Shown one piece after another: positions 1-62,131 of a stretch of DNA of 62,131 bases. The DNA comes from Cellulosilyticum sp. Its GTDB lineage: Bacteria > Bacillota > Clostridia > Lachnospirales > Cellulosilyticaceae. Under the pieces are notes generated by a model. It was not told the DNA's origin. It saw only the letters and a list, made by a program, of their open reading frames with translations, and did not search any database. The stretch spans positions 1 through 62,131 of the forward strand of contig JAFOHG010000009.1 of the NCBI GenBank assembly GCA_017421915.1. Direction: 5' to 3'. Every line of letters begins with the position of its first letter. Position 1 is the stretch's first letter. The position numbers and the translations under genes were made by a program.

Positions 1-422
1 AAATAATTTGCTTTATAATATTCTTCCTTTAATTTAAATGTATTCGAAATATCTTTAGAAACACATACATAATAAACTAAATTATTATTTGCTCGCATAA
101 TTGTTACGGTGTTAGCTAAATAAATACGTGTACTTTCATTTAAAAAAAAGTTACTCACAAATTCAACTTTTTCCCCTTCATCAATTAGCTTTTGGATATG
201 TTCCAATGTTTTTTCATCATCTAACTCTAAGCCTACAAACATACACATATCTTTACCTAAGATTTGATCTTTTAAACAAGCACAAGTATCAAATACAGCA
301 TTATTTGCATAAATAATTTTGCCTAAACTATTTCCTATAATAACCCAATCTTCCATTTCATTTGCCATTCTACTTAAAATATCATTCAAAGTAATTTCAT
401 TAATCTCATCAAGCTGTTGCAT
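1..422 (-). CDS. PAS-domain sensor protein, N-terminal part (runs off the left edge)
   Basis: The frame reads leftward from an ATG at 422 and is still open at base 1, so about 140 N-terminal residues are visible. An AGGTG ribosome binding site lies just upstream. The visible part has PAS character: a DWVIIGNSLGKIIYANNA segment, a loop resembling GKDMCMFV, and a later strand that reads YYVCVSKDIS. This is the usual start of a cytoplasmic sensor followed by a GGDEF, kinase or sigma-54 module, but the output domain lies outside the window. No membrane segment or signal peptide is present. Calling it a PAS protein is fairly safe; its output is unknown. Confidence 0.7.
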   Translation of the reverse strand, partial: MQQLDEINEITLNDILSRMANEMEDWVIIGNSLGKIIYANNAVFDTCACLKDQILGKDMCMFVGLELDDEKTLEHIQKLIDEGEKVEFVSNFFLNESTRIYLANTVTIMRANNNLVYYVCVSKDISNTFKLKEEYYKANY

Positions 423-553
423 TTTTCACCTCTTATCCACTTCAAATATGTGAAATTTTAAAAATATTATATCATATCCCATTTTTTTATCCAATAAATA
501 ATGCTCATATGCTTGATTTTCTTAGTAACTTTACAATATTACAATACACTCGT

Positions 554-603
554 AAATAATAAACAAGGTTACTTTTATACAAAAGTAACCTTGTTTATTA
601 TTT
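554..603 (-). terminator. Long symmetric hairpin terminator
   Basis: Two 23-base arms (554-576 and 581-603) pair perfectly around the 4-base loop ATAC. The stem contains the stop codon of the protease gene on the minus strand. The stem is A/T-rich at its base, so it supplies a U-tract in either direction. Confidence 0.8.
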
Positions 604-2937
604 GTTAAATCGTATTAACTTTTCTACTATACGTGCTTTTACTCTTTCTCTATTCTCATCCATCATAATTTCCACACCTTCCCATATATCTTTAATTGCA
701 TAAATATGGAAAGTTTTATTTCTGACTGCTTCTACTACTTCTGATGCTAGCATTAATTCTTTTACATTATTTTGTGGAATCATAACACCTTCACTACCTG
801 TTAATCCTCTTTGCTTACATACTTGATAAAATCCCTCAATTTTTTCATTAATCCCACCTACAGGCTGAATTTCTCCAAATTGATTAACCGAACCTGTCAC
901 TGCAATATTTTGATAAATAGGTGTCTCTGCTAGGCTTGATAAGATGGCATAAAGCTCTGCACTTGATGCACTATCTCCATCCACCCCTACATAACTTTGT
1001 TCAAAACAAATATTACAATTTAATGAAAGTGGTATTTCCTGAGCAAACTGATTTCCTAAAAAACCTGTAATAATATGAATTCCTTTTGTATGGATAGAAC
1101 CACTTAACTTAGCCTCATTCTCAATATCTACAATACCACTTTTTCCCCTATAAGTTGTTGCTGTAATTCGTAGTGGTCTTCCAAAACTCAAATCTCCAAT
1201 AGAGTAAACTGCCAACCCATTAATTTGACCAATTTTACTCCCCTTTGTATCAATTAAATAGGTTCCATCCTGTAAAGATTCATCTAACTGCTCTTTTGCC
1301 TTTCGTTCATATCGTTCTCTTTCTCTTAGACACTTTTCTATTTCTTCTTTTCCTATTTGTTCTTTAGCATATAATTGTGCTTCTCTTAATAGATCTATCA
1401 TCCACTCTAAATCACTTGAAATCTTAGTAGGATGCTCCATCTTTCTACAACCATATGTTAGAATGTGTAATAAGCCTTCCACACTAAGTGGTTTAATATT
1501 TTCTTCTATTAATCGTTTCTTAATATTTCCTGCAATGTGTTCTACCTTTTGAATATTTATATCAATTGTTTCATCAAAGGCTACTCTCATCTTAAATAGC
1601 TTTTTAAAATCTTCATCATAATTTTTCAGCAGTTCATAGGTTGCATAATCTCCTATTAATATTACCTTTACCTGAATAGGAACAGGTTCTGGTTTTAATG
1701 GAGTTGTTAAAGCAATACCTATTTCTTCTGTTCCTTCAATATACATTTTTCCTGTTTTAAGCACGCTTTTCAAATGCTGCCATCTACTTTTTTTCTCTAT
1801 CAAGTCTTCTATATGCAAAATAAGGTAACCCCCATTTGCCAAGTTCATCATTCCTGGTCGAATATGCAAAAAGTCACTTTGAACTGTATTATTTTCAATA
1901 TCTAATAAAATTTTACCCATCAAGTCTAACTGAACATAATCCCTATCATTGATGATTGGCACACCTAACTCTTTGGGGATATTTAAGAAATTAATATCAT
2001 AATGTCTAACAATTCGTTGAACCTCTTGATTTATGACGTGTATCTCTTTTCTATTTTCTTGTTGTTCATCCTCTTCACCACTCATACTTGCAAAAAGCTC
2101 CAAATGTTCAAGGAAATCTTCCGCAATACTATTAAAATAGTTTTGTAGACAAGAGTAATCTTTATAGGTTTCTTTAAGTTTTTTAATATTCTTACCTATT
2201 TCTTTTAAAACAACTTCTTCCCTTACTTCACTATATAATCTTAAGTATTCATCTTCTTTTCTTTCTAAGAATATCATGATCTCATCTGTATAGTCCTGTA
2301 ACTGACTAATTTTTTCTAATATTGCCTCTTGTTCTATTTGAGGCATCTTTAAAAATACTTCCTTAGTTAGCCCTTCACCTTTTTCATTTAATGGTGCAAA
2401 ACGAATTCCCTCATTTGTTTTTTTAATCTGCACATTATATCGCTCGGCTTTCTCAGCAATATCCATAAAGTATTTTTCAGTTAATTTTTCAAACTCTTCT
2501 ATAAGGGTTTCTTGTCTTTGCTTAACTTCATCTTCTTCTAATAATATAGGAATATCATTTAAGATAAACGTTCGAAATTCTTCTAAATCCTCTTGTAATT
2601 GTCTTGCATCTATAGCTTTTAGCGCTACTATAAGTGGCTGTTCTGGCATATTAAAGTTATAAATATAACCAAATGCCATTGGACACTCCTTTTGACAAGC
2701 TTTTTTCTTCACTTCATCAATAACAACCTTTTCCATATAGTCATTATGCGCACCACATACATAAAGATTATAATTCCTGCTTTCTATTTGTAATCCCTGT
2801 CTTATTCTCTCTATAGCATCTTCTTGTTCTAATAACTCACTGATGCTCTGTACCTCATCAGTGTTTCGAAAAGAAAAATCAGAAGGTTGATAAGAATGAT
2901 TAAGTTCATCCCACTTTAGCTCATTTATGCTATTCAT
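598..2937 (-). CDS. Lon-family (S16) protease with degenerate ATPase domain, LonC-like
   Basis: This 779-residue protein has a C-terminal Lon protease domain. The catalytic serine is in GDSAS (Ser656) and the lysine in INEKIEG (Lys699). The 43-residue spacing equals that of E. coli Lon (679/722). The N-terminal half resembles the AAA_32 type of Lon-like ATPase, but the P-loop position (residues 62-70, GAHNDYMEK) lacks GxxxxGK[ST]. The Walker B equivalent reads GGYLILHIED, with His where Asp is expected. The family known as LonC has an ATPase domain that cannot hydrolyse ATP and degrades only unfolded protein, so this is likely an ATP-independent protease. Start is ATG after AGGGGGGG. It stands alone, with terminators on both sides. 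Confidence 0.82.
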   Translation of the reverse strand: MNSINELKWDELNHSYQPSDFSFRNTDEVQSISELLEQEDAIERIRQGLQIESRNYNLYVCGAHNDYMEKVVIDEVKKKACQKECPMAFGYIYNFNMPEQPLIVALKAIDARQLQEDLEEFRTFILNDIPILLEEDEVKQRQETLIEEFEKLTEKYFMDIAEKAERYNVQIKKTNEGIRFAPLNEKGEGLTKEVFLKMPQIEQEAILEKISQLQDYTDEIMIFLERKEDEYLRLYSEVREEVVLKEIGKNIKKLKETYKDYSCLQNYFNSIAEDFLEHLELFASMSGEEDEQQENRKEIHVINQEVQRIVRHYDINFLNIPKELGVPIINDRDYVQLDLMGKILLDIENNTVQSDFLHIRPGMMNLANGGYLILHIEDLIEKKSRWQHLKSVLKTGKMYIEGTEEIGIALTTPLKPEPVPIQVKVILIGDYATYELLKNYDEDFKKLFKMRVAFDETIDINIQKVEHIAGNIKKRLIEENIKPLSVEGLLHILTYGCRKMEHPTKISSDLEWMIDLLREAQLYAKEQIGKEEIEKCLRERERYERKAKEQLDESLQDGTYLIDTKGSKIGQINGLAVYSIGDLSFGRPLRITATTYRGKSGIVDIENEAKLSGSIHTKGIHIITGFLGNQFAQEIPLSLNCNICFEQSYVGVDGDSASSAELYAILSSLAETPIYQNIAVTGSVNQFGEIQPVGGINEKIEGFYQVCKQRGLTGSEGVMIPQNNVKELMLASEVVEAVRNKTFHIYAIKDIWEGVEIMMDENRERVKARIVEKLIRFNK

Positions 2938-3015
2938 AGAATCCCCCCCTCATTCTAGTATATTCTTTTTATCACCAATAATTTCATAAATATTACATAT
3001 AATCGCATTTTTTCT

Positions 3016-3048
3016 CATAAAAAAAACACCTTATCGGTGTTTTTTATG
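3016..3048 (-). terminator. Intrinsic terminator after the secreted stalk-domain gene
   Basis: Arms AAAAAACACC (3021-3030) and GGTGTTTTTT (3036-3045) pair around TTATC, with CATAA/TTATG extending the base. It lies immediately after the stop at 3049 on the minus strand. Confidence 0.75.
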
Positions 3049-5196
3049 CTAGTTTTCCCAATAACTCTTCGGAATAAATGCTAGTACAACTGGTGCTGAT
3101 GAACCATTTGGCAACATGTACTCTAATGTTTTTGTTTCTCCTGCTTTAATTGTTCCTAATGATACAGCCTTAGAGGTATTGCTAATAATACTTCCAATCC
3201 TTGGTGTATTATATACCCCTTCTCCTTTCCATTTTACAGCACCTCTAAAGATGTCTGCTCTTGGATTTAAAATAATACCTGTATCTTCTGTTGCTGTAAT
3301 TGTAATATAATAAGATATGCCATAATTTCCTTTATTATAGGCTTCACTACCTGTAAAGGCATCATATCCCTTAACCCATTCTTCTTGTCCGTTTCCTAGC
3401 ACAAGTTTGGTTGGTTGTGAGCCATCTAAAGTTAAATTATACGTTTTACCAATACCTTTAAATGTTCCTCGTGGATGTACTGTTGGATAAAAATATTCCA
3501 TATCCAGCATATTATGAAGTGTACTACCTGATGATACTGCTGCTACTGTAAAAGTTACTGGTCCCGTTGTTTTCACATCCATTAATCCCGAAATACACAT
3601 TTCAGGTTGCCACTTACTTCCTGAATCATAAATATATTTTTTTTCACCTGGTTTTAATTTTATTGTTTCATTCTGACTACCAGATAAATAATCATATAAT
3701 ACTCTTTGCCCTAAGTGAAGCACATCTGTAACTGGCCCTCTAATTGTTTTATTTCCTAATGTTGCCTGTACAGTTTGTGCCGTTTTATTTTCTGCAATTA
3801 TGACAAGTCGCTTTGTCCCATAAGTATCCTCAAATTTATTAATATGGTGAAGCAACAATCGCCCTACCCCATTAATCGAATCTCTATATAATATGCCTTC
3901 TCTTGTGACATCTTCTGGTGAGTCACTCATAATCATTGTTCCTGGAACTGTTCCTGTTGAACTAACAACTGCATCTGCATAATCACGATAATTAAAATCA
4001 TCATAATTATCAATAATGTCACCTATTTTACCATTTTTAAATCGAAAACTTAACTCTTTGTCCCAAACTTCATCAGTAATCTGTACAGTTGTTTCACATA
4101 CCTGACTTCTATTTCCATAAGCATCATCAAGTTCTAGTGTAATAATATATTCCCCTTCTTTAAATAGCTCTGTAGGTTTACCTAAAATAGCCTTAGAAAT
4201 ATCTTCATCTGCACGTCTATAAGTCCATTTTTCATTGGTAACCTTTTCCCATTCTTCATTGGTATAGTAAAACTGATATTCTATATTTTCACCTTGACCA
4301 TAACTTTTCTTTGGTGTTCCAAAATATTCAATGCTTGGTGCTTCATTTCTTAAAATCTCTATTTCCCTATAAGTCCAATCACTCCATAGTCCATATTGAT
4401 CCTGTACTTTTAATCCAATTCGATACTTTCCTGCCTTTGGCATTTTAAAAATATTTATAAGTTCTTTACTGGTCACAACTTGCTCATTCTGAATAACACA
4501 CCATTGCTTATCTTTTAACTTATGGTTATCTGGATCATAACTAGTGCTTGTACTTGTTATCTTTTGTCCCTCTACATAACTTCTCTGTCCAAAATCAAAT
4601 TCAGCAATTGGCTTATTATTAACCCCTTTATCTTTACCAACAATTGTAAGTTTCTTATTTCTATAAGTTACTGTCAAACCAAAATAATCTTTTAAGACAG
4701 TAACCGGCACATAAGTAGTCCCATTTTTTACAATAGGGCTATTGCTTAAGTTAATCGCATTCCCGTTCAAATAAGCCTTCTTACTCCAAGTCGTTACTTG
4801 CAAGATATTATTCTGTGCTTTTATCACAGCTGTTGCTGTATCTTGATGAATCTCTAACTCACCCTCTAATATTTGATCTACCACAAAGCGTAGTGGAAGA
4901 TAATTTTTTCCCTCTACTGAGATTGGTGCTGCTGTTAATGTATGTATATTGTCATTCTTCTTATATGATTTTGAACCTATCGTTAACGTAAACTTATCAC
5001 CAGAAACAATATATGCACTTGGGCTATTAACACTTTCAGGAGCTTCCATTGTTATAGTCGTATCTTCTTGATTCTCCTGATTTGCTTCTATACTGCTACT
5101 TTCATCCTTAGATGTATTCGTTTCCTCTGCCCATATAGCATTTCCCTGAATCACAATGGATAAAGCTAATAATGCACTTATTAAATTTTTCTTCAT
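3049..5196 (-). CDS. Secreted protein with copper-amine-oxidase-like stalk domain
   Basis: The best start is the ATG at 5196, preceded by GAAGGAGAG. An upstream in-frame GTG at 5211 sits before that ribosome binding site. The protein then begins with a signal peptide (MKKNLISALLALSIVIQG, cleavage near AWAEE). After an acidic linker come one or two copper-amine-oxidase N-terminal-like repeats (LPLRFVVDQI; TYVPVTVLKDYFG) around residues 70-185. These are a stalk fold common in clostridial surface proteins. Next are PKD/Ig-like segments (KPIAEFDFG...; QDQYGLWSDW) near 190-370, then a beta-rich C-terminal part I do not recognise. No catalytic motif is visible. It is probably an exported cell-surface binding or structural protein. 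Confidence 0.7.
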   Translation of the reverse strand: MKKNLISALLALSIVIQGNAIWAEETNTSKDESSSIEANQENQEDTTITMEAPESVNSPSAYIVSGDKFTLTIGSKSYKKNDNIHTLTAAPISVEGKNYLPLRFVVDQILEGELEIHQDTATAVIKAQNNILQVTTWSKKAYLNGNAINLSNSPIVKNGTTYVPVTVLKDYFGLTVTYRNKKLTIVGKDKGVNNKPIAEFDFGQRSYVEGQKITSTSTSYDPDNHKLKDKQWCVIQNEQVVTSKELINIFKMPKAGKYRIGLKVQDQYGLWSDWTYREIEILRNEAPSIEYFGTPKKSYGQGENIEYQFYYTNEEWEKVTNEKWTYRRADEDISKAILGKPTELFKEGEYIITLELDDAYGNRSQVCETTVQITDEVWDKELSFRFKNGKIGDIIDNYDDFNYRDYADAVVSSTGTVPGTMIMSDSPEDVTREGILYRDSINGVGRLLLHHINKFEDTYGTKRLVIIAENKTAQTVQATLGNKTIRGPVTDVLHLGQRVLYDYLSGSQNETIKLKPGEKKYIYDSGSKWQPEMCISGLMDVKTTGPVTFTVAAVSSGSTLHNMLDMEYFYPTVHPRGTFKGIGKTYNLTLDGSQPTKLVLGNGQEEWVKGYDAFTGSEAYNKGNYGISYYITITATEDTGIILNPRADIFRGAVKWKGEGVYNTPRIGSIISNTSKAVSLGTIKAGETKTLEYMLPNGSSAPVVLAFIPKSYWEN

Positions 5197-5315
5197 TGAA
5201 CTCTCCTTCACCTATCATTTCTTTACCTAGTTTACACACTATCTTTAATTATAGCATATCTTGTACCAAATAAATATTTCATTCTCTTTACATTTACAGT
5301 TATCTTCTTACTAAA

Positions 5316-5400
5316 TTAAAAAAGTTGTCCACTCGTAACTTACTGATTAAATAGAACACTATAGCCTATTCATCATTAAATTACTGGACAACTTTTTTAA
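5316..5400 (-). terminator. Large foldback terminator of the tsaE-tsaB-rimI operon
   Basis: Outer arms TTAAAAAAGTTGTCCA (5316-5331) and TGGACAACTTTTTTAA (5385-5400) match perfectly. The 53 bases between also fold back imperfectly (TAACTTACTGATTAAATAG against CTATTCATCATTAAATTA), giving one long hairpin ending in a U-tract for minus-strand transcripts. Confidence 0.7.
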
Positions 5401-5831
5401 AGTACCCATTCCATAATAATTGCATCCTCTAATGGATGATGATAATAACCTTTACGTACAGCAATTTCTTTAAAACCATATTTCTCATATAACCTTCTAG
5501 CTGCTGTATTACTTTTTCTTACCTCTAAATGAATAATCGTCAGTAGATATTTTTTAGCTTCTTCAAAAAGCTGTTGCATTAATGCTTCTCCTATCCCCTG
5601 CCTTCTAACCTGGGTACTCACTGCTATATTAATGACTTCGCCTTCATCTAATACATGCCATAATCCTACATATCCTACAATAACATTTTCCTGTTCTGCT
5701 ACAAAATAGCTTGCTACTGCATTATTAACCTCTTGCTTAATAGATTCTAAAGACCATGGCTCACTAAAACATTCTTTACTTAATGCATAAACTGCTTCTA
5801 CATCTTCCAAAGTCATTCTTCTAATGTGCAT
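5397..5831 (-). CDS. rimI: Ribosomal protein S18 alanine N-acetyltransferase RimI
   Basis: A GNAT-fold acetyltransferase of about 144 residues. The acetyl-CoA binding motif is VRRQGIGEALM, and the C-terminal RRLYEKYGFKEIAVRKGYY block is typical of RimI. It acetylates the N-terminal residue of ribosomal protein S18. It is the last gene of tsaE-tsaB-rimI, the standard order in Firmicutes. Start choice is uncertain: the ATG at 5831 gives a normal MHIRRMTLEDV N-terminus and overlaps tsaB by 11 bases. In-frame GTG codons at 5840 and 5855 are also possible. The only nearby Shine-Dalgarno (GAGG) lies 12 bases before the ATG. Confidence 0.85.
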   Translation of the reverse strand: MHIRRMTLEDVEAVYALSKECFSEPWSLESIKQEVNNAVASYFVAEQENVIVGYVGLWHVLDEGEVINIAVSTQVRRQGIGEALMQQLFEEAKKYLLTIIHLEVRKSNTAARRLYEKYGFKEIAVRKGYYHHPLEDAIIMEWVL

Positions 5832-6531
5832 TTTTTTCACGTTCCTCTTTTTCACGCTCAGCTTGTGATTTTCTTAAATACATTGGAACAAATGTAGATG
5901 GGTCTTCACCTTTTCCTTCTTCATAAAGTTTTTCTGCGACACTTCCTAAAACACTAGCCTGTTGCATCATGCAGAAATTCGGTGCAAAAATTGCTTGACT
6001 ATTTAATGTCTCTTTAATCATTTCTTTATAAACCGAAACACCATCACCTAAAAAAATAACTTTACTATCATAAGCCTTTAATTGTTCTAGATGTTCATTG
6101 ATATCTGTAGCTAGATAATCAGTTAAACGTTCTAATGTATTTTCTCTCCATTTGTATACTGCTGTATAAACCTGATTTCTTCTTGCATCCATAATAGGAC
6201 AAATATAATAATCTGTAAAACACATACTATGAGCAATAACATCTAATGTTGGCACGCCTATAATAGGTACTTCAAGCGATAATGCTAATGCCTTTGCCGC
6301 TGTTACACCTATCCTAAGCCCAGTAAATGAACCTGGTCCTGAAGTAACTGCTACTGCATCTATTTCATTTAAATCCATTTGAATCAACGACTTCATATGC
6401 TCTAGCATAGGCATAATAGTTTGTGAATGCGTTAACTTATCACAAATATAATATTCTCCTGCTAATTTCCCACCTTTAATGTACGCCACACTGCCTGCTA
6501 CACCTGACGCATCAATTGCTAATAAATTCAT
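5821..6531 (-). CDS. tsaB: tRNA t6A biosynthesis protein TsaB
   Basis: A 236-residue ASKHA-fold protein. It opens with MNLLAIDASG and contains the conserved AVTSGPGSFTGLRIGV segment near residue 65. TsaB is the non-catalytic partner of TsaD in the complex that puts threonylcarbamoyl on A37 of ANN-decoding tRNAs. It starts 8 bases after the tsaE stop with AGGTGGAAG upstream, and its 3' end overlaps rimI. The length is normal for the family. Confidence 0.93.
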   Translation of the reverse strand: MNLLAIDASGVAGSVAYIKGGKLAGEYYICDKLTHSQTIMPMLEHMKSLIQMDLNEIDAVAVTSGPGSFTGLRIGVTAAKALALSLEVPIIGVPTLDVIAHSMCFTDYYICPIMDARRNQVYTAVYKWRENTLERLTDYLATDINEHLEQLKAYDSKVIFLGDGVSVYKEMIKETLNSQAIFAPNFCMMQQASVLGSVAEKLYEEGKGEDPSTFVPMYLRKSQAEREKEEREKNAH

Positions 6532-6539
6532 TCTTCCAC

Positions 6540-6959
6540 CTACTTTATTGTTATTTTTCTATAGTCAAAACCTTTTTCCAAATCTTTTTCTATTGTAATC
6601 CACTTTGCATCTTCTGGAATAACATCTTCCACATTATTAGCCCATTCTACAAGACATACGCCTTGTCCAAAAAAATAATCTTCATAACCAATCATCTCTA
6701 ATTCATCTTCATCTTCTATACGATACATATCAAAATGATAAAGTGGCTTAGGTGCATCATATACCTGTACAATCGTAAATGTTGGACTTGTAATATGTTC
6801 TGTAATCCCTAATCCTATAGCAAATCCTTTTGAAAATACAGTCTTCCCTACTCCTAAATCACCTAATAAACAAAAAATATCTCCAGGCTTTGAAGCTTTG
6901 GCTAATGCACATCCAATCTCAAATGTCTCCTGTTCACTATGTGTTTCATAACAAATCAT
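6540..6959 (-). CDS. tsaE: tRNA t6A biosynthesis ATPase TsaE
   Basis: A small P-loop protein with Walker A GDLGVGKT followed by TSPTFTIVQVY and CLVEWANNVEDVIPE, all hallmarks of TsaE. It powers turnover of the TsaB-TsaD complex. The frame is open further upstream (ATG at 7004), but the ATG at 6959 is preceded by GAGAGG at a spacing of 7 and gives the usual MICYETHSEQET N-terminus (139 residues). It is the first gene of the operon, behind the promoter at 7038-7066. Confidence 0.93.
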   Translation of the reverse strand: MICYETHSEQETFEIGCALAKASKPGDIFCLLGDLGVGKTVFSKGFAIGLGITEHITSPTFTIVQVYDAPKPLYHFDMYRIEDEDELEMIGYEDYFFGQGVCLVEWANNVEDVIPEDAKWITIEKDLEKGFDYRKITIK

Positions 6960-7037
6960 CTTATAACCTCTCATCTTATAGCCATACTTGTATTCGGAAA
7001 ACATGTTTATGCGCCGAACCGATAATACTTTTCTCTC

Positions 7038-7066
7038 ATTTTAATACGGCTTCTCTAAACTTTCAA
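7038..7066 (-). promoter_or_regulatory. Sigma-A promoter of tsaE-tsaB-rimI
   Basis: On the minus strand TTGAAA (7061-7066) and TAAAAT (7038-7043) are separated by 17 bp, about 80 bases upstream of the tsaE start. Confidence 0.55.
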
Positions 7067-7165
7067 CCTCTTAACGTATTGTACCTTAAATATTGCCTCA
7101 TTTCGTTAAATGAATACCCACTTTTCCAGCTTTAATTTTTCTTACTCTAGCTTATTAAATCTTTC

Positions 7166-7795
7166 CTACTTAGAAGAGAAATGATAACCTAAATATATAA
7201 TCACTGGCTTGATGCCCTTTATAATCACTACACTAGCAATAGCAACTAGTGTACCTTTTACTAGATTAAATGGTATAAAAGAGTATAAAACTAAGGTCTC
7301 TTTATTCATAATGCCAGAATAAATAGTATGTCCCATTTCAATAATGGTTTCCATTGGCATAAATAATCTTGCATACATAGGTAATGTAATAAAATAATTC
7401 ACTAAACCACCTACTACGGTCATTGTCACTACACCTATAGCTAGTCCTAAACCTACTTGTTTTAATCCTCTTTTTCTTTTAATAATAAGCGTTAAAGGTA
7501 AAATATATCCCAAAGATATGAGTATATTAGCTAGTTCTCCAACATAAGCTGTACTCGTTTGAAATAAAACAACTTTTAATACATTCTTTAAAATAACAAT
7601 GACCACTCCTGCTAAAGGATGAACCGTTAAAATCCCTAGGATAGCAGGTAACTCACTAAAATCTAATTCTAAAAAACTTGGAAAAATTGCTGGCAATCTA
7701 ATTGCACCAAATTGCATTAAAATAACTGCAATAACCGCTAGTAAAGACATTTTTATTAAATTTACTGTTGAAAATAATTTATTTTTTTGTTGCAT
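7166..7795 (-). CDS. ribU: Riboflavin ECF transporter S component RibU
   Basis: A 209-residue hydrophobic protein with about six membrane segments. It carries the RibU-type LELDFSELPAILGILTVHPLAG block near residues 42-62 and VGGLVNYFITLPMY near 127. It binds riboflavin and works with the shared EcfA/EcfA'/EcfT module, which must be encoded elsewhere. The FMN riboswitch directly upstream confirms the substrate. It appears to be a single-gene unit. Confidence 0.93.
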   Translation of the reverse strand: MQQKNKLFSTVNLIKMSLLAVIAVILMQFGAIRLPAIFPSFLELDFSELPAILGILTVHPLAGVVIVILKNVLKVVLFQTSTAYVGELANILISLGYILPLTLIIKRKRGLKQVGLGLAIGVVTMTVVGGLVNYFITLPMYARLFMPMETIIEMGHTIYSGIMNKETLVLYSFIPFNLVKGTLVAIASVVIIKGIKPVIIYLGYHFSSK

Positions 7796-7828
7796 ATACT
7801 ACACCTCTTATAAATTAGTTTCGCCAAT

Positions 7829-7861
7829 AAAAAAGCAACCCATTCTTCATTTTCGGGTTGC
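7829..7861 (-). terminator. Riboswitch-controlled terminator before ribU
   Basis: GCAACCC (7835-7841) pairs with GGGTTGC (7855-7861). On the minus strand the hairpin is followed by a run of six T. It lies between the FMN aptamer and the ribU ribosome binding site, so it is the likely off-state of the switch. Confidence 0.8.
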
Positions 7862-7959
7862 TATAATTTGCTTAACATTCTTCTTGCTTTAATTCATTAA
7901 TTAATTAATTTATTTATTCATTACTTACTAATTCATAAGGCATTGCTTTGCATTTTATA

Positions 7960-8097
7960 ACTCTTCTACCATCCAGACTTTACTGTCGGTCTTGGAATTT
8001 CACCAAGTCAGTACTTACTCATCCGTCTTATTTCTAATGAGTATGCAGTCGCGGACTATTACCGCCGGTAGGGAATTACACCCTGCCCCGAAGAATT
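7960..8097 (-). ncRNA. FMN riboswitch (RFN element)
   Basis: Read on the minus strand, the element contains the conserved blocks CGGGGCAGGGTG, TTCCCTACCGGCGGTAATAG, AGTCCGCGACT and GAAATTCCAAGACCGACAG, then GTCTGGATGG. P1 is formed by AATTCTTC and GAAGAGTT at the two ends. FMN binding should favour the terminator at 7829-7861 and shut off ribU. Confidence 0.97.
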
Positions 8098-8124
8098 TGA
8101 TTACTCTTTTATTAACTATGAATT

Positions 8125-8153
8125 AGTATAAACATGTTTACTATAAATTGCAA
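8125..8153 (-). promoter_or_regulatory. Sigma-A promoter of the ribU riboswitch transcript
   Basis: Minus-strand TTGCAA (8148-8153), a 17-bp spacer and TATACT (8125-8130). It lies just after the tex stop. The spacer contains the perfect 12-bp palindrome TAAACATGTTTA (8129-8140). Confidence 0.7.
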
Positions 8154-8159
8154 TCTAGA

Positions 8160-10301
8160 TTACTTTGTTAATTTCATTGTTAAGCCAATTTTGCTCCTTG
8201 CTACATCTACTGATATGACTTCTACATCTACAATATCCCCTACTTTAACTACTTCTAAAGGATGCTTAATAAACTTATGACTCATTTGAGAAATGTGTAC
8301 AAGTCCATCTTGATGTACACCTATATCTACAAATGCTCCAAAGTCAACAATGTTACGAACTGTTCCTTTTAATCTCATACCTTCCTTTAAATCTTTAAGG
8401 TCTAACACCTCACTGTGTAAAATAGGCTTTGGCATATCCTCACGTGGATCACGTCCTGGTTTTTCTAAGGCTTTTACAATATCTTCAAGCGTTGGTACAC
8501 CGACTTCTAATTTTTCTGCTAAGGACTCTATATTTCCAATGCGTGTGTGTAAATCCTTAAACTCACGATTTTCTAATTCTTCTTTTGTATAACCCACTTC
8601 TTTTAGAAGTGCATTAGCTACTTTATATGATTCTGGATGCACGCTTGTTGCATCTAAGAAATTCTCCCCATCTGTAATACGTAAAAAACCTGCACATTGT
8701 TCAAATACTTTTGGTCCAAGACCTTTTACTTTCTTAATCTCCGCACGTGATTTAAAAGCCCCTACTTCTTCACGATAAGCAATAATATTTTGAGAAACAC
8801 TCTTCTTAATCCCTGCCACATATTGTAGTAAAGAAGAAGATGCTGTATTAATATCTACACCTACTTCATTAACTGCACTTTCTACTACTCCACCTAAAGA
8901 TTCTTCTAGTCTCTTTTGATTCATATCATGTTGATATTGTCCAACTCCAATAGCTTTAGGCTCTATCTTTACAAGCTCAGCAAGTGGATCTTGCAAACGT
9001 CTTGCAATAGAAACTGCACTTCTTACACCAACATCATCATTTGGAAATTCTTCTGTCGCTAATTTAGAAGCAGAATAAACAGAAGCCCCTGCTTCATTAA
9101 CAATAACATAGTGTAATTGTTTATCTATTTCTTTAATCATATCTGCTGCAAACTTTTCAGTTTCTCTTGAAGCTGTCCCATTTCCAATAGAAAGTAAATC
9201 AACATCATACTTTTTAATTAAATCTTTCAGAACTTTGCCTGCTTCTTCTGTCTTATTTTGAGGTGGTGTAGGATAAACTACTGTATTATCTAATTTCTTC
9301 CCTGTTTCATCTATAACAGCTATTTTACAACCTGTACGATATGCAGGGTCAATCCCCATTACCGTATGTCCTTTAATAGGTGCTTGCATTAAAAGTTGAT
9401 ATAAATTCTTCTTAAAAACTTCAATGGCTCCATCTTCTGCTTTTTGTGAAAGTTCATTACGTAAATCTCTTTCAATAGCGGGTGCAATAAGCCTTTTATA
9501 GCTATCTTCTAACATAGGTACTAAGTAATCTCTCGTTGTACACTCTTTTCTTATCACTTTTCTTTCAAGATAAGCTATAATTTCTTCTACAGGTGCCTCT
9601 ATTTTTACACTTAAAGCTTTTTCATTTTCTCCACGATTAATGGCTAAAATACGATGTCCTGGAATGACACTTACTTTTTCACTATAATCATAGTACATAT
9701 CAAATACAGTTTCAGCTGTTTCATCCTTTGCTTTCGTTACAATAAGACCTTTATTATAGGTAAGTTTACGTATGTAGCCTCTATAATCCGCTTCATCCGA
9801 AATGGATTCTGCTAAAATATCTTGTGCGCCTAGTAAAGCTGTTTTTATGTCTGCTACACCTTTCTCATCACTAACAAATTCTGCTGCAAGTATTTCAACA
9901 TCTTTTTCTTGTCCTTCTATAAGAATTTTAGCTAATGGCTCTAATCCCTTTTCTTTTGCAATGGTAGCTCTCGTACGTTTTTTTGGACGATATGGTAAGT
10001 ATAAGTCCTCTACCTCTGTGGCTGTCATTGCCTGATCAATAGCTGTTTTTAATTCCTTGGTAAGTTTGCCCTGTTCTTCGATACTTTTTATAACCTGTTC
10101 TTTACGAGATTCTAAGTTTAATAAATAAGTATAACGCTCTCCAAATTGTCTTAAAACCTCATCATTTAACCCTCCTGTGAGTTCTTTACGATAACGTGCA
10201 ATGAATGGAATTGTATTACCTTCGTCTATTAACTTAATTGTATTTTCTACTTGAGATTTTTTTATTTTTAGTTCATCTTGTAATATTTGTATAATATCCA
10301 T
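8160..10301 (-). CDS. tex: Tex-family S1 RNA-binding transcription accessory protein
   Basis: This 713-residue protein has the full Tex layout. A helical N-terminal domain (IPFIARYRKELTGGLND near residue 30) is followed by a YqgF/RNase-H-like domain starting at GIDPAYRTGCK (~320). Helix-hairpin-helix motifs come next (KKVKGLGPKVFEQCAGFLRI, ~530), and a C-terminal S1 domain (GTVRNIVDFGAFVDIGVHQDGLVHIS, ~640-710). Tex binds nucleic acid and is linked to transcription and RNA turnover. Start is ATG after AAGGAG. It lies 70 bases downstream of the kinase pair with no terminator between, so read-through from that pair is possible. Confidence 0.95.
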   Translation of the reverse strand: MDIIQILQDELKIKKSQVENTIKLIDEGNTIPFIARYRKELTGGLNDEVLRQFGERYTYLLNLESRKEQVIKSIEEQGKLTKELKTAIDQAMTATEVEDLYLPYRPKKRTRATIAKEKGLEPLAKILIEGQEKDVEILAAEFVSDEKGVADIKTALLGAQDILAESISDEADYRGYIRKLTYNKGLIVTKAKDETAETVFDMYYDYSEKVSVIPGHRILAINRGENEKALSVKIEAPVEEIIAYLERKVIRKECTTRDYLVPMLEDSYKRLIAPAIERDLRNELSQKAEDGAIEVFKKNLYQLLMQAPIKGHTVMGIDPAYRTGCKIAVIDETGKKLDNTVVYPTPPQNKTEEAGKVLKDLIKKYDVDLLSIGNGTASRETEKFAADMIKEIDKQLHYVIVNEAGASVYSASKLATEEFPNDDVGVRSAVSIARRLQDPLAELVKIEPKAIGVGQYQHDMNQKRLEESLGGVVESAVNEVGVDINTASSSLLQYVAGIKKSVSQNIIAYREEVGAFKSRAEIKKVKGLGPKVFEQCAGFLRITDGENFLDATSVHPESYKVANALLKEVGYTKEELENREFKDLHTRIGNIESLAEKLEVGVPTLEDIVKALEKPGRDPREDMPKPILHSEVLDLKDLKEGMRLKGTVRNIVDFGAFVDIGVHQDGLVHISQMSHKFIKHPLEVVKVGDIVDVEVISVDVARSKIGLTMKLTK

Positions 10302-10371
10302 TAAGCTTCTCCTTATATTTTAAAATTTAACTAACTTCTTATCGTATCACAAATGTTTAAATATTTATAGC

Positions 10372-11847
10372 TTATCCCACTATATCTCTAACTTTTATCT
10401 GGTCCTTTAAAACATTAATGTATTCCTCATCTAACCATTTATCTGTGGTTAATAGACACTTTGGAAAAGTCATTTTTATATTATAATTTTCTTCATATTC
10501 GAATGCTATATTTTGCAACTCAAGTATACAAGTAACTAGTTGAAAATTTAATACTTCTGCTATCTTATTGGTTTCCTTAATATCTTCAACAGACGAATTG
10601 AGCTCTAGTAAATCTTGTATTTTATTGTGCCTTATAAGAATATAGACCTCTCCATTTTCTTCATACTTACCTAATTCTACATAAAGTTGGCTTTCCTTAT
10701 CCCATTTAATAAGCAACTGAAATAATAACATAAAGCATTGCTGCATTAAACTCACATCTAAATTTTGGTAAACTTCTTCTTCTAAAGGATTAAATACAAA
10801 TGAAGATTCTTGCATTTGTTCTGTAAAAGCATCAATAACGCTTTCAACTACCTCTACCAAGTTATAAGTATCATATTTAACTCTCATATAATTGCCTTGT
10901 ATTTTTTGTATATCAATCATATTCTGAATGATATTCATCATCTGATTACAATCTTTTTTGATTTCTTTAACTTCTCCCAATATAACTTTATCATCTTTAT
11001 AATCTAATGCTAAAATATCTAGTCCACTTCTTATAACATTAACCGGTGTTTTTAATTCATGAGATAAATTGACTATTACATTACAAGTTTCATTTTGTTT
11101 ATGAATCATCTTCTCTGCTTCACTTAACGCTTCTAACTTATGATTCCAAGGGTCTAGCAAACACTTTTGGTACGTATATACTATAATACAGCAGTTCTGT
11201 ATGATTTCAAACACTGCCGTACACAAGTAGTATTCATTGATTAAAATATCTAAACTTATTATTGCAAAGGATTGTAGAATCTCGAATATCAAATATAACC
11301 TACAATATGGTGTTCCCCTCCACCAATAGCATGCAATACTAGCTACGACTATACTTATCAAACTTATTTTTCCACATGCCTTACTAATATACTCCGCCGG
11401 AATAGCCATACATATAATACTTTGTATTGACATACTTAGAAGTATACTCCATTTACTCAACATATATTCTTTTTTACAAATTAATGAAACAAATATAACC
11501 ATAATCCCTATAAAATCTAACATAATATAGGTTAATATTAATCTTGCTATCCGTTCTCCTTCTAAATAATGGTAATGAAAATTAATTCTAAAATAAAAAT
11601 AAAAGATTAAAGCAAGTAATTTAATCATATTATTTATGGATAATACTCTAATAACCTTAGCTGGTATCACTTCAATATATTGATTAATCATAAGTTTAAC
11701 TGCTACACTTATTCCAAATGCAATAATAGCTACTCCACAACTTACAAAGATACTTACAACTCCTAATATTTCTAATATCCACGCTATAATCAACATGGCT
11801 ATCCCTATATAGCCAAAAATAACTACTTCTCTTCTTTCCCCCAACAT
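10372..11847 (-). CDS. Membrane histidine-kinase-like protein with His box but no ATP-binding motifs
   Basis: This 491-residue protein has seven or eight hydrophobic segments in residues 8-225, then a DHp domain with an intact phospho-acceptor box, NLSHELKTPVNVI (His263). The C-terminal part has the length and secondary-structure pattern of a HATPase domain, but the N box reads LLFQLLIKW, the G1 region reads IRHNKIQDLL (no DxGxG), and no F or G2 box is present. It should not bind ATP alone. Start is ATG 11847, with AAGGAGAG five bases upstream inside the previous gene, giving a 25-base overlap and probable translational coupling. I infer it is the phospho-acceptor half of a pair with its neighbour. 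No response regulator is adjacent. Confidence 0.8.
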   Translation of the reverse strand: MLGERREVVIFGYIGIAMLIIAWILEILGVVSIFVSCGVAIIAFGISVAVKLMINQYIEVIPAKVIRVLSINNMIKLLALIFYFYFRINFHYHYLEGERIARLILTYIMLDFIGIMVIFVSLICKKEYMLSKWSILLSMSIQSIICMAIPAEYISKACGKISLISIVVASIACYWWRGTPYCRLYLIFEILQSFAIISLDILINEYYLCTAVFEIIQNCCIIVYTYQKCLLDPWNHKLEALSEAEKMIHKQNETCNVIVNLSHELKTPVNVIRSGLDILALDYKDDKVILGEVKEIKKDCNQMMNIIQNMIDIQKIQGNYMRVKYDTYNLVEVVESVIDAFTEQMQESSFVFNPLEEEVYQNLDVSLMQQCFMLLFQLLIKWDKESQLYVELGKYEENGEVYILIRHNKIQDLLELNSSVEDIKETNKIAEVLNFQLVTCILELQNIAFEYEENYNIKMTFPKCLLTTDKWLDEEYINVLKDQIKVRDIVG

Positions 11848-13346
11848 ACTCTCTCCTTATATACCTCTTGTTCCTTAGGTAAAACGATACTAATTAGTGT
11901 TCCTCTTCCTTCTCTACTAATGACTTGAATTTTTCCATTATGCATATCTACTAGTGATTTAACAATAGATAAGCCCAATCCACTGCCCTCTTGTTTTTCT
12001 ACTGTTTTAGGCTCTACACGTTTAAATTTTTCAAAAATACTCTCTAAATAATAAGCCGGAATGCCTATACCAGAATCTTGAATGCATAAATAAATATTTC
12101 TTTTCTTCTCTGATAGTACAACTTTTATTTTTCCATTCTTCTTATTGTACTTAACTGAGTTAGAAATTAAATTTAAAATAATCCTTTCCACAGCATCCAA
12201 GTCAATATCGGCTATTATACCTTCATGTGCTGCCATATATTCTAATCGAATATTTTGTTGGCTTACATAGGTTTCTAATGACTCTACAATACCTCTTACA
12301 AATTCAGTTAAATTAACCCGCTGAAAGATTGGTAATCTACTACCTAGCTCATAAGATTTTAATTCTAAAATATCTTCAATTAACTTAAGCAATCTATTAC
12401 CATTATTTCTGATTTTATCAATATATTTCTTTCCTTGTTCTTTAGAATTAACCTTAATCTGTACTTCTAATATTTTTGTTTTTGCTATAATTTTTTCTAT
12501 TAAGTATTTAATCTCTTTAGTTGCTAAGACTAATATTTCTTGCTCTTTTTGTTTATTAACTGCTTCTTTCTCTTTACTTCTTACCCCATTTTCAACTTTT
12601 ACCCAAGTATCCCCTAATGTAAACTCATTAATATAATTCACTACTTGTATCATAAAAGCAATTTGTAGCACATACTGCATCATTTGAATCATAAATCCCC
12701 TATTCAAAATACCTATTATTCCTAAAATACCTATTAATATTTTAATACAAAAAAGATAAATCAAATGTTTCATATGTATAGGTTGAAACGCTTTAATATA
12801 TTTATAGTTTCTAATTATTGCTCCAATAATTACCATACAAATAAAGACTCTCATCCCTATCTTTACCCAGAATTGACTGAGAATAATCTTATTTATTGGT
12901 AACTGGACGAATATAAGTATACTTAGCAAAACAATAACATACAGTTGAATAACCCAAATTTTTTTGATATTAGTCTCTTCATCAATATATCTTATACTAA
13001 CAGCTAACATCATGACTTGAAGAAACTCCATAATAAATTTATATAATTCATAATTAGTATTTATAATAGCTACTGGTTGAAACAAATATTGTTTCATACC
13101 TACTATAATTACTATACAAAGTTCAAATGAAGTAATTGCTATGTAATTTGCTTTATTATTAAGTTTCGTATCTATATTATTGTAAATAAGTATAATCCCA
13201 CCAATACTTAAAACCATACGCAACATTTCACTTGTCAACCTTACAATAAATAATATATCCATTGCTGAGAGCTGTACCCCTATTATTAATATAAGATAAA
13301 TGATACCTATATAAATTATAGTGCAAAGCTCTAAAATTTTCCCCAT
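11823..13346 (-). CDS. Membrane histidine-kinase-like protein with intact ATPase but no phospho-acceptor His
   Basis: This 507-residue protein has about eight hydrophobic segments in residues 8-240, then a DHp-like coiled coil and a complete HATPase domain. The N box is LNLISNSVKYN, G1 is DSGIGIP, the F box is IFEKFKR and G2 is GSGLGLSIVKSL. In the DHp helix the H box position reads VLATKEIKYLIEK: Lys277 (codon AAA at 12518-12516) replaces His, and the following E(L/F)RTP signature is absent. The rest of the helix pair (NRLLKLIEDILELKS) is normal. It can probably bind ATP and dimerise but not accept phosphate. It is the upstream gene of a two-gene unit, with AGAGGAAG before the ATG. Confidence 0.82.
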   Translation of the reverse strand: MGKILELCTIIYIGIIYLILIIGVQLSAMDILFIVRLTSEMLRMVLSIGGIILIYNNIDTKLNNKANYIAITSFELCIVIIVGMKQYLFQPVAIINTNYELYKFIMEFLQVMMLAVSIRYIDEETNIKKIWVIQLYVIVLLSILIFVQLPINKIILSQFWVKIGMRVFICMVIIGAIIRNYKYIKAFQPIHMKHLIYLFCIKILIGILGIIGILNRGFMIQMMQYVLQIAFMIQVVNYINEFTLGDTWVKVENGVRSKEKEAVNKQKEQEILVLATKEIKYLIEKIIAKTKILEVQIKVNSKEQGKKYIDKIRNNGNRLLKLIEDILELKSYELGSRLPIFQRVNLTEFVRGIVESLETYVSQQNIRLEYMAAHEGIIADIDLDAVERIILNLISNSVKYNKKNGKIKVVLSEKKRNIYLCIQDSGIGIPAYYLESIFEKFKRVEPKTVEKQEGSGLGLSIVKSLVDMHNGKIQVISREGRGTLISIVLPKEQEVYKERVCWGKEEK

Positions 13347-13404
13347 TTCACTTCCTCTTTCTTTAATATTCCTTAATACGGTTTATATTTTATCAATAAT
13401 CTAT

Positions 13405-13433
13405 ATATTATCATTATTCTGATTATTTTTCAA
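13405..13433 (-). promoter_or_regulatory. Sigma-A promoter of the kinase-like gene pair
   Basis: Minus-strand TTGAAA (13428-13433), a 17-bp spacer and TAATAT (13405-13410), about 60 bases upstream of the first gene's start. Confidence 0.55.
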
Positions 13434-13449
13434 TTTTTCTTGGTTAACA

Positions 13450-13504
13450 AATATAAAAAAGTAGCTTTTTAGGGCTTTTTTTCCAAAAGCTACTTTTTTA
13501 TATT
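13450..13504 (-). terminator. Long terminator after thrB
   Basis: Arms 13450-13469 and 13485-13504 pair over 20 bases, with AGTAGCTTTT/AAAAGCTACT at the core. A/T-rich flanks give a U-tract on both strands. It ends the threonine operon and separates it from the kinase pair. Confidence 0.75.
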
Positions 13505-13530
13505 TATTTTATTCAACTTTTTTCTAATAT

Positions 13531-14439
13531 TTAATAGCGTAACTCCTCATTAATCCATACCTTAGCCCCTTCATTATCCGCTTGTAGCATTTGGACCTGC
13601 CATTTTTGATCTAGTGTATCCAAATAAGCAACCATTTCTCTTCTAAAATCTACAACATTTTTAATAACCGCTAATAAAGTTGGACCTGCACCACTTAGAA
13701 AGGTTCCTTTTGCACCATATTCTTTTGCTTTGTCTAAAATCTTATCCATGTTAGGAATAAGCTTTGAACGATAAGGTTGATGCAATCTATCTTGTGTTGC
13801 AATCTCTAAATTATCCATATCCCCATTCATCATTGAGGCTGCTAAAAGTGCTGCTCTAGAAGCATTAAACACTGCATCTTGCAAGCTTACTTCTTTAGGT
13901 AAAGCATTTCTAGCAAGCTCTGTAGATAATGTGAAATCTGGTATCATAACTGCAAAATGTAATGTATCGGGTACACGTACCTTCACATATTTCATATCAC
14001 TTTCATTCATTGCACCGATTGTCATACCTCCTAATAATGCTGGTGTTGTATTATCTGGATGCCCTTCAATTTGTGCTGCCATTTGAACAAGTTCTTCTTT
14101 TGAAAAAAAACTTTGACTCATAGCATTCGCTATATGAAGTCCTGCTACAATACAAGCTGCACTACTTCCTAATCCTCTTGTATGCGGAATAGCATCCTGC
14201 TGTATTAACCTAATGCCTGGCACTGGTTTGCCAATATTATCATAGAAATAGCAAATGGTTTTATAAATCAAATTATTTTCATCCGTTGGAATATGTGGAT
14301 TACCGTCTTGAATAATAATTTCTAATCCTTTTTCAATTTTTTCTGCATACACAATATTATACATAGTAAGAGCCATTCCTATACTATCAAATCCAGGTCC
14401 CATATTTGCTGTTGTTGCTGGTACTTTTACTTTAATCAT
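13531..14439 (-). CDS. thrB: Homoserine kinase ThrB
   Basis: A 302-residue GHMP-family kinase. The ATP-binding motif is IPHTRGLGSSAACIVAGL near residue 85, preceded by KVPATTANMGPGFDSIG at the N-terminus. The C-terminal GTFLSGAGPTLLAV block completes the fold. It phosphorylates homoserine on the way to threonine. Start is ATG after GAGGAGGAG. It is the last gene of the ACT regulator-hom-aspartate kinase-thrB run, with a terminator-like hairpin between it and the aspartate kinase. No thrC is present in the window. Confidence 0.96.
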   Translation of the reverse strand: MIKVKVPATTANMGPGFDSIGMALTMYNIVYAEKIEKGLEIIIQDGNPHIPTDENNLIYKTICYFYDNIGKPVPGIRLIQQDAIPHTRGLGSSAACIVAGLHIANAMSQSFFSKEELVQMAAQIEGHPDNTTPALLGGMTIGAMNESDMKYVKVRVPDTLHFAVMIPDFTLSTELARNALPKEVSLQDAVFNASRAALLAASMMNGDMDNLEIATQDRLHQPYRSKLIPNMDKILDKAKEYGAKGTFLSGAGPTLLAVIKNVVDFRREMVAYLDTLDQKWQVQMLQADNEGAKVWINEELRY

Positions 14440-14474
14440 TATTACTCCTCCTCTTTATTTCTCTATTATCAAGA

Positions 14475-14506
14475 AAAAAGACTGTCACATTTATTGCAAC
14501 AGTCTT
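14475..14506 (-). terminator. Hairpin terminator between aspartate kinase and thrB
   Basis: AAGACTGT (14478-14485) pairs with ACAGTCTT (14499-14506). On the minus strand the stem is followed by a T-rich tract. It lies inside the presumed operon, so it may be partial or may separate thrB expression. Confidence 0.6.
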
Positions 14507-14517
14507 CCTTTGCTTCA

Positions 14518-15726
14518 TTACTCTGCTAAATTAAAGATATCATGAATTGCATTCATTGCTTTGTGCATATCTTTTTTATCAATTAAAATAGAAATTTTAA
14601 TTTCTGAAGTTGAAATCATATGTATATTAATATTAGAATCAAACATTGCTTCAAACATCTTAGCAGCTACACCTGCATTAGAAGTCATACCTGCACCTAC
14701 CACAGATACCTTAGCAAGGTTTTCATTATAGTCAACTTGTGCTACTCCCCAACGTTCTGCATTCTCTTCAATAACTGCTTTTGCATCCTCTAATGCTGTT
14801 TCTGGAACTGTAAAAGAAATATCTTTTGTTTTATCTCTTCCTATAGATTGTAAAATAATATCTACATTAATACCTTTCTTTGCAAGTGTTGCAAAAATAT
14901 CAAAAGCTTTACCTGGAGTATCCTTAATTCCAATTAATGAAATACGTGCAATTTCATCATCTCCAGCTACACCGCTAACTAACATTCTTTCCATTTTACA
15001 TGCCTCCTTAACAACTGTACCTTCTGCATTCGTTAAACTAGAACGAACAACAAGTTTTACGTTATATTTTTTTGCCATCTCTACTGAGCGGTTATGAAGA
15101 ACCTTAGCTCCTAAAGAGGCTAACTCTAACATTTCATTATATGTGATTTCATTTAATTTTCTTGCATTCTTAACAACTCTTGGATCTGCTGTATATACAC
15201 CATCTACATCTGTATAAATTTCACAGCGATCTGCATGTAATGCTGCTGCAATAGCCACTGCAGTTGTATCAGATCCCCCTCTACCTAAAGTGGTAATATC
15301 ATCAAAACGATTAATTCCTTGGAATCCTGTTACAATAACAATATTTTTAAGATCTAATTCTCTTCTTAAACGGTCTGGCTTAATTTTTTTAAATCTTGCA
15401 TTTCCATAAACTGAAGTAGTTGTCATTCCTACCTGGTGTGCATTCAAAGATACACATGGATAACCAAGTTCCCCAAGTGCCATGCACATAAGTGCAACAG
15501 ATTGTTGCTCCCCTGTTGCTAATAACATATCCATTTCACGCTTATTAGGGTTTGGACTAATTTCTTTAGCCTTTGCAATTAAATCATCTGTAGTATCACC
15601 TTGTGCTGAAAGAACTACTACTACTTCATTGCCTTGTTTATAAGTTTCAGCAATTCTTTTTGCTACGTTAAAAACTCTTTCTGCATTTGCTACAGAGCTT
15701 CCGCCAAATTTTTGTACGACTAACAC
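14518..15726 (-). CDS. Aspartate kinase
   Basis: A monofunctional enzyme of 402 residues. The kinase domain (VQKFGGSSVANAERV at the start, TLGRGGSDTTAVAIAAAL near 150) is followed by two ACT domains (~265-400, e.g. GVAGDDEIARISLIGIKDTPG). It makes aspartyl phosphate for threonine, methionine and lysine, and the ACT pair normally gives feedback inhibition. The start is a GTG at 15726 with GAGGAGG seven bases upstream. It lies directly downstream of hom. The feedback ligand cannot be read from sequence. Confidence 0.95.
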   Translation of the reverse strand: MLVVQKFGGSSVANAERVFNVAKRIAETYKQGNEVVVVLSAQGDTTDDLIAKAKEISPNPNKREMDMLLATGEQQSVALMCMALGELGYPCVSLNAHQVGMTTTSVYGNARFKKIKPDRLRRELDLKNIVIVTGFQGINRFDDITTLGRGGSDTTAVAIAAALHADRCEIYTDVDGVYTADPRVVKNARKLNEITYNEMLELASLGAKVLHNRSVEMAKKYNVKLVVRSSLTNAEGTVVKEACKMERMLVSGVAGDDEIARISLIGIKDTPGKAFDIFATLAKKGINVDIILQSIGRDKTKDISFTVPETALEDAKAVIEENAERWGVAQVDYNENLAKVSVVGAGMTSNAGVAAKMFEAMFDSNINIHMISTSEIKISILIDKKDMHKAMNAIHDIFNLAE

Positions 15727-15798
15727 AATGCTTCCTCCTCAAAATATATTTATAATCTATGTCAATCTGTTATGACCTGTAAAAATCAAATCTATTTT

Positions 15799-17013
15799 CT
15801 ATTCTTGAACACGAATTTTACTAAGTACTTCTATTTCTCTCAATGCTTCTAATTTTTGTTCAAAGTGCTTTTCTTTCATAACTCTTGTTATAAAAGCATA
15901 TTCATTATTTATTGCTTCTACCTCTCTAACTTCACCAAAAATTTCTTCAATTCTTGATTTAATCCCTTCATCTACCTTAGCAACTCTTACAAAATAGCCT
16001 ACTCTTACATCTCCTCTAGCTTTCAGTTCAACCTTTTCACGATTCCATATTGTCATGATATTCGTTCCACTATGCTTAGCAGCATCTACAATATCTGCTA
16101 CAACAGCACTAGCTGTTGGTAACTTTCCAGCTCCCTTACCATAAAACATCAAATCCCCGACCATATTTCCCTTTACCAAAATAGCATTAAATACATCGTT
16201 TACCATAGCTAATGGATGGGTCTTAGAAATTAACATAGGTGATACCCTAGCAAATACATTTTCATCTTGTTTTTGACAAGTTCCTAAAAGCTTAATCACA
16301 CAGTTCATTTTTTCTGCATAAATCATATCTTCTTTTGTAATTTTTGTAATTCCTTCTGTTGGAATATCTTCAAAATTGACATGTTCCCCAAATGCCAAAG
16401 ATGCTAAAATTGCAATTTTACGACAAGCATCATATCCTTCTACATCAGCTGCTGGATTTTTTTCAGCATATCCTAAATCCTGTGCTTCCTTTAAGACATC
16501 ATCAAAACTTCTTCCTTCATCTTTCATTTTAGAAAGAATATAATTTGTTGTTCCATTTAAGATGCCTGTGATTTCATAAATCTCATCTGCTGTAATACTT
16601 TGATTGAGTGGCCTAATAATAGGAATTCCTCCACCAACACTGGCTTCAAATAAGAAATTTACATTATTTTTCCTGGCAATTTCTAATAATTCAGCTCCAT
16701 GTAATGCTACTAATTCTTTATTAGAAGTCACATAACTTTTTCCGTTTTCTAAACATGATTTTGCAAATTTATAAGCAGGATTAATTCCCCCCATTGCTTC
16801 TGCTACGATTTCTACCTCATCATCCTCTAAAATCACATTAATATCATGTACAATAAGCTCATTTACTGGGTCATTGGGAAAGTCCCGTAGGTCTAATACA
16901 TATTTAATTTCAATAGGTTTACCAGCTCTTTTTTCAATGCTATCACTATTAGAATTAATTACTTCAACAACACCACTTCCTACAGTTCCATAACCTAATA
17001 AAGCTACCTTCAT
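15799..17013 (-). CDS. hom: Homoserine dehydrogenase
   Basis: A 404-residue enzyme. It has an N-terminal NAD(P)-binding motif (LLGYGTVGSGVVEVIN), the catalytic domain signature GILNGTTNYILSKM near residue 148, then DLGYAEKNPAADVEG and a C-terminal ACT domain (~330-400). It reduces aspartate semialdehyde to homoserine. A strong AGGAG precedes the ATG. It follows the ACT-domain regulator by about 35 bases. Confidence 0.97.
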   Translation of the reverse strand: MKVALLGYGTVGSGVVEVINSNSDSIEKRAGKPIEIKYVLDLRDFPNDPVNELIVHDINVILEDDEVEIVAEAMGGINPAYKFAKSCLENGKSYVTSNKELVALHGAELLEIARKNNVNFLFEASVGGGIPIIRPLNQSITADEIYEITGILNGTTNYILSKMKDEGRSFDDVLKEAQDLGYAEKNPAADVEGYDACRKIAILASLAFGEHVNFEDIPTEGITKITKEDMIYAEKMNCVIKLLGTCQKQDENVFARVSPMLISKTHPLAMVNDVFNAILVKGNMVGDLMFYGKGAGKLPTASAVVADIVDAAKHSGTNIMTIWNREKVELKARGDVRVGYFVRVAKVDEGIKSRIEEIFGEVREVEAINNEYAFITRVMKEKHFEQKLEALREIEVLSKIRVQE

Positions 17014-17047
17014 CTTATCTCCTCCATTTCTTATATTTAATATTTTC

Positions 17048-17491
17048 CTACTCTCTTGCTAGAACCTGAATTCCATTTACTCCCTCTAACTCTTTAAGCT
17101 CTTCAATCAGTTGATCTACTCCCATTTTCATATGTGAAGTTTGTATGCAAAGATTAATAATGGCAATACCATTCATAGGAATCATTTGATTAATTGTTAA
17201 GACATTTCCACCAACAGATGCTATATAATTGAGCACATCTGATAAACGTCCTGCTTCATCCTGTAGATGAATTAATACTGTAATAGCTTGCCCTTTTCCT
17301 TTTTCATAAAAAGGAAAAATAGCTTCTTTATATTTATAAAACGAGCTGCGACTAATGCCTACTCGCTCTGTTGCTTCTTGTACTGTAAGCATCTTATTTT
17401 TTTCTAGTAAATTTTTCACCTCTACTACCTTTAAAAAAACTTCAGGTAATACATCGCCGTTTATCACATAAAAAGGATGCTTTTCTTTCAT
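17048..17491 (-). CDS. ACT-domain regulator of the PheB/UPF0735 family
   Basis: A 147-residue protein. Residues ~35-75 form a helix-turn-helix-like segment (LTVQEATERVGISRSSFYKYK), and the remainder is an ACT domain (AITVLIHLQDEAGRLSDVLN). This is the PheB/UPF0735 arrangement. Two adjacent ATG codons exist at 17494 and 17491. The second is better placed, six bases after AAGGAG. As the first gene of the threonine run it probably senses an aspartate-family amino acid and regulates this operon, but that is inferred from context. Confidence 0.85.
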   Translation of the reverse strand: MKEKHPFYVINGDVLPEVFLKVVEVKNLLEKNKMLTVQEATERVGISRSSFYKYKEAIFPFYEKGKGQAITVLIHLQDEAGRLSDVLNYIASVGGNVLTINQMIPMNGIAIINLCIQTSHMKMGVDQLIEELKELEGVNGIQVLARE

Positions 17492-17539
17492 CATATTCTC
17501 CTTGTTTGTTTCTGGTGAACATTTGTTTATTTGTTACAA

Positions 17540-17568
17540 ACTATATCACATACTTCATTACATTTCAA
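17540..17568 (-). promoter_or_regulatory. Sigma-A promoter of the threonine gene run
   Basis: Minus-strand TTGAAA (17563-17568), a 17-bp spacer with TGTG just before the -10, and TATAGT (17540-17545), about 50 bases upstream of the ACT-regulator start. No T-box or other leader fits in the short 5' region. Confidence 0.65.
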
Positions 17569-17650
17569 TATAAAATACTTTATTTTTTACTATTTTATAT
17601 ATTTGTATAAATATTTTTTATTTTTATCTTGTTTTTCTATTAAATCGCTA

Positions 17651-17687
17651 AAAAAAAACAGTTTGTCTAAATAACAAACTGTTTTTT
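17651..17687 (-). terminator. Terminator after the amidase gene
   Basis: AAAACAGTTTGT (to 17666) and ACAAACTGTTTT (from 17674) pair around a 7-base loop, with A and T runs on the two sides. It directly follows the amidase stop at 17698. Confidence 0.8.
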
Positions 17688-17697
17688 CTCTTTAATA

Positions 17698-19098
17698 TTA
17701 GTCGTTTAGTCCCTTAGCATAGTAATCTAAGATGCACTGATAAATAGTTAATGCACATTTATCTTCAAACCCTTGACTAGTCATCATAGTACGATCTGAC
17801 TCATTGTCTAGAAAACCAATTTCTATCAATATAGCTGGGGCATCTGTATACTTAGTTACATATAAATTATTAGCTTTTATACCTCTATTACGTGTTCCAA
17901 ACTCTTTTACCAAGGCTTCTTGTACCATTGTGGCAAATGTCTTATTACGTGTATCAGTTGAGAGTGTATAATAAGTTTCTGTTCCTGATGCACTTGCATT
18001 TCCACTTACGGAATTAATATGTATACTAATAAATAAATCCGGTTCTATTTGATTAGAAAATTCCACCCTCTCCTGTAATTCAAAAAAAGTATCATCCTCT
18101 CTTGTTGCATACACCTGAATGTTGGGATCAGATTTTAGAACCGAAACCACTTCATTAGAAATAGCTAAGTTTAAATCTTTTTCTTTTATTTCACCATATG
18201 TTGTACCTGGATCATGTGCTCCATGTCCTGCATCTATTACTATAATTTTACTGTATTTTTCTGATGGTTTTACTACCTTTAAAAGAATATTTCCATCTTG
18301 CTCTTCTATTTTTAAAGCCTGAATTTTAGAAGTTGTTACAATAAGCTGTGTTTCATTTAGTTGATGTATCACTTCTATTTGTTTTACTCCTTCTAGTGAT
18401 AACGGATACACTCCTGCTTTTAAATAAGCACTATAGTCACTATTTAAATCAATAATAATTTGATTTTGATGATAATTTTCTTTGTAAGTAATCTCAGATG
18501 CTTGCAATCCCACTAAATGTTTTAAAATAATCGTATGATCTTGTCCTAAATAAGATAAATATTCGCTATCTAAAAAATTTACCACCTCATTATTTATGTT
18601 ATTTTCATTTTGAGGCTTTGCATCCTCTTTCGTTTCTATGTAAATACTAGAATCTGCTTTCGACCATTCTACATGATAACCCAATTCTTTACCAACAAAC
18701 CTTAGTGGAATCATTACTTGATCATTAATCAATGTAGCTGGTATATCTAGTTGCTTATTCTCCCCATTTACCCATGCTATGTTGCTATTAATCTCTAGTA
18801 TAATAAGATTATTACTATTATGTATATACAGACTTTGTTCAGAAGCATTCCATTCTACATTTGCGCCTAGATTAGGGAACACCTCATTGACTGCTACTAA
18901 AATATCATCATTTACCTCTATAACCGTCATCTCATCACACTCAATCTGCTGCCTATCTCTAAATAAATGAATAGCATGATTTGACTCAAAATAATTTTTT
19001 CCATCATAAATAAGATTGCTTTCTTCTGCACATACTACAGAGTATGATGTGCTTACAATTCCAAATACTAAAATCCACTTAAATAACTGATATTTCAT
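17698..19098 (-). CDS. N-acetylmuramoyl-L-alanine amidase with stalk and AMIN domains
   Basis: A 466-residue exported cell-wall hydrolase. A signal peptide (residues 1-24, ending VVCAEE) leads to a copper-amine-oxidase-like stalk repeat (VPLRFVGKELG type, ~45-150) and an AMIN-like domain (~190-275). The Amidase_3 catalytic domain (~285-460) carries zinc ligands in VIDAGHGAHDPG, KEKDLN and SIHINS, and the catalytic Glu in LIEIGFLDN. It cleaves the amide bond between N-acetylmuramic acid and the stem peptide. A paralogue with one extra AMIN domain lies at 37372-39168. Confidence 0.92.
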   Translation of the reverse strand: MKYQLFKWILVFGIVSTSYSVVCAEESNLIYDGKNYFESNHAIHLFRDRQQIECDEMTVIEVNDDILVAVNEVFPNLGANVEWNASEQSLYIHNSNNLIILEINSNIAWVNGENKQLDIPATLINDQVMIPLRFVGKELGYHVEWSKADSSIYIETKEDAKPQNENNINNEVVNFLDSEYLSYLGQDHTIILKHLVGLQASEITYKENYHQNQIIIDLNSDYSAYLKAGVYPLSLEGVKQIEVIHQLNETQLIVTTSKIQALKIEEQDGNILLKVVKPSEKYSKIIVIDAGHGAHDPGTTYGEIKEKDLNLAISNEVVSVLKSDPNIQVYATREDDTFFELQERVEFSNQIEPDLFISIHINSVSGNASASGTETYYTLSTDTRNKTFATMVQEALVKEFGTRNRGIKANNLYVTKYTDAPAILIEIGFLDNESDRTMMTSQGFEDKCALTIYQCILDYYAKGLND

Positions 19099-19270
19099 GA
19101 CTATCCTCCAAATTCTTTGTTATACTTAGTCTTTTCAATATTATAACAGATAATTTTTTTATTTTTTATATTATACTTATTCTTAATTTTCTGTTAATTT
19201 TAATTTAATATTATATCGAGTTATTTTACATTTTAGTGTTTTTTAAATTTACAAATTTCTTAATCTGGGA

Positions 19271-19299
19271 TTGTATTTCCATCTAAAATTGTCTATTAT
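19271..19299 (+). promoter_or_regulatory. Sigma-A promoter of the nucleoside transporter leader
   Basis: TTGTAT (19271-19276), a 17-bp spacer and TATTAT (19294-19299). This predicts a leader of roughly 225 bases before the first start codon. Confidence 0.5.
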
Positions 19300-19305
19300 A
19301 TATGA

Positions 19306-19532
19306 GGTGTCTTAAATTATGTTAACACATGCTTTTATATAGGTGCATGTTAAAATTTCATTGATGATATAAAAAGTAATTTTAACCTAGATTACTCTTT
19401 ATCATTTTATAAATCGCATTATTTGTAACAAGATGCGAGCTATACGGGTAAAAAGACGGCATCCCGTCTTTTTTTTATAAGCCCTTATAATTAAAATAAA
19501 TTGTTACATAATATAGTAAAGGAGGCGAAAAT
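19306..19532 (+). promoter_or_regulatory. Structured 5' leader of the ABC transporter, unassigned riboswitch or attenuator
   Basis: Three hairpins precede an intrinsic terminator. They are ACATGC/GCATGT (19327-19332 with 19344-19349), ATGAT..AGTAAT with ATTACT..ATCAT (19364-19380 with 19391-19405), and TCGCAT/ATGCGA (19414-19419 with 19433-19438). GATGC (19432-19436) can instead pair with GCATC (19459-19463) inside the terminator, giving an anti-terminator. It does not match the purine, TPP, SAM or FMN aptamers I know. The 430 bases between the amidase and the transporter hold no gene. Confidence 0.5.
19453..19476 (+). terminator. Intrinsic terminator inside the transporter leader
   Basis: AAGACGG (19453-19459) pairs with CCGTCTT (19464-19470) around a 4-base loop, followed by a run of eight T ending at 19476. 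It lies about 57 bases before the ATPase start, a position typical of transcription attenuation. Confidence 0.8.
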
Positions 19533-21059
19533 ATGGATTATGTAGTAGAGATGTTAGGTATTAGAAAAGAATTTCCAGGTATTGTGGCAAACGATAATGT
19601 AACACTTCAATTACAACGCGGAGAAGTACATGCCCTCCTTGGTGAAAATGGTGCTGGTAAGTCAACTCTTATGGCAATGCTTTTTGGAATGTATCAACCT
19701 GATCGTGGTACAATTAAAGTCAATGGCTCTGAAGTAAAAATCTCTAACCCAAATGTAGCTAATGACTTAGGTATCGGTATGGTTCACCAACACTTTAAAC
19801 TCGTTCATAATTTCACAACAACAGAAAATATCATTTTAGGTATTGAACCAAAAAAAGGATTGTCAATTGATTTAAAATCAGCAGCAGCGCGTGTTGATGA
19901 ACTTTCTAAGCGTTATGGATTAAATGTAGACCCTTATGCAAAAATTGAGGATATTTCAGTAGGTATGCAACAAAGAGTTGAAATTCTAAAAATGCTTTAT
20001 CGTAATGCAGATATTCTTATTTTTGATGAACCAACTGCAGTACTAACTCCTCAAGAAATTCATGATTTAATCGAAATCATGAGAAATCTTATTAAACAAG
20101 GTAAGTCTATCATTCTTATCACTCATAAGCTTAAAGAAATTAAAGCTATTGCTAATCGATGTACAGTTATTCGTCGTGGTAAATATATTGGTACTGTTGA
20201 TGTTAAAGATACATCTGAAGCAGAAATGGCTAAAATGATGGTAGGTCGTCCTGTTTCATTTAAAGTAGAAAAGTCTTCTAGTAAACCTGGAGCACCTATT
20301 TTAACTGTTGAAAATTTATCTGTTCTTAATAATAAAAAAGTATTGGGCTTAAAAGATTTTTCACTTACAGTACATTCTGGTGAAATTGTAGGTATTGCGG
20401 GTGTAGAAGGTAATGGTCAAACTGAACTTGTAGAAGCAATTACTGGACTTCGTAAAATTGAAAGCGGAAAAGTTTCTATTGAATCTGAAGATATTACTAA
20501 CTACTCTATCCGCAAACGTACTTTATCAGGTATTGGACATATTCCAGAAGACCGACATAAACACGGACTTGTTTTAGACTATACTATGGAAGATAATATG
20601 ATTCTTCAAGTTTATTACAAAAAACCATTTTCTAAAAACGGTATTTTAAATCGTAAAGCTATCCGTGAGTATGCTGATAAAATTATTCAAGCATTTGATG
20701 TACGTTCTGGTGAAGGTGGTGCTTCAATGGCGCGTTCACTTTCAGGTGGTAATCAGCAAAAAGGAGTAATTGGTCGAGAAATGGAACGTGAACCAAAATT
20801 ACTTATTGCAGTACAACCTACACGTGGATTAGATGTAGGTTCTATCGAATATATCCACAAAAGACTTGTAGAGCATCGTGATAAAGGTTATGCCGTATTA
20901 CTTGTTTCTTTAGAACTAGATGAAGTTATGAATGTGTCTGATCGTATTGCTGTTGTCAATAACGGAAATTTAGTTGGAATTGTCAATGCTGATGCAACAA
21001 ATGAAAATGAAATAGGCCTTATGATGGCAGGTGTTGAAGGAGGAAAACATCATGAATAG
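19533..21059 (+). CDS. Nucleoside-type ABC transporter ATP-binding protein (duplicated ATPase)
   Basis: A 508-residue protein with two ABC domains, as in the BMP/RbsA class of importers. The first has Walker A GENGAGKST and Walker B ILIFDEPTAVLTPQE. The second has a diverged P-loop GVEGNGQTE, signature SLSGGNQQK and LLIAVQPTRGLDVGS. This resembles NupA/YufO-type ATPases of nucleoside uptake systems. A clear AAAGGAGG precedes the ATG. Its 3' end overlaps the first permease by 8 bases. No substrate-binding protein gene precedes it, which is unusual for the class. Confidence 0.92.
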   Translation: MDYVVEMLGIRKEFPGIVANDNVTLQLQRGEVHALLGENGAGKSTLMAMLFGMYQPDRGTIKVNGSEVKISNPNVANDLGIGMVHQHFKLVHNFTTTENIILGIEPKKGLSIDLKSAAARVDELSKRYGLNVDPYAKIEDISVGMQQRVEILKMLYRNADILIFDEPTAVLTPQEIHDLIEIMRNLIKQGKSIILITHKLKEIKAIANRCTVIRRGKYIGTVDVKDTSEAEMAKMMVGRPVSFKVEKSSSKPGAPILTVENLSVLNNKKVLGLKDFSLTVHSGEIVGIAGVEGNGQTELVEAITGLRKIESGKVSIESEDITNYSIRKRTLSGIGHIPEDRHKHGLVLDYTMEDNMILQVYYKKPFSKNGILNRKAIREYADKIIQAFDVRSGEGGASMARSLSGGNQQKGVIGREMEREPKLLIAVQPTRGLDVGSIEYIHKRLVEHRDKGYAVLLVSLELDEVMNVSDRIAVVNNGNLVGIVNADATNENEIGLMMAGVEGGKHHE

Positions 21060-22212
21060 AAAGGGTCTTGTATCCATCATCGCCACAATACTAGGGCTAC
21101 TTGCAGGTGCAATTTTAATGTTCGCAACAGGACATAATGCCTTTGAAGGTTTTATGTATCTTATCCAAGGTGGAACAAAAAGTATTGAACGTATTGGAAA
21201 TACTATAGCTACTGCTACCCCTCTTATTTTAACAGGTCTTTCTCTAACCTTTGCTTTTAGAACTGGTCTGTTTAATATCGGTACACCAGGTCAAATGCTT
21301 TTCGGTGGACTATGTGCAACAATTGTTTCACAAACTGTTAGTTTACCTAGACCTATTTTATTAATTGTTCTTATCCTAGTTGCTTTCCTTGGTGGTGCAA
21401 TTTGGGCTGCAGTTCCTGGCATCTTAAAATCTCTTTTTAATGTGCATGAAGTTGTTTCATGTATTATGATGAACTGGATTGGCTATTGGGTTATTTATTA
21501 TGTTGTACAAGATTACTTCCCAAATGGAAATAAAGCAACAGAATCTTTACCACTTGCAGACGAATTAACACTTCGTTCTGGATGGCTATCAGATTTATTT
21601 GGTGGTTCTTATATTAACTTAGGTATTATTATTGCTATTATTTCTGTTTTCCTCATTGCATTTATTCTTAATAAAACAACTTTTGGTTATGAATTAAAAG
21701 CTGTAGGCTTTAATAAAGATGCAGCTGCTTATGCAGGTATTTCAGTTAATAGAAGTGTTGTATTCTCAATGATGATTGCCGGTGGTCTTGCTGGCCTTGC
21801 TGGTCTTTCTCAATATCTAGGTGTAGCTACTAATATTCAAATTGGTGTTATGCCTTCTCAAGGTTTTGATGGTATTGCTGTTGCTCTTTTAGGTGCAACA
21901 ACACCTATTGGTTCATTACTTGCTGCTTTATTCTTTGGTTTACTTTATGCAGGTCGTGGATTCATGAGTGTTATGACAGATATTCCACCAGAGATTGCAG
22001 ACACTATTATTGCAACCATTATTTATTTTGCTGCTACAAGTATCTTAGTAGAACGTGTATTAGACAAAATGGCATCTAAAAAAGCAAATAAAAAAGTGAC
22101 TACTTTTACTGAAACTCCTCTTATGGATAAAGATATTCAAAATACAGATAATAAAAATGAAAGTCTTGGCTTCATGCCACCTACTGATAACGAAAAGAAA
22201 GGAGAAGAATAA
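21052..22212 (+). CDS. Nucleoside-type ABC transporter permease 1
   Basis: About 386 residues with eight to ten membrane segments and the family signature RTGLFNIGTPGQMLFGG near residue 70. This is a BPD_transp_2 permease of the RbsC/NupB type. The start is the ATG at 21052 with AGGAGG eight bases upstream; an upstream in-frame GTG at 21031 has no such site. The charged C-terminal tail (KKANKKVTTF onwards) is cytoplasmic. It pairs with the next permease to form the pore. Confidence 0.92.
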   Translation: MNRKGLVSIIATILGLLAGAILMFATGHNAFEGFMYLIQGGTKSIERIGNTIATATPLILTGLSLTFAFRTGLFNIGTPGQMLFGGLCATIVSQTVSLPRPILLIVLILVAFLGGAIWAAVPGILKSLFNVHEVVSCIMMNWIGYWVIYYVVQDYFPNGNKATESLPLADELTLRSGWLSDLFGGSYINLGIIIAIISVFLIAFILNKTTFGYELKAVGFNKDAAAYAGISVNRSVVFSMMIAGGLAGLAGLSQYLGVATNIQIGVMPSQGFDGIAVALLGATTPIGSLLAALFFGLLYAGRGFMSVMTDIPPEIADTIIATIIYFAATSILVERVLDKMASKKANKKVTTFTETPLMDKDIQNTDNKNESLGFMPPTDNEKKGEE

Positions 22213-22214
22213 TC

Positions 22215-23168
22215 ATGTGGGAAACTATATTACAAATTTTTCCTTATGCGATTGCCTATACTGTTCCTCTCCTCATTGTAGCTTTAGGAGCCTTATATTG
22301 CGAACGTAGTGGTGTTGTTAATATCGGACTTGAAGGGTTAATGATTATTGGTGCTTTTGCAGGCGCTTTAACTATTTACTCACTCCAAAATCAATATGGT
22401 ACAAGTGTATGGACAATTTATGTTGGCTTAGTTGTTGCCGCTATTGCTGGAGCTCTTTTTTCACTTCTTCATGCTTTTGCAAGTATTAATTTGCAGGCTA
22501 ATCAAACCATCAGTGGGACTGCTATTAACTTAATGGCAACAGCTATTACTGTTTTCTTAGCTAGAAATATCACAGGTAGTGGTAACATTGTTCTTACTGT
22601 TGGTTTAGCCAAAAAGAATTTAAGTGGTCTTTCAAATATTCCAGTAATCGGATCTCTATTCTTTACAAATAGTTATGCAACTACATGGATTGTACTTCTT
22701 ATTTTAATAGTACTTACTTATATTTTATATAAAACAGCTTTTGGTCTTCGCCTTCGTGCATGTGGTGAGCATCCTCATGCTGCTTCTGCTGCTGGTATTA
22801 ATGTTAGCAAAATGCGCTATGTTGGTGTACTAACATCAGGTGCCTTAGCTGGACTTGGTGGTGCTATTTATCTTGTAACAATTGCTGGTGAATTTAATGG
22901 TAGCGTTGCTGGAATTGGCTTCTTAGCTTTAGCTGCTCTTATCTTTGGACAATGGAAACCATTAGGTATTCTTGCTTCAACCTTCTTCTTTGGTTTTGCA
23001 ACAACTATTGCCAATGTATCTCAAGTTATTCCTAGCTTAGCTACAATTCCACCTTTAATCTTAAAGGTATTCCCATATATAGTAACATTACTTGCACTTA
23101 TTATTTTCTCAAAATCAACTCAAGCACCAAAAGCTGCTGGTGAACCTTTTGATCAAGGAAAACGTTAA
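22215..23168 (+). CDS. Nucleoside-type ABC transporter permease 2
   Basis: A 317-residue membrane protein starting two bases after the previous stop, with GGAGAAG upstream. It carries the signature ERSGVVNIGLEGLMIIGAF near residue 30 and GLRLRACGEHPHAASAAGI near 180, typical of the second (YufQ/NupC-like) permease of these systems. About eight membrane segments are visible. It is the last gene of the operon, ending in the long terminator at 23186-23230. Confidence 0.92.
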   Translation: MWETILQIFPYAIAYTVPLLIVALGALYCERSGVVNIGLEGLMIIGAFAGALTIYSLQNQYGTSVWTIYVGLVVAAIAGALFSLLHAFASINLQANQTISGTAINLMATAITVFLARNITGSGNIVLTVGLAKKNLSGLSNIPVIGSLFFTNSYATTWIVLLILIVLTYILYKTAFGLRLRACGEHPHAASAAGINVSKMRYVGVLTSGALAGLGGAIYLVTIAGEFNGSVAGIGFLALAALIFGQWKPLGILASTFFFGFATTIANVSQVIPSLATIPPLILKVFPYIVTLLALIIFSKSTQAPKAAGEPFDQGKR

Positions 23169-23185
23169 TTTAAATATAATTTTCA

Positions 23186-23230
23186 TTATAAGAGGCGTAT
23201 ATAGTTTAAAACTATATACGCCTCTTATAA
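23186..23230. terminator. Bidirectional terminator between converging genes
   Basis: Two 22-base arms (23186-23207 and 23209-23230) form an essentially perfect palindrome. It serves the transporter operon on the plus strand and the HD-GYP gene on the minus strand, whose stop codon lies inside it. Confidence 0.85.
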
Positions 23231-24277
23231 TTCACCCTCATATCTTCCTGTAATATAATATTTATCTTCTTCTTGTAAGTTAATCTTATATGTTTGTTTT
23301 ACATTTCTACCTTCTTTAATAACAACCCTTACTAAAGGCCTTTTTATATCTGCTGAAAAGTTTCTTTCTACAATAGCTATATTTCCATCATTTAGATAAA
23401 CCATTCCTCCAACTGGATAATATGCAAAACAACTTTCAATTACTTTTCTAATCCCAGGATTAATAGGTTCTCTTTGTGCAATTGCAATAGCTTCACTAAT
23501 AGGTAGCCCTTTTCTATAACATCTATCAGAAATTAGAGCATGATATAAATCACATGCTGCAACTATCTTTGCTCCAATATGAAGTTCTTTACCTTTACCG
23601 AAAGGATATCCCGATTGATCTTCTCTCTCATGATGGCATAAAACAATGAGCTTTGTAATTACATTCAATTCTCTATTCTCTTTAATCATCATATAACCTA
23701 CTTCTGGATGAGTTTTTATAAGGTTATATTCCTCTTCATTCAAACGACTAGGTTTATTTAAGATGTCCTTTGGCAAAATCATCTTTCCTATATCATGAAT
23801 TAGTGCACCCATTACAATGCTAACTTTTTTCTCTAATCCAATCTGCATTTTATTACATACTACCTCTGTTAAAATAGCTACCGCAATACAATGCTCATAT
23901 GTATAATAATCATTTGTCTTTAAGTCTTCTAACTCAATAATCAGTTCTTTGTTACCTAATTGTTCAATTAAAAAATGAGTTATCCTATTTAAGACTTGTA
24001 CATCTAGTTCTAGATTATCTTTTAATTTATCAAACTCAGATTTAATATCATTCTTAATAATATTTTTTGATGTAGTATCTAAGATTTTAGTAGGTTCAAT
24101 TCCTTTTGAAATCTCATCATCTACATAAACTTCTAATATATGTCTCTCTATTAATTTGCTCTTAAATACTTCCTTAAACCTGGTATCATGACGTAATAGT
24201 ACTCCACCTTCACTACTTATAATATCTTGAGCAATAATGTCCCCATCCTTTAAGTGCTTCGTTAAAACAAGTCTCAC
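23225..24277 (-). CDS. HD-GYP domain protein, probable c-di-GMP phosphodiesterase
   Basis: A 350-residue protein with an unassigned N-terminal region (~1-110) and an HD-GYP domain (~120-300). Metal-binding motifs are visible: YEHCIAVAILTEVV, ALIHDIGKMILP, KTHPEVGYMMI, LCHHEREDQSGYPFGKG and AACDLYHALISDR. The HHE..GYP signature is complete except that the usual DG before YP reads SGYP. The family hydrolyses c-di-GMP or related dinucleotides. The start is a GTG at 24277 after GAGGTG. There is no receiver or sensor domain, so the input is unclear. Confidence 0.9.
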   Translation of the reverse strand: MRLVLTKHLKDGDIIAQDIISSEGGVLLRHDTRFKEVFKSKLIERHILEVYVDDEISKGIEPTKILDTTSKNIIKNDIKSEFDKLKDNLELDVQVLNRITHFLIEQLGNKELIIELEDLKTNDYYTYEHCIAVAILTEVVCNKMQIGLEKKVSIVMGALIHDIGKMILPKDILNKPSRLNEEEYNLIKTHPEVGYMMIKENRELNVITKLIVLCHHEREDQSGYPFGKGKELHIGAKIVAACDLYHALISDRCYRKGLPISEAIAIAQREPINPGIRKVIESCFAYYPVGGMVYLNDGNIAIVERNFSADIKRPLVRVVIKEGRNVKQTYKINLQEEDKYYITGRYEGEL

Positions 24278-24349
24278 ACTGGCACCTCAATCCTATATAA
24301 ATCTATTATTCTTAAACCCACTCTAATTTTTATGTCTCCAACTTAAATA

Positions 24350-24386
24350 AAATAACACATGACTTATTAAAAGTCATGTGTTATTT
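24350..24386 (-). terminator. Long hairpin terminator after the radical-SAM gene
   Basis: AAATAACACATGACTT (24350-24365) pairs perfectly with AAGTCATGTGTTATTT (24371-24386) around a 5-base loop, four bases before the stop of the minus-strand gene. Confidence 0.85.
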
Positions 24387-24389
24387 TGT

Positions 24390-26348
24390 TTATCTTTTCT
24401 TATCATTCCTTCTAGTATCTTTTTTAATACTATATCCTGAATTTTTCTTATTCATCTTACCTGATGATTTTTTGCTTGGTTGTTGACCGTTTGACTTATT
24501 ACACTGTTTCCCTTTGTTCATTGGCTTACCATAGCCTAAATATTTGGCTTCTCTTGGCTTAATTAAACATTTTGGCCCATAACCAATAAGGTCTTCACGT
24601 CCCCCTTCAACTAATGCCTCATAAACAATATCATATTTCTTAGGATTACGATATTGTAATAGTGCACGTTGCATTGCTTTTTCACGTTTTGTTTTTGGCA
24701 CATAAACAGGCTTCATTGTACGTGGATCTAGCCCTGTATAAAACATAGTTGTTGACAAAGTACCTGGTGTTGGATAGAAGTCTTGTACCTGCTCAGGTTG
24801 ATAATGAATATCTCTTAAATACTCTGCAAGCATAATCGCATCTTTAAGGGTACTACCTGGATGGCTAGACATAAGATAAGGAATAATATATTGTTTCTTA
24901 CCAAGTTGCTCATTAATTTTATAAAATTTATCACAGAATTCATCAAAGATTTTTCCTGATGGTTTACCCATATAAGCTAAAACATCCTTAGAAATATGCT
25001 CTGGTGCTACTTTTAATTGCCCACTTACATGATGCTCTACTAATTCTCTAAAAAATTCATTATTATTTTTATCTGCCATGACATAGTCATAACGAATTCC
25101 CGAACGAATAAATGCTTTCTTCACTCCTGGAATACTTCTTACTTTACGTAATAATTGTAAATACTCTTGATGATCTACGTGCATGGCTTTACATGGATTA
25201 GGTGTTAAACACTGCTTATGTTTACATGCTCCATGATCTAATTGCTTTTTACAAGCTGGCCCTCTAAAGTTAGCTGTAGGTCCACCTACATCATGAATAT
25301 AGCCTTTAAAGTCTGGTAAATGTGTAATCTCTTCTGCTTCCTTAACGATAGAATCTTGACTTCTACTTGTTACAATACGTCCTTGGTGCATTGTAATCGC
25401 ACAGAAAGAACAGTTTCCAAAACATCCCCTTGAACTTACTAAGCTAAATTTAACTTCTTCGATTGCTGGAATACCACCATCTTTTTCATAAATTGGATGA
25501 TAGTTTTTCATATATGGTAAGCCATATACTTCATCTAATTCTTCTCTTTCAAGTGGTCTTTCTGGTTTATTCTGAACAAAATATTTTCCATTATGCTCTT
25601 GAACAAGTGTAGCACCATGCACATGATCTTGTTCTAATTCTTGCATCTGTGAAGCTAGTGCATATTTCTCTTTACTTTCACAGATTTCTTTATAAGATGG
25701 TAATAATTTATATTCATAAACTTCTTCAAGTGAATCTGCCATATAGCATGTTCCATCTAAATAACGAATATATTTTGCAGCTAGTCCATCATTTAAAGCA
25801 TCTGCCACTTTTACAATTTGTTTTTCACTCATGCCATAAAGTAGTAAATCTGCACCACTATCTACTAGTATAGATTTACGTACTTTATCACTCCAATAAT
25901 CATAGTGTGCAAAGCGACGTAAACTCGCTTCAATTCCACCAATAACAATATCTATGTCTTTATACGCTTCTCTAATTTTATTGCAATACACAATAGTAGC
26001 GCGATCTGGTCTAAGCCCCATCTTTCCACCTGGTGAATACATATCTTTTTCACGTAAGCGTTTACTTACCGTATAGTGATTAACCATAGGGTCCATATTC
26101 CCACCATTTACAAGAAACGCAAGTCTAGGTCTACCTAATTTCATAAAATCTGATGTATCTTTCCAATTAGGCTGTGGTATAATCCCAACCTTATAGCCCG
26201 CATGTTCTAATACTCTAGAAATAATAGCTGTTCCAAAGCTATGATGATCTACATATGCATCAGCTGTTACAAGAACAAAATCACATTGTTCCCAGCCTCT
26301 TTTTTCCATATCTTCCCTACTGATGGGTAGAAAATCTTTTTCTGTCAT
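24390..26348 (-). CDS. YgiQ family radical SAM protein
   Basis: This 652-residue protein matches the UPF0313/YgiQ layout. The N-terminal YgiQ domain ([30 protein letters not shown]) is followed by a radical-SAM core, with the cluster-binding cysteines in [19 protein letters not shown] near residue 305. Extra cysteines follow ([22 protein letters not shown], ~365-390), and then [18 protein letters not shown]. The C-terminus is Lys-rich and low complexity. The substrate of this family is not established. Start ATG after AGGTG. It stands alone. Confidence 0.93.
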
Positions 26349-26501
26349 TTTTTCACCTACTCTTTTTTCTACTCTGTTTTTTATTATATCATCATTCTTG
26401 CCATTAGGAATACATTCTCATCATTTTTTCCACATATTTCTTGAGTAATTTTTTCTTTATTTTCCCATACTATAACCAAATTTTAATATTAGGTGATGCG
26501 G

Positions 26502-27008
26502 ATGCAATTGATACGTTCTATATTTTTCTATTTTATTATGTATAGTTTTTTGGGTTGGATGATTGAAGGATTTTTTAATTTATCTACTAAAGGGCACTTT
26601 ATTAAACCAAATTTCTTACTTCTTCCAGTAAAACCTATGTATGGTATTGCTGCTACTCTACTTATTTTAATTAAAGATGTAATACCTTTTGAACTTTTTT
26701 TAATAGCAGCTTTTATTATTCCTTCTTTAGTAGAATATTTAAGTGCTTATCTACTTGCCCATGTTTTTCATTTAAAGTATTGGGATTATAGTCACTGTAA
26801 CTACCAACTGTCTGGGTATATTTGTCTTAGATTTTCTATCTATTGGCTTATTCTTTCTCTAGTTCTTACTTATGGTCTACAACCTTTTATTGCACTTCTT
26901 TATCAAAATATTAGCTGGTTATGGTATTATTTCTTTCCTGTTAGCCTATTTATTTTCTTAATAGACTTTTCTTTAACTATACGACTAAAGAAATGTACAA
27001 TTTACTAA
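26502..27008 (+). CDS. CmpB-like putative ABC transporter permease (membrane protein)
   Basis: A hydrophobic protein of about 168 residues with five membrane segments. It has the FFYFIMYSFLGWMIEG start and FHLKYWDYS motif found in the clostridial CmpB-like family (often labelled putative ABC transporter permease). The function is not established. Start choice: GTG 26493 and ATG 26496 sit on top of the AGGTG, so the ATG at 26502, six bases after it, fits best. It is a monocistronic gene. Confidence 0.75.
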   Translation: MQLIRSIFFYFIMYSFLGWMIEGFFNLSTKGHFIKPNFLLLPVKPMYGIAATLLILIKDVIPFELFLIAAFIIPSLVEYLSAYLLAHVFHLKYWDYSHCNYQLSGYICLRFSIYWLILSLVLTYGLQPFIALLYQNISWLWYYFFPVSLFIFLIDFSLTIRLKKCTIY

Positions 27009-27028
27009 TCAACAACCTCATTAGAATC

Positions 27029-27078
27029 AAAAAGGATGTATTTAAGAAACTTTTTACTTTCTTAAATACATCCTTTTT
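27029..27078. terminator. Bidirectional terminator between CmpB-like and NUDIX genes
   Basis: Arms 27029-27049 and 27058-27078 pair over 21 bases (core AAGGATGTATTTAAGAAA and its complement) with A/T runs on both sides. It lies between two converging genes. Confidence 0.85.
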
Positions 27079-27121
27079 TCTAACTACTGTAGGATCATCA
27101 TATTACCAGTATTCTTAGTAT

Positions 27122-27709
27122 TTATTCACAGTACTGTCTAAGTATCATATAGGCTTTAATATCTGTTTTATGCCCACTCGCTAAAATAGCTTTTGCTTCT
27201 TCTTTGGAAATAAGCATTGGCTCTATGTCCTCATCTGCCTCCATATAGGCTGTAGATAATGTTCCTTTACATTTGCAATAAACTAATGCAACAGATTCAT
27301 CTGTCATTCCAGCAGATAGATAAACCTTATCCACACTCTTTTCCTCATCAATCGCTACTAATTCTAACCCTGTTTCTTCCTTAAGCTCACGTGCTACAGA
27401 TTCTTTATAATCTTCTCCTGCATCAATAAGTCCTGCTGGTAATTCATAAACATAATCATTTAAAGGCACTCGATATTGTCTAATCAGTACTAATTTTCCT
27501 GTTTCTATATGTTCTGCTACCAATAATACGGCATCCGCTTTATCTTCTTCTCCTTCAAAATACTGCCTTCTAATTGTTTCATCATCTTTTCTAGTAACGA
27601 TAAACCAATTGCCTTCATCACCACATTTATTCTCATAAATGGCATGATAAAAATTTAAAAACTTTGTCTGACTTAAGCTTATTAATTCCTTAATTCTATT
27701 CTTTTTCAT
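27122..27709 (-). CDS. NUDIX hydrolase, ADP-ribose pyrophosphatase-like
   Basis: A 195-residue protein with a complete Nudix box, GLIDAGEDYKESVARELKEETGL (positions ~94-116, fitting Gx5Ex7REUxEExGU). The preceding LVLIRQYRVPLNDYVYELPAG is typical of ADP-ribose pyrophosphatases, which cleave ADP-ribose to AMP and ribose-5-phosphate. An N-terminal extension of about 45 residues is common in this group. Start ATG after GGGGAG. Substrate is inferred only from family resemblance. Confidence 0.85.
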   Translation of the reverse strand: MKKNRIKELISLSQTKFLNFYHAIYENKCGDEGNWFIVTRKDDETIRRQYFEGEEDKADAVLLVAEHIETGKLVLIRQYRVPLNDYVYELPAGLIDAGEDYKESVARELKEETGLELVAIDEEKSVDKVYLSAGMTDESVALVYCKCKGTLSTAYMEADEDIEPMLISKEEAKAILASGHKTDIKAYMILRQYCE

Positions 27710-27750
27710 TTAAATACTCCCCTTCTATAGAACTATTTATTCTTCTATTA

Positions 27751-27897
27751 TTGAGTCTCTTCTCCATACTATCCCTTAACATTATCTAAAGCCTGTCTTT
27801 CTTCTTCATATGTATATGTTAAACTTAGCTCTTCTAACAACAAAACTTTTTGTTCATTTTATTTCTCTAATAGTTTATCATAACTAAGAAAAAATAA
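27751..27897 (-). pseudogene. Possible decayed gene remnant upstream of the NUDIX gene
   Basis: One minus-strand frame of 49 codons has protein-like composition (YDKLLEK, then NEQKVLLLEELSLTYTYEEE, then RQALDNVKG) but is broken by in-frame stops at 27861-27859 (TAA) and 27771-27769 (TAG). There is no start codon with a ribosome binding site. I do not recognise the family. The rest of the 330-base gap (27710-28038) holds only the nadC terminator. Confidence 0.3.
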
Positions 27898-27975
27898 CTA
27901 TGTTTCTTTATAGCTAGTCTTATTTCTTAATTAACCTTAATACTGAAGCTTTAACCTAGATCTTCTATCTACATA

Positions 27976-28023
27976 AATAAGGTGTAACCTTCTTCATTAA
28001 ACTCAAGAAAGTTACACCTTATT
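27976..28023 (-). terminator. Terminator of the nadABC operon
   Basis: AATAAGGTGTAAC (27976-27988) pairs with GTTACACCTTATT (28011-28023), extended by TTCTT/AAGAA inside the loop. It lies 15 bases past the nadC stop. Confidence 0.8.
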
Positions 28024-28038
28024 GATTTCTTCTTTATT

Positions 28039-28881
28039 TTATTCTTCAATTGCTTGTAGGTGTTTAAGTGAAAAATCTAAAATAGGTGCTGAATGAGTTA
28101 AAGCCCCACAAGATACATAATCCACTCCTATTGCAGCAATCTCTTTTAATCTTGCCTTATTAACATTTCCTGAGCATTCTGTTTCTGCTCTTCCATTAAT
28201 CATGCACACAGCTTCTTTCATAGTATTATTATCCATATTATCTAACATAATAATATCTGCTCCAGCTTCTAGTGCTTCCTCTACCATTTGTAAATTTTCT
28301 ACCTCTACTTCTATTTTTCTTACAAAAGGTGCGTAAGCTTTACAAGCTTCTATAGCTTGTGTAATACCACCAGCTGCTCCAATATGATTATCTTTAATAA
28401 GAACGCCATCTGATAAATTAAAGCGATGGTTTGTTCCTCCCCCTACTTTTACTGCATATTTTTCAAAAATACGCATTCCTGGTGTTGTTTTTCTAGTATC
28501 TAAAAGCCTTGTTTTAGTTCCTTTTAGCTCTTCTACTAATTCATGAGTAAAAGTCGCAATCCCACTCATACGCTGTAAATAATTAAGTGCAGTACGTTCA
28601 GCAGATAATAAAACACGAATATCTCCCTCTAATCTAGCAATCTGCTCACCTTTTACTATAGCATCTCCATCTTTATATTTTGTTTCCATTTTGATACTAC
28701 CCATAAGCTCAAAAGTTCTTTTAAATACATCAAGACCCGCTAAAATCCCAGACTCCTTACATATAAGACGAACTTCTCCTAATTTTTCTTCTTTCATAAC
28801 TGCCATCGTTGTTACATCTTCATATGTAATATCTTCTCTTAACGCTTGTAAAATATGATTATCTACATTTATATTCTTCAT
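28039..28881 (-). CDS. nadC: Nicotinate-nucleotide pyrophosphorylase (carboxylating) NadC
   Basis: About 280 residues. Recognisable quinolinate phosphoribosyltransferase blocks are NYLQRMSGIATFT, LLDTRKTTPGMR, KVGGGTNHRFNLSDGVLIKDNH and EVEVENLQMVEEAL. It converts quinolinate and PRPP to nicotinate mononucleotide. Start is uncertain. The frame extends to ATG 28908, but that sits directly on the AAGGAG. ATG 28896 has 12-base spacing, and ATG 28881 gives the usual N-terminus (MKNINVDNHILQALREDIT). All overlap the end of nadB. Confidence 0.94.
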   Translation of the reverse strand: MKNINVDNHILQALREDITYEDVTTMAVMKEEKLGEVRLICKESGILAGLDVFKRTFELMGSIKMETKYKDGDAIVKGEQIARLEGDIRVLLSAERTALNYLQRMSGIATFTHELVEELKGTKTRLLDTRKTTPGMRIFEKYAVKVGGGTNHRFNLSDGVLIKDNHIGAAGGITQAIEACKAYAPFVRKIEVEVENLQMVEEALEAGADIIMLDNMDNNTMKEAVCMINGRAETECSGNVNKARLKEIAAIGVDYVSCGALTHSAPILDFSLKHLQAIEE

Positions 28882-30199
28882 GACACCACTTTGCATAAAA
28901 ATTTTCATCTCCTTGTTTTATTGCCTGTAATAATAAGTTTTTATTCATGGCTCTTACTTCATCCAATGAATGTTTAAAGATTGCCATTTCACCTGTAAAT
29001 ATAGCCTTTGTATTTTTAACCATTCCACTTCTTAGATATTTTATAATGTCCTCTGCTGCACGCTTTGAAAAAACTAAGGCCTCTAATAAAGAATTGCTCG
29101 CTAAGCGATTTGCACCATGTACACCTGTACAACTTGTTTCCCCTACTGCATATAACCCCTTTACACTTGTCCTACTGTCTAAATCTACCTTAATCCCCCC
29201 CATAAAATAGTGCTGTGCTGGTGTAACAGGTATATCATCTCTTGTTAAGTCGTATCCTTCTTCCATACAGGCTTTATAAATATTAGGAAAACGTTCTTCA
29301 ATATATTTTCTATTTAAATGTTTAACACTTAAATAAACATGGTCTGTATGAAACTTATTCATCTCTTCTCCAATAATATTAGAAACTATATCTCGAGGTA
29401 ATAATTCATCTACAAAACGTTCCTTATGCTCATTTAATAGATAAGCTCCTTCTCCTCTTACTGCTTCTGAGATCAAAAAGCGTTTTCCCTTTTTATGGCT
29501 ATATAGCGTTGTTGGGTGAATTTGAATGTAATGAATATTTTCTACTTCTATATGATGTTTAAGCGCCAATGCAACACTATCTCCTGTAATATGTGAAAAA
29601 TTAGTACTTGCATTAAAAATTCCCCCAATACCTCCTGTAGCTAGTACAACTACCTTAGAAAAAATAGGTTGATAGTTTCCTTTATAATTTACAATAATCC
29701 CATTCACTTCCTGCATAGACTTTATCAACTCTACCATTTCACAGTATTCTACCATTTCAATATTACTTCTTTTCTTTGCTGCTTCTAAAAGTCTAGTTGT
29801 AATCTCTTTTCCCGTTATATCTTCATGATGCAAAATACGATTTGTACTATGTGCAGCTTCTTTTGTATAAATCAGTTCTCCATCTTTTTCATCAAAAGCT
29901 ACTTTATACTGTATGAGCTCATTAATCACTTCTCTCGAAGAAGTAATCATCAATTCTACTGCCTTACGATCATTTTCATATTTTCCTGCTTTTAATGTAT
30001 CTTCTACGTAACTTGGAAAGTCCTCCTTATTTTTTAAAACACATATCCCACCTTGAGCTAAATAAGAATCACTATTTTCTAGTTCATCCTTGGTAATCAT
30101 TAAAATATGCATGTTTTCAGGTAAATGTAATGCACAGAAAAGTCCAGAAACACCCGTTCCTACGATAATGACATCATATTTATCTTTCATCTTATTCAC
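28859..30199 (-). CDS. nadB: L-aspartate oxidase NadB (short form)
   Basis: A 446-residue flavoprotein with FAD-binding VGTGVSGLFCALHL, then SEAVRGEGAYLLN, HYFMGGIKVDLDSRTSVKGL and GANRLASNSLLEALV. It oxidises aspartate to iminoaspartate for NadA. It is shorter than the roughly 540-residue E. coli enzyme because the C-terminal helical domain is cut to about 50 residues; short forms are known in clostridia. It overlaps nadA by 8 bases and nadC by about 23, so translation is probably coupled. Confidence 0.95.
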   Translation of the reverse strand: MNKMKDKYDVIIVGTGVSGLFCALHLPENMHILMITKDELENSDSYLAQGGICVLKNKEDFPSYVEDTLKAGKYENDRKAVELMITSSREVINELIQYKVAFDEKDGELIYTKEAAHSTNRILHHEDITGKEITTRLLEAAKKRSNIEMVEYCEMVELIKSMQEVNGIIVNYKGNYQPIFSKVVVLATGGIGGIFNASTNFSHITGDSVALALKHHIEVENIHYIQIHPTTLYSHKKGKRFLISEAVRGEGAYLLNEHKERFVDELLPRDIVSNIIGEEMNKFHTDHVYLSVKHLNRKYIEERFPNIYKACMEEGYDLTRDDIPVTPAQHYFMGGIKVDLDSRTSVKGLYAVGETSCTGVHGANRLASNSLLEALVFSKRAAEDIIKYLRSGMVKNTKAIFTGEMAIFKHSLDEVRAMNKNLLLQAIKQGDENFYAKWCHEEYKCR

Positions 30200-31148
30200 C
30201 TAACTCGTGCATTTTTATAAGTGCACATTCTGCCTTTCTAGCTATACTCTCCTCTACCTGCATATCTTTAATGACATCACTACAGTCTACTCCATCTTCT
30301 TGCTTCATCTCATCTGCATAAACTAATGCTTCATAGACGTTCTTTAAAGTTATTCGTTTCATGTTAGGACAAATAAATTGCTCACCTACTGAGAAAAACT
30401 GCTTATTAGGATTTTTCTTTCTTAATTCATGAAGCACACCTACCTCAGTACAAATAATAAATTCTAGCTTTGAGCTATTAGTTGCATAATTAATCATTCC
30501 TGCCGTACTACCTATATAATCTGCTTGCTCTGTAATATCCGCTGGACACTCTGGATGAACCAATACTTCAGCTAAAGGATGTCTCTTTCTTTGTTCTTCT
30601 AGTTCTTGTTTTGTAATATTTGTATGTACATGGCAAAATCCATCATTAAATATAAAATGCTTTTCTGGTAATTGTTTTGCTAAGTGTCGTCCTAAATGCT
30701 GATCTGGAATAAAGAAAATATTCTTCTGTTTCAGCTTGCTCACAATATGATATGCATTAGAAGAAGTTACAATAACATCTGCATGTGCCTTAATTTGGGC
30801 ACTTGAATTAATATAGCAGACTACTGCTAAGTCTTCATATTGCGCTTTAACCTCTTCAATTTTTTTAATGTCTATCATATGTGCCATTGGACAATCTGAA
30901 TATTTATTAGGCATTATAATCCTTTTTTGAGGACTTAAAATCTTAGCACTTTCTCCCATAAAAGCTACTCCACAAAAAATAATAAGATTTTCCTCTCTTT
31001 GCTTACATATCTTACTTAAGTAATAAGAATCTCCCACATAATCTGCTATCTCTTGTATCTCATCTTCTACATAATAGTGAGCTACTATAAGAGCATGCTT
31101 TTTTTCCTTTAATTGTTTAATCTTTTGAACTAAATCTTGCTGATCCAT
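30192..31148 (-). CDS. nadA: Quinolinate synthase NadA
   Basis: A 318-residue enzyme with the NadA motifs VAHYYVEDEIQEIADYVGDS, FCGVAFMGESAKIL, HPECPADI and FICPNMKRITLKNVYEAL. The cysteines in the last three are the expected [4Fe-4S] ligands. It condenses iminoaspartate with dihydroxyacetone phosphate. It is the first gene of nadABC, with GAGGCG upstream of the ATG and a good promoter at 31186-31214. No NiaR-type regulator gene is adjacent. Confidence 0.96.
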   Translation of the reverse strand: MDQQDLVQKIKQLKEKKHALIVAHYYVEDEIQEIADYVGDSYYLSKICKQREENLIIFCGVAFMGESAKILSPQKRIIMPNKYSDCPMAHMIDIKKIEEVKAQYEDLAVVCYINSSAQIKAHADVIVTSSNAYHIVSKLKQKNIFFIPDQHLGRHLAKQLPEKHFIFNDGFCHVHTNITKQELEEQRKRHPLAEVLVHPECPADITEQADYIGSTAGMINYATNSSKLEFIICTEVGVLHELRKKNPNKQFFSVGEQFICPNMKRITLKNVYEALVYADEMKQEDGVDCSDVIKDMQVEESIARKAECALIKMHELGE

Positions 31149-31185
31149 ATTTTCGCCTCACTTAATAGTTATAATATTGTTTTTT

Positions 31186-31214
31186 AATATATCATATTTC
31201 TTTACAGTAATCAA
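31186..31214 (-). promoter_or_regulatory. Sigma-A promoter of nadABC
   Basis: Minus-strand TTGATT (31209-31214), a 17-bp spacer and TATATT (31186-31191), about 40 bases before the nadA start. Confidence 0.6.
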
Positions 31215-31240
31215 CACATATGACAAGACATATTGTGACA

Positions 31241-31277
31241 AAAAAATGCCTCAAGACTATAAACTAGTTTTGAGGCA
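31241..31277 (-). terminator. Terminator of metNIQ
   Basis: TGCCTCAA (31247-31254) pairs with TTGAGGCA (31270-31277). On the minus strand the stem is followed by seven T. It lies 29 bases past the metQ stop. Confidence 0.8.
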
Positions 31278-31305
31278 CTTTCTTTTATCTATTTGATTCA
31301 TCAAT

Positions 31306-32154
31306 CTATTTAGTCATACTTACTACTGAGCCTTGATATTTTTCATCAATGAAGTCTGCAATTTCTTTACTTTGTAGTACTTCAACTAAAGCTTTAATAT
31401 CTTCTCTTCCTTCATCCCCTTCACGTACAACTAATATGTTTGCATACGTTTGGGCTGCTGCAGAGTCTGCTTCTTCTTTTGCTAAAGCCTCACTTACCTT
31501 TAAATCACCTTGAAGTGCATAATTTCCATTAATTACAGCAAAATCTACATCTTGTAATGTACGTACAAGTTGAGCAGCATCAATTTCTACAATATCGATA
31601 TCGTATGGATTTTTTATAATATCTTTTTTAGTAGCTGCAAGACCTGCTTCAGGCTTTAATTTAATAAGACCTTGTTCCTCAAGAAGAAGTAAAGCTCTTG
31701 CTTCATTTGTTGTGTCATTTGGAACAGCTATTTTTGCTTTCTTTTTAATATCGGCTAAAGAATCTGATTTCCCTGCATAAATACCAAGTGGCTCATAGTG
31801 AATACCTGCAACAGATACTAAATGTGTCCCATTATTTTTATTAAAATCATCTAAGTAAGGTTGGTGTTGAAAATAGTTAGCATCTAGCTCTTTATTTTCT
31901 AGTGATGTATTTGGAATAACATAATCCGAAAACTCTTTAATTTCTAATTCATATCCCTTTTCTTGTAGTAAAGGCTTAGCTACTTCTAGAATTTCAGCAT
32001 GTGGTGAAGTAGATGCTCCTACTACAATTTTTCCACCTGCTGGCTCACCTTCTGCTGCTGTACTTGTTGTTGTACTTGTTGATGTACTCCCACATCCTGT
32101 TAAAAGTGAAAATGATAAAACAGATACTAAACCTAATGTAAATATTTTTTTCAT
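31306..32154 (-). CDS. metQ: Methionine ABC transporter substrate-binding lipoprotein MetQ
   Basis: A 282-residue NlpA-family lipoprotein. The signal peptide ends at the lipobox LLTGC (Cys ~21). The mature part has IVVGASTSPHAEILEVAKPLL, NYFQHQPYLDDFN, AKIAVPNDTTNEARALLLLE and YANILVVREGDEG, all typical of MetQ. It delivers methionine to MetI. GGAGGGATAG precedes the ATG. It is the last gene of metN-metI-metQ. Confidence 0.96.
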   Translation of the reverse strand: MKKIFTLGLVSVLSFSLLTGCGSTSTSTTTSTAAEGEPAGGKIVVGASTSPHAEILEVAKPLLQEKGYELEIKEFSDYVIPNTSLENKELDANYFQHQPYLDDFNKNNGTHLVSVAGIHYEPLGIYAGKSDSLADIKKKAKIAVPNDTTNEARALLLLEEQGLIKLKPEAGLAATKKDIIKNPYDIDIVEIDAAQLVRTLQDVDFAVINGNYALQGDLKVSEALAKEEADSAAAQTYANILVVREGDEGREDIKALVEVLQSKEIADFIDEKYQGSVVSMTK

Positions 32155-32194
32155 ACTCTATCCCTCCATTAATTTTTATAAATATATTATTTTA

Positions 32195-32854
32195 TTACTT
32201 TCTCTTATCTTGTTTACTTGCAATTTTCATACCTATTCCTTGAAGGACTTGAACAATTACCACAAGTAAAACAACTGTAACAAACATAACATCTGTTTGA
32301 TATCTATTGTAACCATAACGAATAGCGATATCTCCTAATCCCCCTCCGCTAGTAAATCCTGCCATTGCTGAATACCCTAAGATAGTTGTTGATGAAATAG
32401 CTGCACCTACCCAAAGTGAAGGTTTTGTTTCTGGTAACATAACTTTCCAAATAATTTGAAGCGGAGAAGCCCCCATAGATAGTGCTGCTTCTATTACCCC
32501 TTTATCTAATTCTTTAATAGATGACTCTACCATTCTTCCTATAAAAGGTGCTGCTGCCACAACTAATGGTACAATAGTTGCTGTTGAACCTATTGCTGTA
32601 CCCACTATTGCTCTCGTAAGTGGTTGAATAAATACTAGTAAAATAAGAAACGGTACAGAACGTGTAATATTAACAATAATATTTAAGATACTATTTACCC
32701 ACTTGTTTGGTAGTAAACTCTCTTTTTCTGTTACTACTAGCGCAATTCCTAATGGTAACCCTATGACATATGCTAATAATGTAGAAAATAAGGTCATATA
32801 AAGCGTTTCCCCTATTCCTTTTCCTAGCATTTCAAACATTGTACTATCCCACAT
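32195..32854 (-). CDS. metI: Methionine ABC transporter permease MetI
   Basis: A 219-residue permease with five membrane segments and the permease signature ALSMGASPLQIIWKVMLPE near residue 145. The frame opens at ATG 32860, but GAGGAGG is only three bases from it. The ATG at 32854 has better spacing and starts MWDSTMFEMLGKGI. Either way it overlaps the metN end. Confidence 0.95.
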   Translation of the reverse strand: MWDSTMFEMLGKGIGETLYMTLFSTLLAYVIGLPLGIALVVTEKESLLPNKWVNSILNIIVNITRSVPFLILLVFIQPLTRAIVGTAIGSTATIVPLVVAAAPFIGRMVESSIKELDKGVIEAALSMGASPLQIIWKVMLPETKPSLWVGAAISSTTILGYSAMAGFTSGGGLGDIAIRYGYNRYQTDVMFVTVVLLVVIVQVLQGIGMKIASKQDKRK

Positions 32855-33863
32855 AATCATAAACCTCCTCTACTATAAGATTTTTCGCTCTTAAGTTTTG
32901 AATCACTTTTTCTGCTAGTGTATCATCTTCTGGAAGTTGAATAACCATTTGTCCCATTGCCATATCTTCTACTCGCTTCATATCTGCATACATAATATTA
33001 ACAGGTACTTGGCACTCTAAAATCATACTTGAAAGAGCTGGGTCATACGCTGATGAACCATCAAATACAATACGACAACATCTTTTACCCATAAAACTTT
33101 CATCTGGCATGCCATTTGGATAAACAAGTTGCTGACCTACCTTACTTTGTGGATGAGTAAAAACTTCTTTTACTGTCCCTACTTCTGCAATCTTACTATC
33201 TGCAATAATAGCCACATGGCTACAAACCTGTTCTACTACTTTCATTTCATGTGTGATAATCACAATGGTAATACCCAGTTTCTCATTAATTTCTTTTAAT
33301 AAAGCTAAAATAGATTGTGTTGTGCTTGGGTCTAGTGCTGATGTTGCCTCATCACATAAAAGAACTTTAGGGTTAGTTGCTAATGCTCTAGCTATAGCAA
33401 TTCTTTGTTTTTGCCCTCCTGAAAGTTGTGATGGATAAGCATCTAGTTTATCTCCTAAACCAACTAACTCTAAAAGTTCTTTGGCTCTTTGCTTTGCTTC
33501 TATTTTTTTAACTCCTGCAATTTCTAATGGAAAACATACATTTTGCTCAGCTGTACGTTGCATAAGTAGATTAAACTGTTGAAAAATCATACTCATAGAT
33601 TGTCTTGTATTTCTCAATTCCTTAGCTGACAATGCGCCTAAATCCTTTCCATCAAAAATTATTTTTCCTGAGGTTGGTTTCTCTAAATAATTGATACATC
33701 TTACAAGCGTACTTTTCCCTGCCCCGCTCATACCAATTACTCCATAGATTTCACCTTTATAAATTTCTAGGCTAACATTATTTAAAGCATTAAATTCACC
33801 ACGTTCACTAGTATAAGTCTTACTAATATTTTGTAATGCTATAATTGGCTGTCCCTTCTCCAA
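32844..33863 (-). CDS. metN: Methionine ABC transporter ATP-binding protein MetN
   Basis: About 339 residues with Walker A GMSGAGKST, signature LSGGQKQR, Walker B VLLCDEATSALDPSTT and the H-loop ITHEM. A C-terminal NIL domain (~265-340) senses methionine in this family. Start is uncertain: a GTG at 33872 lies directly on the AAAAGGAG, whereas a TTG at 33863 is eight bases away and is preferred. It is the first gene of the operon, under the SAM-I riboswitch. Confidence 0.94.
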   Translation of the reverse strand: MEKGQPIIALQNISKTYTSERGEFNALNNVSLEIYKGEIYGVIGMSGAGKSTLVRCINYLEKPTSGKIIFDGKDLGALSAKELRNTRQSMSMIFQQFNLLMQRTAEQNVCFPLEIAGVKKIEAKQRAKELLELVGLGDKLDAYPSQLSGGQKQRIAIARALATNPKVLLCDEATSALDPSTTQSILALLKEINEKLGITIVIITHEMKVVEQVCSHVAIIADSKIAEVGTVKEVFTHPQSKVGQQLVYPNGMPDESFMGKRCCRIVFDGSSAYDPALSSMILECQVPVNIMYADMKRVEDMAMGQMVIQLPEDDTLAEKVIQNLRAKNLIVEEVYDYVG

Positions 33864-33886
33864 TATGATCACTCCTTTTATATAAA

Positions 33887-33918
33887 TTAAGCCTTCTTAT
33901 CATTAAAGATAAGAAGGC
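33887..33918 (-). terminator. Riboswitch-controlled terminator before metN
   Basis: GCCTTCTTATC (33891-33901) pairs with GATAAGAAGGC (33908-33918), followed on the minus strand by TTAATTT. Part of the stem (CTTATC) repeats the P1 arm of the aptamer, which suits a terminator/anti-terminator switch. Confidence 0.75.
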
Positions 33919-33952
33919 CTGATTAGTTCTTAATCATTATTTCTTATCTTCC

Positions 33953-34044
33953 AGAATCTTACGTTCTGTAGGAATTAGCACCTTGCACATCTATGCTGGT
34001 TGCTGAGGTTTCATTGGGCCTTTCCCTCCACCTCTCTAGATAAG
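33953..34044 (-). ncRNA. SAM-I riboswitch (S-box)
   Basis: Read on the minus strand it shows the S-box core AGAGGTGGAGGGA, GCCCAATGAAACCTCAGCAACC, AAGGTGCTAATTCC and AGAACGTAAGATTCTG. P1 is CTTATCT with AGATAAG (33953-33959 and 34038-34044). SAM binding should end transcription before metNIQ. Confidence 0.97.
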
Positions 34045-34074
34045 TTTTTTATTCGTTACTTATTAATGATTTTT

Positions 34075-34103
34075 AGTATACTTACACTGTTTTTAAAAGT
34101 CAA
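34075..34103 (-). promoter_or_regulatory. Sigma-A promoter of the metNIQ leader
   Basis: Minus-strand TTGACT (34098-34103), a 17-bp spacer and TATACT (34075-34080), about 30 bases upstream of the SAM-I aptamer. Confidence 0.75.
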
Positions 34104-34139
34104 GTACTATTTCTAAACATTTAATATCTTTATATCTAA

Positions 34140-34790
34140 CTACATATTTTTAAAAGCTAATTTTTCTTCAACTAACTTAATAATTGTTTTTGCGTCCTCT
34201 TCATTATTTACAATGTCATACTTATCCATATCTATGATTAATACTTCACTTGCTTTATAGTATGTCATGACCCACTCATCATAACCTTCCCATAATTTTT
34301 GATAATACGCTTTTAAGCTTGCATCTAATTCATAACTTCTACCACGTTTCATGATACGACTTAGAACCGTTTCAAAAGAACCTTTTAAGTACACCATGAG
34401 ATCAGGTGCTTTTTTAGGCACTCCCTCTAACTCTTCTAACATGTTATTGAGCAAACGTTCATAAATCTGAAATTCTAAATCCGATATTCTTCCTAAGTCA
34501 TTATTTATTTTTGCAAAGTACCAATCTTCATAAATACTTCTATCTAATATATTTTTATCATGATACAAAGCTGACTTAATACTACTAAAACGTGTATCTA
34601 AAAAATGTAATTGCAGAAGAAATGGATATCTATATTTCTCAATCTCTTCTTCACTTGCTGTATAAAAAAGAGGTAAAATTGGATTATCATCTACACTCTC
34701 ATAAAATACTTCCGTGTTAAAGTGCTCACCTAAAAGATTTGCCATACTCGTTTTACCTAATCCAATCATACCACCAACTACTATCACCAC
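34140..34790 (-). CDS. Deoxynucleoside kinase (dCK/dGK family)
   Basis: A 216-residue P-loop kinase. Walker A is VGGMIGLGKTS at the N-terminus, the substrate-site motif DRSIYEDWYF is near residue 82, and the lid-type segment RIMKRGRSYE is near 145. The family phosphorylates deoxyadenosine, deoxyguanosine or deoxycytidine in nucleoside salvage; the exact substrate cannot be told from sequence. The start is one of two tandem GTG codons at 34790/34787 with a weak GGTG upstream. A strong promoter lies at 34839-34867. It is not linked to the nucleoside importer. Confidence 0.88.
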   Translation of the reverse strand: MVIVVGGMIGLGKTSMANLLGEHFNTEVFYESVDDNPILPLFYTASEEEIEKYRYPFLLQLHFLDTRFSSIKSALYHDKNILDRSIYEDWYFAKINNDLGRISDLEFQIYERLLNNMLEELEGVPKKAPDLMVYLKGSFETVLSRIMKRGRSYELDASLKAYYQKLWEGYDEWVMTYYKASEVLIIDMDKYDIVNNEEDAKTIIKLVEEKLAFKNM

Positions 34791-34838
34791 AATTCACCGT
34801 TCCTTTCTAGCCTACTATTTACTTATGTCAACTAATTC

Positions 34839-34867
34839 ATGATAATCTTATCTATTAAGCTTGTCAA
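34839..34867 (-). promoter_or_regulatory. Sigma-A promoter of the deoxynucleoside kinase gene
   Basis: Minus-strand TTGACA (34862-34867), a 17-bp spacer and TATCAT (34839-34844). Its -35 box overlaps that of a promoter-like sequence on the other strand. Confidence 0.7.
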
Positions 34868-34889
34868 CTTTTATCCTATCTATTATAAA
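34861..34889 (+). promoter_or_regulatory. Promoter-like sequence facing the unexplained 34.9-35.2 kb region
   Basis: TTGTCA (34861-34866), a 17-bp spacer and TATAAA (34884-34889) on the plus strand. In AT-rich DNA this could be chance, but the spacing is exact and a terminator follows about 290 bases later. Confidence 0.4.
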
Positions 34890-34895
34890 AGGAAT

Positions 34896-35185
34896 CTATG
34901 TCTATTTATAGACTCTCTCTAGAACAGAATTTTTTCTCTATCGAGAGTATTAAAAACACTCTTATTATTCCAATGATATTCTAAAGATTTTAAGTAGCCT
35001 TTGGTAAAGACGGTAAAGTTCTCTTTGGTGAATCTGCAACGGTACGTATTGAGGGGACTTATGCTCTATAAAATCACTCTATAAACGTTATGGAACGTAA
35101 TGGGTATGGCTTATAGATACTCCAAACTATTTGACATAGAGCAAAAAAACTGTGATTAAAAGCTACGCTTTTAATCACAGTTTTT
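34896..35185 (+). ncRNA. Candidate ~290-nt structured RNA, class unknown
   Basis: The 380-base gap between the kinase and lipoprotein genes has no convincing gene. Read on the plus strand it offers a promoter, hairpins, and a terminator at 35145-35185. Visible stems are ACTCTC/GAGAGT (34912-34917 with 34943-34948), ACGTT/AACGT near 35085-35098, GGGTAT/ATACTCC near 35102-35122, and TGCTCTAT/ATAGAGCA (35062-35069 with 35136-35143) enclosing the last two. A 25-codon protein-like frame (34994-35071, including FGKDGKVLFGESATV) is the alternative explanation. It does not match 6S, SRP, tmRNA or RNase P motifs I know. Confidence 0.35.
35145..35185. terminator. Long bidirectional hairpin terminator
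   Basis: AAAAACTGTGATTAAAAGC (35145-35163) and its exact complement (35167-35185) flank the 3-base loop TAC. It contains the stop codon of the minus-strand lipoprotein gene and ends in T on either strand. Confidence 0.85.
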
Positions 35186-36175
35186 ATAACTCCATTCTTG
35201 TAATTTATTAATGTTATTTGCTTCATATACGCTTTCTCTGCGAATATAACCACTTTCTTCATCATAGGTGCAATCATAATAAATCATAGCAGCTCCGGTA
35301 TTATATGATACCATAATATGCGTACGTCCATAATCTTCATAATCTTCATAAACAGTGTACTCTAGACCACCAAATTGAATATAACTTTTTTCAAATAATG
35401 GATAAATTTCTCCATCTTTTCGAAGAATTAATGCCCAATTTTGTCCATCATCTAATAAATACTGTCCATTTTCATCTACTGTTCCTTGACAATAAACTTC
35501 AATACTTTCATTCTTGCCATCTTGATCTATATCTATTTCATAACGATTAAAACAGTTTAATCCTTTTAGATATGTATTGGCATCTTGTTCTGGTACAATT
35601 ACATCTCCATCATCAGATGATTCATCTTCTGTTTCAATCTTTAAATAAGCATTTTCTGTACTACCATCCTTGCCATTTTCTGGTTTAATAATATATTCTG
35701 CTGTCTTTTCTTTATAAGTAACATAAACTCCAATTTGTGCCATGCCTTCTGGCCTATTTGCCTTTAGAAGTAATCCATATCCTTCTGGAGTAGAATCTAC
35801 ACTATACAGTACATCTTTTGTAATATATCTTTCACCTGTATATTCTACAGAACTTACTGTAATTTTAGTTCCATTATATTTAGGTATGATAAGCATATTC
35901 TCATTTGCACTTTTATCATAATCATATTCATCTAATTTATTTAATTGACTGAAATCTTCTTCTTTAGGTGCATTAATAATCACACCTAAGTCAGTCAAAT
36001 TATTATATTGTTCATAAGCATTATTATAAATACTTTCTTCAGGTACAGCAGCTGTCACTACAGGAGCTTTAACTTCTTCTTGTTCTCCATTTTGAGCTTG
36101 GTTGCATCCTACTAAAGATATACTTAGGATTGTGCTTGCAACAAGAAAAGCCGACCATCTCTTATTTTGTTTCAT
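35171..36175 (-). CDS. Lipoprotein of unknown function
   Basis: About 334 residues from the ATG at 36175, which follows AAAGGAG; an in-frame upstream start at 36208 lies before that site. The signal peptide ends in the lipobox SLVGC (Cys ~24), so the protein should be lipid-anchored outside the membrane. The mature part is acidic. Around residues 215-235 it contains DIDQDGKNESIEVYCQG, an Asp-rich loop like those of FG-GAP/VCBS-type repeats, followed by repeated beta strands. I do not recognise a catalytic domain. It is flanked by terminators and is monocistronic. Confidence 0.7.
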   Translation of the reverse strand: MKQNKRWSAFLVASTILSISLVGCNQAQNGEQEEVKAPVVTAAVPEESIYNNAYEQYNNLTDLGVIINAPKEEDFSQLNKLDEYDYDKSANENMLIIPKYNGTKITVSSVEYTGERYITKDVLYSVDSTPEGYGLLLKANRPEGMAQIGVYVTYKEKTAEYIIKPENGKDGSTENAYLKIETEDESSDDGDVIVPEQDANTYLKGLNCFNRYEIDIDQDGKNESIEVYCQGTVDENGQYLLDDGQNWALILRKDGEIYPLFEKSYIQFGGLEYTVYEDYEDYGRTHIMVSYNTGAAMIYYDCTYDEESGYIRRESVYEANNINKLQEWSYKNCD

Positions 36176-36296
36176 TATTTCACTCCTTTCATAAGGTGAC
36201 AAAAACATATAATGCTCTTTCTAGCATATTACCACTAATTCTCTATTTGTTCAACTCTTTATCCTATTATGGCAGTTTTTAGTCAATGGATCAGTA

Positions 36297-37202
36297 CTAA
36301 ACAAAACTTGTAATGCACCCCATAATAGCTCCTAATAAAACACCAAACCACACAATTGCATTTAATTCTTTTTGCATAATAGATAAGATAATTCGTTCAA
36401 TTTCTTCCATATCTAATTCTAAAATCCTTTGTTCTACAATTTGAGCAATATCTAATGTATGTAAAATTTGTGTTAAGTGTTTCATTACAATTTTTTCATA
36501 AGCTTTAATAATATTCTTCTTAATTAATTCATCATATCTTTGTAACTTGTAAGTCCAATCTTTCATAGAAGTATTCAGTACGGTATTACTTTCCTCTTCT
36601 ACTGCTTTACGAATAATTTCTTCTCCTTCTTCCTCAATAAATTGTGAAATAATCGGCTCAATTTTGTTTGCAACCGTTTCTATCAAACTATCATTAATAA
36701 AAAAACTCATTGGCCCTAAAAGATTTCCAAAACTTCCTGCTTTATAGGCGTCTTGAATTTTCTCTATAATAACTTTTCCAAGCTCCATGCTAACTATTTT
36801 TCCATACAGTCTTTCTGTAAGCTGTTCTTCGATTTCGCAAGTGTAATACATACTTCGCTCTTTACCCACTGTTTCATCTAATACATCTTGTAAACTCTTA
36901 TCACTTTCTGCATATTCTTGTAAATAGCGATCTATAGACTCTTCAATTTGTTTATATACCTCTTCTTTTAATAACCACTGTCTTAGGACTTCTTCATTTA
37001 GAAGTTCCTCACTCACTACTTGTCCCACTTTATGTGCAATACGTACTTTTTCCTTAGGAATAACTCCTGGTGTAAAAGGTAATGTATAACTTCCAATTTT
37101 AATAGGATTTAATGGTCTAAATAGCATTTTTATTGCAATGCTATTTGTTATTCCCCCAATTACTGCACCTACTAGTGGCCCAACTAAAAAATTTAAACTC
37201 AT
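36297..37202 (-). CDS. DUF445 family membrane protein
   Basis: A 301-residue protein with one hydrophobic segment at each end (NFLVGPLVGAVIGGITNSIAIKML and NAIVWFGVLLGAIMGCITSFV) and a long helical acidic middle. The N-terminal VGAVIGGITNSIAIKMLFRP followed by GVIPKEK is the DUF445/YheB signature. Related B. subtilis proteins are associated with spores; the molecular function is not known. It is a single gene between the lipoprotein and the second amidase. Confidence 0.85.
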   Translation of the reverse strand: MSLNFLVGPLVGAVIGGITNSIAIKMLFRPLNPIKIGSYTLPFTPGVIPKEKVRIAHKVGQVVSEELLNEEVLRQWLLKEEVYKQIEESIDRYLQEYAESDKSLQDVLDETVGKERSMYYTCEIEEQLTERLYGKIVSMELGKVIIEKIQDAYKAGSFGNLLGPMSFFINDSLIETVANKIEPIISQFIEEEGEEIIRKAVEEESNTVLNTSMKDWTYKLQRYDELIKKNIIKAYEKIVMKHLTQILHTLDIAQIVEQRILELDMEEIERIILSIMQKELNAIVWFGVLLGAIMGCITSFV

Positions 37203-37309
37203 TTCCGTTTCCTCTTCTCTATAAACTTGTAATTCTATTATAGCTTGTATCCTATACTCTAGTCTATTCTCATAAAAATTTTATAAATATTTTGTTATAC
37301 TATGTAAAA

Positions 37310-37350
37310 AGAAGGAGTCGCCATTTTTTATTCTTTGGCTACTCCTTCTT
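37310..37350 (-). terminator. Terminator after the second amidase
   Basis: AAGAAGGAGT..GCCA (37310-37324) pairs with TGGC..ACTCCTTCTT (37336-37350). On the minus strand it is followed by TTTTTACAT. Confidence 0.75.
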
Positions 37351-37371
37351 CTATTGTACAAAATTAAAATT

Positions 37372-39168
37372 TTATCTTGCTAAGAGTTCAAATCCTCTTA
37401 CAATGGCATTATATACACTTTGCGACCATTCATTAATAAAGCTCTGACTATTAATATATTCTGCTTCTGCCGCATTAGTTAAAAATCCTGTTTCTAGTAA
37501 TATAGCTGGCATATTAGTTGTACGTAATACATAAAGGTCTGAACGTGCTTTAATGCCTCTATTTCCTAATCCACAGCTTACAATAGCTTCTTGTACCATT
37601 TGTGCAATCTGTTTTCCTCTAGTATCTGATCCATTTGGATAATATAAAGTTTCTGCACCTGTAACATTAGCTGATGCTGAGTTATTATGAATACTGATAA
37701 ATAGGTCTGCCTCTATTTCATTTGCCAGCTGACTTCTAAATTGAAGTGTTGGATAAACATCAGATTCCCTAGTCATATAAACTTTAATACTAGGATCTGC
37801 TTCTAAAAGATAATATAGTGCCATTCCTTGGTTAAAATTAACTTCTTTTTCTTTTACCCCATTAGCCACTGCACCACTATCTGAACCACCATGTCCTATA
37901 TCTAATACGACAATTTGACTATATTTTTCTCTAGGTCTAACGAGCTCTAATATAGCTCCATTACTATCTTGTGCAACTTGATACGTATAAACTGTATTAG
38001 TTGTAACTGTTATCTTAGTCGTCCCACTTGTATTAATCTTAATAGATTGTACATAACCATCGCCTGGTTGAAACTCTGTATCGCCTAATGTCGCACTATA
38101 GTCTGCCCCTAGGTCAAATACTAACTTTTTATTGCGGTAATCATCTGTTACACGAATTTTACTACTTGTAACTCCTGACAAATTCAACTTAGGTCTATAA
38201 CCAGAAACATAAAGTGACTCTTGACTTGTCAAACTATCATCATATTCATCATTAGTCACATTATTGTCTCCTGTTGTATTATTTCCTCCTGTTGTCTGAT
38301 TCTCTGAGGTACTACCATTATCCGGTAATGGATTACTTGCTCCATTCTTCTTAGTTAATATCATATTAAAAGCCGTCTTATCACTAGACAATGTTTGAAC
38401 CACTTCTACTGGTACTTTTAAGTCTAATACTACACGTGTCGTATCTTCTTTAAACTGACTTGTTCTAATACCTTTTATATATGTATTCTCTTCTACCGAT
38501 ATGTTCTGATTTAGTAAACTCTTACTATTTAAAATATCAATAACTACTTTATCATCTAATGTCATTACCTTAACTTCATCCATTGCTGAGTTAGCTAGAA
38601 TAGTTGTTAAAAACTGAGTGCTAGTTTCTGTAGTTACTACCTCCTGAATTTTTGAATAGATTGGAGATGCTACACTGCCACTATTGTCTGTTGAAGACTG
38701 AGTGTTTCCTTCAATCCATACTGCCCTATTTTCTGAATCCCAGTCTACTTTCATGCCTATTGCTTCACTAACAAATCTTATAGGAATCATTATTTTATCA
38801 TTAATAATCTTACCTGGTACATCCATTAAAACAGTTTCTCCATTAATAATGGCTTCATTATTATTTACTATTAACACAATCTTCTTTTGATTGTATTCAA
38901 CTGTAACACGTTTTAATGTACTATTCCAATCTACCTTCGCCCCCATAGCCTCAAATACTTCTCTAGCCGGTACCAGTACCCTATTATCTAACTGAATTGG
39001 ATCCATAATCGTTGTTTGAATGAATTGCTTATTAACATAAAGTGAAATAGGTGGCGATGTGTATTCTATTTGTTGCCCATCTATAATTAATGTTTTTGCT
39101 TGTAGCATACTTACACTTTGACTTAGTAAACACCCTACAAGCAACATATAAGTCAGTCTTTTTTTCAT
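37372..39168 (-). CDS. N-acetylmuramoyl-L-alanine amidase with stalk and two AMIN domains
   Basis: A 598-residue exported wall hydrolase. Its parts are a signal peptide (1-25, ending MLQA), copper-amine-oxidase-like stalk repeats (LVPAREVFEAMG, MIPIRFVSEAIGMKVDWDS, ~35-150), a first AMIN-like domain (~175-275), a Ser/Thr/Asn-rich linker (~280-320), a second AMIN-like domain (~330-415), and Amidase_3 (~420-595). The catalytic domain has VLDIGHGGSDSG, KEKEVNF, SIHNNS and LLETGFLTN, so all zinc ligands and the catalytic Glu are present. It is a longer paralogue of the enzyme at 17698-19098. Confidence 0.93.
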   Translation of the reverse strand: MKKRLTYMLLVGCLLSQSVSMLQAKTLIIDGQQIEYTSPPISLYVNKQFIQTTIMDPIQLDNRVLVPAREVFEAMGAKVDWNSTLKRVTVEYNQKKIVLIVNNNEAIINGETVLMDVPGKIINDKIMIPIRFVSEAIGMKVDWDSENRAVWIEGNTQSSTDNSGSVASPIYSKIQEVVTTETSTQFLTTILANSAMDEVKVMTLDDKVVIDILNSKSLLNQNISVEENTYIKGIRTSQFKEDTTRVVLDLKVPVEVVQTLSSDKTAFNMILTKKNGASNPLPDNGSTSENQTTGGNNTTGDNNVTNDEYDDSLTSQESLYVSGYRPKLNLSGVTSSKIRVTDDYRNKKLVFDLGADYSATLGDTEFQPGDGYVQSIKINTSGTTKITVTTNTVYTYQVAQDSNGAILELVRPREKYSQIVVLDIGHGGSDSGAVANGVKEKEVNFNQGMALYYLLEADPSIKVYMTRESDVYPTLQFRSQLANEIEADLFISIHNNSASANVTGAETLYYPNGSDTRGKQIAQMVQEAIVSCGLGNRGIKARSDLYVLRTTNMPAILLETGFLTNAAEAEYINSQSFINEWSQSVYNAIVRGFELLAR

Positions 39169-39348
39169 TGATGTTGCTCCTTTTATTGTCTATTCCTCGT
39201 CTATTATAACAAACACTACAATTTGTTACAAAATCTTTTTTTATCAGTATTGATCTTAAATGATTAACTTCATCAGCATAATTTATGATATTATTATAAA
39301 AAGTTTTTATTTTATATTTTTATATAATTTACATTGAGGTGAATCTAT

Positions 39349-39858
39349 TTGAAACTTACAGAAATTGAAAATATCTACTTCCACCATCAAATTCAGTCCC
39401 TACTTAAATTATCAAGAATTCAAGAAATGGGACAATATATTCAGCATGGTCATACCTCTTGCCTTGAACATTGTTTAACGGTGAGCTATTACAGCTTTTT
39501 GCTCGCTAAACATTTAAATTTACAAATAGATGAAGCCAGCTTAATACGTGGTAGCTTACTTCATGACTTTTTTCTTTATGATTGGCATAATCCCAATAGT
39601 CATCAACCTTTTCATGGATTTAGGCATCCACGCATTGCCTATACCAATGCTTCTAAGTACTTCCACTTAACAGATATAGAAGCTGATATAATTCTGCATC
39701 ATATGTGGCCCCTAACACCTACCCCTCCTCATACTAAAGAGGCTTATATTGTCACTTTAGTAGATAAATGGTGTAGTTTAAAGGAAACCTTTCATCGACC
39801 TTGTAAAATCAAATCACTCAGTCCTTATGCGTGTTACTATAATACTTCTACCTATTAA
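39349..39858 (+). CDS. HD-domain phosphohydrolase
   Basis: A 169-residue protein with the HD metal motifs HGHTSCLEHCLTVSYYSFLLA (~41-61) and GSLLHDFFLYDW (~72). A later helix with HHMWPLTPTPPHTKEAYIVTLVDKW completes the site. This is a stand-alone HD hydrolase common in clostridia, substrate unknown. The start is a TTG at 39349 with GAGGTG seven bases upstream; no ATG or GTG fits. Its stop lies two bases from the stop of the converging M23 gene. Confidence 0.85.
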   Translation: MKLTEIENIYFHHQIQSLLKLSRIQEMGQYIQHGHTSCLEHCLTVSYYSFLLAKHLNLQIDEASLIRGSLLHDFFLYDWHNPNSHQPFHGFRHPRIAYTNASKYFHLTDIEADIILHHMWPLTPTPPHTKEAYIVTLVDKWCSLKETFHRPCKIKSLSPYACYYNTSTY

Positions 39859-39860
39859 AT

Positions 39861-41471
39861 TTATAAATATTTAGACGGATTAACGGGTGTTCCATTTTTC
39901 CTTATTTCAAAATGTAAATGGTTTCCTGTTGAATCCCCTGTTGAACCTACACCTGCAATGCGTTGTCCTTTTGCTATTGAGTCTCCCACATTAGCATATA
40001 ACTTGCTGCAGTGTGCATAATAAGTTTGATATCCATTACTATGTTCTATAATAATGAGCTTCCCATAACCCCCTGAATTATAACCCGAATAAATGACCTT
40101 TCCTCCTGCAGAGGCATAAATTGGTGTTCCAGCAGATGCTGCAAAATCTATTCCTTTATGAAACCTGCCCCAACGTGATCCGTAAGTTGAAGATACTCTT
40201 CCTGCTCCATTAAGTGGATGAATAAAACTTCCTTTTCCACTACTTACTACACTATTATCTACAGTTGGTTTCTTTTTGACACCATAGCCGATAACCTTAA
40301 TGACTGGCTCTAATAAAACTTTCTCTGAAATAGATTCACGACTTACCTCCTGACCATTCACTTTTGTCACTGCGACTGTTATCTCATTTAGTCCATCTCT
40401 TCCTTCTTGATAAACTTGTGTTTGCCCTTCATACAAATGAGAAAATACAACATACTGTATTTCAGCTGGCACCAGTTGTTTATAAGTGGCCTCTTCTACT
40501 GTTGTAATAGATAAAATAGGTGTAGGACTTTCAAGTTTAATAACTTGGCCAATTTGCATTGTCGTTTCATCTTGTATATCTGGATTAAGTTCCATAATCC
40601 TCTCAACTGTTGTACCGTATTGCATTGCAATATCCCATACATTATCACCTTCTACTAATGTATACTCCATCCCCTCAGTTTCTGGTGTAAGCAGCTTTTC
40701 CTTTGCTGCATCTACCGTTAGTATAGAATCTTCTTCTACATAAACATTACGAATAACGACTTCTTCGTTAAAATCTAGACTCTCAACACTACGCTTAATC
40801 TTTTGCCCTTCTTGTTTTGAAGAAGTCTCTTGTTTTACATTAAATGACTCTACATGAACTACAGTGCTTACCTCATCTTGTGGCAAAGCGTCTTCTATTT
40901 CTACAATTTGTGTATCACTTGCTTGACCTTCTAAATCTTCTAATTGAGCCTGTTCTTCATTTTCTTTTTGCCCATTTTGTTCTTCCTTGCTAACCTGCTC
41001 TTGACTTAAAGTTAACTCCCCAACCTTAGGTATACAACTTTTTGCTACTTGTTCTAGTACACTCTTAGCATCCTCTTGATTAGCGACAATAGCATACCCT
41101 TCTCCATCTACTAAGATTTCATAAGCTTCTACATTATAACTAATAGCTTCTTCGATTGCACTCATTAATGCTTGACTATCTTTTAATTCACTTTTTTTAC
41201 TATGTACCGGTTCCAATTCTAGCTGCTCTTTGACTGCTATATCTACACCTAATTCTTGCTTTAATTGTGCAACAACCTGTTCATATGCGTTACTTACTTC
41301 TTCTTGTGTTTTTACAACGGCCACAACTTTATCATTTACTTTAACTGAATAAGCATTTTTTCTAGTACCTGCCCAAATCAAACTCCCTATAACTAAAGTA
41401 ATAACTGTGCTTCCAATAAAAATTTTTACTTTATTCTGATCTATTTTTATTTTCTCCTTCAAGGATGTCAT
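39861..41471 (-). CDS. Secreted M23 peptidase with LysM and G5 domains
   Basis: A 536-residue wall endopeptidase. A signal anchor (VKIFIGSTVITLVIGSLIWAG, ~14-34) is followed by a Glu/Gln-rich region (~150-240), a LysM domain (YTLVEGDNVWDIAMQYGTTV, ~270-315), a G5 domain (TEVTVNGQEVS type, ~340-395), and the M23 catalytic domain (~420-536). Zinc ligands are visible in FHKGIDFAA and HLHFEIRKNG, with YYAHCSKL between. It cleaves peptidoglycan cross-links and is often linked to cell division or sporulation in this class. Confidence 0.94.
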   Translation of the reverse strand: MTSLKEKIKIDQNKVKIFIGSTVITLVIGSLIWAGTRKNAYSVKVNDKVVAVVKTQEEVSNAYEQVVAQLKQELGVDIAVKEQLELEPVHSKKSELKDSQALMSAIEEAISYNVEAYEILVDGEGYAIVANQEDAKSVLEQVAKSCIPKVGELTLSQEQVSKEEQNGQKENEEQAQLEDLEGQASDTQIVEIEDALPQDEVSTVVHVESFNVKQETSSKQEGQKIKRSVESLDFNEEVVIRNVYVEEDSILTVDAAKEKLLTPETEGMEYTLVEGDNVWDIAMQYGTTVERIMELNPDIQDETTMQIGQVIKLESPTPILSITTVEEATYKQLVPAEIQYVVFSHLYEGQTQVYQEGRDGLNEITVAVTKVNGQEVSRESISEKVLLEPVIKVIGYGVKKKPTVDNSVVSSGKGSFIHPLNGAGRVSSTYGSRWGRFHKGIDFAASAGTPIYASAGGKVIYSGYNSGGYGKLIIIEHSNGYQTYYAHCSKLYANVGDSIAKGQRIAGVGSTGDSTGNHLHFEIRKNGTPVNPSKYL

Positions 41472-41782
41472 ATATTCACCTACTTTAACCGTATTGATTG
41501 ACCATAAAAATATCTTGCTTACTATTATAGTCTTATTTTATTAACTAAATATTACAATTTCATTAACTGTATCTACTATTTTTTTGCCTGTACGCCTTAA
41601 TTTCTTCTATTTTTCAATCTTTTATATTAATTTTTTTCTTAACACATTTAATAATCTTATCACATTTTCTTAAATAAGGTAACTATAATCATGACTTGAT
41701 TCAGCTATTTTATCTTATTTTTCCAACTTTCGTTGTAAAATCTGCCATTTCAAGCTACACTATACATCGGGGGTGTAAATTC
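41472..41782. other. Intergenic region between divergent secreted-protein genes
   Basis: These 311 very AT-rich bases separate the divergent M23 and SGNH genes and must hold both promoters. A frame runs back from the SGNH gene to 41696 but has no ribosome binding site or signal-peptide logic. No riboswitch, repeat or RNA gene is recognisable. Confidence 0.5.
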
Positions 41783-43258
41783 ATGCATTTTAAAAATACT
41801 TTAAGTAAACTAGTTCTTTGTACAACATTAGTTCCACTATTTTCTGAATCCTTAATAGCTAATAGTGTAAATCTAAATCCAATTTCTAGTACTGTTTCTC
41901 AAATAAATACTAGGGCAAAAGAAGATCAAATTGATTATACCCAATTTATTACAAGCGATAAATTATTATTGCCTAGAAATTTATATATTTTAAAAGGGTC
42001 TGCTTTATCAGGTGAGCGCCTCAATGTCTTTTATAAGAATGCTTTACTTTCCTTATCTCAAAACAGTAATGTATCTGCCTTTAGTTCATATGGTCAATGT
42101 TTAACGGGTCGTTGGCTCTATCAAACATTAGCTAATGAAAGTCTCATGCCTACTGAATCCTTTGAACTTAAGGTAGTCGCACGAACAGATCATGGTCTTA
42201 TTAGTCAATCTACCTCTGTTGAGCTTGTAGATGAAAATAATACCACTCCAGTTAGACTTCTTCCAATTGGTGATAGTTTAACAAGGGCAGGTGTTTATCT
42301 ATCGCAAGTTATGAATAGTATCCCTAATGTAACTACACTAGGTACAAGATTCTATCCTGAGGATTCTATGCCTGTACGTGAAGGCCGTGGTGGCTGGACT
42401 CTAGAGCGATACATGACTTTAATCAACTCAAATGAATTAGATAGTCCATTTGTATTTCCAAAGATTGTAGATGGAGAAAACTACAAAGGAAATACAAGAG
42501 ATTGGAAAGCTATTTGTTATGAAAAAACTAAACATTCTACTTATAATGGTTTTCAAAAAATAGCTAGGGGTTGGAAAGATGACGGCGAATTCCTTTATGA
42601 TAAAAATGGCTATTATAAGTATCCTAGTATTGGTGACGTTATGGTAGACCCAAGTTTACCTATTGGTACCCAGTGGGTTGAATGGAATGGAACAAGTTGG
42701 CAAACTATGTCTCTTCAACCTACTGAATTTGAATTTAATTTTTCTAAATATATGGTGCGTTATAAAGAAGCTTTTTCTACTGGTACACCTACACATGTTA
42801 GTATTCTATTAGGTGCAAATGAGTTTGGTATGAACAAAGAAATTGATAATGTTGACTTATTTATTGAGCGATTAAATCAAGTAATTGATTCCATTCACGA
42901 CTATGATTCTACAATAAAAATCATTTTGTGCACGCCAACTCTTGCACCAAACTCTAATTTTGTAACTAGTTCTTGGAAGAATTTTTATACTGAATATGAT
43001 TTGCGTATGAAATATGTTACTTCTAAGCTATTAGAAGCTTTTGACACAGATGAGGCATTAGCTAAACAGATTTATATTGCGCCAATGACTTTAACATTAG
43101 ACACTACTAATGGCTATACTTATATTGAAAAGGATGAGATTAGTAACGGTGTTAAAAAACGTGTGATAGATGCAAATAATAGCATTCATCCAAACAATGA
43201 ATATGGACAACTTCAAATGGGTAGTACCCTAGCTGCTGTCATTCAAAAATATCGTTAA
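41783..43258 (+). CDS. Secreted SGNH/GDSL-type hydrolase, probable carbohydrate esterase
   Basis: The start is the ATG at 41783, eight bases after GGGGGTG. The open frame extends upstream without such a site. The protein has 491 residues with a signal peptide (~1-27). Residues ~20-150 form an unassigned N-terminal domain. The SGNH domain shows block I (LLPIGDSLTRAG), the glycine block (VREGRGGWTLERYM), the asparagine block (HVSILLGANEFG), and a final block NNSIHPNNEYGQ. In that block the usual catalytic Asp of DxxH reads Asn. Secreted members often deacetylate plant polysaccharides, so the substrate is inferred. Confidence 0.8.
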   Translation: MHFKNTLSKLVLCTTLVPLFSESLIANSVNLNPISSTVSQINTRAKEDQIDYTQFITSDKLLLPRNLYILKGSALSGERLNVFYKNALLSLSQNSNVSAFSSYGQCLTGRWLYQTLANESLMPTESFELKVVARTDHGLISQSTSVELVDENNTTPVRLLPIGDSLTRAGVYLSQVMNSIPNVTTLGTRFYPEDSMPVREGRGGWTLERYMTLINSNELDSPFVFPKIVDGENYKGNTRDWKAICYEKTKHSTYNGFQKIARGWKDDGEFLYDKNGYYKYPSIGDVMVDPSLPIGTQWVEWNGTSWQTMSLQPTEFEFNFSKYMVRYKEAFSTGTPTHVSILLGANEFGMNKEIDNVDLFIERLNQVIDSIHDYDSTIKIILCTPTLAPNSNFVTSSWKNFYTEYDLRMKYVTSKLLEAFDTDEALAKQIYIAPMTLTLDTTNGYTYIEKDEISNGVKKRVIDANNSIHPNNEYGQLQMGSTLAAVIQKYR

Positions 43259-43278
43259 CTCACTAATACCTAATATAA

Positions 43279-43307
43279 AAACCGTAGGAGTCACGACCCT
43301 ACGGTTT
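43279..43307. terminator. Bidirectional terminator between converging genes
   Basis: AAACCGTAGG (43279-43288) pairs with CCTACGGTTT (43298-43307) around a 9-base loop, with A and T runs on both sides. Confidence 0.85.
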
Positions 43308-43317
43308 ATTTTTTATC

Positions 43318-43995
43318 TTATTCGTTTAATTCGCCTTCTCGATAAGAGCTCATTTTATCTTTAAAAAGATCTGAAGTACAAGGTGGTGTATAAATAATAC
43401 TATTTGCTCCTGCAGCAATAGTTGCTTTAATACTTTCATCTGTAGAACCACCTGTTGCAATAATTGGAATATGTGGATACTCTTTTCTAATTTCCTTAAT
43501 AATTTCTACAGTTGCTTTTCCACCACTTACATTAAGAATATCTGCTCCAGCTTCTATCTTCCCCTTAATATCCGTACGGGCTGTTGCTATTGATGCAATC
43601 ACTGGAATATCAATATGTTCTTTAACATATCTAATAGTTTCATGTGGTGCTGGTGAATTTAAAATAACACCTATTGCTCCCTGAAATTCTGCATGAAGTG
43701 CTATATTGGCCGAACGTGTTCCATGCGTTAATCCACCACCTACTCCACACACTACAGGAATATCTGATACAGATAAAATAGCTTGTGTAATGGTTGGCTG
43801 TGGTGTAAATGGATAAACTGCCATTACTGCATCTGCATCTGTATTTTTGATAATTGCTACGTCTGTAGTAAATATAAATGATTTAATACGTTTACCAAAT
43901 ATACGAATCCCTGTACATTGACGAATAGCTGCTGGTACCTGTACATTATTTTTTCTTAAATTTCCTGTGACCTCTGGTATGTAGTCATGTCTCAT
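43318..43995 (-). CDS. TIM-barrel protein of uncertain function
   Basis: A 225-residue protein with an alpha/beta-barrel pattern. Visible elements are VVCGVGGGLTHGTRSANIA (~82), GVILNSPAPHE (~108), IDIPVIASIATAR (~128), IEAGADILNVSGG (~147), and a C-terminal phosphate-binding type loop IPIIATGGSTDESIKATIAAGANSIIYTPP (~174-203). This resembles FMN/phosphate-binding barrels such as NanE, ThiE or IMPDH-like proteins. Clostridial relatives are usually labelled only as hydrolase. No catalytic residue can be assigned. Single gene. Confidence 0.65.
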   Translation of the reverse strand: MRHDYIPEVTGNLRKNNVQVPAAIRQCTGIRIFGKRIKSFIFTTDVAIIKNTDADAVMAVYPFTPQPTITQAILSVSDIPVVCGVGGGLTHGTRSANIALHAEFQGAIGVILNSPAPHETIRYVKEHIDIPVIASIATARTDIKGKIEAGADILNVSGGKATVEIIKEIRKEYPHIPIIATGGSTDESIKATIAAGANSIIYTPPCTSDLFKDKMSSYREGELNE

Positions 43996-44058
43996 GTTAG
44001 TCTCCTCTTCTAGCTTTTACTCTCTCATCTCCCCTATAATTTTCCTATAAATTAAAAA

Positions 44059-44092
44059 GTCTCAATCATAACTTTTACGTTAGGGATTGAGA
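44059..44092 (-). terminator. Terminator after the small zinc-ribbon-like gene
   Basis: TCTCAATC (44060-44067) pairs with GATTGAGA (44085-44092). On the minus strand it is followed by CTTTTTAATTT. Confidence 0.7.
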
Positions 44093-44109
44093 ATAGCTTT
44101 TCACCAAAT

Positions 44110-44304
44110 TTACTTTTTATTCATAGCTGCTTCCGTCATTTGTGATGGTGAGCTAGTTGCTACTTTAATCATTTCTTTACCTTTAGCTTCCTCTATCAAC
44201 TTGTATGTCATTTCACAATCCAAACAAACAGCCTTATAAAGAGCAGTTTTTGTTGTAATTTTTACTAATGGTTTCCCACAACATGAACAGTATTTAAGTA
44301 TCAT
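44110..44304 (-). CDS. Small zinc-ribbon-like protein
   Basis: A 64-residue protein with CSCCGKPL near the start and CLDC around residue 28. This gives two CxxC knuckles spaced as in a zinc ribbon, followed by a helical tail. A GAGA-type ribosome binding site lies upstream of the ATG. It is followed by its own terminator, which supports it as a real gene. Function unknown; such proteins can bind nucleic acid or other proteins. Confidence 0.6.
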   Translation of the reverse strand: MILKYCSCCGKPLVKITTKTALYKAVCLDCEMTYKLIEEAKGKEMIKVATSSPSQMTEAAMNKK

Positions 44305-44512
44305 TTTTTCTCCATCTCATTAACATATCTTTACTATACCCTTTATTATATCCTTTAAACTCCTTAAATACAATAAAATCTCAAAATTTACTTTATACTT
44401 TCCCTATATTTCTGCAATTTTCACCTACCTTCTAGAAATTATTTTATATTTTATTAAAAATATGCTCATACTATATTTATTCATTAGATAAGTTATAGAG
44501 AGAGGAATAAGA

Positions 44513-45241
44513 ATGCAAAAACTTTTTAGATTCAACTATGTTTTTTTATTATTACTACTTATGTTTTTTTCAATCCACATACCTATAAAAGCTACTCTAG
44601 CTCCTGTGCCACAATCAGATGAACCTACTGTTTATCTAACCTTTGATGATGGACCTACTCCTAAAATTACAGACCAAATCCTAGATGTTCTTAAGTCTCA
44701 AAATGTAAAAGCTACCTTTTTTGTAGTTGGAAAAGAAATTAAGGGAAGGGAAGCCATTTTAAAACGTATTTATGACGAAGGGCATAGTATTGGTTTGCAC
44801 ACCTACAGTCATAATTTTAAAATCATTTATAAAGATCCAGAAAGTTTTATTATGGAAATGGAAAAAACAAATACTACCATTAATGAAGTACTTGGAACAA
44901 ATCTAGAGATTAAAGCTATTCGTTTTCCTGGTGGTAGCGCTGGTAGACTCAATAAAAATTTTTATCATAAATTATGTGAAAAAGGTTATTTAATTTTTGA
45001 TTGGAATGTAGATTTACAAGATGGTATTAAAGGTAACTTATCACCTGAGTGCTTTTTACAAAATTCTAAAAAATGTATGGATAAAAGTACACGTCGTATT
45101 ATTCTTGCTCACTGTAATTCAAATAACCAAAATACTTGTGAAGCATTGGATGACATTATTTCCTATTATAAAAATGAAGGCTATACTTTTAAAGCAATTG
45201 ATCATACAACTGAGCCTTATTATTATAAATTCAAAAAATAA
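44513..45241 (+). CDS. Polysaccharide deacetylase (NodB domain), probable peptidoglycan deacetylase
   Basis: A 242-residue protein with an N-terminal signal or anchor (residues ~8-28) and a NodB domain. Motif 1 is YLTFDDGPTP, motif 2 (metal-binding) is HTYSH, motif 3 is RFPGGSAGR, motif 4 is DWNVDLQDG, and motif 5 is ILAHCN. It removes N-acetyl groups from a glycan, most likely peptidoglycan or chitin-type polymers. AGAGAGG precedes the ATG. A 123-base foldback follows the gene. Confidence 0.92.
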   Translation: MQKLFRFNYVFLLLLLMFFSIHIPIKATLAPVPQSDEPTVYLTFDDGPTPKITDQILDVLKSQNVKATFFVVGKEIKGREAILKRIYDEGHSIGLHTYSHNFKIIYKDPESFIMEMEKTNTTINEVLGTNLEIKAIRFPGGSAGRLNKNFYHKLCEKGYLIFDWNVDLQDGIKGNLSPECFLQNSKKCMDKSTRRIILAHCNSNNQNTCEALDDIISYYKNEGYTFKAIDHTTEPYYYKFKK

Positions 45242-45293
45242 CTTAAGTGTCAAGCTACACTTCTATCTTTAAAATAATTTTTATATTTCACTA

Positions 45294-45416
45294 AAAAGGG
45301 GTGTTGTATTAAGCATTTCAACTTATATTTATACAATCATTAAAGTCATTAAACTTATTTAAGACTAATAAATTGTGTATTTATAAGTGGTATGCTCTTC
45401 ATGCAACGCCCCTTTT
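45294..45416. repeat. 123-base imperfect foldback between converging genes
   Basis: Arms AAAAGGGG(T)GTTG(T)AT (45294-45309) and ATGCAACGCCCCTTTT (45401-45416) pair with a few changes. Pairing continues inward (AGCAT..ACTTATA with TATAAGT..ATGCT, then ATACAAT with AATTGTGTAT), leaving only a small central loop. It can act as a terminator for both neighbours, but its size suggests a small inverted-repeat element. Confidence 0.6.
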
Positions 45417-45445
45417 ATTTTACTTATTCATTTATCTCTTTTATT

Positions 45446-46084
45446 CTAATCAATAAAATCTACAACTTGTTCTAATTCTAAACGTTCAGGTTTAGCTGGT
45501 AATTCTTCTACTGGCACTCCCATAGCAATCATAGACATTAATTCATATTCTTCTGAAACCGTACCAATTAAGTTTTCTACTTCTTTTTTTGCATGTGCTG
45601 GTCCTGTCATATAGCAAGTACCATATCCTAGCTGCATTGCTGTAAGTAAAAAATTTTCTACTGCCGCACCAATTGCTTGTGCTGCTGATTGTGTAGATTT
45701 TAATGCCTCTATAATTTCTTGTTTTGCTTTATTTGACTTTAAGATTTTTTCTTCAATCATAAAATAAGGTTTTGCATAAACAACAACTAAGACAGGTGCA
45801 TTTTTAAACAAAGTATAATATTTCATGAGCTTCATAAATTTTTCCTGAACTTTTTCATCTTCTGCACATGCTGCAATTTCTTGATGTCTTTCTTCTACTA
45901 CTTTAGCAATTTGAGCAATAAGTTCTTTATTTTGAATAACAACAAAATGCCAATTTTGTTGATGCTTTGGAGAAGGTGCCTGACATGCTGCTTTTAAACA
46001 TTCAATAATATCTTCTCTCTTTACAGGTTCATTCTTAAACTTTCTAATACTTTTTCTTTTATAAATACCCTCAATAATTTCCAT
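45446..46084 (-). CDS. Nitroreductase family protein
   Basis: A 212-residue flavoprotein. It starts with the family's FMN-binding segment GIYKRKSIRKFKNEPVKRED and continues with CQAPSPKHQQNWHFVVI (~33-50), VENFLLTAMQLGYGTCYM (~140) and LIGTVSEEYELMSMIAMGVP (~172-190). It binds FMN and reduces nitro, quinone or flavin-type substrates with NAD(P)H. The actual substrate is unknown. A GGAGGAAC site precedes the ATG. Single gene. Confidence 0.88.
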   Translation of the reverse strand: MEIIEGIYKRKSIRKFKNEPVKREDIIECLKAACQAPSPKHQQNWHFVVIQNKELIAQIAKVVEERHQEIAACAEDEKVQEKFMKLMKYYTLFKNAPVLVVVYAKPYFMIEEKILKSNKAKQEIIEALKSTQSAAQAIGAAVENFLLTAMQLGYGTCYMTGPAHAKKEVENLIGTVSEEYELMSMIAMGVPVEELPAKPERLELEQVVDFID

Positions 46085-46202
46085 TTGTTCCTCCCATATT
46101 CTATATTTCTTATGTTTATTTTCATTTCCTCTTGAATCATACTAAGTATGTCTTCTATTAGTATACTCAATGTATTTCGTAAAAGTAAATAATTCTTATC
46201 CC

Positions 46203-47150
46203 TTACAGCCATTTTTTCTTTTTAAACCACCAAATACAAACTACACTACTTAATAGGCTAAGTATAATGACATAAAAATATCCATATTTCCAAGAAATTT
46301 CAGGCATACTAGTAAAGTTCATTCCATACCAACCTACAATAAGCGTTAATGGCAAGAATAAACTTGTCATTAAAGTAAAATATTTCATAATGCGATTGAG
46401 CTGAATATCAACTTGCGCATCATAAGCTTCTCTTACATGTGTTGTATACTCATTAATTTGATCTATTAGGTGATTTAATCGACTTACACGATTCTTTAAT
46501 ATTTTAAAATAACGTACATCTTCTCTAGTACAAATTTCATTATCATTACCTATTAAATCTTCAATTATATCTATTAATGGATCATAATGCCCTTTAAAAA
46601 TGGCAATCTGTTTTTTTAATTCACTCATTTCTTTTAAAAAATGCTGTACTACATCATTAAGTACATCATTCTCTAGATGCTCAATACAACTTTGTATTTC
46701 TTCTAGGTGTCCTCTATCTTCTGCAATTATATCATCTAAGATTCTATAAAATACATAGCCTAAGGTATAACCATCTACCTTATCTTTCTGTAGTGTCTGA
46801 ATAAATTCCTTTAGCCAATCACCTAACTCATCGACAACTATAACTAGCTGATTTTTATCAATAAGGAAATATATGAATTCAGTTTTATAATTTTTCCCAT
46901 TCCAAATAATCTTTTGTAAAATCCCAAAATCATACTGTGCATAAATTTCTACCTTGGCTATCTTTTCACTATCTAACCATCTTTTTAGCATGAATTCATT
47001 GAGTTGAAGTCTTTTATAAATCTCTCCCGATTGCTTAAGATTTTCTATTTCTTCTTTAGTAAAAATAAGCCATGCTGCATGATCCATTTGCTTCATTTTA
47101 TCATGAATAGGAATAATCTTTTGTTCTTTGGTAATATCAAAACCCTGCAT
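46203..47150 (-). CDS. CorA-like magnesium transporter
   Basis: A 315-residue protein with the CorA plan: a soluble N-terminal domain (~1-130), a long helix (VREAYDAQVDIQLNRIMKYF, ~230-260), and two C-terminal membrane helices. The signature YGMNF is between them (~280) and the C-terminus is basic (FKKKKWL). It forms a pentameric Mg2+/divalent channel. The GMN selectivity motif is intact. Single gene with GGTGAAAAG upstream of the start. Confidence 0.93.
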   Translation of the reverse strand: MQGFDITKEQKIIPIHDKMKQMDHAAWLIFTKEEIENLKQSGEIYKRLQLNEFMLKRWLDSEKIAKVEIYAQYDFGILQKIIWNGKNYKTEFIYFLIDKNQLVIVVDELGDWLKEFIQTLQKDKVDGYTLGYVFYRILDDIIAEDRGHLEEIQSCIEHLENDVLNDVVQHFLKEMSELKKQIAIFKGHYDPLIDIIEDLIGNDNEICTREDVRYFKILKNRVSRLNHLIDQINEYTTHVREAYDAQVDIQLNRIMKYFTLMTSLFLPLTLIVGWYGMNFTSMPEISWKYGYFYVIILSLLSSVVCIWWFKKKKWL

Positions 47151-47261
47151 CTTTTCACCTCAACCCCAATATACTAGTTGTATTGTATCCTTATATATTG
47201 ATAGCTATTCTAATACACTTTTGAGAGGTTAAACTATTACTTTAAATTCTTATTAATAAAA

Positions 47262-47326
47262 AAGGAGCTTTATGAGATAGCTGCATTAACTTAACATTTC
47301 ATGTACACTATTTCTCATAGCTCCTT
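47262..47326 (-). terminator. Long hairpin terminator after the methionine aminopeptidase gene
   Basis: AAAGGAGC..ATGAGA..AG (from 47262) pairs with CT..TCTCAT..GCTCCTT (to 47326). On the minus strand it ends in TTTTTTATT. Confidence 0.8.
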
Positions 47327-47338
47327 ATAATAATCTAT

Positions 47339-48208
47339 TTAGTATGCAATAACTTCTACACCCGTTTCTGTAATTAAAATAGTTTTTTCCCATTGTGCAG
47401 ATAAAGAATCATCTTCTGTATAAACAGTCCATCCATCTTCTTCATCAAAGCATACTTCATAGTTTCCTTCATTCACCATTGGTTCAACTGTCAATGTCAT
47501 ACCTGGTACTAAAAGCATGCCTTCTCCTCTTTCACCTACATGTGGTACGAAAGGTTCTTCGTGGAATTGTTTACCGATTCCATGTCCCCCTAAATCTACA
47601 ACAATTGAGTAACCATTTTTTCTAGCATGTTCTTCTACTGCTGCCCCAATATCACCTAAAAATCCCCATGGTTTAATAGCTTCAATACCAATCTCCATAC
47701 ATTCTTTTGCTACACGTACAAGACGCTCGGCTTCTTGACTTACTTGCCCAATCATAAACATTCTAGATGCATCTGCATAATATCCATCAACAATCGTTGT
47801 CACATCCACATTTACAATATCGCCATCTTGAATAATGGTTTCTTCTGATGGAATCCCATGACATACAACATTATTAATAGAAACACAAACACTCTTTGGA
47901 TAACCTTGATAATTTAAAGGTGCTGGAATACCACCATGTGCAATTGTATATTCATGTACAAGTGTATTAATTTCTTCTGTACTCATTCCAGCACAAATTT
48001 TTTCTCCTACTAAATCTAAAACACCATTATTTACTATAGCTGCTTTTTTCATTCCTTCAATATCTGCTGGTGTTTTAATAATTTCTCTTGGTGGTACTTC
48101 ATATCCTTTTAATTCATAGGCTTTTATTTTTTCATCAAAGTCTAGATGACATTTTTTATACTTTTTACCACTTCCACACCAACATGGTGCATTTCGATCA
48201 ATTGTCAT
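47339..48208 (-). CDS. map: Methionine aminopeptidase with N-terminal SEC-C motif
   Basis: A 289-residue type I enzyme. Residues 6-21 form a SEC-C zinc motif (APCWCGSGKKYKKCH). The peptidase domain has metal ligands in VNVDVTTIVDGYYADASRMF (two Asp), VDLGGHGIGKQFHEEPFVPH (His), GMTLTVEPMVNEG (Glu), and the final Glu in the WEKTILITETG region. It removes N-terminal methionine. SEC-C forms are widespread in clostridia and may help ribosome or SecA contact. GGAGG-type site before the ATG. Confidence 0.96.
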   Translation of the reverse strand: MTIDRNAPCWCGSGKKYKKCHLDFDEKIKAYELKGYEVPPREIIKTPADIEGMKKAAIVNNGVLDLVGEKICAGMSTEEINTLVHEYTIAHGGIPAPLNYQGYPKSVCVSINNVVCHGIPSEETIIQDGDIVNVDVTTIVDGYYADASRMFMIGQVSQEAERLVRVAKECMEIGIEAIKPWGFLGDIGAAVEEHARKNGYSIVVDLGGHGIGKQFHEEPFVPHVGERGEGMLLVPGMTLTVEPMVNEGNYEVCFDEEDGWTVYTEDDSLSAQWEKTILITETGVEVIAY

Positions 48209-48338
48209 TTTCTTTCCTCCCTAGTTTGCTTAAGCTTACTTTTTTATTATATACCTATTCAAAAATAATTACACGACTTATAATAATAAAGTAATTCATT
48301 TAATAGACTTTTATTTAAAATACTTAAGGAGTGTATCC

Positions 48339-49283
48339 ATGATTAAATTATTTACACATAATGACTTAGACGGTTTAGCTTGTGCATTACTTGCTCAGCT
48401 TGCATACGGAAAAGAGGCAGTAGATTTTGAAACCTGTCGCTATGAAGATATTAATGATAAACTAAATTTATATTTAGAAGAAAAACAATTTGATAATTTT
48501 GAGTATTGCTTTATAACAGATATTTCTATGAAAGATGAAACAGCTATATGCATTAATCAAACTTTTACTCAACCTGAGCAATACATTACACTTATTGATC
48601 ATCATATTAGTGCCATTGAATTAAATCAATATAATTGGTGTCATGTAACTATTGAAGATGACTACAACATAAAATGTAGTGGAACTTCTCTTTTTTATGA
48701 AGCACTTCTTCAATTAGATGTTCCTTTTAAAGAACGACTTCAAACACCACTTGTTAAGACATTTGTTGAAAAAGTACGTCGTTATGATACTTGGGATTGG
48801 CAAGCTTTAGAAGACATAGAGTCTAAACAGCTTAACGACTTATTTTTTATTCTTGGCAAAGAGCGCTTTTTAGACTATTGGCTTCCTCGTTTGGAACAGG
48901 ATTCTAGTGACTTTAGTTTTGATGAAACTCAAAAGTTACTTTTAGAAATTAGGCAAAATGAAATTGATCAATACATCGAAGCACGTAATGAAGAATTAAT
49001 TGAAAAAGAAATTGCAGGCTATAAAGCTGGTATTGTTTTTGCTAACCGCTTCCAAAGTGAACTTGGTAATCAATTAGCTCTTCTACATCCTGAATATGAT
49101 TTTATTGCTATGATTAATGTAGGTGGTGGCGTTTCATGCCGTACTGCTAAAGAAAATGTTAATCTAGCTGAAATAGCTAGTTTATTTGGTGGTGGTGGGC
49201 ATGCAAAAGCTGCTGGCTTACCTGTAAAAGATGAGGTTCGTGAAATGGTAATCAACCATATCTTTCATTTAAATTCTAATTAG
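48339..49283 (+). CDS. DHH family phosphoesterase, NrnB-like oligoribonuclease
   Basis: A 314-residue protein with the DHH motifs HNDLDGLA (residues ~7-14), FITDISM (~60), LIDHH (~85), and the C-terminal DHHA1 motif GGGGHAKAAG (~290). The family degrades short RNAs (nano-RNA) or cyclic dinucleotide products from the end; NrnB is the nearest match by eye. AAGGAG precedes the ATG. It starts an operon with the cation efflux gene ten bases downstream. Confidence 0.85.
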   Translation: MIKLFTHNDLDGLACALLAQLAYGKEAVDFETCRYEDINDKLNLYLEEKQFDNFEYCFITDISMKDETAICINQTFTQPEQYITLIDHHISAIELNQYNWCHVTIEDDYNIKCSGTSLFYEALLQLDVPFKERLQTPLVKTFVEKVRRYDTWDWQALEDIESKQLNDLFFILGKERFLDYWLPRLEQDSSDFSFDETQKLLLEIRQNEIDQYIEARNEELIEKEIAGYKAGIVFANRFQSELGNQLALLHPEYDFIAMINVGGGVSCRTAKENVNLAEIASLFGGGGHAKAAGLPVKDEVREMVINHIFHLNSN

Positions 49284-49293
49284 GGGGAGTTCT

Positions 49294-50493
49294 ATGAGAG
49301 ATTTTCTAATTAAGCGATTTATTAAAGACTACAATAACATCCATGATTTTAAAGTCCGTGAAGCTTATGGTTTGTTAGGTGGTGCTATTGGCATTATTGC
49401 TAACATCTTTTTATGTACAAGTAAAATTAGCATAGGTCTTATAAGTAGTAGTATTTCTATTTTAGCAGATGGCATTAATAATTTATCTGATGCTGCCTCT
49501 TCCATTGTAAGTTTAATTGGCTTTAAGCTTTCTAGTAAACCTGCTGATGAAGGGCATCCCTTCGGTCATGCCCGTATTGAATACTTATCAGGCCTTATTG
49601 TTTCCTTTATTATCTTACTACTTGGATTAGAACTTATTCGTTCCTCTTTTGGTAAGGTATTTAACCCTAAACCCTTAACCTTTAGCTGGGTTATGGTGAT
49701 TGTACTTGTACTCTCTATTGCTGTTAAAATATGGCTTTACTTATTCAATCGTGAATTAGGCAATCGTATTAATTCAACTAGTATGATTGCTACTGCAACT
49801 GATAGCTTAAATGATGTTATTGCCACTACTGCTGTTTTAATATCTCTATTTATAGCAAAATTCACAAAGTTAAACTTAGATGGCTATATGGGAATCGTTG
49901 TTGGGATTTTTATCTGCTACTCTGGATTTAATCTCGTAAAAGAAACGATTAATCCTCTTTTAGGTGAAGCCCCTTCTCCGGAACTTTTAGAGTCTCTTCA
50001 AAATAAGCTATTAAGTTATCCTAATATTTGTGGTTATCATGACTTAGTTTTGCATAGTTATGGACCTAATCGTTACTTTGCTTCTGTTCATGCTGAAGTA
50101 CCAGCCGATGCCAACTTATTAGAATGTCATGATATTATCGATACCATAGAAAAAGATTTTGCAAAAGAACTTGGTATTAACTTAGTCATTCACCTTGACC
50201 CTATCGTCACAGATGACGAAAATAGTAATGCTTTAAAAAGACAAGTTGAAACGATTATTCATCAAATTGATTGTGAACTTTCTATTCATGATTTTCGTCT
50301 TGTTATAGGGCAGACACATACTAATTTAATTTTTGATGTACTTGTCCCTGTTACACTTACTATTTCTCCTAAGTTATTAGCAAAACAAATTGATGAGGAA
50401 GTCAAAAAAATCGATTCTACCTACTATACTGTTATTACAGTAGATACTAATTATGTATCTACTTCTATTTCCTCTTATGAACATATTGATTAA
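49294..50493 (+). CDS. Cation diffusion facilitator, probable Mn2+ efflux type
   Basis: A 399-residue protein with six membrane helices and a C-terminal cytoplasmic domain. Helix 2 carries N62-xxx-D66 in DGINNLSDA, and helix 5 carries DSLND. The NxxxD/DxxxD pairing is the pattern of manganese-type CDF exporters, whereas zinc types have HxxxD. KPADEGHPFGHARIE follows helix 2 as usual. GGGGGAG precedes the ATG. The C-terminal part (~290-390) includes a second MMT1-like ferredoxin-fold segment, longer than the minimal FieF. Metal specificity is inferred. Confidence 0.88.
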   Translation: MRDFLIKRFIKDYNNIHDFKVREAYGLLGGAIGIIANIFLCTSKISIGLISSSISILADGINNLSDAASSIVSLIGFKLSSKPADEGHPFGHARIEYLSGLIVSFIILLLGLELIRSSFGKVFNPKPLTFSWVMVIVLVLSIAVKIWLYLFNRELGNRINSTSMIATATDSLNDVIATTAVLISLFIAKFTKLNLDGYMGIVVGIFICYSGFNLVKETINPLLGEAPSPELLESLQNKLLSYPNICGYHDLVLHSYGPNRYFASVHAEVPADANLLECHDIIDTIEKDFAKELGINLVIHLDPIVTDDENSNALKRQVETIIHQIDCELSIHDFRLVIGQTHTNLIFDVLVPVTLTISPKLLAKQIDEEVKKIDSTYYTVITVDTNYVSTSISSYEHID

Positions 50494-50532
50494 TATAAAA
50501 GGTGCTATCCATACCAGATAGCACCTTTTATA
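50494..50532 (+). terminator. Terminator of the DHH-CDF operon
   Basis: TATAAAAGGTGCTATC (50494-50509) pairs with GATAGCACCTTTTATA (50517-50532) around a 7-base loop, immediately after the stop. Confidence 0.85.
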
Positions 50533-50685
50533 TTAGAACTTTTTATTCCGCACTATAACTTTATAATTTTTACATTTTTATTATTTATTTTATATTTTAT
50601 TTTCACTAATTTATATTTAATTCATAAAAATATTATATTTTATAAGTTGATTGAATTTATATATTTTTAAGGAGGTCTATCTTAT

Positions 50686-52080
50686 ATGCAGGCAAGTAAG
50701 CATTTTATACCTTGTATTTTATTATCAGCCCTTATTTCTTCTACACTTATGGGCTGTGGTAGTTCTGAGGCATCATCCGATGCTGTCTCCTCTGAGCAGC
50801 CATCTATTACCACCAGTGTAGAAACGCAAACTTTATCAGAGGGTCTCATCCAAGAATATAAAACGATTTCTTCTAACATTCTACCTCAAAGTGAAGTAGC
50901 TGTTATTCCTAAAGTGGGTGGAACTGTTTCAAAAGTATACGTTAAGGTTGGAGATGAAGTTAAAGCAGGAGATTTACTTTTTGAAATTGATTCAACAGAT
51001 TTACAACTTCAAGTTAAATCTGCTCAAAATTCTGTGGATTCTGCTCAAGTTTCTGTTTCTTCTGCTCAAAACTCCGTTTCTTCTGCTCAAGCTGGATTAA
51101 ATTCTGCTCAAGCTAGCTATGAGATGAATACAGGTAGTGCAATTGATAAACAAATCTCCTCTCAAAAAGCTAATATTGAAAATTTAGAAAGACAATATAA
51201 TGATCTTGTAAATGATTTAGAAACCAATAAATCACTTTTGGAAATTGGTGCTGTTTCTCAAGATGTGGTTAATGCATTAGACTTGCAAGTAGCTACTGCT
51301 AAAACAAATCTTGATCAAGCAAAAGAACAACTTAAAACACTGGAAGAAAAAACAGTTGCTGAAACAAAACGTGTTTCTGAAGCCTCTATTAAGCAAGCTG
51401 AAGCTTCTGTCAAACAAGCTCAAACTTCTGTCTCTCAAGCTGAGGCTTCTGTAAGACAATCTCAAACAAGTCTTGAAAGTGCACAAAGACAGTTATCTTA
51501 TACTCAAGTTAAAGCTGAGATTGATGGGGTAATTAGTACATGTAATGTTACAGAAGGTTCAACCGTATCAGCTGGTGCTTCACCTTTAAGTATTATCGAT
51601 ATTGATTCTGTTAAAATTTCTTTTAATGTAACGGGCGATATGATTAATCGCATTCATGTTGGTAATGCTGTTAATACTTTTATAGATGCTGTATCTAATG
51701 AACCTTTTAATAGTGTCATCTCTACTGTATCACCTGCTGCTACTGGTATGAGTGGTCTGTATCCTGTAGAAATCAATATTGATAACCCTGAACATCTTCT
51801 TAAGCCAGGTATGTTTGCAACTTCACAGATTATTTTATCTGAAAATACTAAGGCTATTAGTGTACCTATTAATGCTGTTATAGATAAAAATGATGAAAAA
51901 TATGTATTCACTGTAGACGCTAATAATATAGCTCATAAAGTAGTTGTCGAAACGGGTATTGAAAATGACTCCTATATTGAGCTTACTTCTGGTGTCAATG
52001 TTAATGACATAGTTGTTATTAAAGGACAAGATTATTTATCTGATGGTAGCTTAGTATCTATAGTTACTTCTAATGAATAG
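50686..52080 (+). CDS. RND efflux pump membrane fusion lipoprotein
   Basis: A 464-residue periplasmic-adaptor-type protein. The signal peptide ends in the lipobox LMGC (Cys ~25). It has an N-terminal lipoyl half (VIPKVGGTVSKVYVKVGDEVKAGDLLFEID, ~70-100), then a coiled-coil hairpin made of two runs of five exact heptads (~112-146 and ~233-267). The second lipoyl half (SYTQVKAEIDGVISTCNVTEG) and a beta-barrel follow. It links to the RND pump encoded 18 bases downstream. In a single-membrane cell it is anchored outside. GGAGG precedes the ATG. Confidence 0.93.
   Translation: MQASKHFIPCILLSALISSTLMGCGSSEASSDAVSSEQPSITTSVETQTLSEGLIQEYKTISSNILPQSEVAVIPKVGGTVSKVYVKVGDEVKAGDLLFEIDSTDLQLQVKSAQNSVDSAQVSVSSAQNSVSSAQAGLNSAQASYEMNTGSAIDKQISSQKANIENLERQYNDLVNDLETNKSLLEIGAVSQDVVNALDLQVATAKTNLDQAKEQLKTLEEKTVAETKRVSEASIKQAEASVKQAQTSVSQAEASVRQSQTSLESAQRQLSYTQVKAEIDGVISTCNVTEGSTVSAGASPLSIIDIDSVKISFNVTGDMINRIHVGNAVNTFIDAVSNEPFNSVISTVSPAATGMSGLYPVEINIDNPEHLLKPGMFATSQIILSENTKAISVPINAVIDKNDEKYVFTVDANNIAHKVVVETGIENDSYIELTSGVNVNDIVVIKGQDYLSDGSLVSIVTSNE
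51019..51123 (+). repeat. Five 21-base tandem repeats (coding, ascending coiled-coil helix)
   Basis: TCTGCTCAA recurs every 21 bases at 51019, 51040, 51061, 51082 and 51103. Each unit encodes a heptad of the form SAQxSVx. A matching set of five heptads (xSVxQAx type) lies at 51382-51486 in the return helix. Confidence 0.8.
51382..51486 (+). repeat. Five 21-base repeats (coding, descending coiled-coil helix)
   Basis: The codons give ASIKQAE, ASVKQAQ, TSVSQAE, ASVRQSQ and TSLESAQ: five heptads in register. Their number equals the ascending set at 51019-51123. Confidence 0.75.
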
Positions 52081-52098
52081 AATGGGGGATTGATAACA

Positions 52099-55000
52099 AT
52101 GGATATTATTAAATTTTCAATTAAACGCCCTGTTACTATTCTAATGTGTATTCTTGTAGCAGTTATATTAGGGATTGTTTCTCTTAATAAAATGGACATG
52201 GAACTTATGTCCTCTATTGACCTACCTTATGCTCTGGTTATAACAAGTTATAAAGATGCCGGTCCTGAAGAAATCGAAAGTCTTATTACAGAACCTATTG
52301 AAGGGGCTATTGCTAACGTACAAAATATTAATGCAATGATGTCTACTTCATCTGAAGGTACTTCAATTGTAGGTGTAGAGTTTGAATATGGTACCGATAT
52401 GGATGAAGCCATTACGGATATGAAAGAAAAAATTGACTTAATTCAAATGATATTACCTGATAGTGTAGATAAACCTACTGTTCTAAAAATGGATATGAAC
52501 TCTCCTACTGTTGCTAATATCGCTATTACTTCAGATACATTAAGTAATAACGAACTCCTTTCTTTAGTAGAGGATACGCTTAAACCAAGATTTGAAAGAC
52601 AATCAGATGTAGCATCTGTTGACCTAGTTGGTGGAAAAGAAACAGAAATTATTGTAGAAATTAACCCTGAAAAAATGGAAGGTCTAGGGCTAAGTATGCA
52701 ACAAATTGCTGGTATATTAGCTGCTGAAAATCAAAATCAATCTGGTGGTACGGTTGATTATGGTGATAAATCTCTTACAATCAGCTCAAAACTTAAAATG
52801 GTTAATATTGATGATGTAAGACAGACACCAATTACCTTGGGGACAGGTGCTGTCGTTCAACTTCAAGATATTGCTAAGATTACTGAACAAGATAAAGAAG
52901 TCACTTCTATTAGCCGTTATAATGGCGAAGAATGTATTGCACTTCAGATTTCGAAAACGAGTGATGGAAATGCTGTATCAGTTGTTTCTTCTATTCAAAA
53001 AGAGGTTTCCAAAGTTGCTACAGAATATCCAAACATCAATATTGCAATCACAGATGAAACTGGAAGTATTATTGAAGATTCTATTAATGGTGTATTAGAA
53101 AATATTATGATTGGTGCAGGCTTAGCCATTATTATTTTATTTATATTTCTTAAGAATATTGGTCTTACAGCTATTATTGCCATTTCAATGCCACTTTCTA
53201 TTGTTATTACTTTAGTTCTTCTTTATTTTTCTGGTGTTACACTTAATGTTGTTTCATTAGGTGGGCTTTCAATTGGTGTTGGTATGCTTGTTGATAACTC
53301 CGTTGTTGTTATTGAAAATATTTATCGTTTCCGTAGTAAAGAAGGTTACAGCAAAATCAAAGGAACTTATCTTGCAGCTAAAGAAGTTTTCTCTTCTGTT
53401 TTTGCTTCAACCTTAACTACAATTGTTATCTTCGTACCTTTTGTTTTTGCTAATGGTCTAGTAAAAGAAGTCTTTATGGATTTAGCACTATCTGTTGTTT
53501 TCTCTTTAATTGCTTCTTTAATTTCTTCTGTTACCGTTGTACCAATGATTGCAGGAAATTTAGTTAATAATGTACATAGAAATAGAGCTCCTAAGCTCTT
53601 AGGATTTATCAATGTTCTTCTAGATTTATTTGATAAATTTATTACTGGTTTAAGTAATGGATATTCTAAAGTACTGCATTTAGCTATTCGTTGTAAGAAA
53701 AGAACACTTCTTATTGTTATTTGTATCTTCATTGGCTCTTTATCTCTTTATCCTGCTATAGGAATGGAACTTATGCCTAGCTCTGATGAAGGTAAGGTGA
53801 CCGTTACAATTACACCACCGGCTGGTAGTTCATTAGATGTTATTAATAACCTTTCCTCACAAGCTGAAGGTTATTTAAGCCAAATTCCAGAAGTTACTAC
53901 CCTAACAGCTTCCATTACTGGGCCTAGCTCTGGTTCTGTTTCAATGACTAGCCTCTTTTCTTCAAGTTCATCTCAAAGTATGATTACAGCAACCTTAGTA
54001 GATAAAACTGAAAGAAGTAAAAGTACAGATGATATAGCTGAAGAAATTCGTCACCTTTTAACTCAGCTTGCCGGCTGTGAAATTACAGTTTCTTCTGCCT
54101 CAAGTATGGGGAGCCTTGCAGGTGGTGGCGTAGAAATTGAAATTTACGGAGATGATACTAACACTTTAAAAGAAGTTAGCAAACAAGTTGAAGCTCAACT
54201 TGCCAATATTGAAGGTATTAGACAAATCACAAGCTCTATTGACGAAGCAAAAAAACAAGTTTCTCTTTCTTTTGATAAAGATAAAATCCGTCAATACGGC
54301 TTAACTGGTAGCGATGTTGCTTCTCAAATCCGTTCAACCATTAACGGAAATACAGCAACAACTATTAAAGCAAATGGTACAGAAACAGATGTTAGAATTA
54401 TCTATCCTGAAAGCGCCTATGATACGCTAAATACAGTTGGAGATATTAGTATTAAAACTAATACTGGTGTTTATGTTCCCGTTTCCTCTATTGCTACTAT
54501 TTCTATTGATGAAACTCAAACTTCTATTAGCCGTATCGATCAAAAACGTTATATTACTGTAAGTGCCGATATCTATAATCGTGACTCAGGAAGTGTTAAT
54601 AAAGATGTGAATGCACTTATTAAGCAAATGACTTTACCAGATGGCTGTAGCTTTAATCTAGGTGGTACCGATGAAATGATGGTCGAAACATTTACCTCTC
54701 TTATTCTCGTTATCGTCTTAGCAATTATATTAGTTTATGCAGTTATGGCAGCACAATTTGAATCCTTTATTAATCCACTTATTATTATGTTCACGATTCC
54801 ACTTGCTTTAACTGGTACCTTTATTTTACTATTCCTATTAGATGAAACCATTAGTATGATTTCATTACTCGGTTGCCTTGTATTAGTTGGTATCGTTGTT
54901 AATAATGGTATTATCTTAATTGACTATATTAATACCTTAAGAGACCGTGATCATTTACCTATTGAAGATGCTGTTCTTACTGCTTGTCCGACTAGACTTC

Positions 55001-55254
55001 GTCCAGTACTTATGACTGCACTCACAACTATTCTCGGGCAAGTTCCAGTTATTCTTTCTACAGAAGCAAATGGTGAAATGCTTCGTGGTATGGGTATTGT
55101 TATTGCTGGTGGATTAACTACATCTACTTTATTAACCTTAATCGTTATTCCTATTTTATATATGTACTTCGATAAATTTAATCATAAGTTCCGAAAACTC
55201 TTCAAACTTGGAAAGAAACGAAATATCTATGAAGTAGATGCAGAGTGCTCCTAA
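52099..55254 (+). CDS. RND family efflux pump (HAE1/AcrB-like)
   Basis: About 1051 residues with twelve membrane helices and two large external loops, repeated as in AcrB. The start is the ATG at 52099, nine bases after GGGGGA; an in-frame TTG at 52090 overlaps that site. Helix 4 has GMLVDNSVVVIENIYRF, keeping the first proton-relay Asp but with Asn for the second. Helix 10 has VVNNGIILIDY, with Asn at the AcrB Lys940 position. This pattern is common in non-proteobacterial RND pumps. It works with the lipoprotein upstream. The exported compound is unknown, and no regulator gene is adjacent. Confidence 0.94.
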   Translation: MDIIKFSIKRPVTILMCILVAVILGIVSLNKMDMELMSSIDLPYALVITSYKDAGPEEIESLITEPIEGAIANVQNINAMMSTSSEGTSIVGVEFEYGTDMDEAITDMKEKIDLIQMILPDSVDKPTVLKMDMNSPTVANIAITSDTLSNNELLSLVEDTLKPRFERQSDVASVDLVGGKETEIIVEINPEKMEGLGLSMQQIAGILAAENQNQSGGTVDYGDKSLTISSKLKMVNIDDVRQTPITLGTGAVVQLQDIAKITEQDKEVTSISRYNGEECIALQISKTSDGNAVSVVSSIQKEVSKVATEYPNINIAITDETGSIIEDSINGVLENIMIGAGLAIIILFIFLKNIGLTAIIAISMPLSIVITLVLLYFSGVTLNVVSLGGLSIGVGMLVDNSVVVIENIYRFRSKEGYSKIKGTYLAAKEVFSSVFASTLTTIVIFVPFVFANGLVKEVFMDLALSVVFSLIASLISSVTVVPMIAGNLVNNVHRNRAPKLLGFINVLLDLFDKFITGLSNGYSKVLHLAIRCKKRTLLIVICIFIGSLSLYPAIGMELMPSSDEGKVTVTITPPAGSSLDVINNLSSQAEGYLSQIPEVTTLTASITGPSSGSVSMTSLFSSSSSQSMITATLVDKTERSKSTDDIAEEIRHLLTQLAGCEITVSSASSMGSLAGGGVEIEIYGDDTNTLKEVSKQVEAQLANIEGIRQITSSIDEAKKQVSLSFDKDKIRQYGLTGSDVASQIRSTINGNTATTIKANGTETDVRIIYPESAYDTLNTVGDISIKTNTGVYVPVSSIATISIDETQTSISRIDQKRYITVSADIYNRDSGSVNKDVNALIKQMTLPDGCSFNLGGTDEMMVETFTSLILVIVLAIILVYAVMAAQFESFINPLIIMFTIPLALTGTFILLFLLDETISMISLLGCLVLVGIVVNNGIILIDYINTLRDRDHLPIEDAVLTACPTRLRPVLMTALTTILGQVPVILSTEANGEMLRGMGIVIAGGLTTSTLLTLIVIPILYMYFDKFNHKFRKLFKLGKKRNIYEVDAECS

Positions 55255-55339
55255 TACTTATTATTCACCCAAAGCAGCTACTCTCAAAAAATGATAGATA
55301 GGCTACAAAAATAATTAAATCATTTAATTTATAACCTAA

Positions 55340-55381
55340 AAGAGGTATAAAACTAAGTAAATTGTTAGTTTTATACCTCTT
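55340..55381. terminator. Bidirectional terminator between RND pump and ion channel
   Basis: AAGAGGTATAAAACTAA (55340-55356) pairs perfectly with TTAGTTTTATACCTCTT (55365-55381) around an 8-base loop. Confidence 0.85.
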
Positions 55382-55426
55382 CTCATTCATTATAATTATT
55401 ATGAATCAAGTAAAAGTCTCCTGTTT

Positions 55427-56236
55427 TTATTCCTTTAAATTTAAAATACAGCCTACAAATATGCCTGTAAAAAGCATTCCTGATAAGGCTATTAAAGCTG
55501 AAACTAATTGTGCAATTAAAGTATGTGGGCTAATATCGCCAAATCCTACCGTCGTAAATGTCACAATCAAATAATAAAAAAGATCTACTGCCGATTCCTT
55601 TGTAAGTCTTTTGGCTTCAATAAAAGGATGTAATCCGCTCTCCACATAAAACTGAATAAATAAAAGTAAAGTATATAAATTAACAATGATGACAACTAAC
55701 CAAGTTAATATACTTTTTAGCTTTAAAGCATTATTATTGATCAAGGATTGTGTTGTTGCTTTATACATACCTCGTCCTAATATAATACTCATCCATTCCA
55801 TATAAATAATTAAAATACTCATTAATAATGCAATCAAACAACTCTCCACCTCTATTGGTTCTTCAATGCGCTTCATATTTAAAAGAATAATCATTGGCAC
55901 CGCTAGTGAAAAGAATAAATTAAGCGTCATCGAGTGAATATACTCTTGTACCCATTCAATAACACTTAATAATAACTTTATTCCCCATACAAAACTTAAA
56001 AAAACAAATATAAATACAACACTGCCTTCTAACATACTTCTGGTCTTAGAACTATAAACAAGACTAATACAAAAAACAATACCTAATTGAAGCAACCCTA
56101 AAATACGATCCTCATGATCTCCTTTTTTCCAATAAGGAATCAAATAAACTAATATATTTTCTAGATTTATAACCCCTAGTTTGATTCTTTTAATACACTG
56201 TATTCCCACTAAAAGAGTTAAAAAATAAAGTAACAT
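55427..56236 (-). CDS. Potassium channel protein (Ion_trans_2 type)
   Basis: About 269 residues. The C-terminal pore module has the selectivity filter TVGFGDISPHT near residue 235 between two membrane helices (WLVVIIVNLYTLLLFIQF and LVSALIALSGMLFTGIFVGC). Before it are four or more hydrophobic segments without an obvious voltage-sensor Arg/Lys ladder. The protein stops right after the last helix, so there is no RCK ligand domain. Two starts are possible. ATG 56236 is nine bases after GAGG; the upstream ATG at 56251 has only AAAGAAA before it. Confidence 0.85.
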   Translation of the reverse strand: MLLYFLTLLVGIQCIKRIKLGVINLENILVYLIPYWKKGDHEDRILGLLQLGIVFCISLVYSSKTRSMLEGSVVFIFVFLSFVWGIKLLLSVIEWVQEYIHSMTLNLFFSLAVPMIILLNMKRIEEPIEVESCLIALLMSILIIYMEWMSIILGRGMYKATTQSLINNNALKLKSILTWLVVIIVNLYTLLLFIQFYVESGLHPFIEAKRLTKESAVDLFYYLIVTFTTVGFGDISPHTLIAQLVSALIALSGMLFTGIFVGCILNLKE

Positions 56237-56355
56237 CCCCTTCACCCTCATTTTCTTTGACTATAGCTTATCCATCACTTTATACTATATTCTCTGAAAA
56301 TATAAAACATGTCATCCTTGAATAACCATTATAAAAATCTCCTTCGAATTACCAT

Positions 56356-56399
56356 AAAAGCCTTACGATCAATCAATCATGATTGTTCGTAAGGCTTTT
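56356..56399 (-). terminator. Terminator of the polyamine gene cluster
   Basis: AAAAGCCTTACGA (56356-56368) pairs with TCGTAAGGCTTTT (56387-56399), and the loop folds further (CAATCA/TGATTG). It lies about 45 bases past the minus-strand gene. Confidence 0.8.
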
Positions 56400-56445
56400 A
56401 CCTACTTAATCTAACTTTATTAGATTATAATCTAATTTTATTTGA

Positions 56446-57603
56446 TTATAATCGTCTCTTAAAGTCTTCATATCCAAAAGATTTAACTACTTGAAGTCCG
56501 CTCTCTTCATTATAAATAGCTATAGAAGGTAAATTAATCCCATTAAAAGTATTATTCTTAACCATAGAGTACATTGCCATATCACAAAATACTAAACGTG
56601 TTCCTTCTTTTAACGGCTCGTCAAAGGAATAGTCCCCTATAATATCACCTGACAAGCAAGTTGCACTGCCTAAACGATAAGTATAAGCTTTTTCATTAGG
56701 CTCTCCTGCACCTATAATATAAGGTTTATAAGGTACTTCCAATACATCTGGCATATGACAAGTTGCTGATGTATCTAATATAGCAATATCTATTCCATTA
56801 TTCATGGTATCTAATACTGTGCTTACAAGATAACCTGCATCAATAGCAACTGCTTCACCTGGCTCTAGATAAACCTCTACATCATATGTTTCTTGAATAT
56901 GTTTGATACAAGAAACAAGCTTTTCAATATCATAGCCTTCTTTTGTAATATGATGCCCTCCACCAAAATTAATCCATTTCATTTGATGCATATAGGGCCC
57001 AAACTTTTCTTCAACTACCTTTAAAATACGCTCTAAGGTATCTGCTCCTTGTTCACACATGGCATGAAAATGTAAACCTTCAATACCTTCCAATGTTTCA
57101 GCTGTACAATCTTTTTGGAAGTTTTCAAGCGTTGTTCCCATACGTGATTTGGGTGCACAAGGATTATATAAATCTTTTTCTACTTCTGCATACTCTGGAT
57201 TGATTCTTATACCACAACTTATGTGTTTAGGATAATCTAAAATACGCTTTTTAAACTTCTCCCACTGCTTAATAGAATTAAAAACAATATGATTGGAATA
57301 TTTCATAATCTCATCAAAATCATCATCCCTATAAGCAGCAGCATAAATATGGACTTCTTTTCCCATTTCCTCATAACCTAATCTCGCCTCGTGTAATGAA
57401 CTTGAAGTGACTCCACTTAAATATTGTCCTACTAATGGAAATGTCTTATAAGTAGAAAAGGCTTTAGTGGCTAAAAGAATCTTTGCTCCTGTACGTTCTT
57501 CTACTGATTTTAAAATCTCTAAGTTTTTTCTTAAAAGCCTTTCATCTACAACATAACAAGGTGAAGGTAGATGACTAAAATCTAAATCCGTTTCATATTT
57601 CAT
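56446..57603 (-). CDS. nspC: Carboxynorspermidine/carboxyspermidine decarboxylase
   Basis: A 385-residue PLP enzyme of the alanine-racemase fold. The cofactor lysine is in ILLATKAFSTYKTF (~45). Other NspC-type blocks are GLHFHAMCEQGAD (~170), WINFGGGHHITKEGYD (~215), YLEPGEAVAIDAG (~248), and the active-site block DTSATCHMPDVLEVPY (~280). It decarboxylates carboxyspermidine (or carboxynorspermidine) to the polyamine. GGAGT precedes the ATG. It lies 11 bases after the dehydrogenase gene, its pathway partner. Confidence 0.94.
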   Translation of the reverse strand: MKYETDLDFSHLPSPCYVVDERLLRKNLEILKSVEERTGAKILLATKAFSTYKTFPLVGQYLSGVTSSSLHEARLGYEEMGKEVHIYAAAYRDDDFDEIMKYSNHIVFNSIKQWEKFKKRILDYPKHISCGIRINPEYAEVEKDLYNPCAPKSRMGTTLENFQKDCTAETLEGIEGLHFHAMCEQGADTLERILKVVEEKFGPYMHQMKWINFGGGHHITKEGYDIEKLVSCIKHIQETYDVEVYLEPGEAVAIDAGYLVSTVLDTMNNGIDIAILDTSATCHMPDVLEVPYKPYIIGAGEPNEKAYTYRLGSATCLSGDIIGDYSFDEPLKEGTRLVFCDMAMYSMVKNNTFNGINLPSIAIYNEESGLQVVKSFGYEDFKRRL

Positions 57604-57614
57604 CTATTTTACTC

Positions 57615-58814
57615 CTAGTCTACTAATTCTGGTGAGAAAGTTTCTTTCCATGGTAAGCCCCATTTATTAAGTGCTTCCATAAATGGATCTGGATTAAATT
57701 CTTCTACATTATAAACACCTGGTTTCTTCCATTCACCTTTCATTAGTAACATGGCTCCAATCATAGCTGGTACACCTGTTGTATAAGAAATAGCTTGTGA
57801 GCCTACTTCTTTATAACATTCTTGATGGTCACATACATTATAAACATAATAGTTAACTGGCTTACCATCTTTAATTCCTTGATAAATACAGCCAATATTT
57901 GTTTTACCTTTTGTTCTTGGTCCAAGAGATGCTGGATCTGGAAGTACTGCTTTTAAGAATTGAAGTGGAATAATTTCTTTGCCTTCATACATAATAGGCT
58001 CAATAGAAGTCATGCCTACATTTTCTAATACTTTAAGATGTGTTAAGTATTTTTCAGAGAAAGTCATAAAGAAACGAATACGTTTAATGCCATTAATATT
58101 AAGTGCAAGAGATTCTAATTCTTCATGATGTAATAAATACATATCTTTCTCACCAATTTCAGGGAAGTTATAAACTCTTTTAATCTCCATTGGCTCAGTT
58201 TCTACCCACTTGCCATTTTCAATGTAACTTCCTTTAGCTGTAACTTCACGAATATTAATTTCTGGATTAAAGTTTGTCGCAAATGGATATCCATGATCAC
58301 CAGCATTAGCATCTAAAATATCAATATAGTGAATTTCATCAAAATAATGTTTTTGTGCATAAGCTGAAAATACTCCTGTTACCCCTGGGTCAAATCCACA
58401 ACCTAAAATCGCTGTAATACCTGCTTCTTCAAACTTTTTACGATATGCCCATTGCCAGCTATATTCAAACTTAGCTGTTTCTGGTGGTTCATAGTTTGCT
58501 GTATCTAAATAATGTGTTTTAGTTGCAAGACAAGCATCCATGATAGTTAAATCTTGATAAGGTAATGCAATATTCATAACGATATCTGGTTTATAATCAT
58601 TAATCAGTGCAATAAGCTCATCTACATTATCTGCATCTACCTGTGCAGTTGTAATTTTTGTTTTACCACCATCAAGTTTTGCTTTAAGTGCATCACATTT
58701 TGATTTTGTTCTACTTGCAATACAGATTTCTTCGAATACCTCTGAGTTTTGGCAACATTTATGTACTACAACACTAGCTACGCCACCTGCCCCAATAATT
58801 AACGCTCTTCCCAT
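57615..58814 (-). CDS. Carboxynorspermidine/carboxyspermidine dehydrogenase (saccharopine dehydrogenase family)
   Basis: A 399-residue protein with an N-terminal Rossmann motif (ALIIGAGGVASVVVHKC) and the family blocks LDTANYEPPE, ILGCGFDPGVTGVFSAYA (~140), LDANAGDHGYPFATNFNPEINIRE and SYTTGVPAMIGAMLL. It reductively condenses aspartate semialdehyde with putrescine (or diaminopropane), giving the substrate of NspC. GGAGGCAGGAAA precedes the ATG. A perfect 18-base palindrome lies about 40 bases upstream. The donor aspartate semialdehyde comes from the threonine pathway, also present here. Confidence 0.92.
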   Translation of the reverse strand: MGRALIIGAGGVASVVVHKCCQNSEVFEEICIASRTKSKCDALKAKLDGGKTKITTAQVDADNVDELIALINDYKPDIVMNIALPYQDLTIMDACLATKTHYLDTANYEPPETAKFEYSWQWAYRKKFEEAGITAILGCGFDPGVTGVFSAYAQKHYFDEIHYIDILDANAGDHGYPFATNFNPEINIREVTAKGSYIENGKWVETEPMEIKRVYNFPEIGEKDMYLLHHEELESLALNINGIKRIRFFMTFSEKYLTHLKVLENVGMTSIEPIMYEGKEIIPLQFLKAVLPDPASLGPRTKGKTNIGCIYQGIKDGKPVNYYVYNVCDHQECYKEVGSQAISYTTGVPAMIGAMLLMKGEWKKPGVYNVEEFNPDPFMEALNKWGLPWKETFSPELVD

Positions 58815-58849
58815 TTATTTTCCTGCCTCCTTAAATTTTCAATTTAATA

Positions 58850-58867
58850 ATTTGTATCGATACAAAT
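58850..58867. promoter_or_regulatory. 18-bp perfect palindrome, candidate operator
   Basis: ATTTGTATCGATACAAAT is its own reverse complement. It sits between speE and the carboxyspermidine dehydrogenase gene, 36 bases upstream of the latter's start, where a promoter would lie. Too short and lacking a U-tract, it is not a terminator. No regulator gene in the window obviously recognises it. Confidence 0.55.
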
Positions 58868-58968
58868 ATCTTATTTTTAGATTAAGCTACTTATCTCATC
58901 TTCTCTTTTCTGTTGACCTAATCTTAACTTTAACAGCATTAAGCCATATACTTTTTTGTAGGTTATGA

Positions 58969-59817
58969 CTATGCTTTCATCAATAATTTTTTGACATAGT
59001 TAGGTAATGCAAAACTTCCTTTATGTACATCTGCATTATAATACTGTGTCTTGATGTCTAACGCCATCCACCTATCCTCATCTAAATCTTTAATAGGGTC
59101 ATATACTTTAGATGCAAACCCAAACATCCAATTTCCTGATGGATAAGTTGGAATATGTGCATTATAAAGCTTGATTACAGGGAAATAACCCTCTACACGC
59201 TCATGCGCCTTTTGAAGAGACTGTGCATAAACCTTATAATATGGACTTTCATGCTGATTCACTAATATTCCTTTATCTGTTAGTGCTTTATAGCAATTAC
59301 CATAAAATTCTCTTGTAAATAATCCTTCACCTGGCCCAAATGGATCTGTAGAATCTACAATGATTAAATCATACACATGCTCTATGCGACGTATAAATTT
59401 TAAGCCATCTTCATAATGAATATTTACTCTAGAATCTTCTAAATCACAAGCTGTTTGCTGTAAATGTGTTTTACAAGCCTCTACTACCATTTGATCAATT
59501 TCTACCAAATCAATTTGTTTGATATTAGGATAACGACATAGTTCTCTTACCGCACCACCATCTCCGCCACCTATAACTAAAACACGCTCAATTTCTGGAT
59601 TAGTAGCCATTGGAACATGTACCATCATCTCATGATAAATAAATTCATCTTTTTCTGTTAGCATCATACAACCGTCCAATGCTAAAAAGCGTCCAAATTC
59701 ATAAGATTCCATAATATCAATACGTTGGAATTCACTTTGACTTGAATATAAGTGCTTATCTACTTTAATAGAAAAACGTACATTTTTTGTATGTTCTTCT
59801 GTATACCATAATTCCAC
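58969..59817 (-). CDS. speE: Spermidine synthase family aminopropyltransferase SpeE
   Basis: About 282 residues with MELWYTEEHTKNVRFS at the N-terminus, VLVIGGGDGGAVRELCR (~83), IDLVEIDQMVVEACK (~105), and the DSTDPFGPGEGLFTREFY gate/active-site region (~152). It transfers an aminopropyl group from decarboxylated SAM to putrescine or a relative. The preferred start is the GTG at 59817, six bases after GAGGTG; an upstream GTG at 59826 overlaps that site. It follows the decarboxylase gene by about 13 bases. No speD is visible to supply decarboxylated SAM. Confidence 0.92.
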   Translation of the reverse strand: MELWYTEEHTKNVRFSIKVDKHLYSSQSEFQRIDIMESYEFGRFLALDGCMMLTEKDEFIYHEMMVHVPMATNPEIERVLVIGGGDGGAVRELCRYPNIKQIDLVEIDQMVVEACKTHLQQTACDLEDSRVNIHYEDGLKFIRRIEHVYDLIIVDSTDPFGPGEGLFTREFYGNCYKALTDKGILVNQHESPYYKVYAQSLQKAHERVEGYFPVIKLYNAHIPTYPSGNWMFGFASKVYDPIKDLDEDRWMALDIKTQYYNADVHKGSFALPNYVKKLLMKA

Positions 59818-59830
59818 TATACTCACCTCA

Positions 59831-61282
59831 CTATCTCTTTACAATATTAATATGCTCTATATGAATATCCTCTGTTCCTGTTAAAACACAACCTTTTTTC
59901 TTTGCATAAGCAATATAATCTAAAATCTCCTGAGTAATCTTTTCTCCTGGTGCCAAAATCGGAATGCCTGGTGGATAACACATAACAAACTCACTACAAA
60001 TTTCGCCCACACTCTCTGCCATTAGGACCGATTTCTTATCTGCATAAAAGGCATCTTGTGGTGTCATCTCTACCAAAGGATTAATATATTCATGATCTAG
60101 CATCCCTGTTTGATCTTTTGTATGTAAACGCTTAATTTCAGATAAAGCAGAGATAAGACGTTCAATCGCTAAGTTTTTATCTCCCACTGAGATAATGGCT
60201 AATACATTACCTATATCTCCAAACTCAATTTGAATATCATAGTCATCTCTTAGTAAATCATATACCTCAATCCCTGCAAGCCCAATGTCTCTTGTATGGA
60301 TAGATAGTTTAGTAACATCAAAATCATAAACCGTATCCCCATCAATTAACTCTTTACCAAAGGCATAATAACCACCTATTTTATTAACTTCTTCTCTTGC
60401 ATAATTGGATAAATCCATGACTCTATCAAAAATTTCTTTCCCATGTAATGCAAGGTTTTTACGGGATATATCCAAAGAAGACATCAGTAAATAAGAACCA
60501 CTCGTTGTTTGTGTTAAATTAATAATCTGACGTACATAACCTTCACTCATGTCATTATTGATGAGTAAAAAAGAACTTTGTGTTAATGAGCCGCCTGTCT
60601 TGTGCATACTCACCGCTGCCATATCTGCACCTACACTCATTGCTGAAGCTGGTAAATCTTCATGAAAATAAAAATGCGTTCCGTGTGCCTCGTCGACTAA
60701 CACTAACATCCCATGCTCATGTGCTAGTTTTGTAATCTTTTCAAGTGGTGAACAAATCCCATAATAGGTTGGATTATTGACTAAAACAGCTTTTGCATCT
60801 GGATTCTCTAATATGGCAGACTTAACATCTTCATAAGACATCCCTAATGGAATCCCTAGCTCTTTATTAACACCAGGATTCACATAAACCGGAACAGCGC
60901 CACAAACTACCATTGCATTAATCGCACTACGATGTACATTACGTGGCATAATAATCTTATCTCCTCGCTTACAAGCCGTCATGACCATAGCTTGCACAGC
61001 AGAAGTTGTTCCGCCAATCATAAAAAAAGCATGCTTAGCACCAAAAGCATCTGCTGCCAATTCTTCTGCTTCTTTAATAACAGAAACAGGATGACATAAA
61101 TTGTCTAGAGGTTTCATTGAATTCACATCTATAGAAAGACATTTTTCTCCCAAAAATTGTGTCAGTTCTGCATTTCCTCTCCCTTGTTTATGCCCAGGTA
61201 CGTCAAATGGCACAATTCTCATTTCCTTATATCTTTGCAATGCTTCATAAATGGGCATTTTATCTTGTAATTTTTTATTCAT
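59831..61282 (-). CDS. Orn/Lys/Arg decarboxylase (SpeA-type, PLP fold I)
   Basis: A 483-residue enzyme of the short, fold-I group common in Firmicutes. Visible blocks are VPFDVPGHKQGRGN (~24), FFMIGGTTSAVQAMVMTACKRGDKIIMPRNVHRS (~90), VLVDEAHGTHFYFH (~192), and the PLP lysine in SMHKTGGSLTQSSFL (~225). The C-terminal domain (~380-483) has CYPPGIPILAPGE. B. subtilis SpeA of this type is an arginine decarboxylase, but lysine or ornithine cannot be excluded. It is the first gene of the cluster. GGGG precedes the ATG, and a promoter lies at 61433-61461. Confidence 0.92.
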   Translation of the reverse strand: MNKKLQDKMPIYEALQRYKEMRIVPFDVPGHKQGRGNAELTQFLGEKCLSIDVNSMKPLDNLCHPVSVIKEAEELAADAFGAKHAFFMIGGTTSAVQAMVMTACKRGDKIIMPRNVHRSAINAMVVCGAVPVYVNPGVNKELGIPLGMSYEDVKSAILENPDAKAVLVNNPTYYGICSPLEKITKLAHEHGMLVLVDEAHGTHFYFHEDLPASAMSVGADMAAVSMHKTGGSLTQSSFLLINNDMSEGYVRQIINLTQTTSGSYLLMSSLDISRKNLALHGKEIFDRVMDLSNYAREEVNKIGGYYAFGKELIDGDTVYDFDVTKLSIHTRDIGLAGIEVYDLLRDDYDIQIEFGDIGNVLAIISVGDKNLAIERLISALSEIKRLHTKDQTGMLDHEYINPLVEMTPQDAFYADKKSVLMAESVGEICSEFVMCYPPGIPILAPGEKITQEILDYIAYAKKKGCVLTGTEDIHIEHINIVKR

Positions 61283-61705
61283 TGCATAACCCCTTTACAA
61301 ATTAATAAATGTAAAAATTAGTATATGTAATATTAAAGTATTTGTTTAGTATTAATAGCCCCAAGCTAAAACAAAACCAAAACCTTGATGTTCCTAAGTT
61401 TTACCAAGATATACACCTTAATTTCGTTCAACATTCTACAATATTTTTTTTTAAATTTCAACTCTATTTCTTATTTTATCTAACCATTTTGTTTATTTAT
61501 ATTAAACTTTTTAAGCAGATATAACTACTTTTAAAACAAAACCCATGGTAATATAAAGCTTTTTTAGTTTATTATATTTTTTTAATTTTAAATTATTTCT
61601 TAATTATACTCCTAAATTTATACCTTCTGTACTTTATATTACCATAAGTCTTGATTGCTCCTCTAACTTATTGGAGTTTAACCTTTAATTTCCACTTACA
61701 AAAAT
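61283..61705. other. Intergenic region upstream of the polyamine cluster
   Basis: This stretch of about 420 very AT-rich bases holds the promoter at 61433-61461 and a leader of about 145 bases. It also has a perfect 14-base inverted repeat, ATGGTAATATAAAG (61545-61558) with CTTTATATTACCAT (61632-61645). No gene or known riboswitch was recognised. Confidence 0.5.
61433..61461 (-). promoter_or_regulatory. Sigma-A promoter of the polyamine cluster
   Basis: Minus-strand TTGAAA (61456-61461), a 17-bp spacer containing nine consecutive A, and TAGAAT (61433-61438). Confidence 0.6.
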
Positions 61706-61755
61706 AAAACAAACATTTATTTAAGTACAAGATGACTTCAACAAATGTTTGTTTT
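61706..61755 (-). terminator. Terminator after nadE
   Basis: AAAACAAACATTT (61706-61718) pairs with AAATGTTTGTTTT (61743-61755), with a T-rich tract following on the minus strand. Confidence 0.75.
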
Positions 61756-61767
61756 AAATTGTTCTAT

Positions 61768-62131
61768 TTATACTTCTAACTGATCTACTTCTTGTAGCCA
61801 TAATGTGCTGCAGGCATCACTTGGCATACGCCAGTCCCCTCTTGGCGATAAACAAACGCTACCGATTTTAGGTCCATCTGGTAGACAGCTTCTCTTAAAT
61901 TGTTGTGAGAAGAAACGCCAATAGAATGTTCTTAACCATTTTAAGATTGTTTCATGACTATAAAGCTCATCATTTGCTTCTTCTTTCTTAGCAAAAGCTA
62001 ACTTCGCTAAGAAATAAATCTTGCTTGGACTAAAGCCAAAACGAAGCATGTAATATAAGAAGAAGTCATGTAACTCATAAGGTCCTACTGTATCTTCTGT
62101 TTTTTGTAACATCTCTCCATTTTTACCTAAT
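61768..62131 (-). CDS. nadE: Glutamine-dependent NAD+ synthetase, C-terminal part (runs off the right edge)
   Basis: The last ~120 residues are visible and the frame stays open to base 62131 (the codons before the internal Met read LGKNGE). The segment [18 protein letters not shown], then [20 protein letters not shown] and [15 protein letters not shown], is characteristic of the C-terminus of the glutamine-hydrolysing NadE. It amidates nicotinate adenine dinucleotide to NAD, the last step of the pathway started by nadABC at 28-31 kb. Confidence 0.92.

Follow-up and report, generated by a model that had tools for sequence, protein, structure and literature searches.

Reciprocal losses in a co-conserved pair of membrane sensor kinases suggest a split histidine kinase in Cellulosilyticum and its relatives

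Can two full-length membrane sensors, each lacking what the other keeps, make up one histidine kinase between them? Almost every histidine kinase is described as a homodimer, and the split kinases known so far come mainly from chemotaxis. The question is raised by two neighboring genes on a 62,131-nucleotide stretch of DNA from a Cellulosilyticum sp., the whole of which we analyzed and refer to as the window. We named their products KinA and KinB for this analysis; they are distinct from the Bacillus proteins. KinA (11823..13346, minus strand) is a 507-aa open reading frame with an N-terminal membrane sensor (residues ∼1–255), DHp helices without the phosphoacceptor His (Lys277), and a complete HATPase_c domain (∼346–495). 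KinB (10372..11847, minus strand; 491 aa) has an N-terminal membrane sensor (∼1–238), a DHp domain with the H box NLSHELKTPVNVIRS (His263), and a degenerate ATP-binding domain (∼326–470). An initial annotation had read the two as a split, heteromeric kinase. It had also noted a 25-base overlap of the genes, the second ribosome-binding site being inside the first gene, and the open reading frames and an AAGGAGA motif agree: the overlap spans 11823..11847 (minus strand), and AAGGAGA lies within the end of KinA, just ahead of the KinB ATG.

Translations of the surrounding genes placed tex on one side of the pair and thrB, lysC, hom, and an ACT-domain gene on the other. The conserved neighbors are thrB (homoserine kinase; 13531..14439, minus strand) upstream and a gene for a tex-like S1 RNA-binding protein (8160..10301, minus strand) downstream. 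Between thrB and KinA, we read from the sequence a hairpin followed by a T run (13450..13500, minus strand), a likely thrB terminator, which suggests a separate promoter for the two kinase genes. A consensus scan with a loop limit of 8, which this hairpin exceeds, did not report it, and matches in a promoter scan were no more numerous than in shuffled sequence. The window contig yielded no receiver domain or response regulator over its whole length, in line with the initial annotation, which had seen none next to the pair.

In Pfam searches, the HATPase_c match of KinA scored 6e-28, and its HisKA match fell below the cut-off and covered the second half of the domain only; KinB matched HisKA at 2.8e-9 and gave no HATPase match. 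The aligned phosphoacceptor position is Lys277 in KinA (within LATKEIKYLI, residues 274–283; 12498..12527, minus strand) versus His263 in KinB (NLSHELKTP). The KinB H box and adjoining partner-specificity residues (261–279; 11011..11067, minus strand) read LSHELKTPVNVIRSGLDIL and contain the specificity set NVSGDI. KinA carries NLISNSVKY, DSGIGIP, FEKFKR, and GSGLGLS, and KinB carries none of the four. Motifs and alignment thus bear out the annotation's upstream protein with complete N, G1, F, and G2 boxes but Lys277 for His, and motifs and Pfam its downstream protein with a perfect H box (His263) and all four boxes lost. A simple hydropathy scan gave seven membrane segments for KinA and eight for KinB, close to the roughly eight per protein reported before. 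A substitute phosphoacceptor His in the KinA DHp domain was considered and rejected, none being seen by eye in the helix of the window protein. Pfam detected no HPt or CheW domain in either protein; both have HisKA and HATPase_c regions with membrane sensors instead. Neither shows the CheA architecture (P1/HPt phosphoacceptor, P3–P5), and neither holds a complete HisKA and HATPase in one chain.

AlphaFold2 monomer models of the cytoplasmic parts were confident (pLDDT 87 and 89); their inputs were the window proteins aligned with ordinary kinases from the genome scan rather than with orthologues. The KinA model best matched active HK853-type kinases in the PDB. In the KinB model, the ATP-domain fold is still recognizable in outline, and the degenerate kinase RetS gave the best matches.

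The pair was present in eight genomes of two genera: that of the window (G000), G001, G002, G003, G005, G006, G014, and G021. A search of relatives recovered full-length KinA from G001, G002, G005, and G006 in the same genus and from G014 and G021 in another genus of the family, with scores far above those of all other kinases. KinB was found in every KinA-bearing genome and in G003; the eight orthologues scored 1e-167 or better, and the next proteins, ordinary kinases, scored 6e-34. Every locus with flanks had the order thrB, KinA, KinB, tex, with thrB on a separate contig in G006. Contig ends break the pair in G003, where KinA follows thrB and runs off one contig and KinB lies beside tex on another. 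The 25-base overlap is confined to the window genome, KinA–KinB spacing in the relatives being 7–37 bases, and an adjacent response regulator was absent from all seven loci. In G014, G001, and G003, hom and lysC are separated by a phosphoglycerate-mutase-like gene (L023:5038-6249, L024:4633-5853, and L027:3265-4488, respectively); it is absent from that position in the window, G002, and G005.

Across 24 genomes of the family, intact KinA and KinB were either both present or both absent. In G007, G012, and G023, thrB and tex sit side by side with no pair between them, and in G017 and G008, unrelated genes occupy the interval: a Cys-rich 107-aa open reading frame (L168:1537-1860) and an apparent lipoprotein with an ABC importer set (L169:1336-6186), respectively. 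The site seems open to insertions. G019 retains only a truncated KinA start, 68% identical to KinA of G014 and near apparently mobile genes, and so does not represent KinA without KinB. G004 was rejected as a loss of the pair because thrB and tex are likewise missing from its assembly, making it uninformative. Beyond the family, searches of 295 genomes of the order and, with the KinB profile, of 391 genomes of the class yielded ordinary orphan kinases only and no further pair. Scanning genome contigs with the KinA profile yielded no orthologue, ordinary kinases swamping the results.

Conservation within the pair is crossed. The seven full-length KinA proteins have K, R, Q, E, N, Y, and E at the His position, and the G003 fragment, its sequence seen only as far as that position, has Ser by eye. 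KinA orthologues retain NLISNxxKYN, D[ST]GxGI, F[EN][KR]F, and EGSGLGLxIVK. In KinB, LSHE[LF]KTPxNVIxS is invariant (8/8), and every orthologue combines an H box and a retained HExxT phosphatase motif (8/8) with loss of the N, G1, F, and G2 boxes (8/8). Identity to the window protein is 27–44% for KinA and 18–42% for KinB, and because overall identity is this low, the retained positions are informative. Mean pairwise identity is 29.5% in the DHp and 48.4% in the CA domain of KinA; for KinB, the values are 44.0% and 27.0%. The sensors average about 20% in both. Invariant columns number 0/22 in KinA versus 12/22 in KinB over the 22-residue H-box stretch (P 6e-5) and 36/112 versus 2/100 over the CA domain (P 1e-9), P values that treat columns of related sequences as independent and are descriptive only. 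Both proteins diverge very fast: G000 and G002 share ∼44% identity in them, against ∼91–92% in thrB and tex.

According to these motifs, phosphoacceptor and ATP-binding functions lie on separate proteins in all eight genomes (with KinA of G003 read to the H position only). The initial annotation had predicted a pair conserved as neighbors with the same complementary losses, without His at position 277 in first-protein orthologues or intact boxes in second-protein ones. The losses are identical in neighboring genes at seven loci and in the contig-broken G003; no His was found among the seven full-length KinA proteins and the G003 fragment, and no KinB retained an intact N, G1, F, or G2 box. The comparison showed that the pair is co-conserved and, as judged from sequence, that only KinA keeps an ATP-binding site and only KinB the phosphoacceptor His and HExxT. 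The split-kinase interpretation is, at this level, supported.

The same losses might mark two functionless, decaying kinase copies or a sequencing or assembly artifact. Motifs are missing from both proteins, divergence is fast (44% identity where thrB has 91% in G000 versus G002), some relatives have empty sites, and G019 holds a truncated KinA. However, the frames are open in all eight genomes, the remaining motifs are conserved one by one, and the same reciprocal state recurs in two genera, including G001, whose single 4.7-Mb contig leaves assembly error as no explanation. On this evidence from eight genomes, open frames, and crossed conservation, we rejected sequencing error and decay as the source of the missing motifs; the explanation is largely refuted and extremely improbable.

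The sensors bear on how the pair arose. Profiles of the KinA and KinB sensor halves align over their full length (hhalign score 76.6, E 1.3e-10), with 100 shuffled controls reaching at most 18.3 and reversed controls at most 22.8. Each sensor's HMM matched the other sensor in several genomes (3e-10 to 2e-5) and no other kinase in three genomes. The two sensors are related to one another, no further homologue came to light, and the pair looks like the product of a tandem duplication of one gene followed by reciprocal loss. The initial annotation had proposed two different sensing domains: two diverged sensors there are, but these appear to be diverged copies of one domain rather than unrelated ones.

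KinB resembles RetS of Pseudomonas aeruginosa, its top PDB match, in keeping the H box and HExxT while the G boxes are gone; in RetS, which pairs with another sensor kinase, the H box is intact and includes HExxT, and the HATPase domain is devoid of G boxes (PMC5992135). This raises the idea that KinA and KinB serve as hubs whose partners are other, complete orphan kinases rather than mainly each other. KinA would lend those kinases its ATPase, and KinB would take phosphate from them or block them in the manner of RetS with GacS, an established heteromeric kinase network (PMC5992135). The same genomes do encode several further orphan kinases whose specificity residues are similar. Yet the two adjacent genes are retained or lost jointly, and no other orphan kinase tested shares the sensor homology that links them. 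Co-retention, adjacency, and sensor homology favor mutual KinA–KinB pairing, and we consider the hub arrangement quite unlikely. RetS moreover damps a complete kinase, GacS, whereas the adjacent partner of KinB is KinA, which lacks the His; without its own His in KinA, neither protein should be able to act alone, unlike RetS/GacS.

Other kinase pairs share part of this pattern. In DivL of Caulobacter, as in KinA, the phosphoacceptor His is replaced (by Tyr) and the ATP-binding fold kept, but DivL regulates CckA, a complete kinase that is not reciprocally dead. Rv0600c and Rv0601c of Mycobacterium tuberculosis are incomplete halves of one kinase gene with an adjacent regulator, in contrast to the two full-length duplicates without one described here. 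These adjacent kinases cooperate with TcrA (PMC9274095). Hik36/Hik43 of Synechocystis has been called a split histidine kinase, its two proteins binding the same regulator (PMC7656254); unlike KinA/KinB, it is CheA/PilL-type and soluble, with genes far apart that are not mutual duplicates. CheA3/CheA4 of Rhodobacter sphaeroides places ATP-binding and phosphoacceptor functions on two proteins, neither active alone (PMC3591291), and so offers the likeness of two proteins together forming one kinase. It differs in belonging to the soluble CheA class of chemotaxis, with a P1/HPt phosphoacceptor and with the missing modules physically absent; KinA and KinB are full-length HisKA-type membrane sensors, each keeping an inactive copy of its missing module.

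In sequence type, KinA and KinB are closest to the clostridial orphan sporulation kinases (CAC0323, CAC0903, CPR1953/CPR1954, and others). These too are multi-pass membrane sensors without an adjacent regulator and, like KinB, have Spo0A-type specificity residues (PMC6136694, PMC11210211); unlike KinA/KinB, they carry a complete HisKA–HATPase in one chain. Such sporulation kinases have few features in common (PMC11210211). CA_C0323 residues were examined by Davidson et al. through alignment alone, and direct phosphorylation of Spo0A by CAC0323 is undemonstrated, since active protein could not be purified (PMC11210211).

The choice of partner by a histidine kinase is set by six residues after the His. 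We used positions H+7, 8, 11, 12, 14, and 15, which we take to be the right ones from matching the B. subtilis KinA and EnvZ sequences to the residue strings in PMC6136694. Those strings are NVSAQV for CA_C0323 and NISAQL for CA_C0903, with TAGFQL-type strings in Spo0F-feeding kinases (PMC6136694). Beside NVSGDI in the window, the other KinB proteins read NVSAEL, NVSAEI, NVSADI, NVSADI, NVSADL, NVSVQV, and NVSAEV. The consensus, NVS[AGV][DEQ][LIV], resembles NVSAQV/NISAQL and none of the 44 regulator-paired kinases compared; orthologues match at four to five of the six positions and the window KinB, by the same count, at three. Among Clostridiaceae kinases nearest the KinB profile, three have exactly NVSAQV. 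Asn occupies H+7 in all KinB, in 8/10 other orphan kinases, and in 0/44 regulator-paired ones (G000, G001, and G014; Fisher P 4e-8), a few of these class assignments being possibly wrong because the regulator finder was a home-made profile. Eight hybrid kinases were set apart from this count; several have H+7 Asn, followed mostly by Gly or Ser.

A search for Spo0A succeeded in seven of the eight genomes with the pair; the eighth, G021, is 75% complete. None of the six single-domain receivers that we read was Spo0F-like; all six were CheY-like. Two observations count against Spo0A: H+14 is Asp or Glu in seven of eight KinB proteins where verified kinases have Gln, and at six residues read, Spo0A of the genus has NDFIEF rather than the NEFIDY of C. 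acetobutylicum. The G006 Spo0A (L247, G006:C160) reads NEFIDY, in contrast to NDFIEF in the other six genomes; G006 is 6% contaminated, and so this copy may be foreign. The initial annotation had named no target. Its point that no regulator is adjacent stands, but the specificity residues point to Spo0A, and direct transfer from phosphorylated KinB to Spo0A is our best guess.

A genuine split kinase might instead feed some other response regulator. No locus has an adjacent regulator, H+14 is Asp/Glu, and partial degeneracy of the specificity residues (PMC6136694) leaves room for another regulator. But the H+7 Asn and the small H+11/H+12 residues match the Spo0A-type orphans and none of the 44 paired kinases, and we judge this alternative improbable. 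We return to a split kinase acting on Spo0A: KinA and KinB are probably obligate subunits of one split membrane histidine kinase, derived from a tandem duplicate and feeding Spo0A, the master regulator of sporulation.

Under this proposal, an orphan sensor kinase would have been duplicated in tandem and then undergone reciprocal loss. KinA and KinB would pair through their DHp helices, the diverged sensor halves would bring two inputs to the complex, and the ATP-loaded KinA domain would phosphorylate His263 of KinB. Phosphorylated KinB would pass the phosphoryl group straight to Spo0A; while KinA is inactive, KinB may dephosphorylate Spo0A-P through its retained HExxT, which would put the kinase and phosphatase arms on different subunits. 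More tentatively, this heterodimeric membrane-sensing HisKA kinase could control Spo0A as an AND gate for sporulation, perhaps as switch-like as has been modeled for split kinases. In this AND-gate reading, catalysis would lie on one subunit and phosphotransfer and phosphatase action on the other.

Retention of HExxT in all eight KinB proteins also fits a different division of labor, in which KinB serves chiefly as a phosphatase of Spo0A or as a phosphate sink and KinA as an ATP-binding regulator that does not phosphorylate it. RetS, the best structural match of KinB and likewise without G boxes, acts as a transmitter phosphatase; several clostridial orphan kinases work as phosphatases (PMC11210211); and C. 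difficile PtpA-C and CAC0437, which lower sporulation, offer a parallel. Of the motif residues, however, Glu and Thr matter more for phosphatase activity than His does, yet the His is invariant too, and KinA retains every ATP-binding motif of an active kinase. We regard this account as unlikely and keep to phosphorylation of KinB by KinA.

The general idea of a split kinase is not new, as 711 HisKA proteins (1.7%) without HATPase have been counted as possible split bifunctional kinases (PMC3591291). In open-access literature text, we found no description of a duplicate pair with reciprocal loss among HisKA kinases. Split kinases and degenerate partners such as RetS were already known; what appears to be new is mutual loss in a pair of full-length membrane sensors. 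With each full-length sensor lacking exactly what the other keeps, the pair amounts to a complementation experiment set up by nature, in which trans-phosphorylation can run in one direction only and sensing, catalysis, and phosphotransfer become separable gene by gene. Most clostridial families are uncharacterized for sporulation initiation (PMC11210211), and if Spo0A is the target, the pair would be a two-protein input to how clostridial spore formation begins. It would then also test the prediction that split bifunctional kinases make ultrasensitive switches (PMC3591291).

The C terminus of several of these kinases has a recurrent tail. xEFSDIY ends 7/10 orphan kinases and 0/44 regulator-paired ones (L188, L199, L204, L220, L226, L228, and L233, with the variant xELSDIY in L228) and is possibly a marker of clostridial orphan kinases; the string EFSDIY had no match in the paper text searched. 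The xEFSD tail of the orphans is common to four KinA orthologues, which end in related xEF[SA]DL tails (L023–L026, from G001, G005, G014, and G021). As a criterion, the xEFSD[IL] tail is not established; it is absent from KinA of the window, G002, and G006 and present in weak form in some KinB. One 424-aa kinase (L205:4751-6025, G014:C14) carries a receiver domain at its N terminus, reads NISSQL at the specificity positions, and ends in a SIEFSDIYM tail; its size and domain order are the same as those of the A. thermocellus sporulation kinase Clo1313_1942 (PMC11210211).
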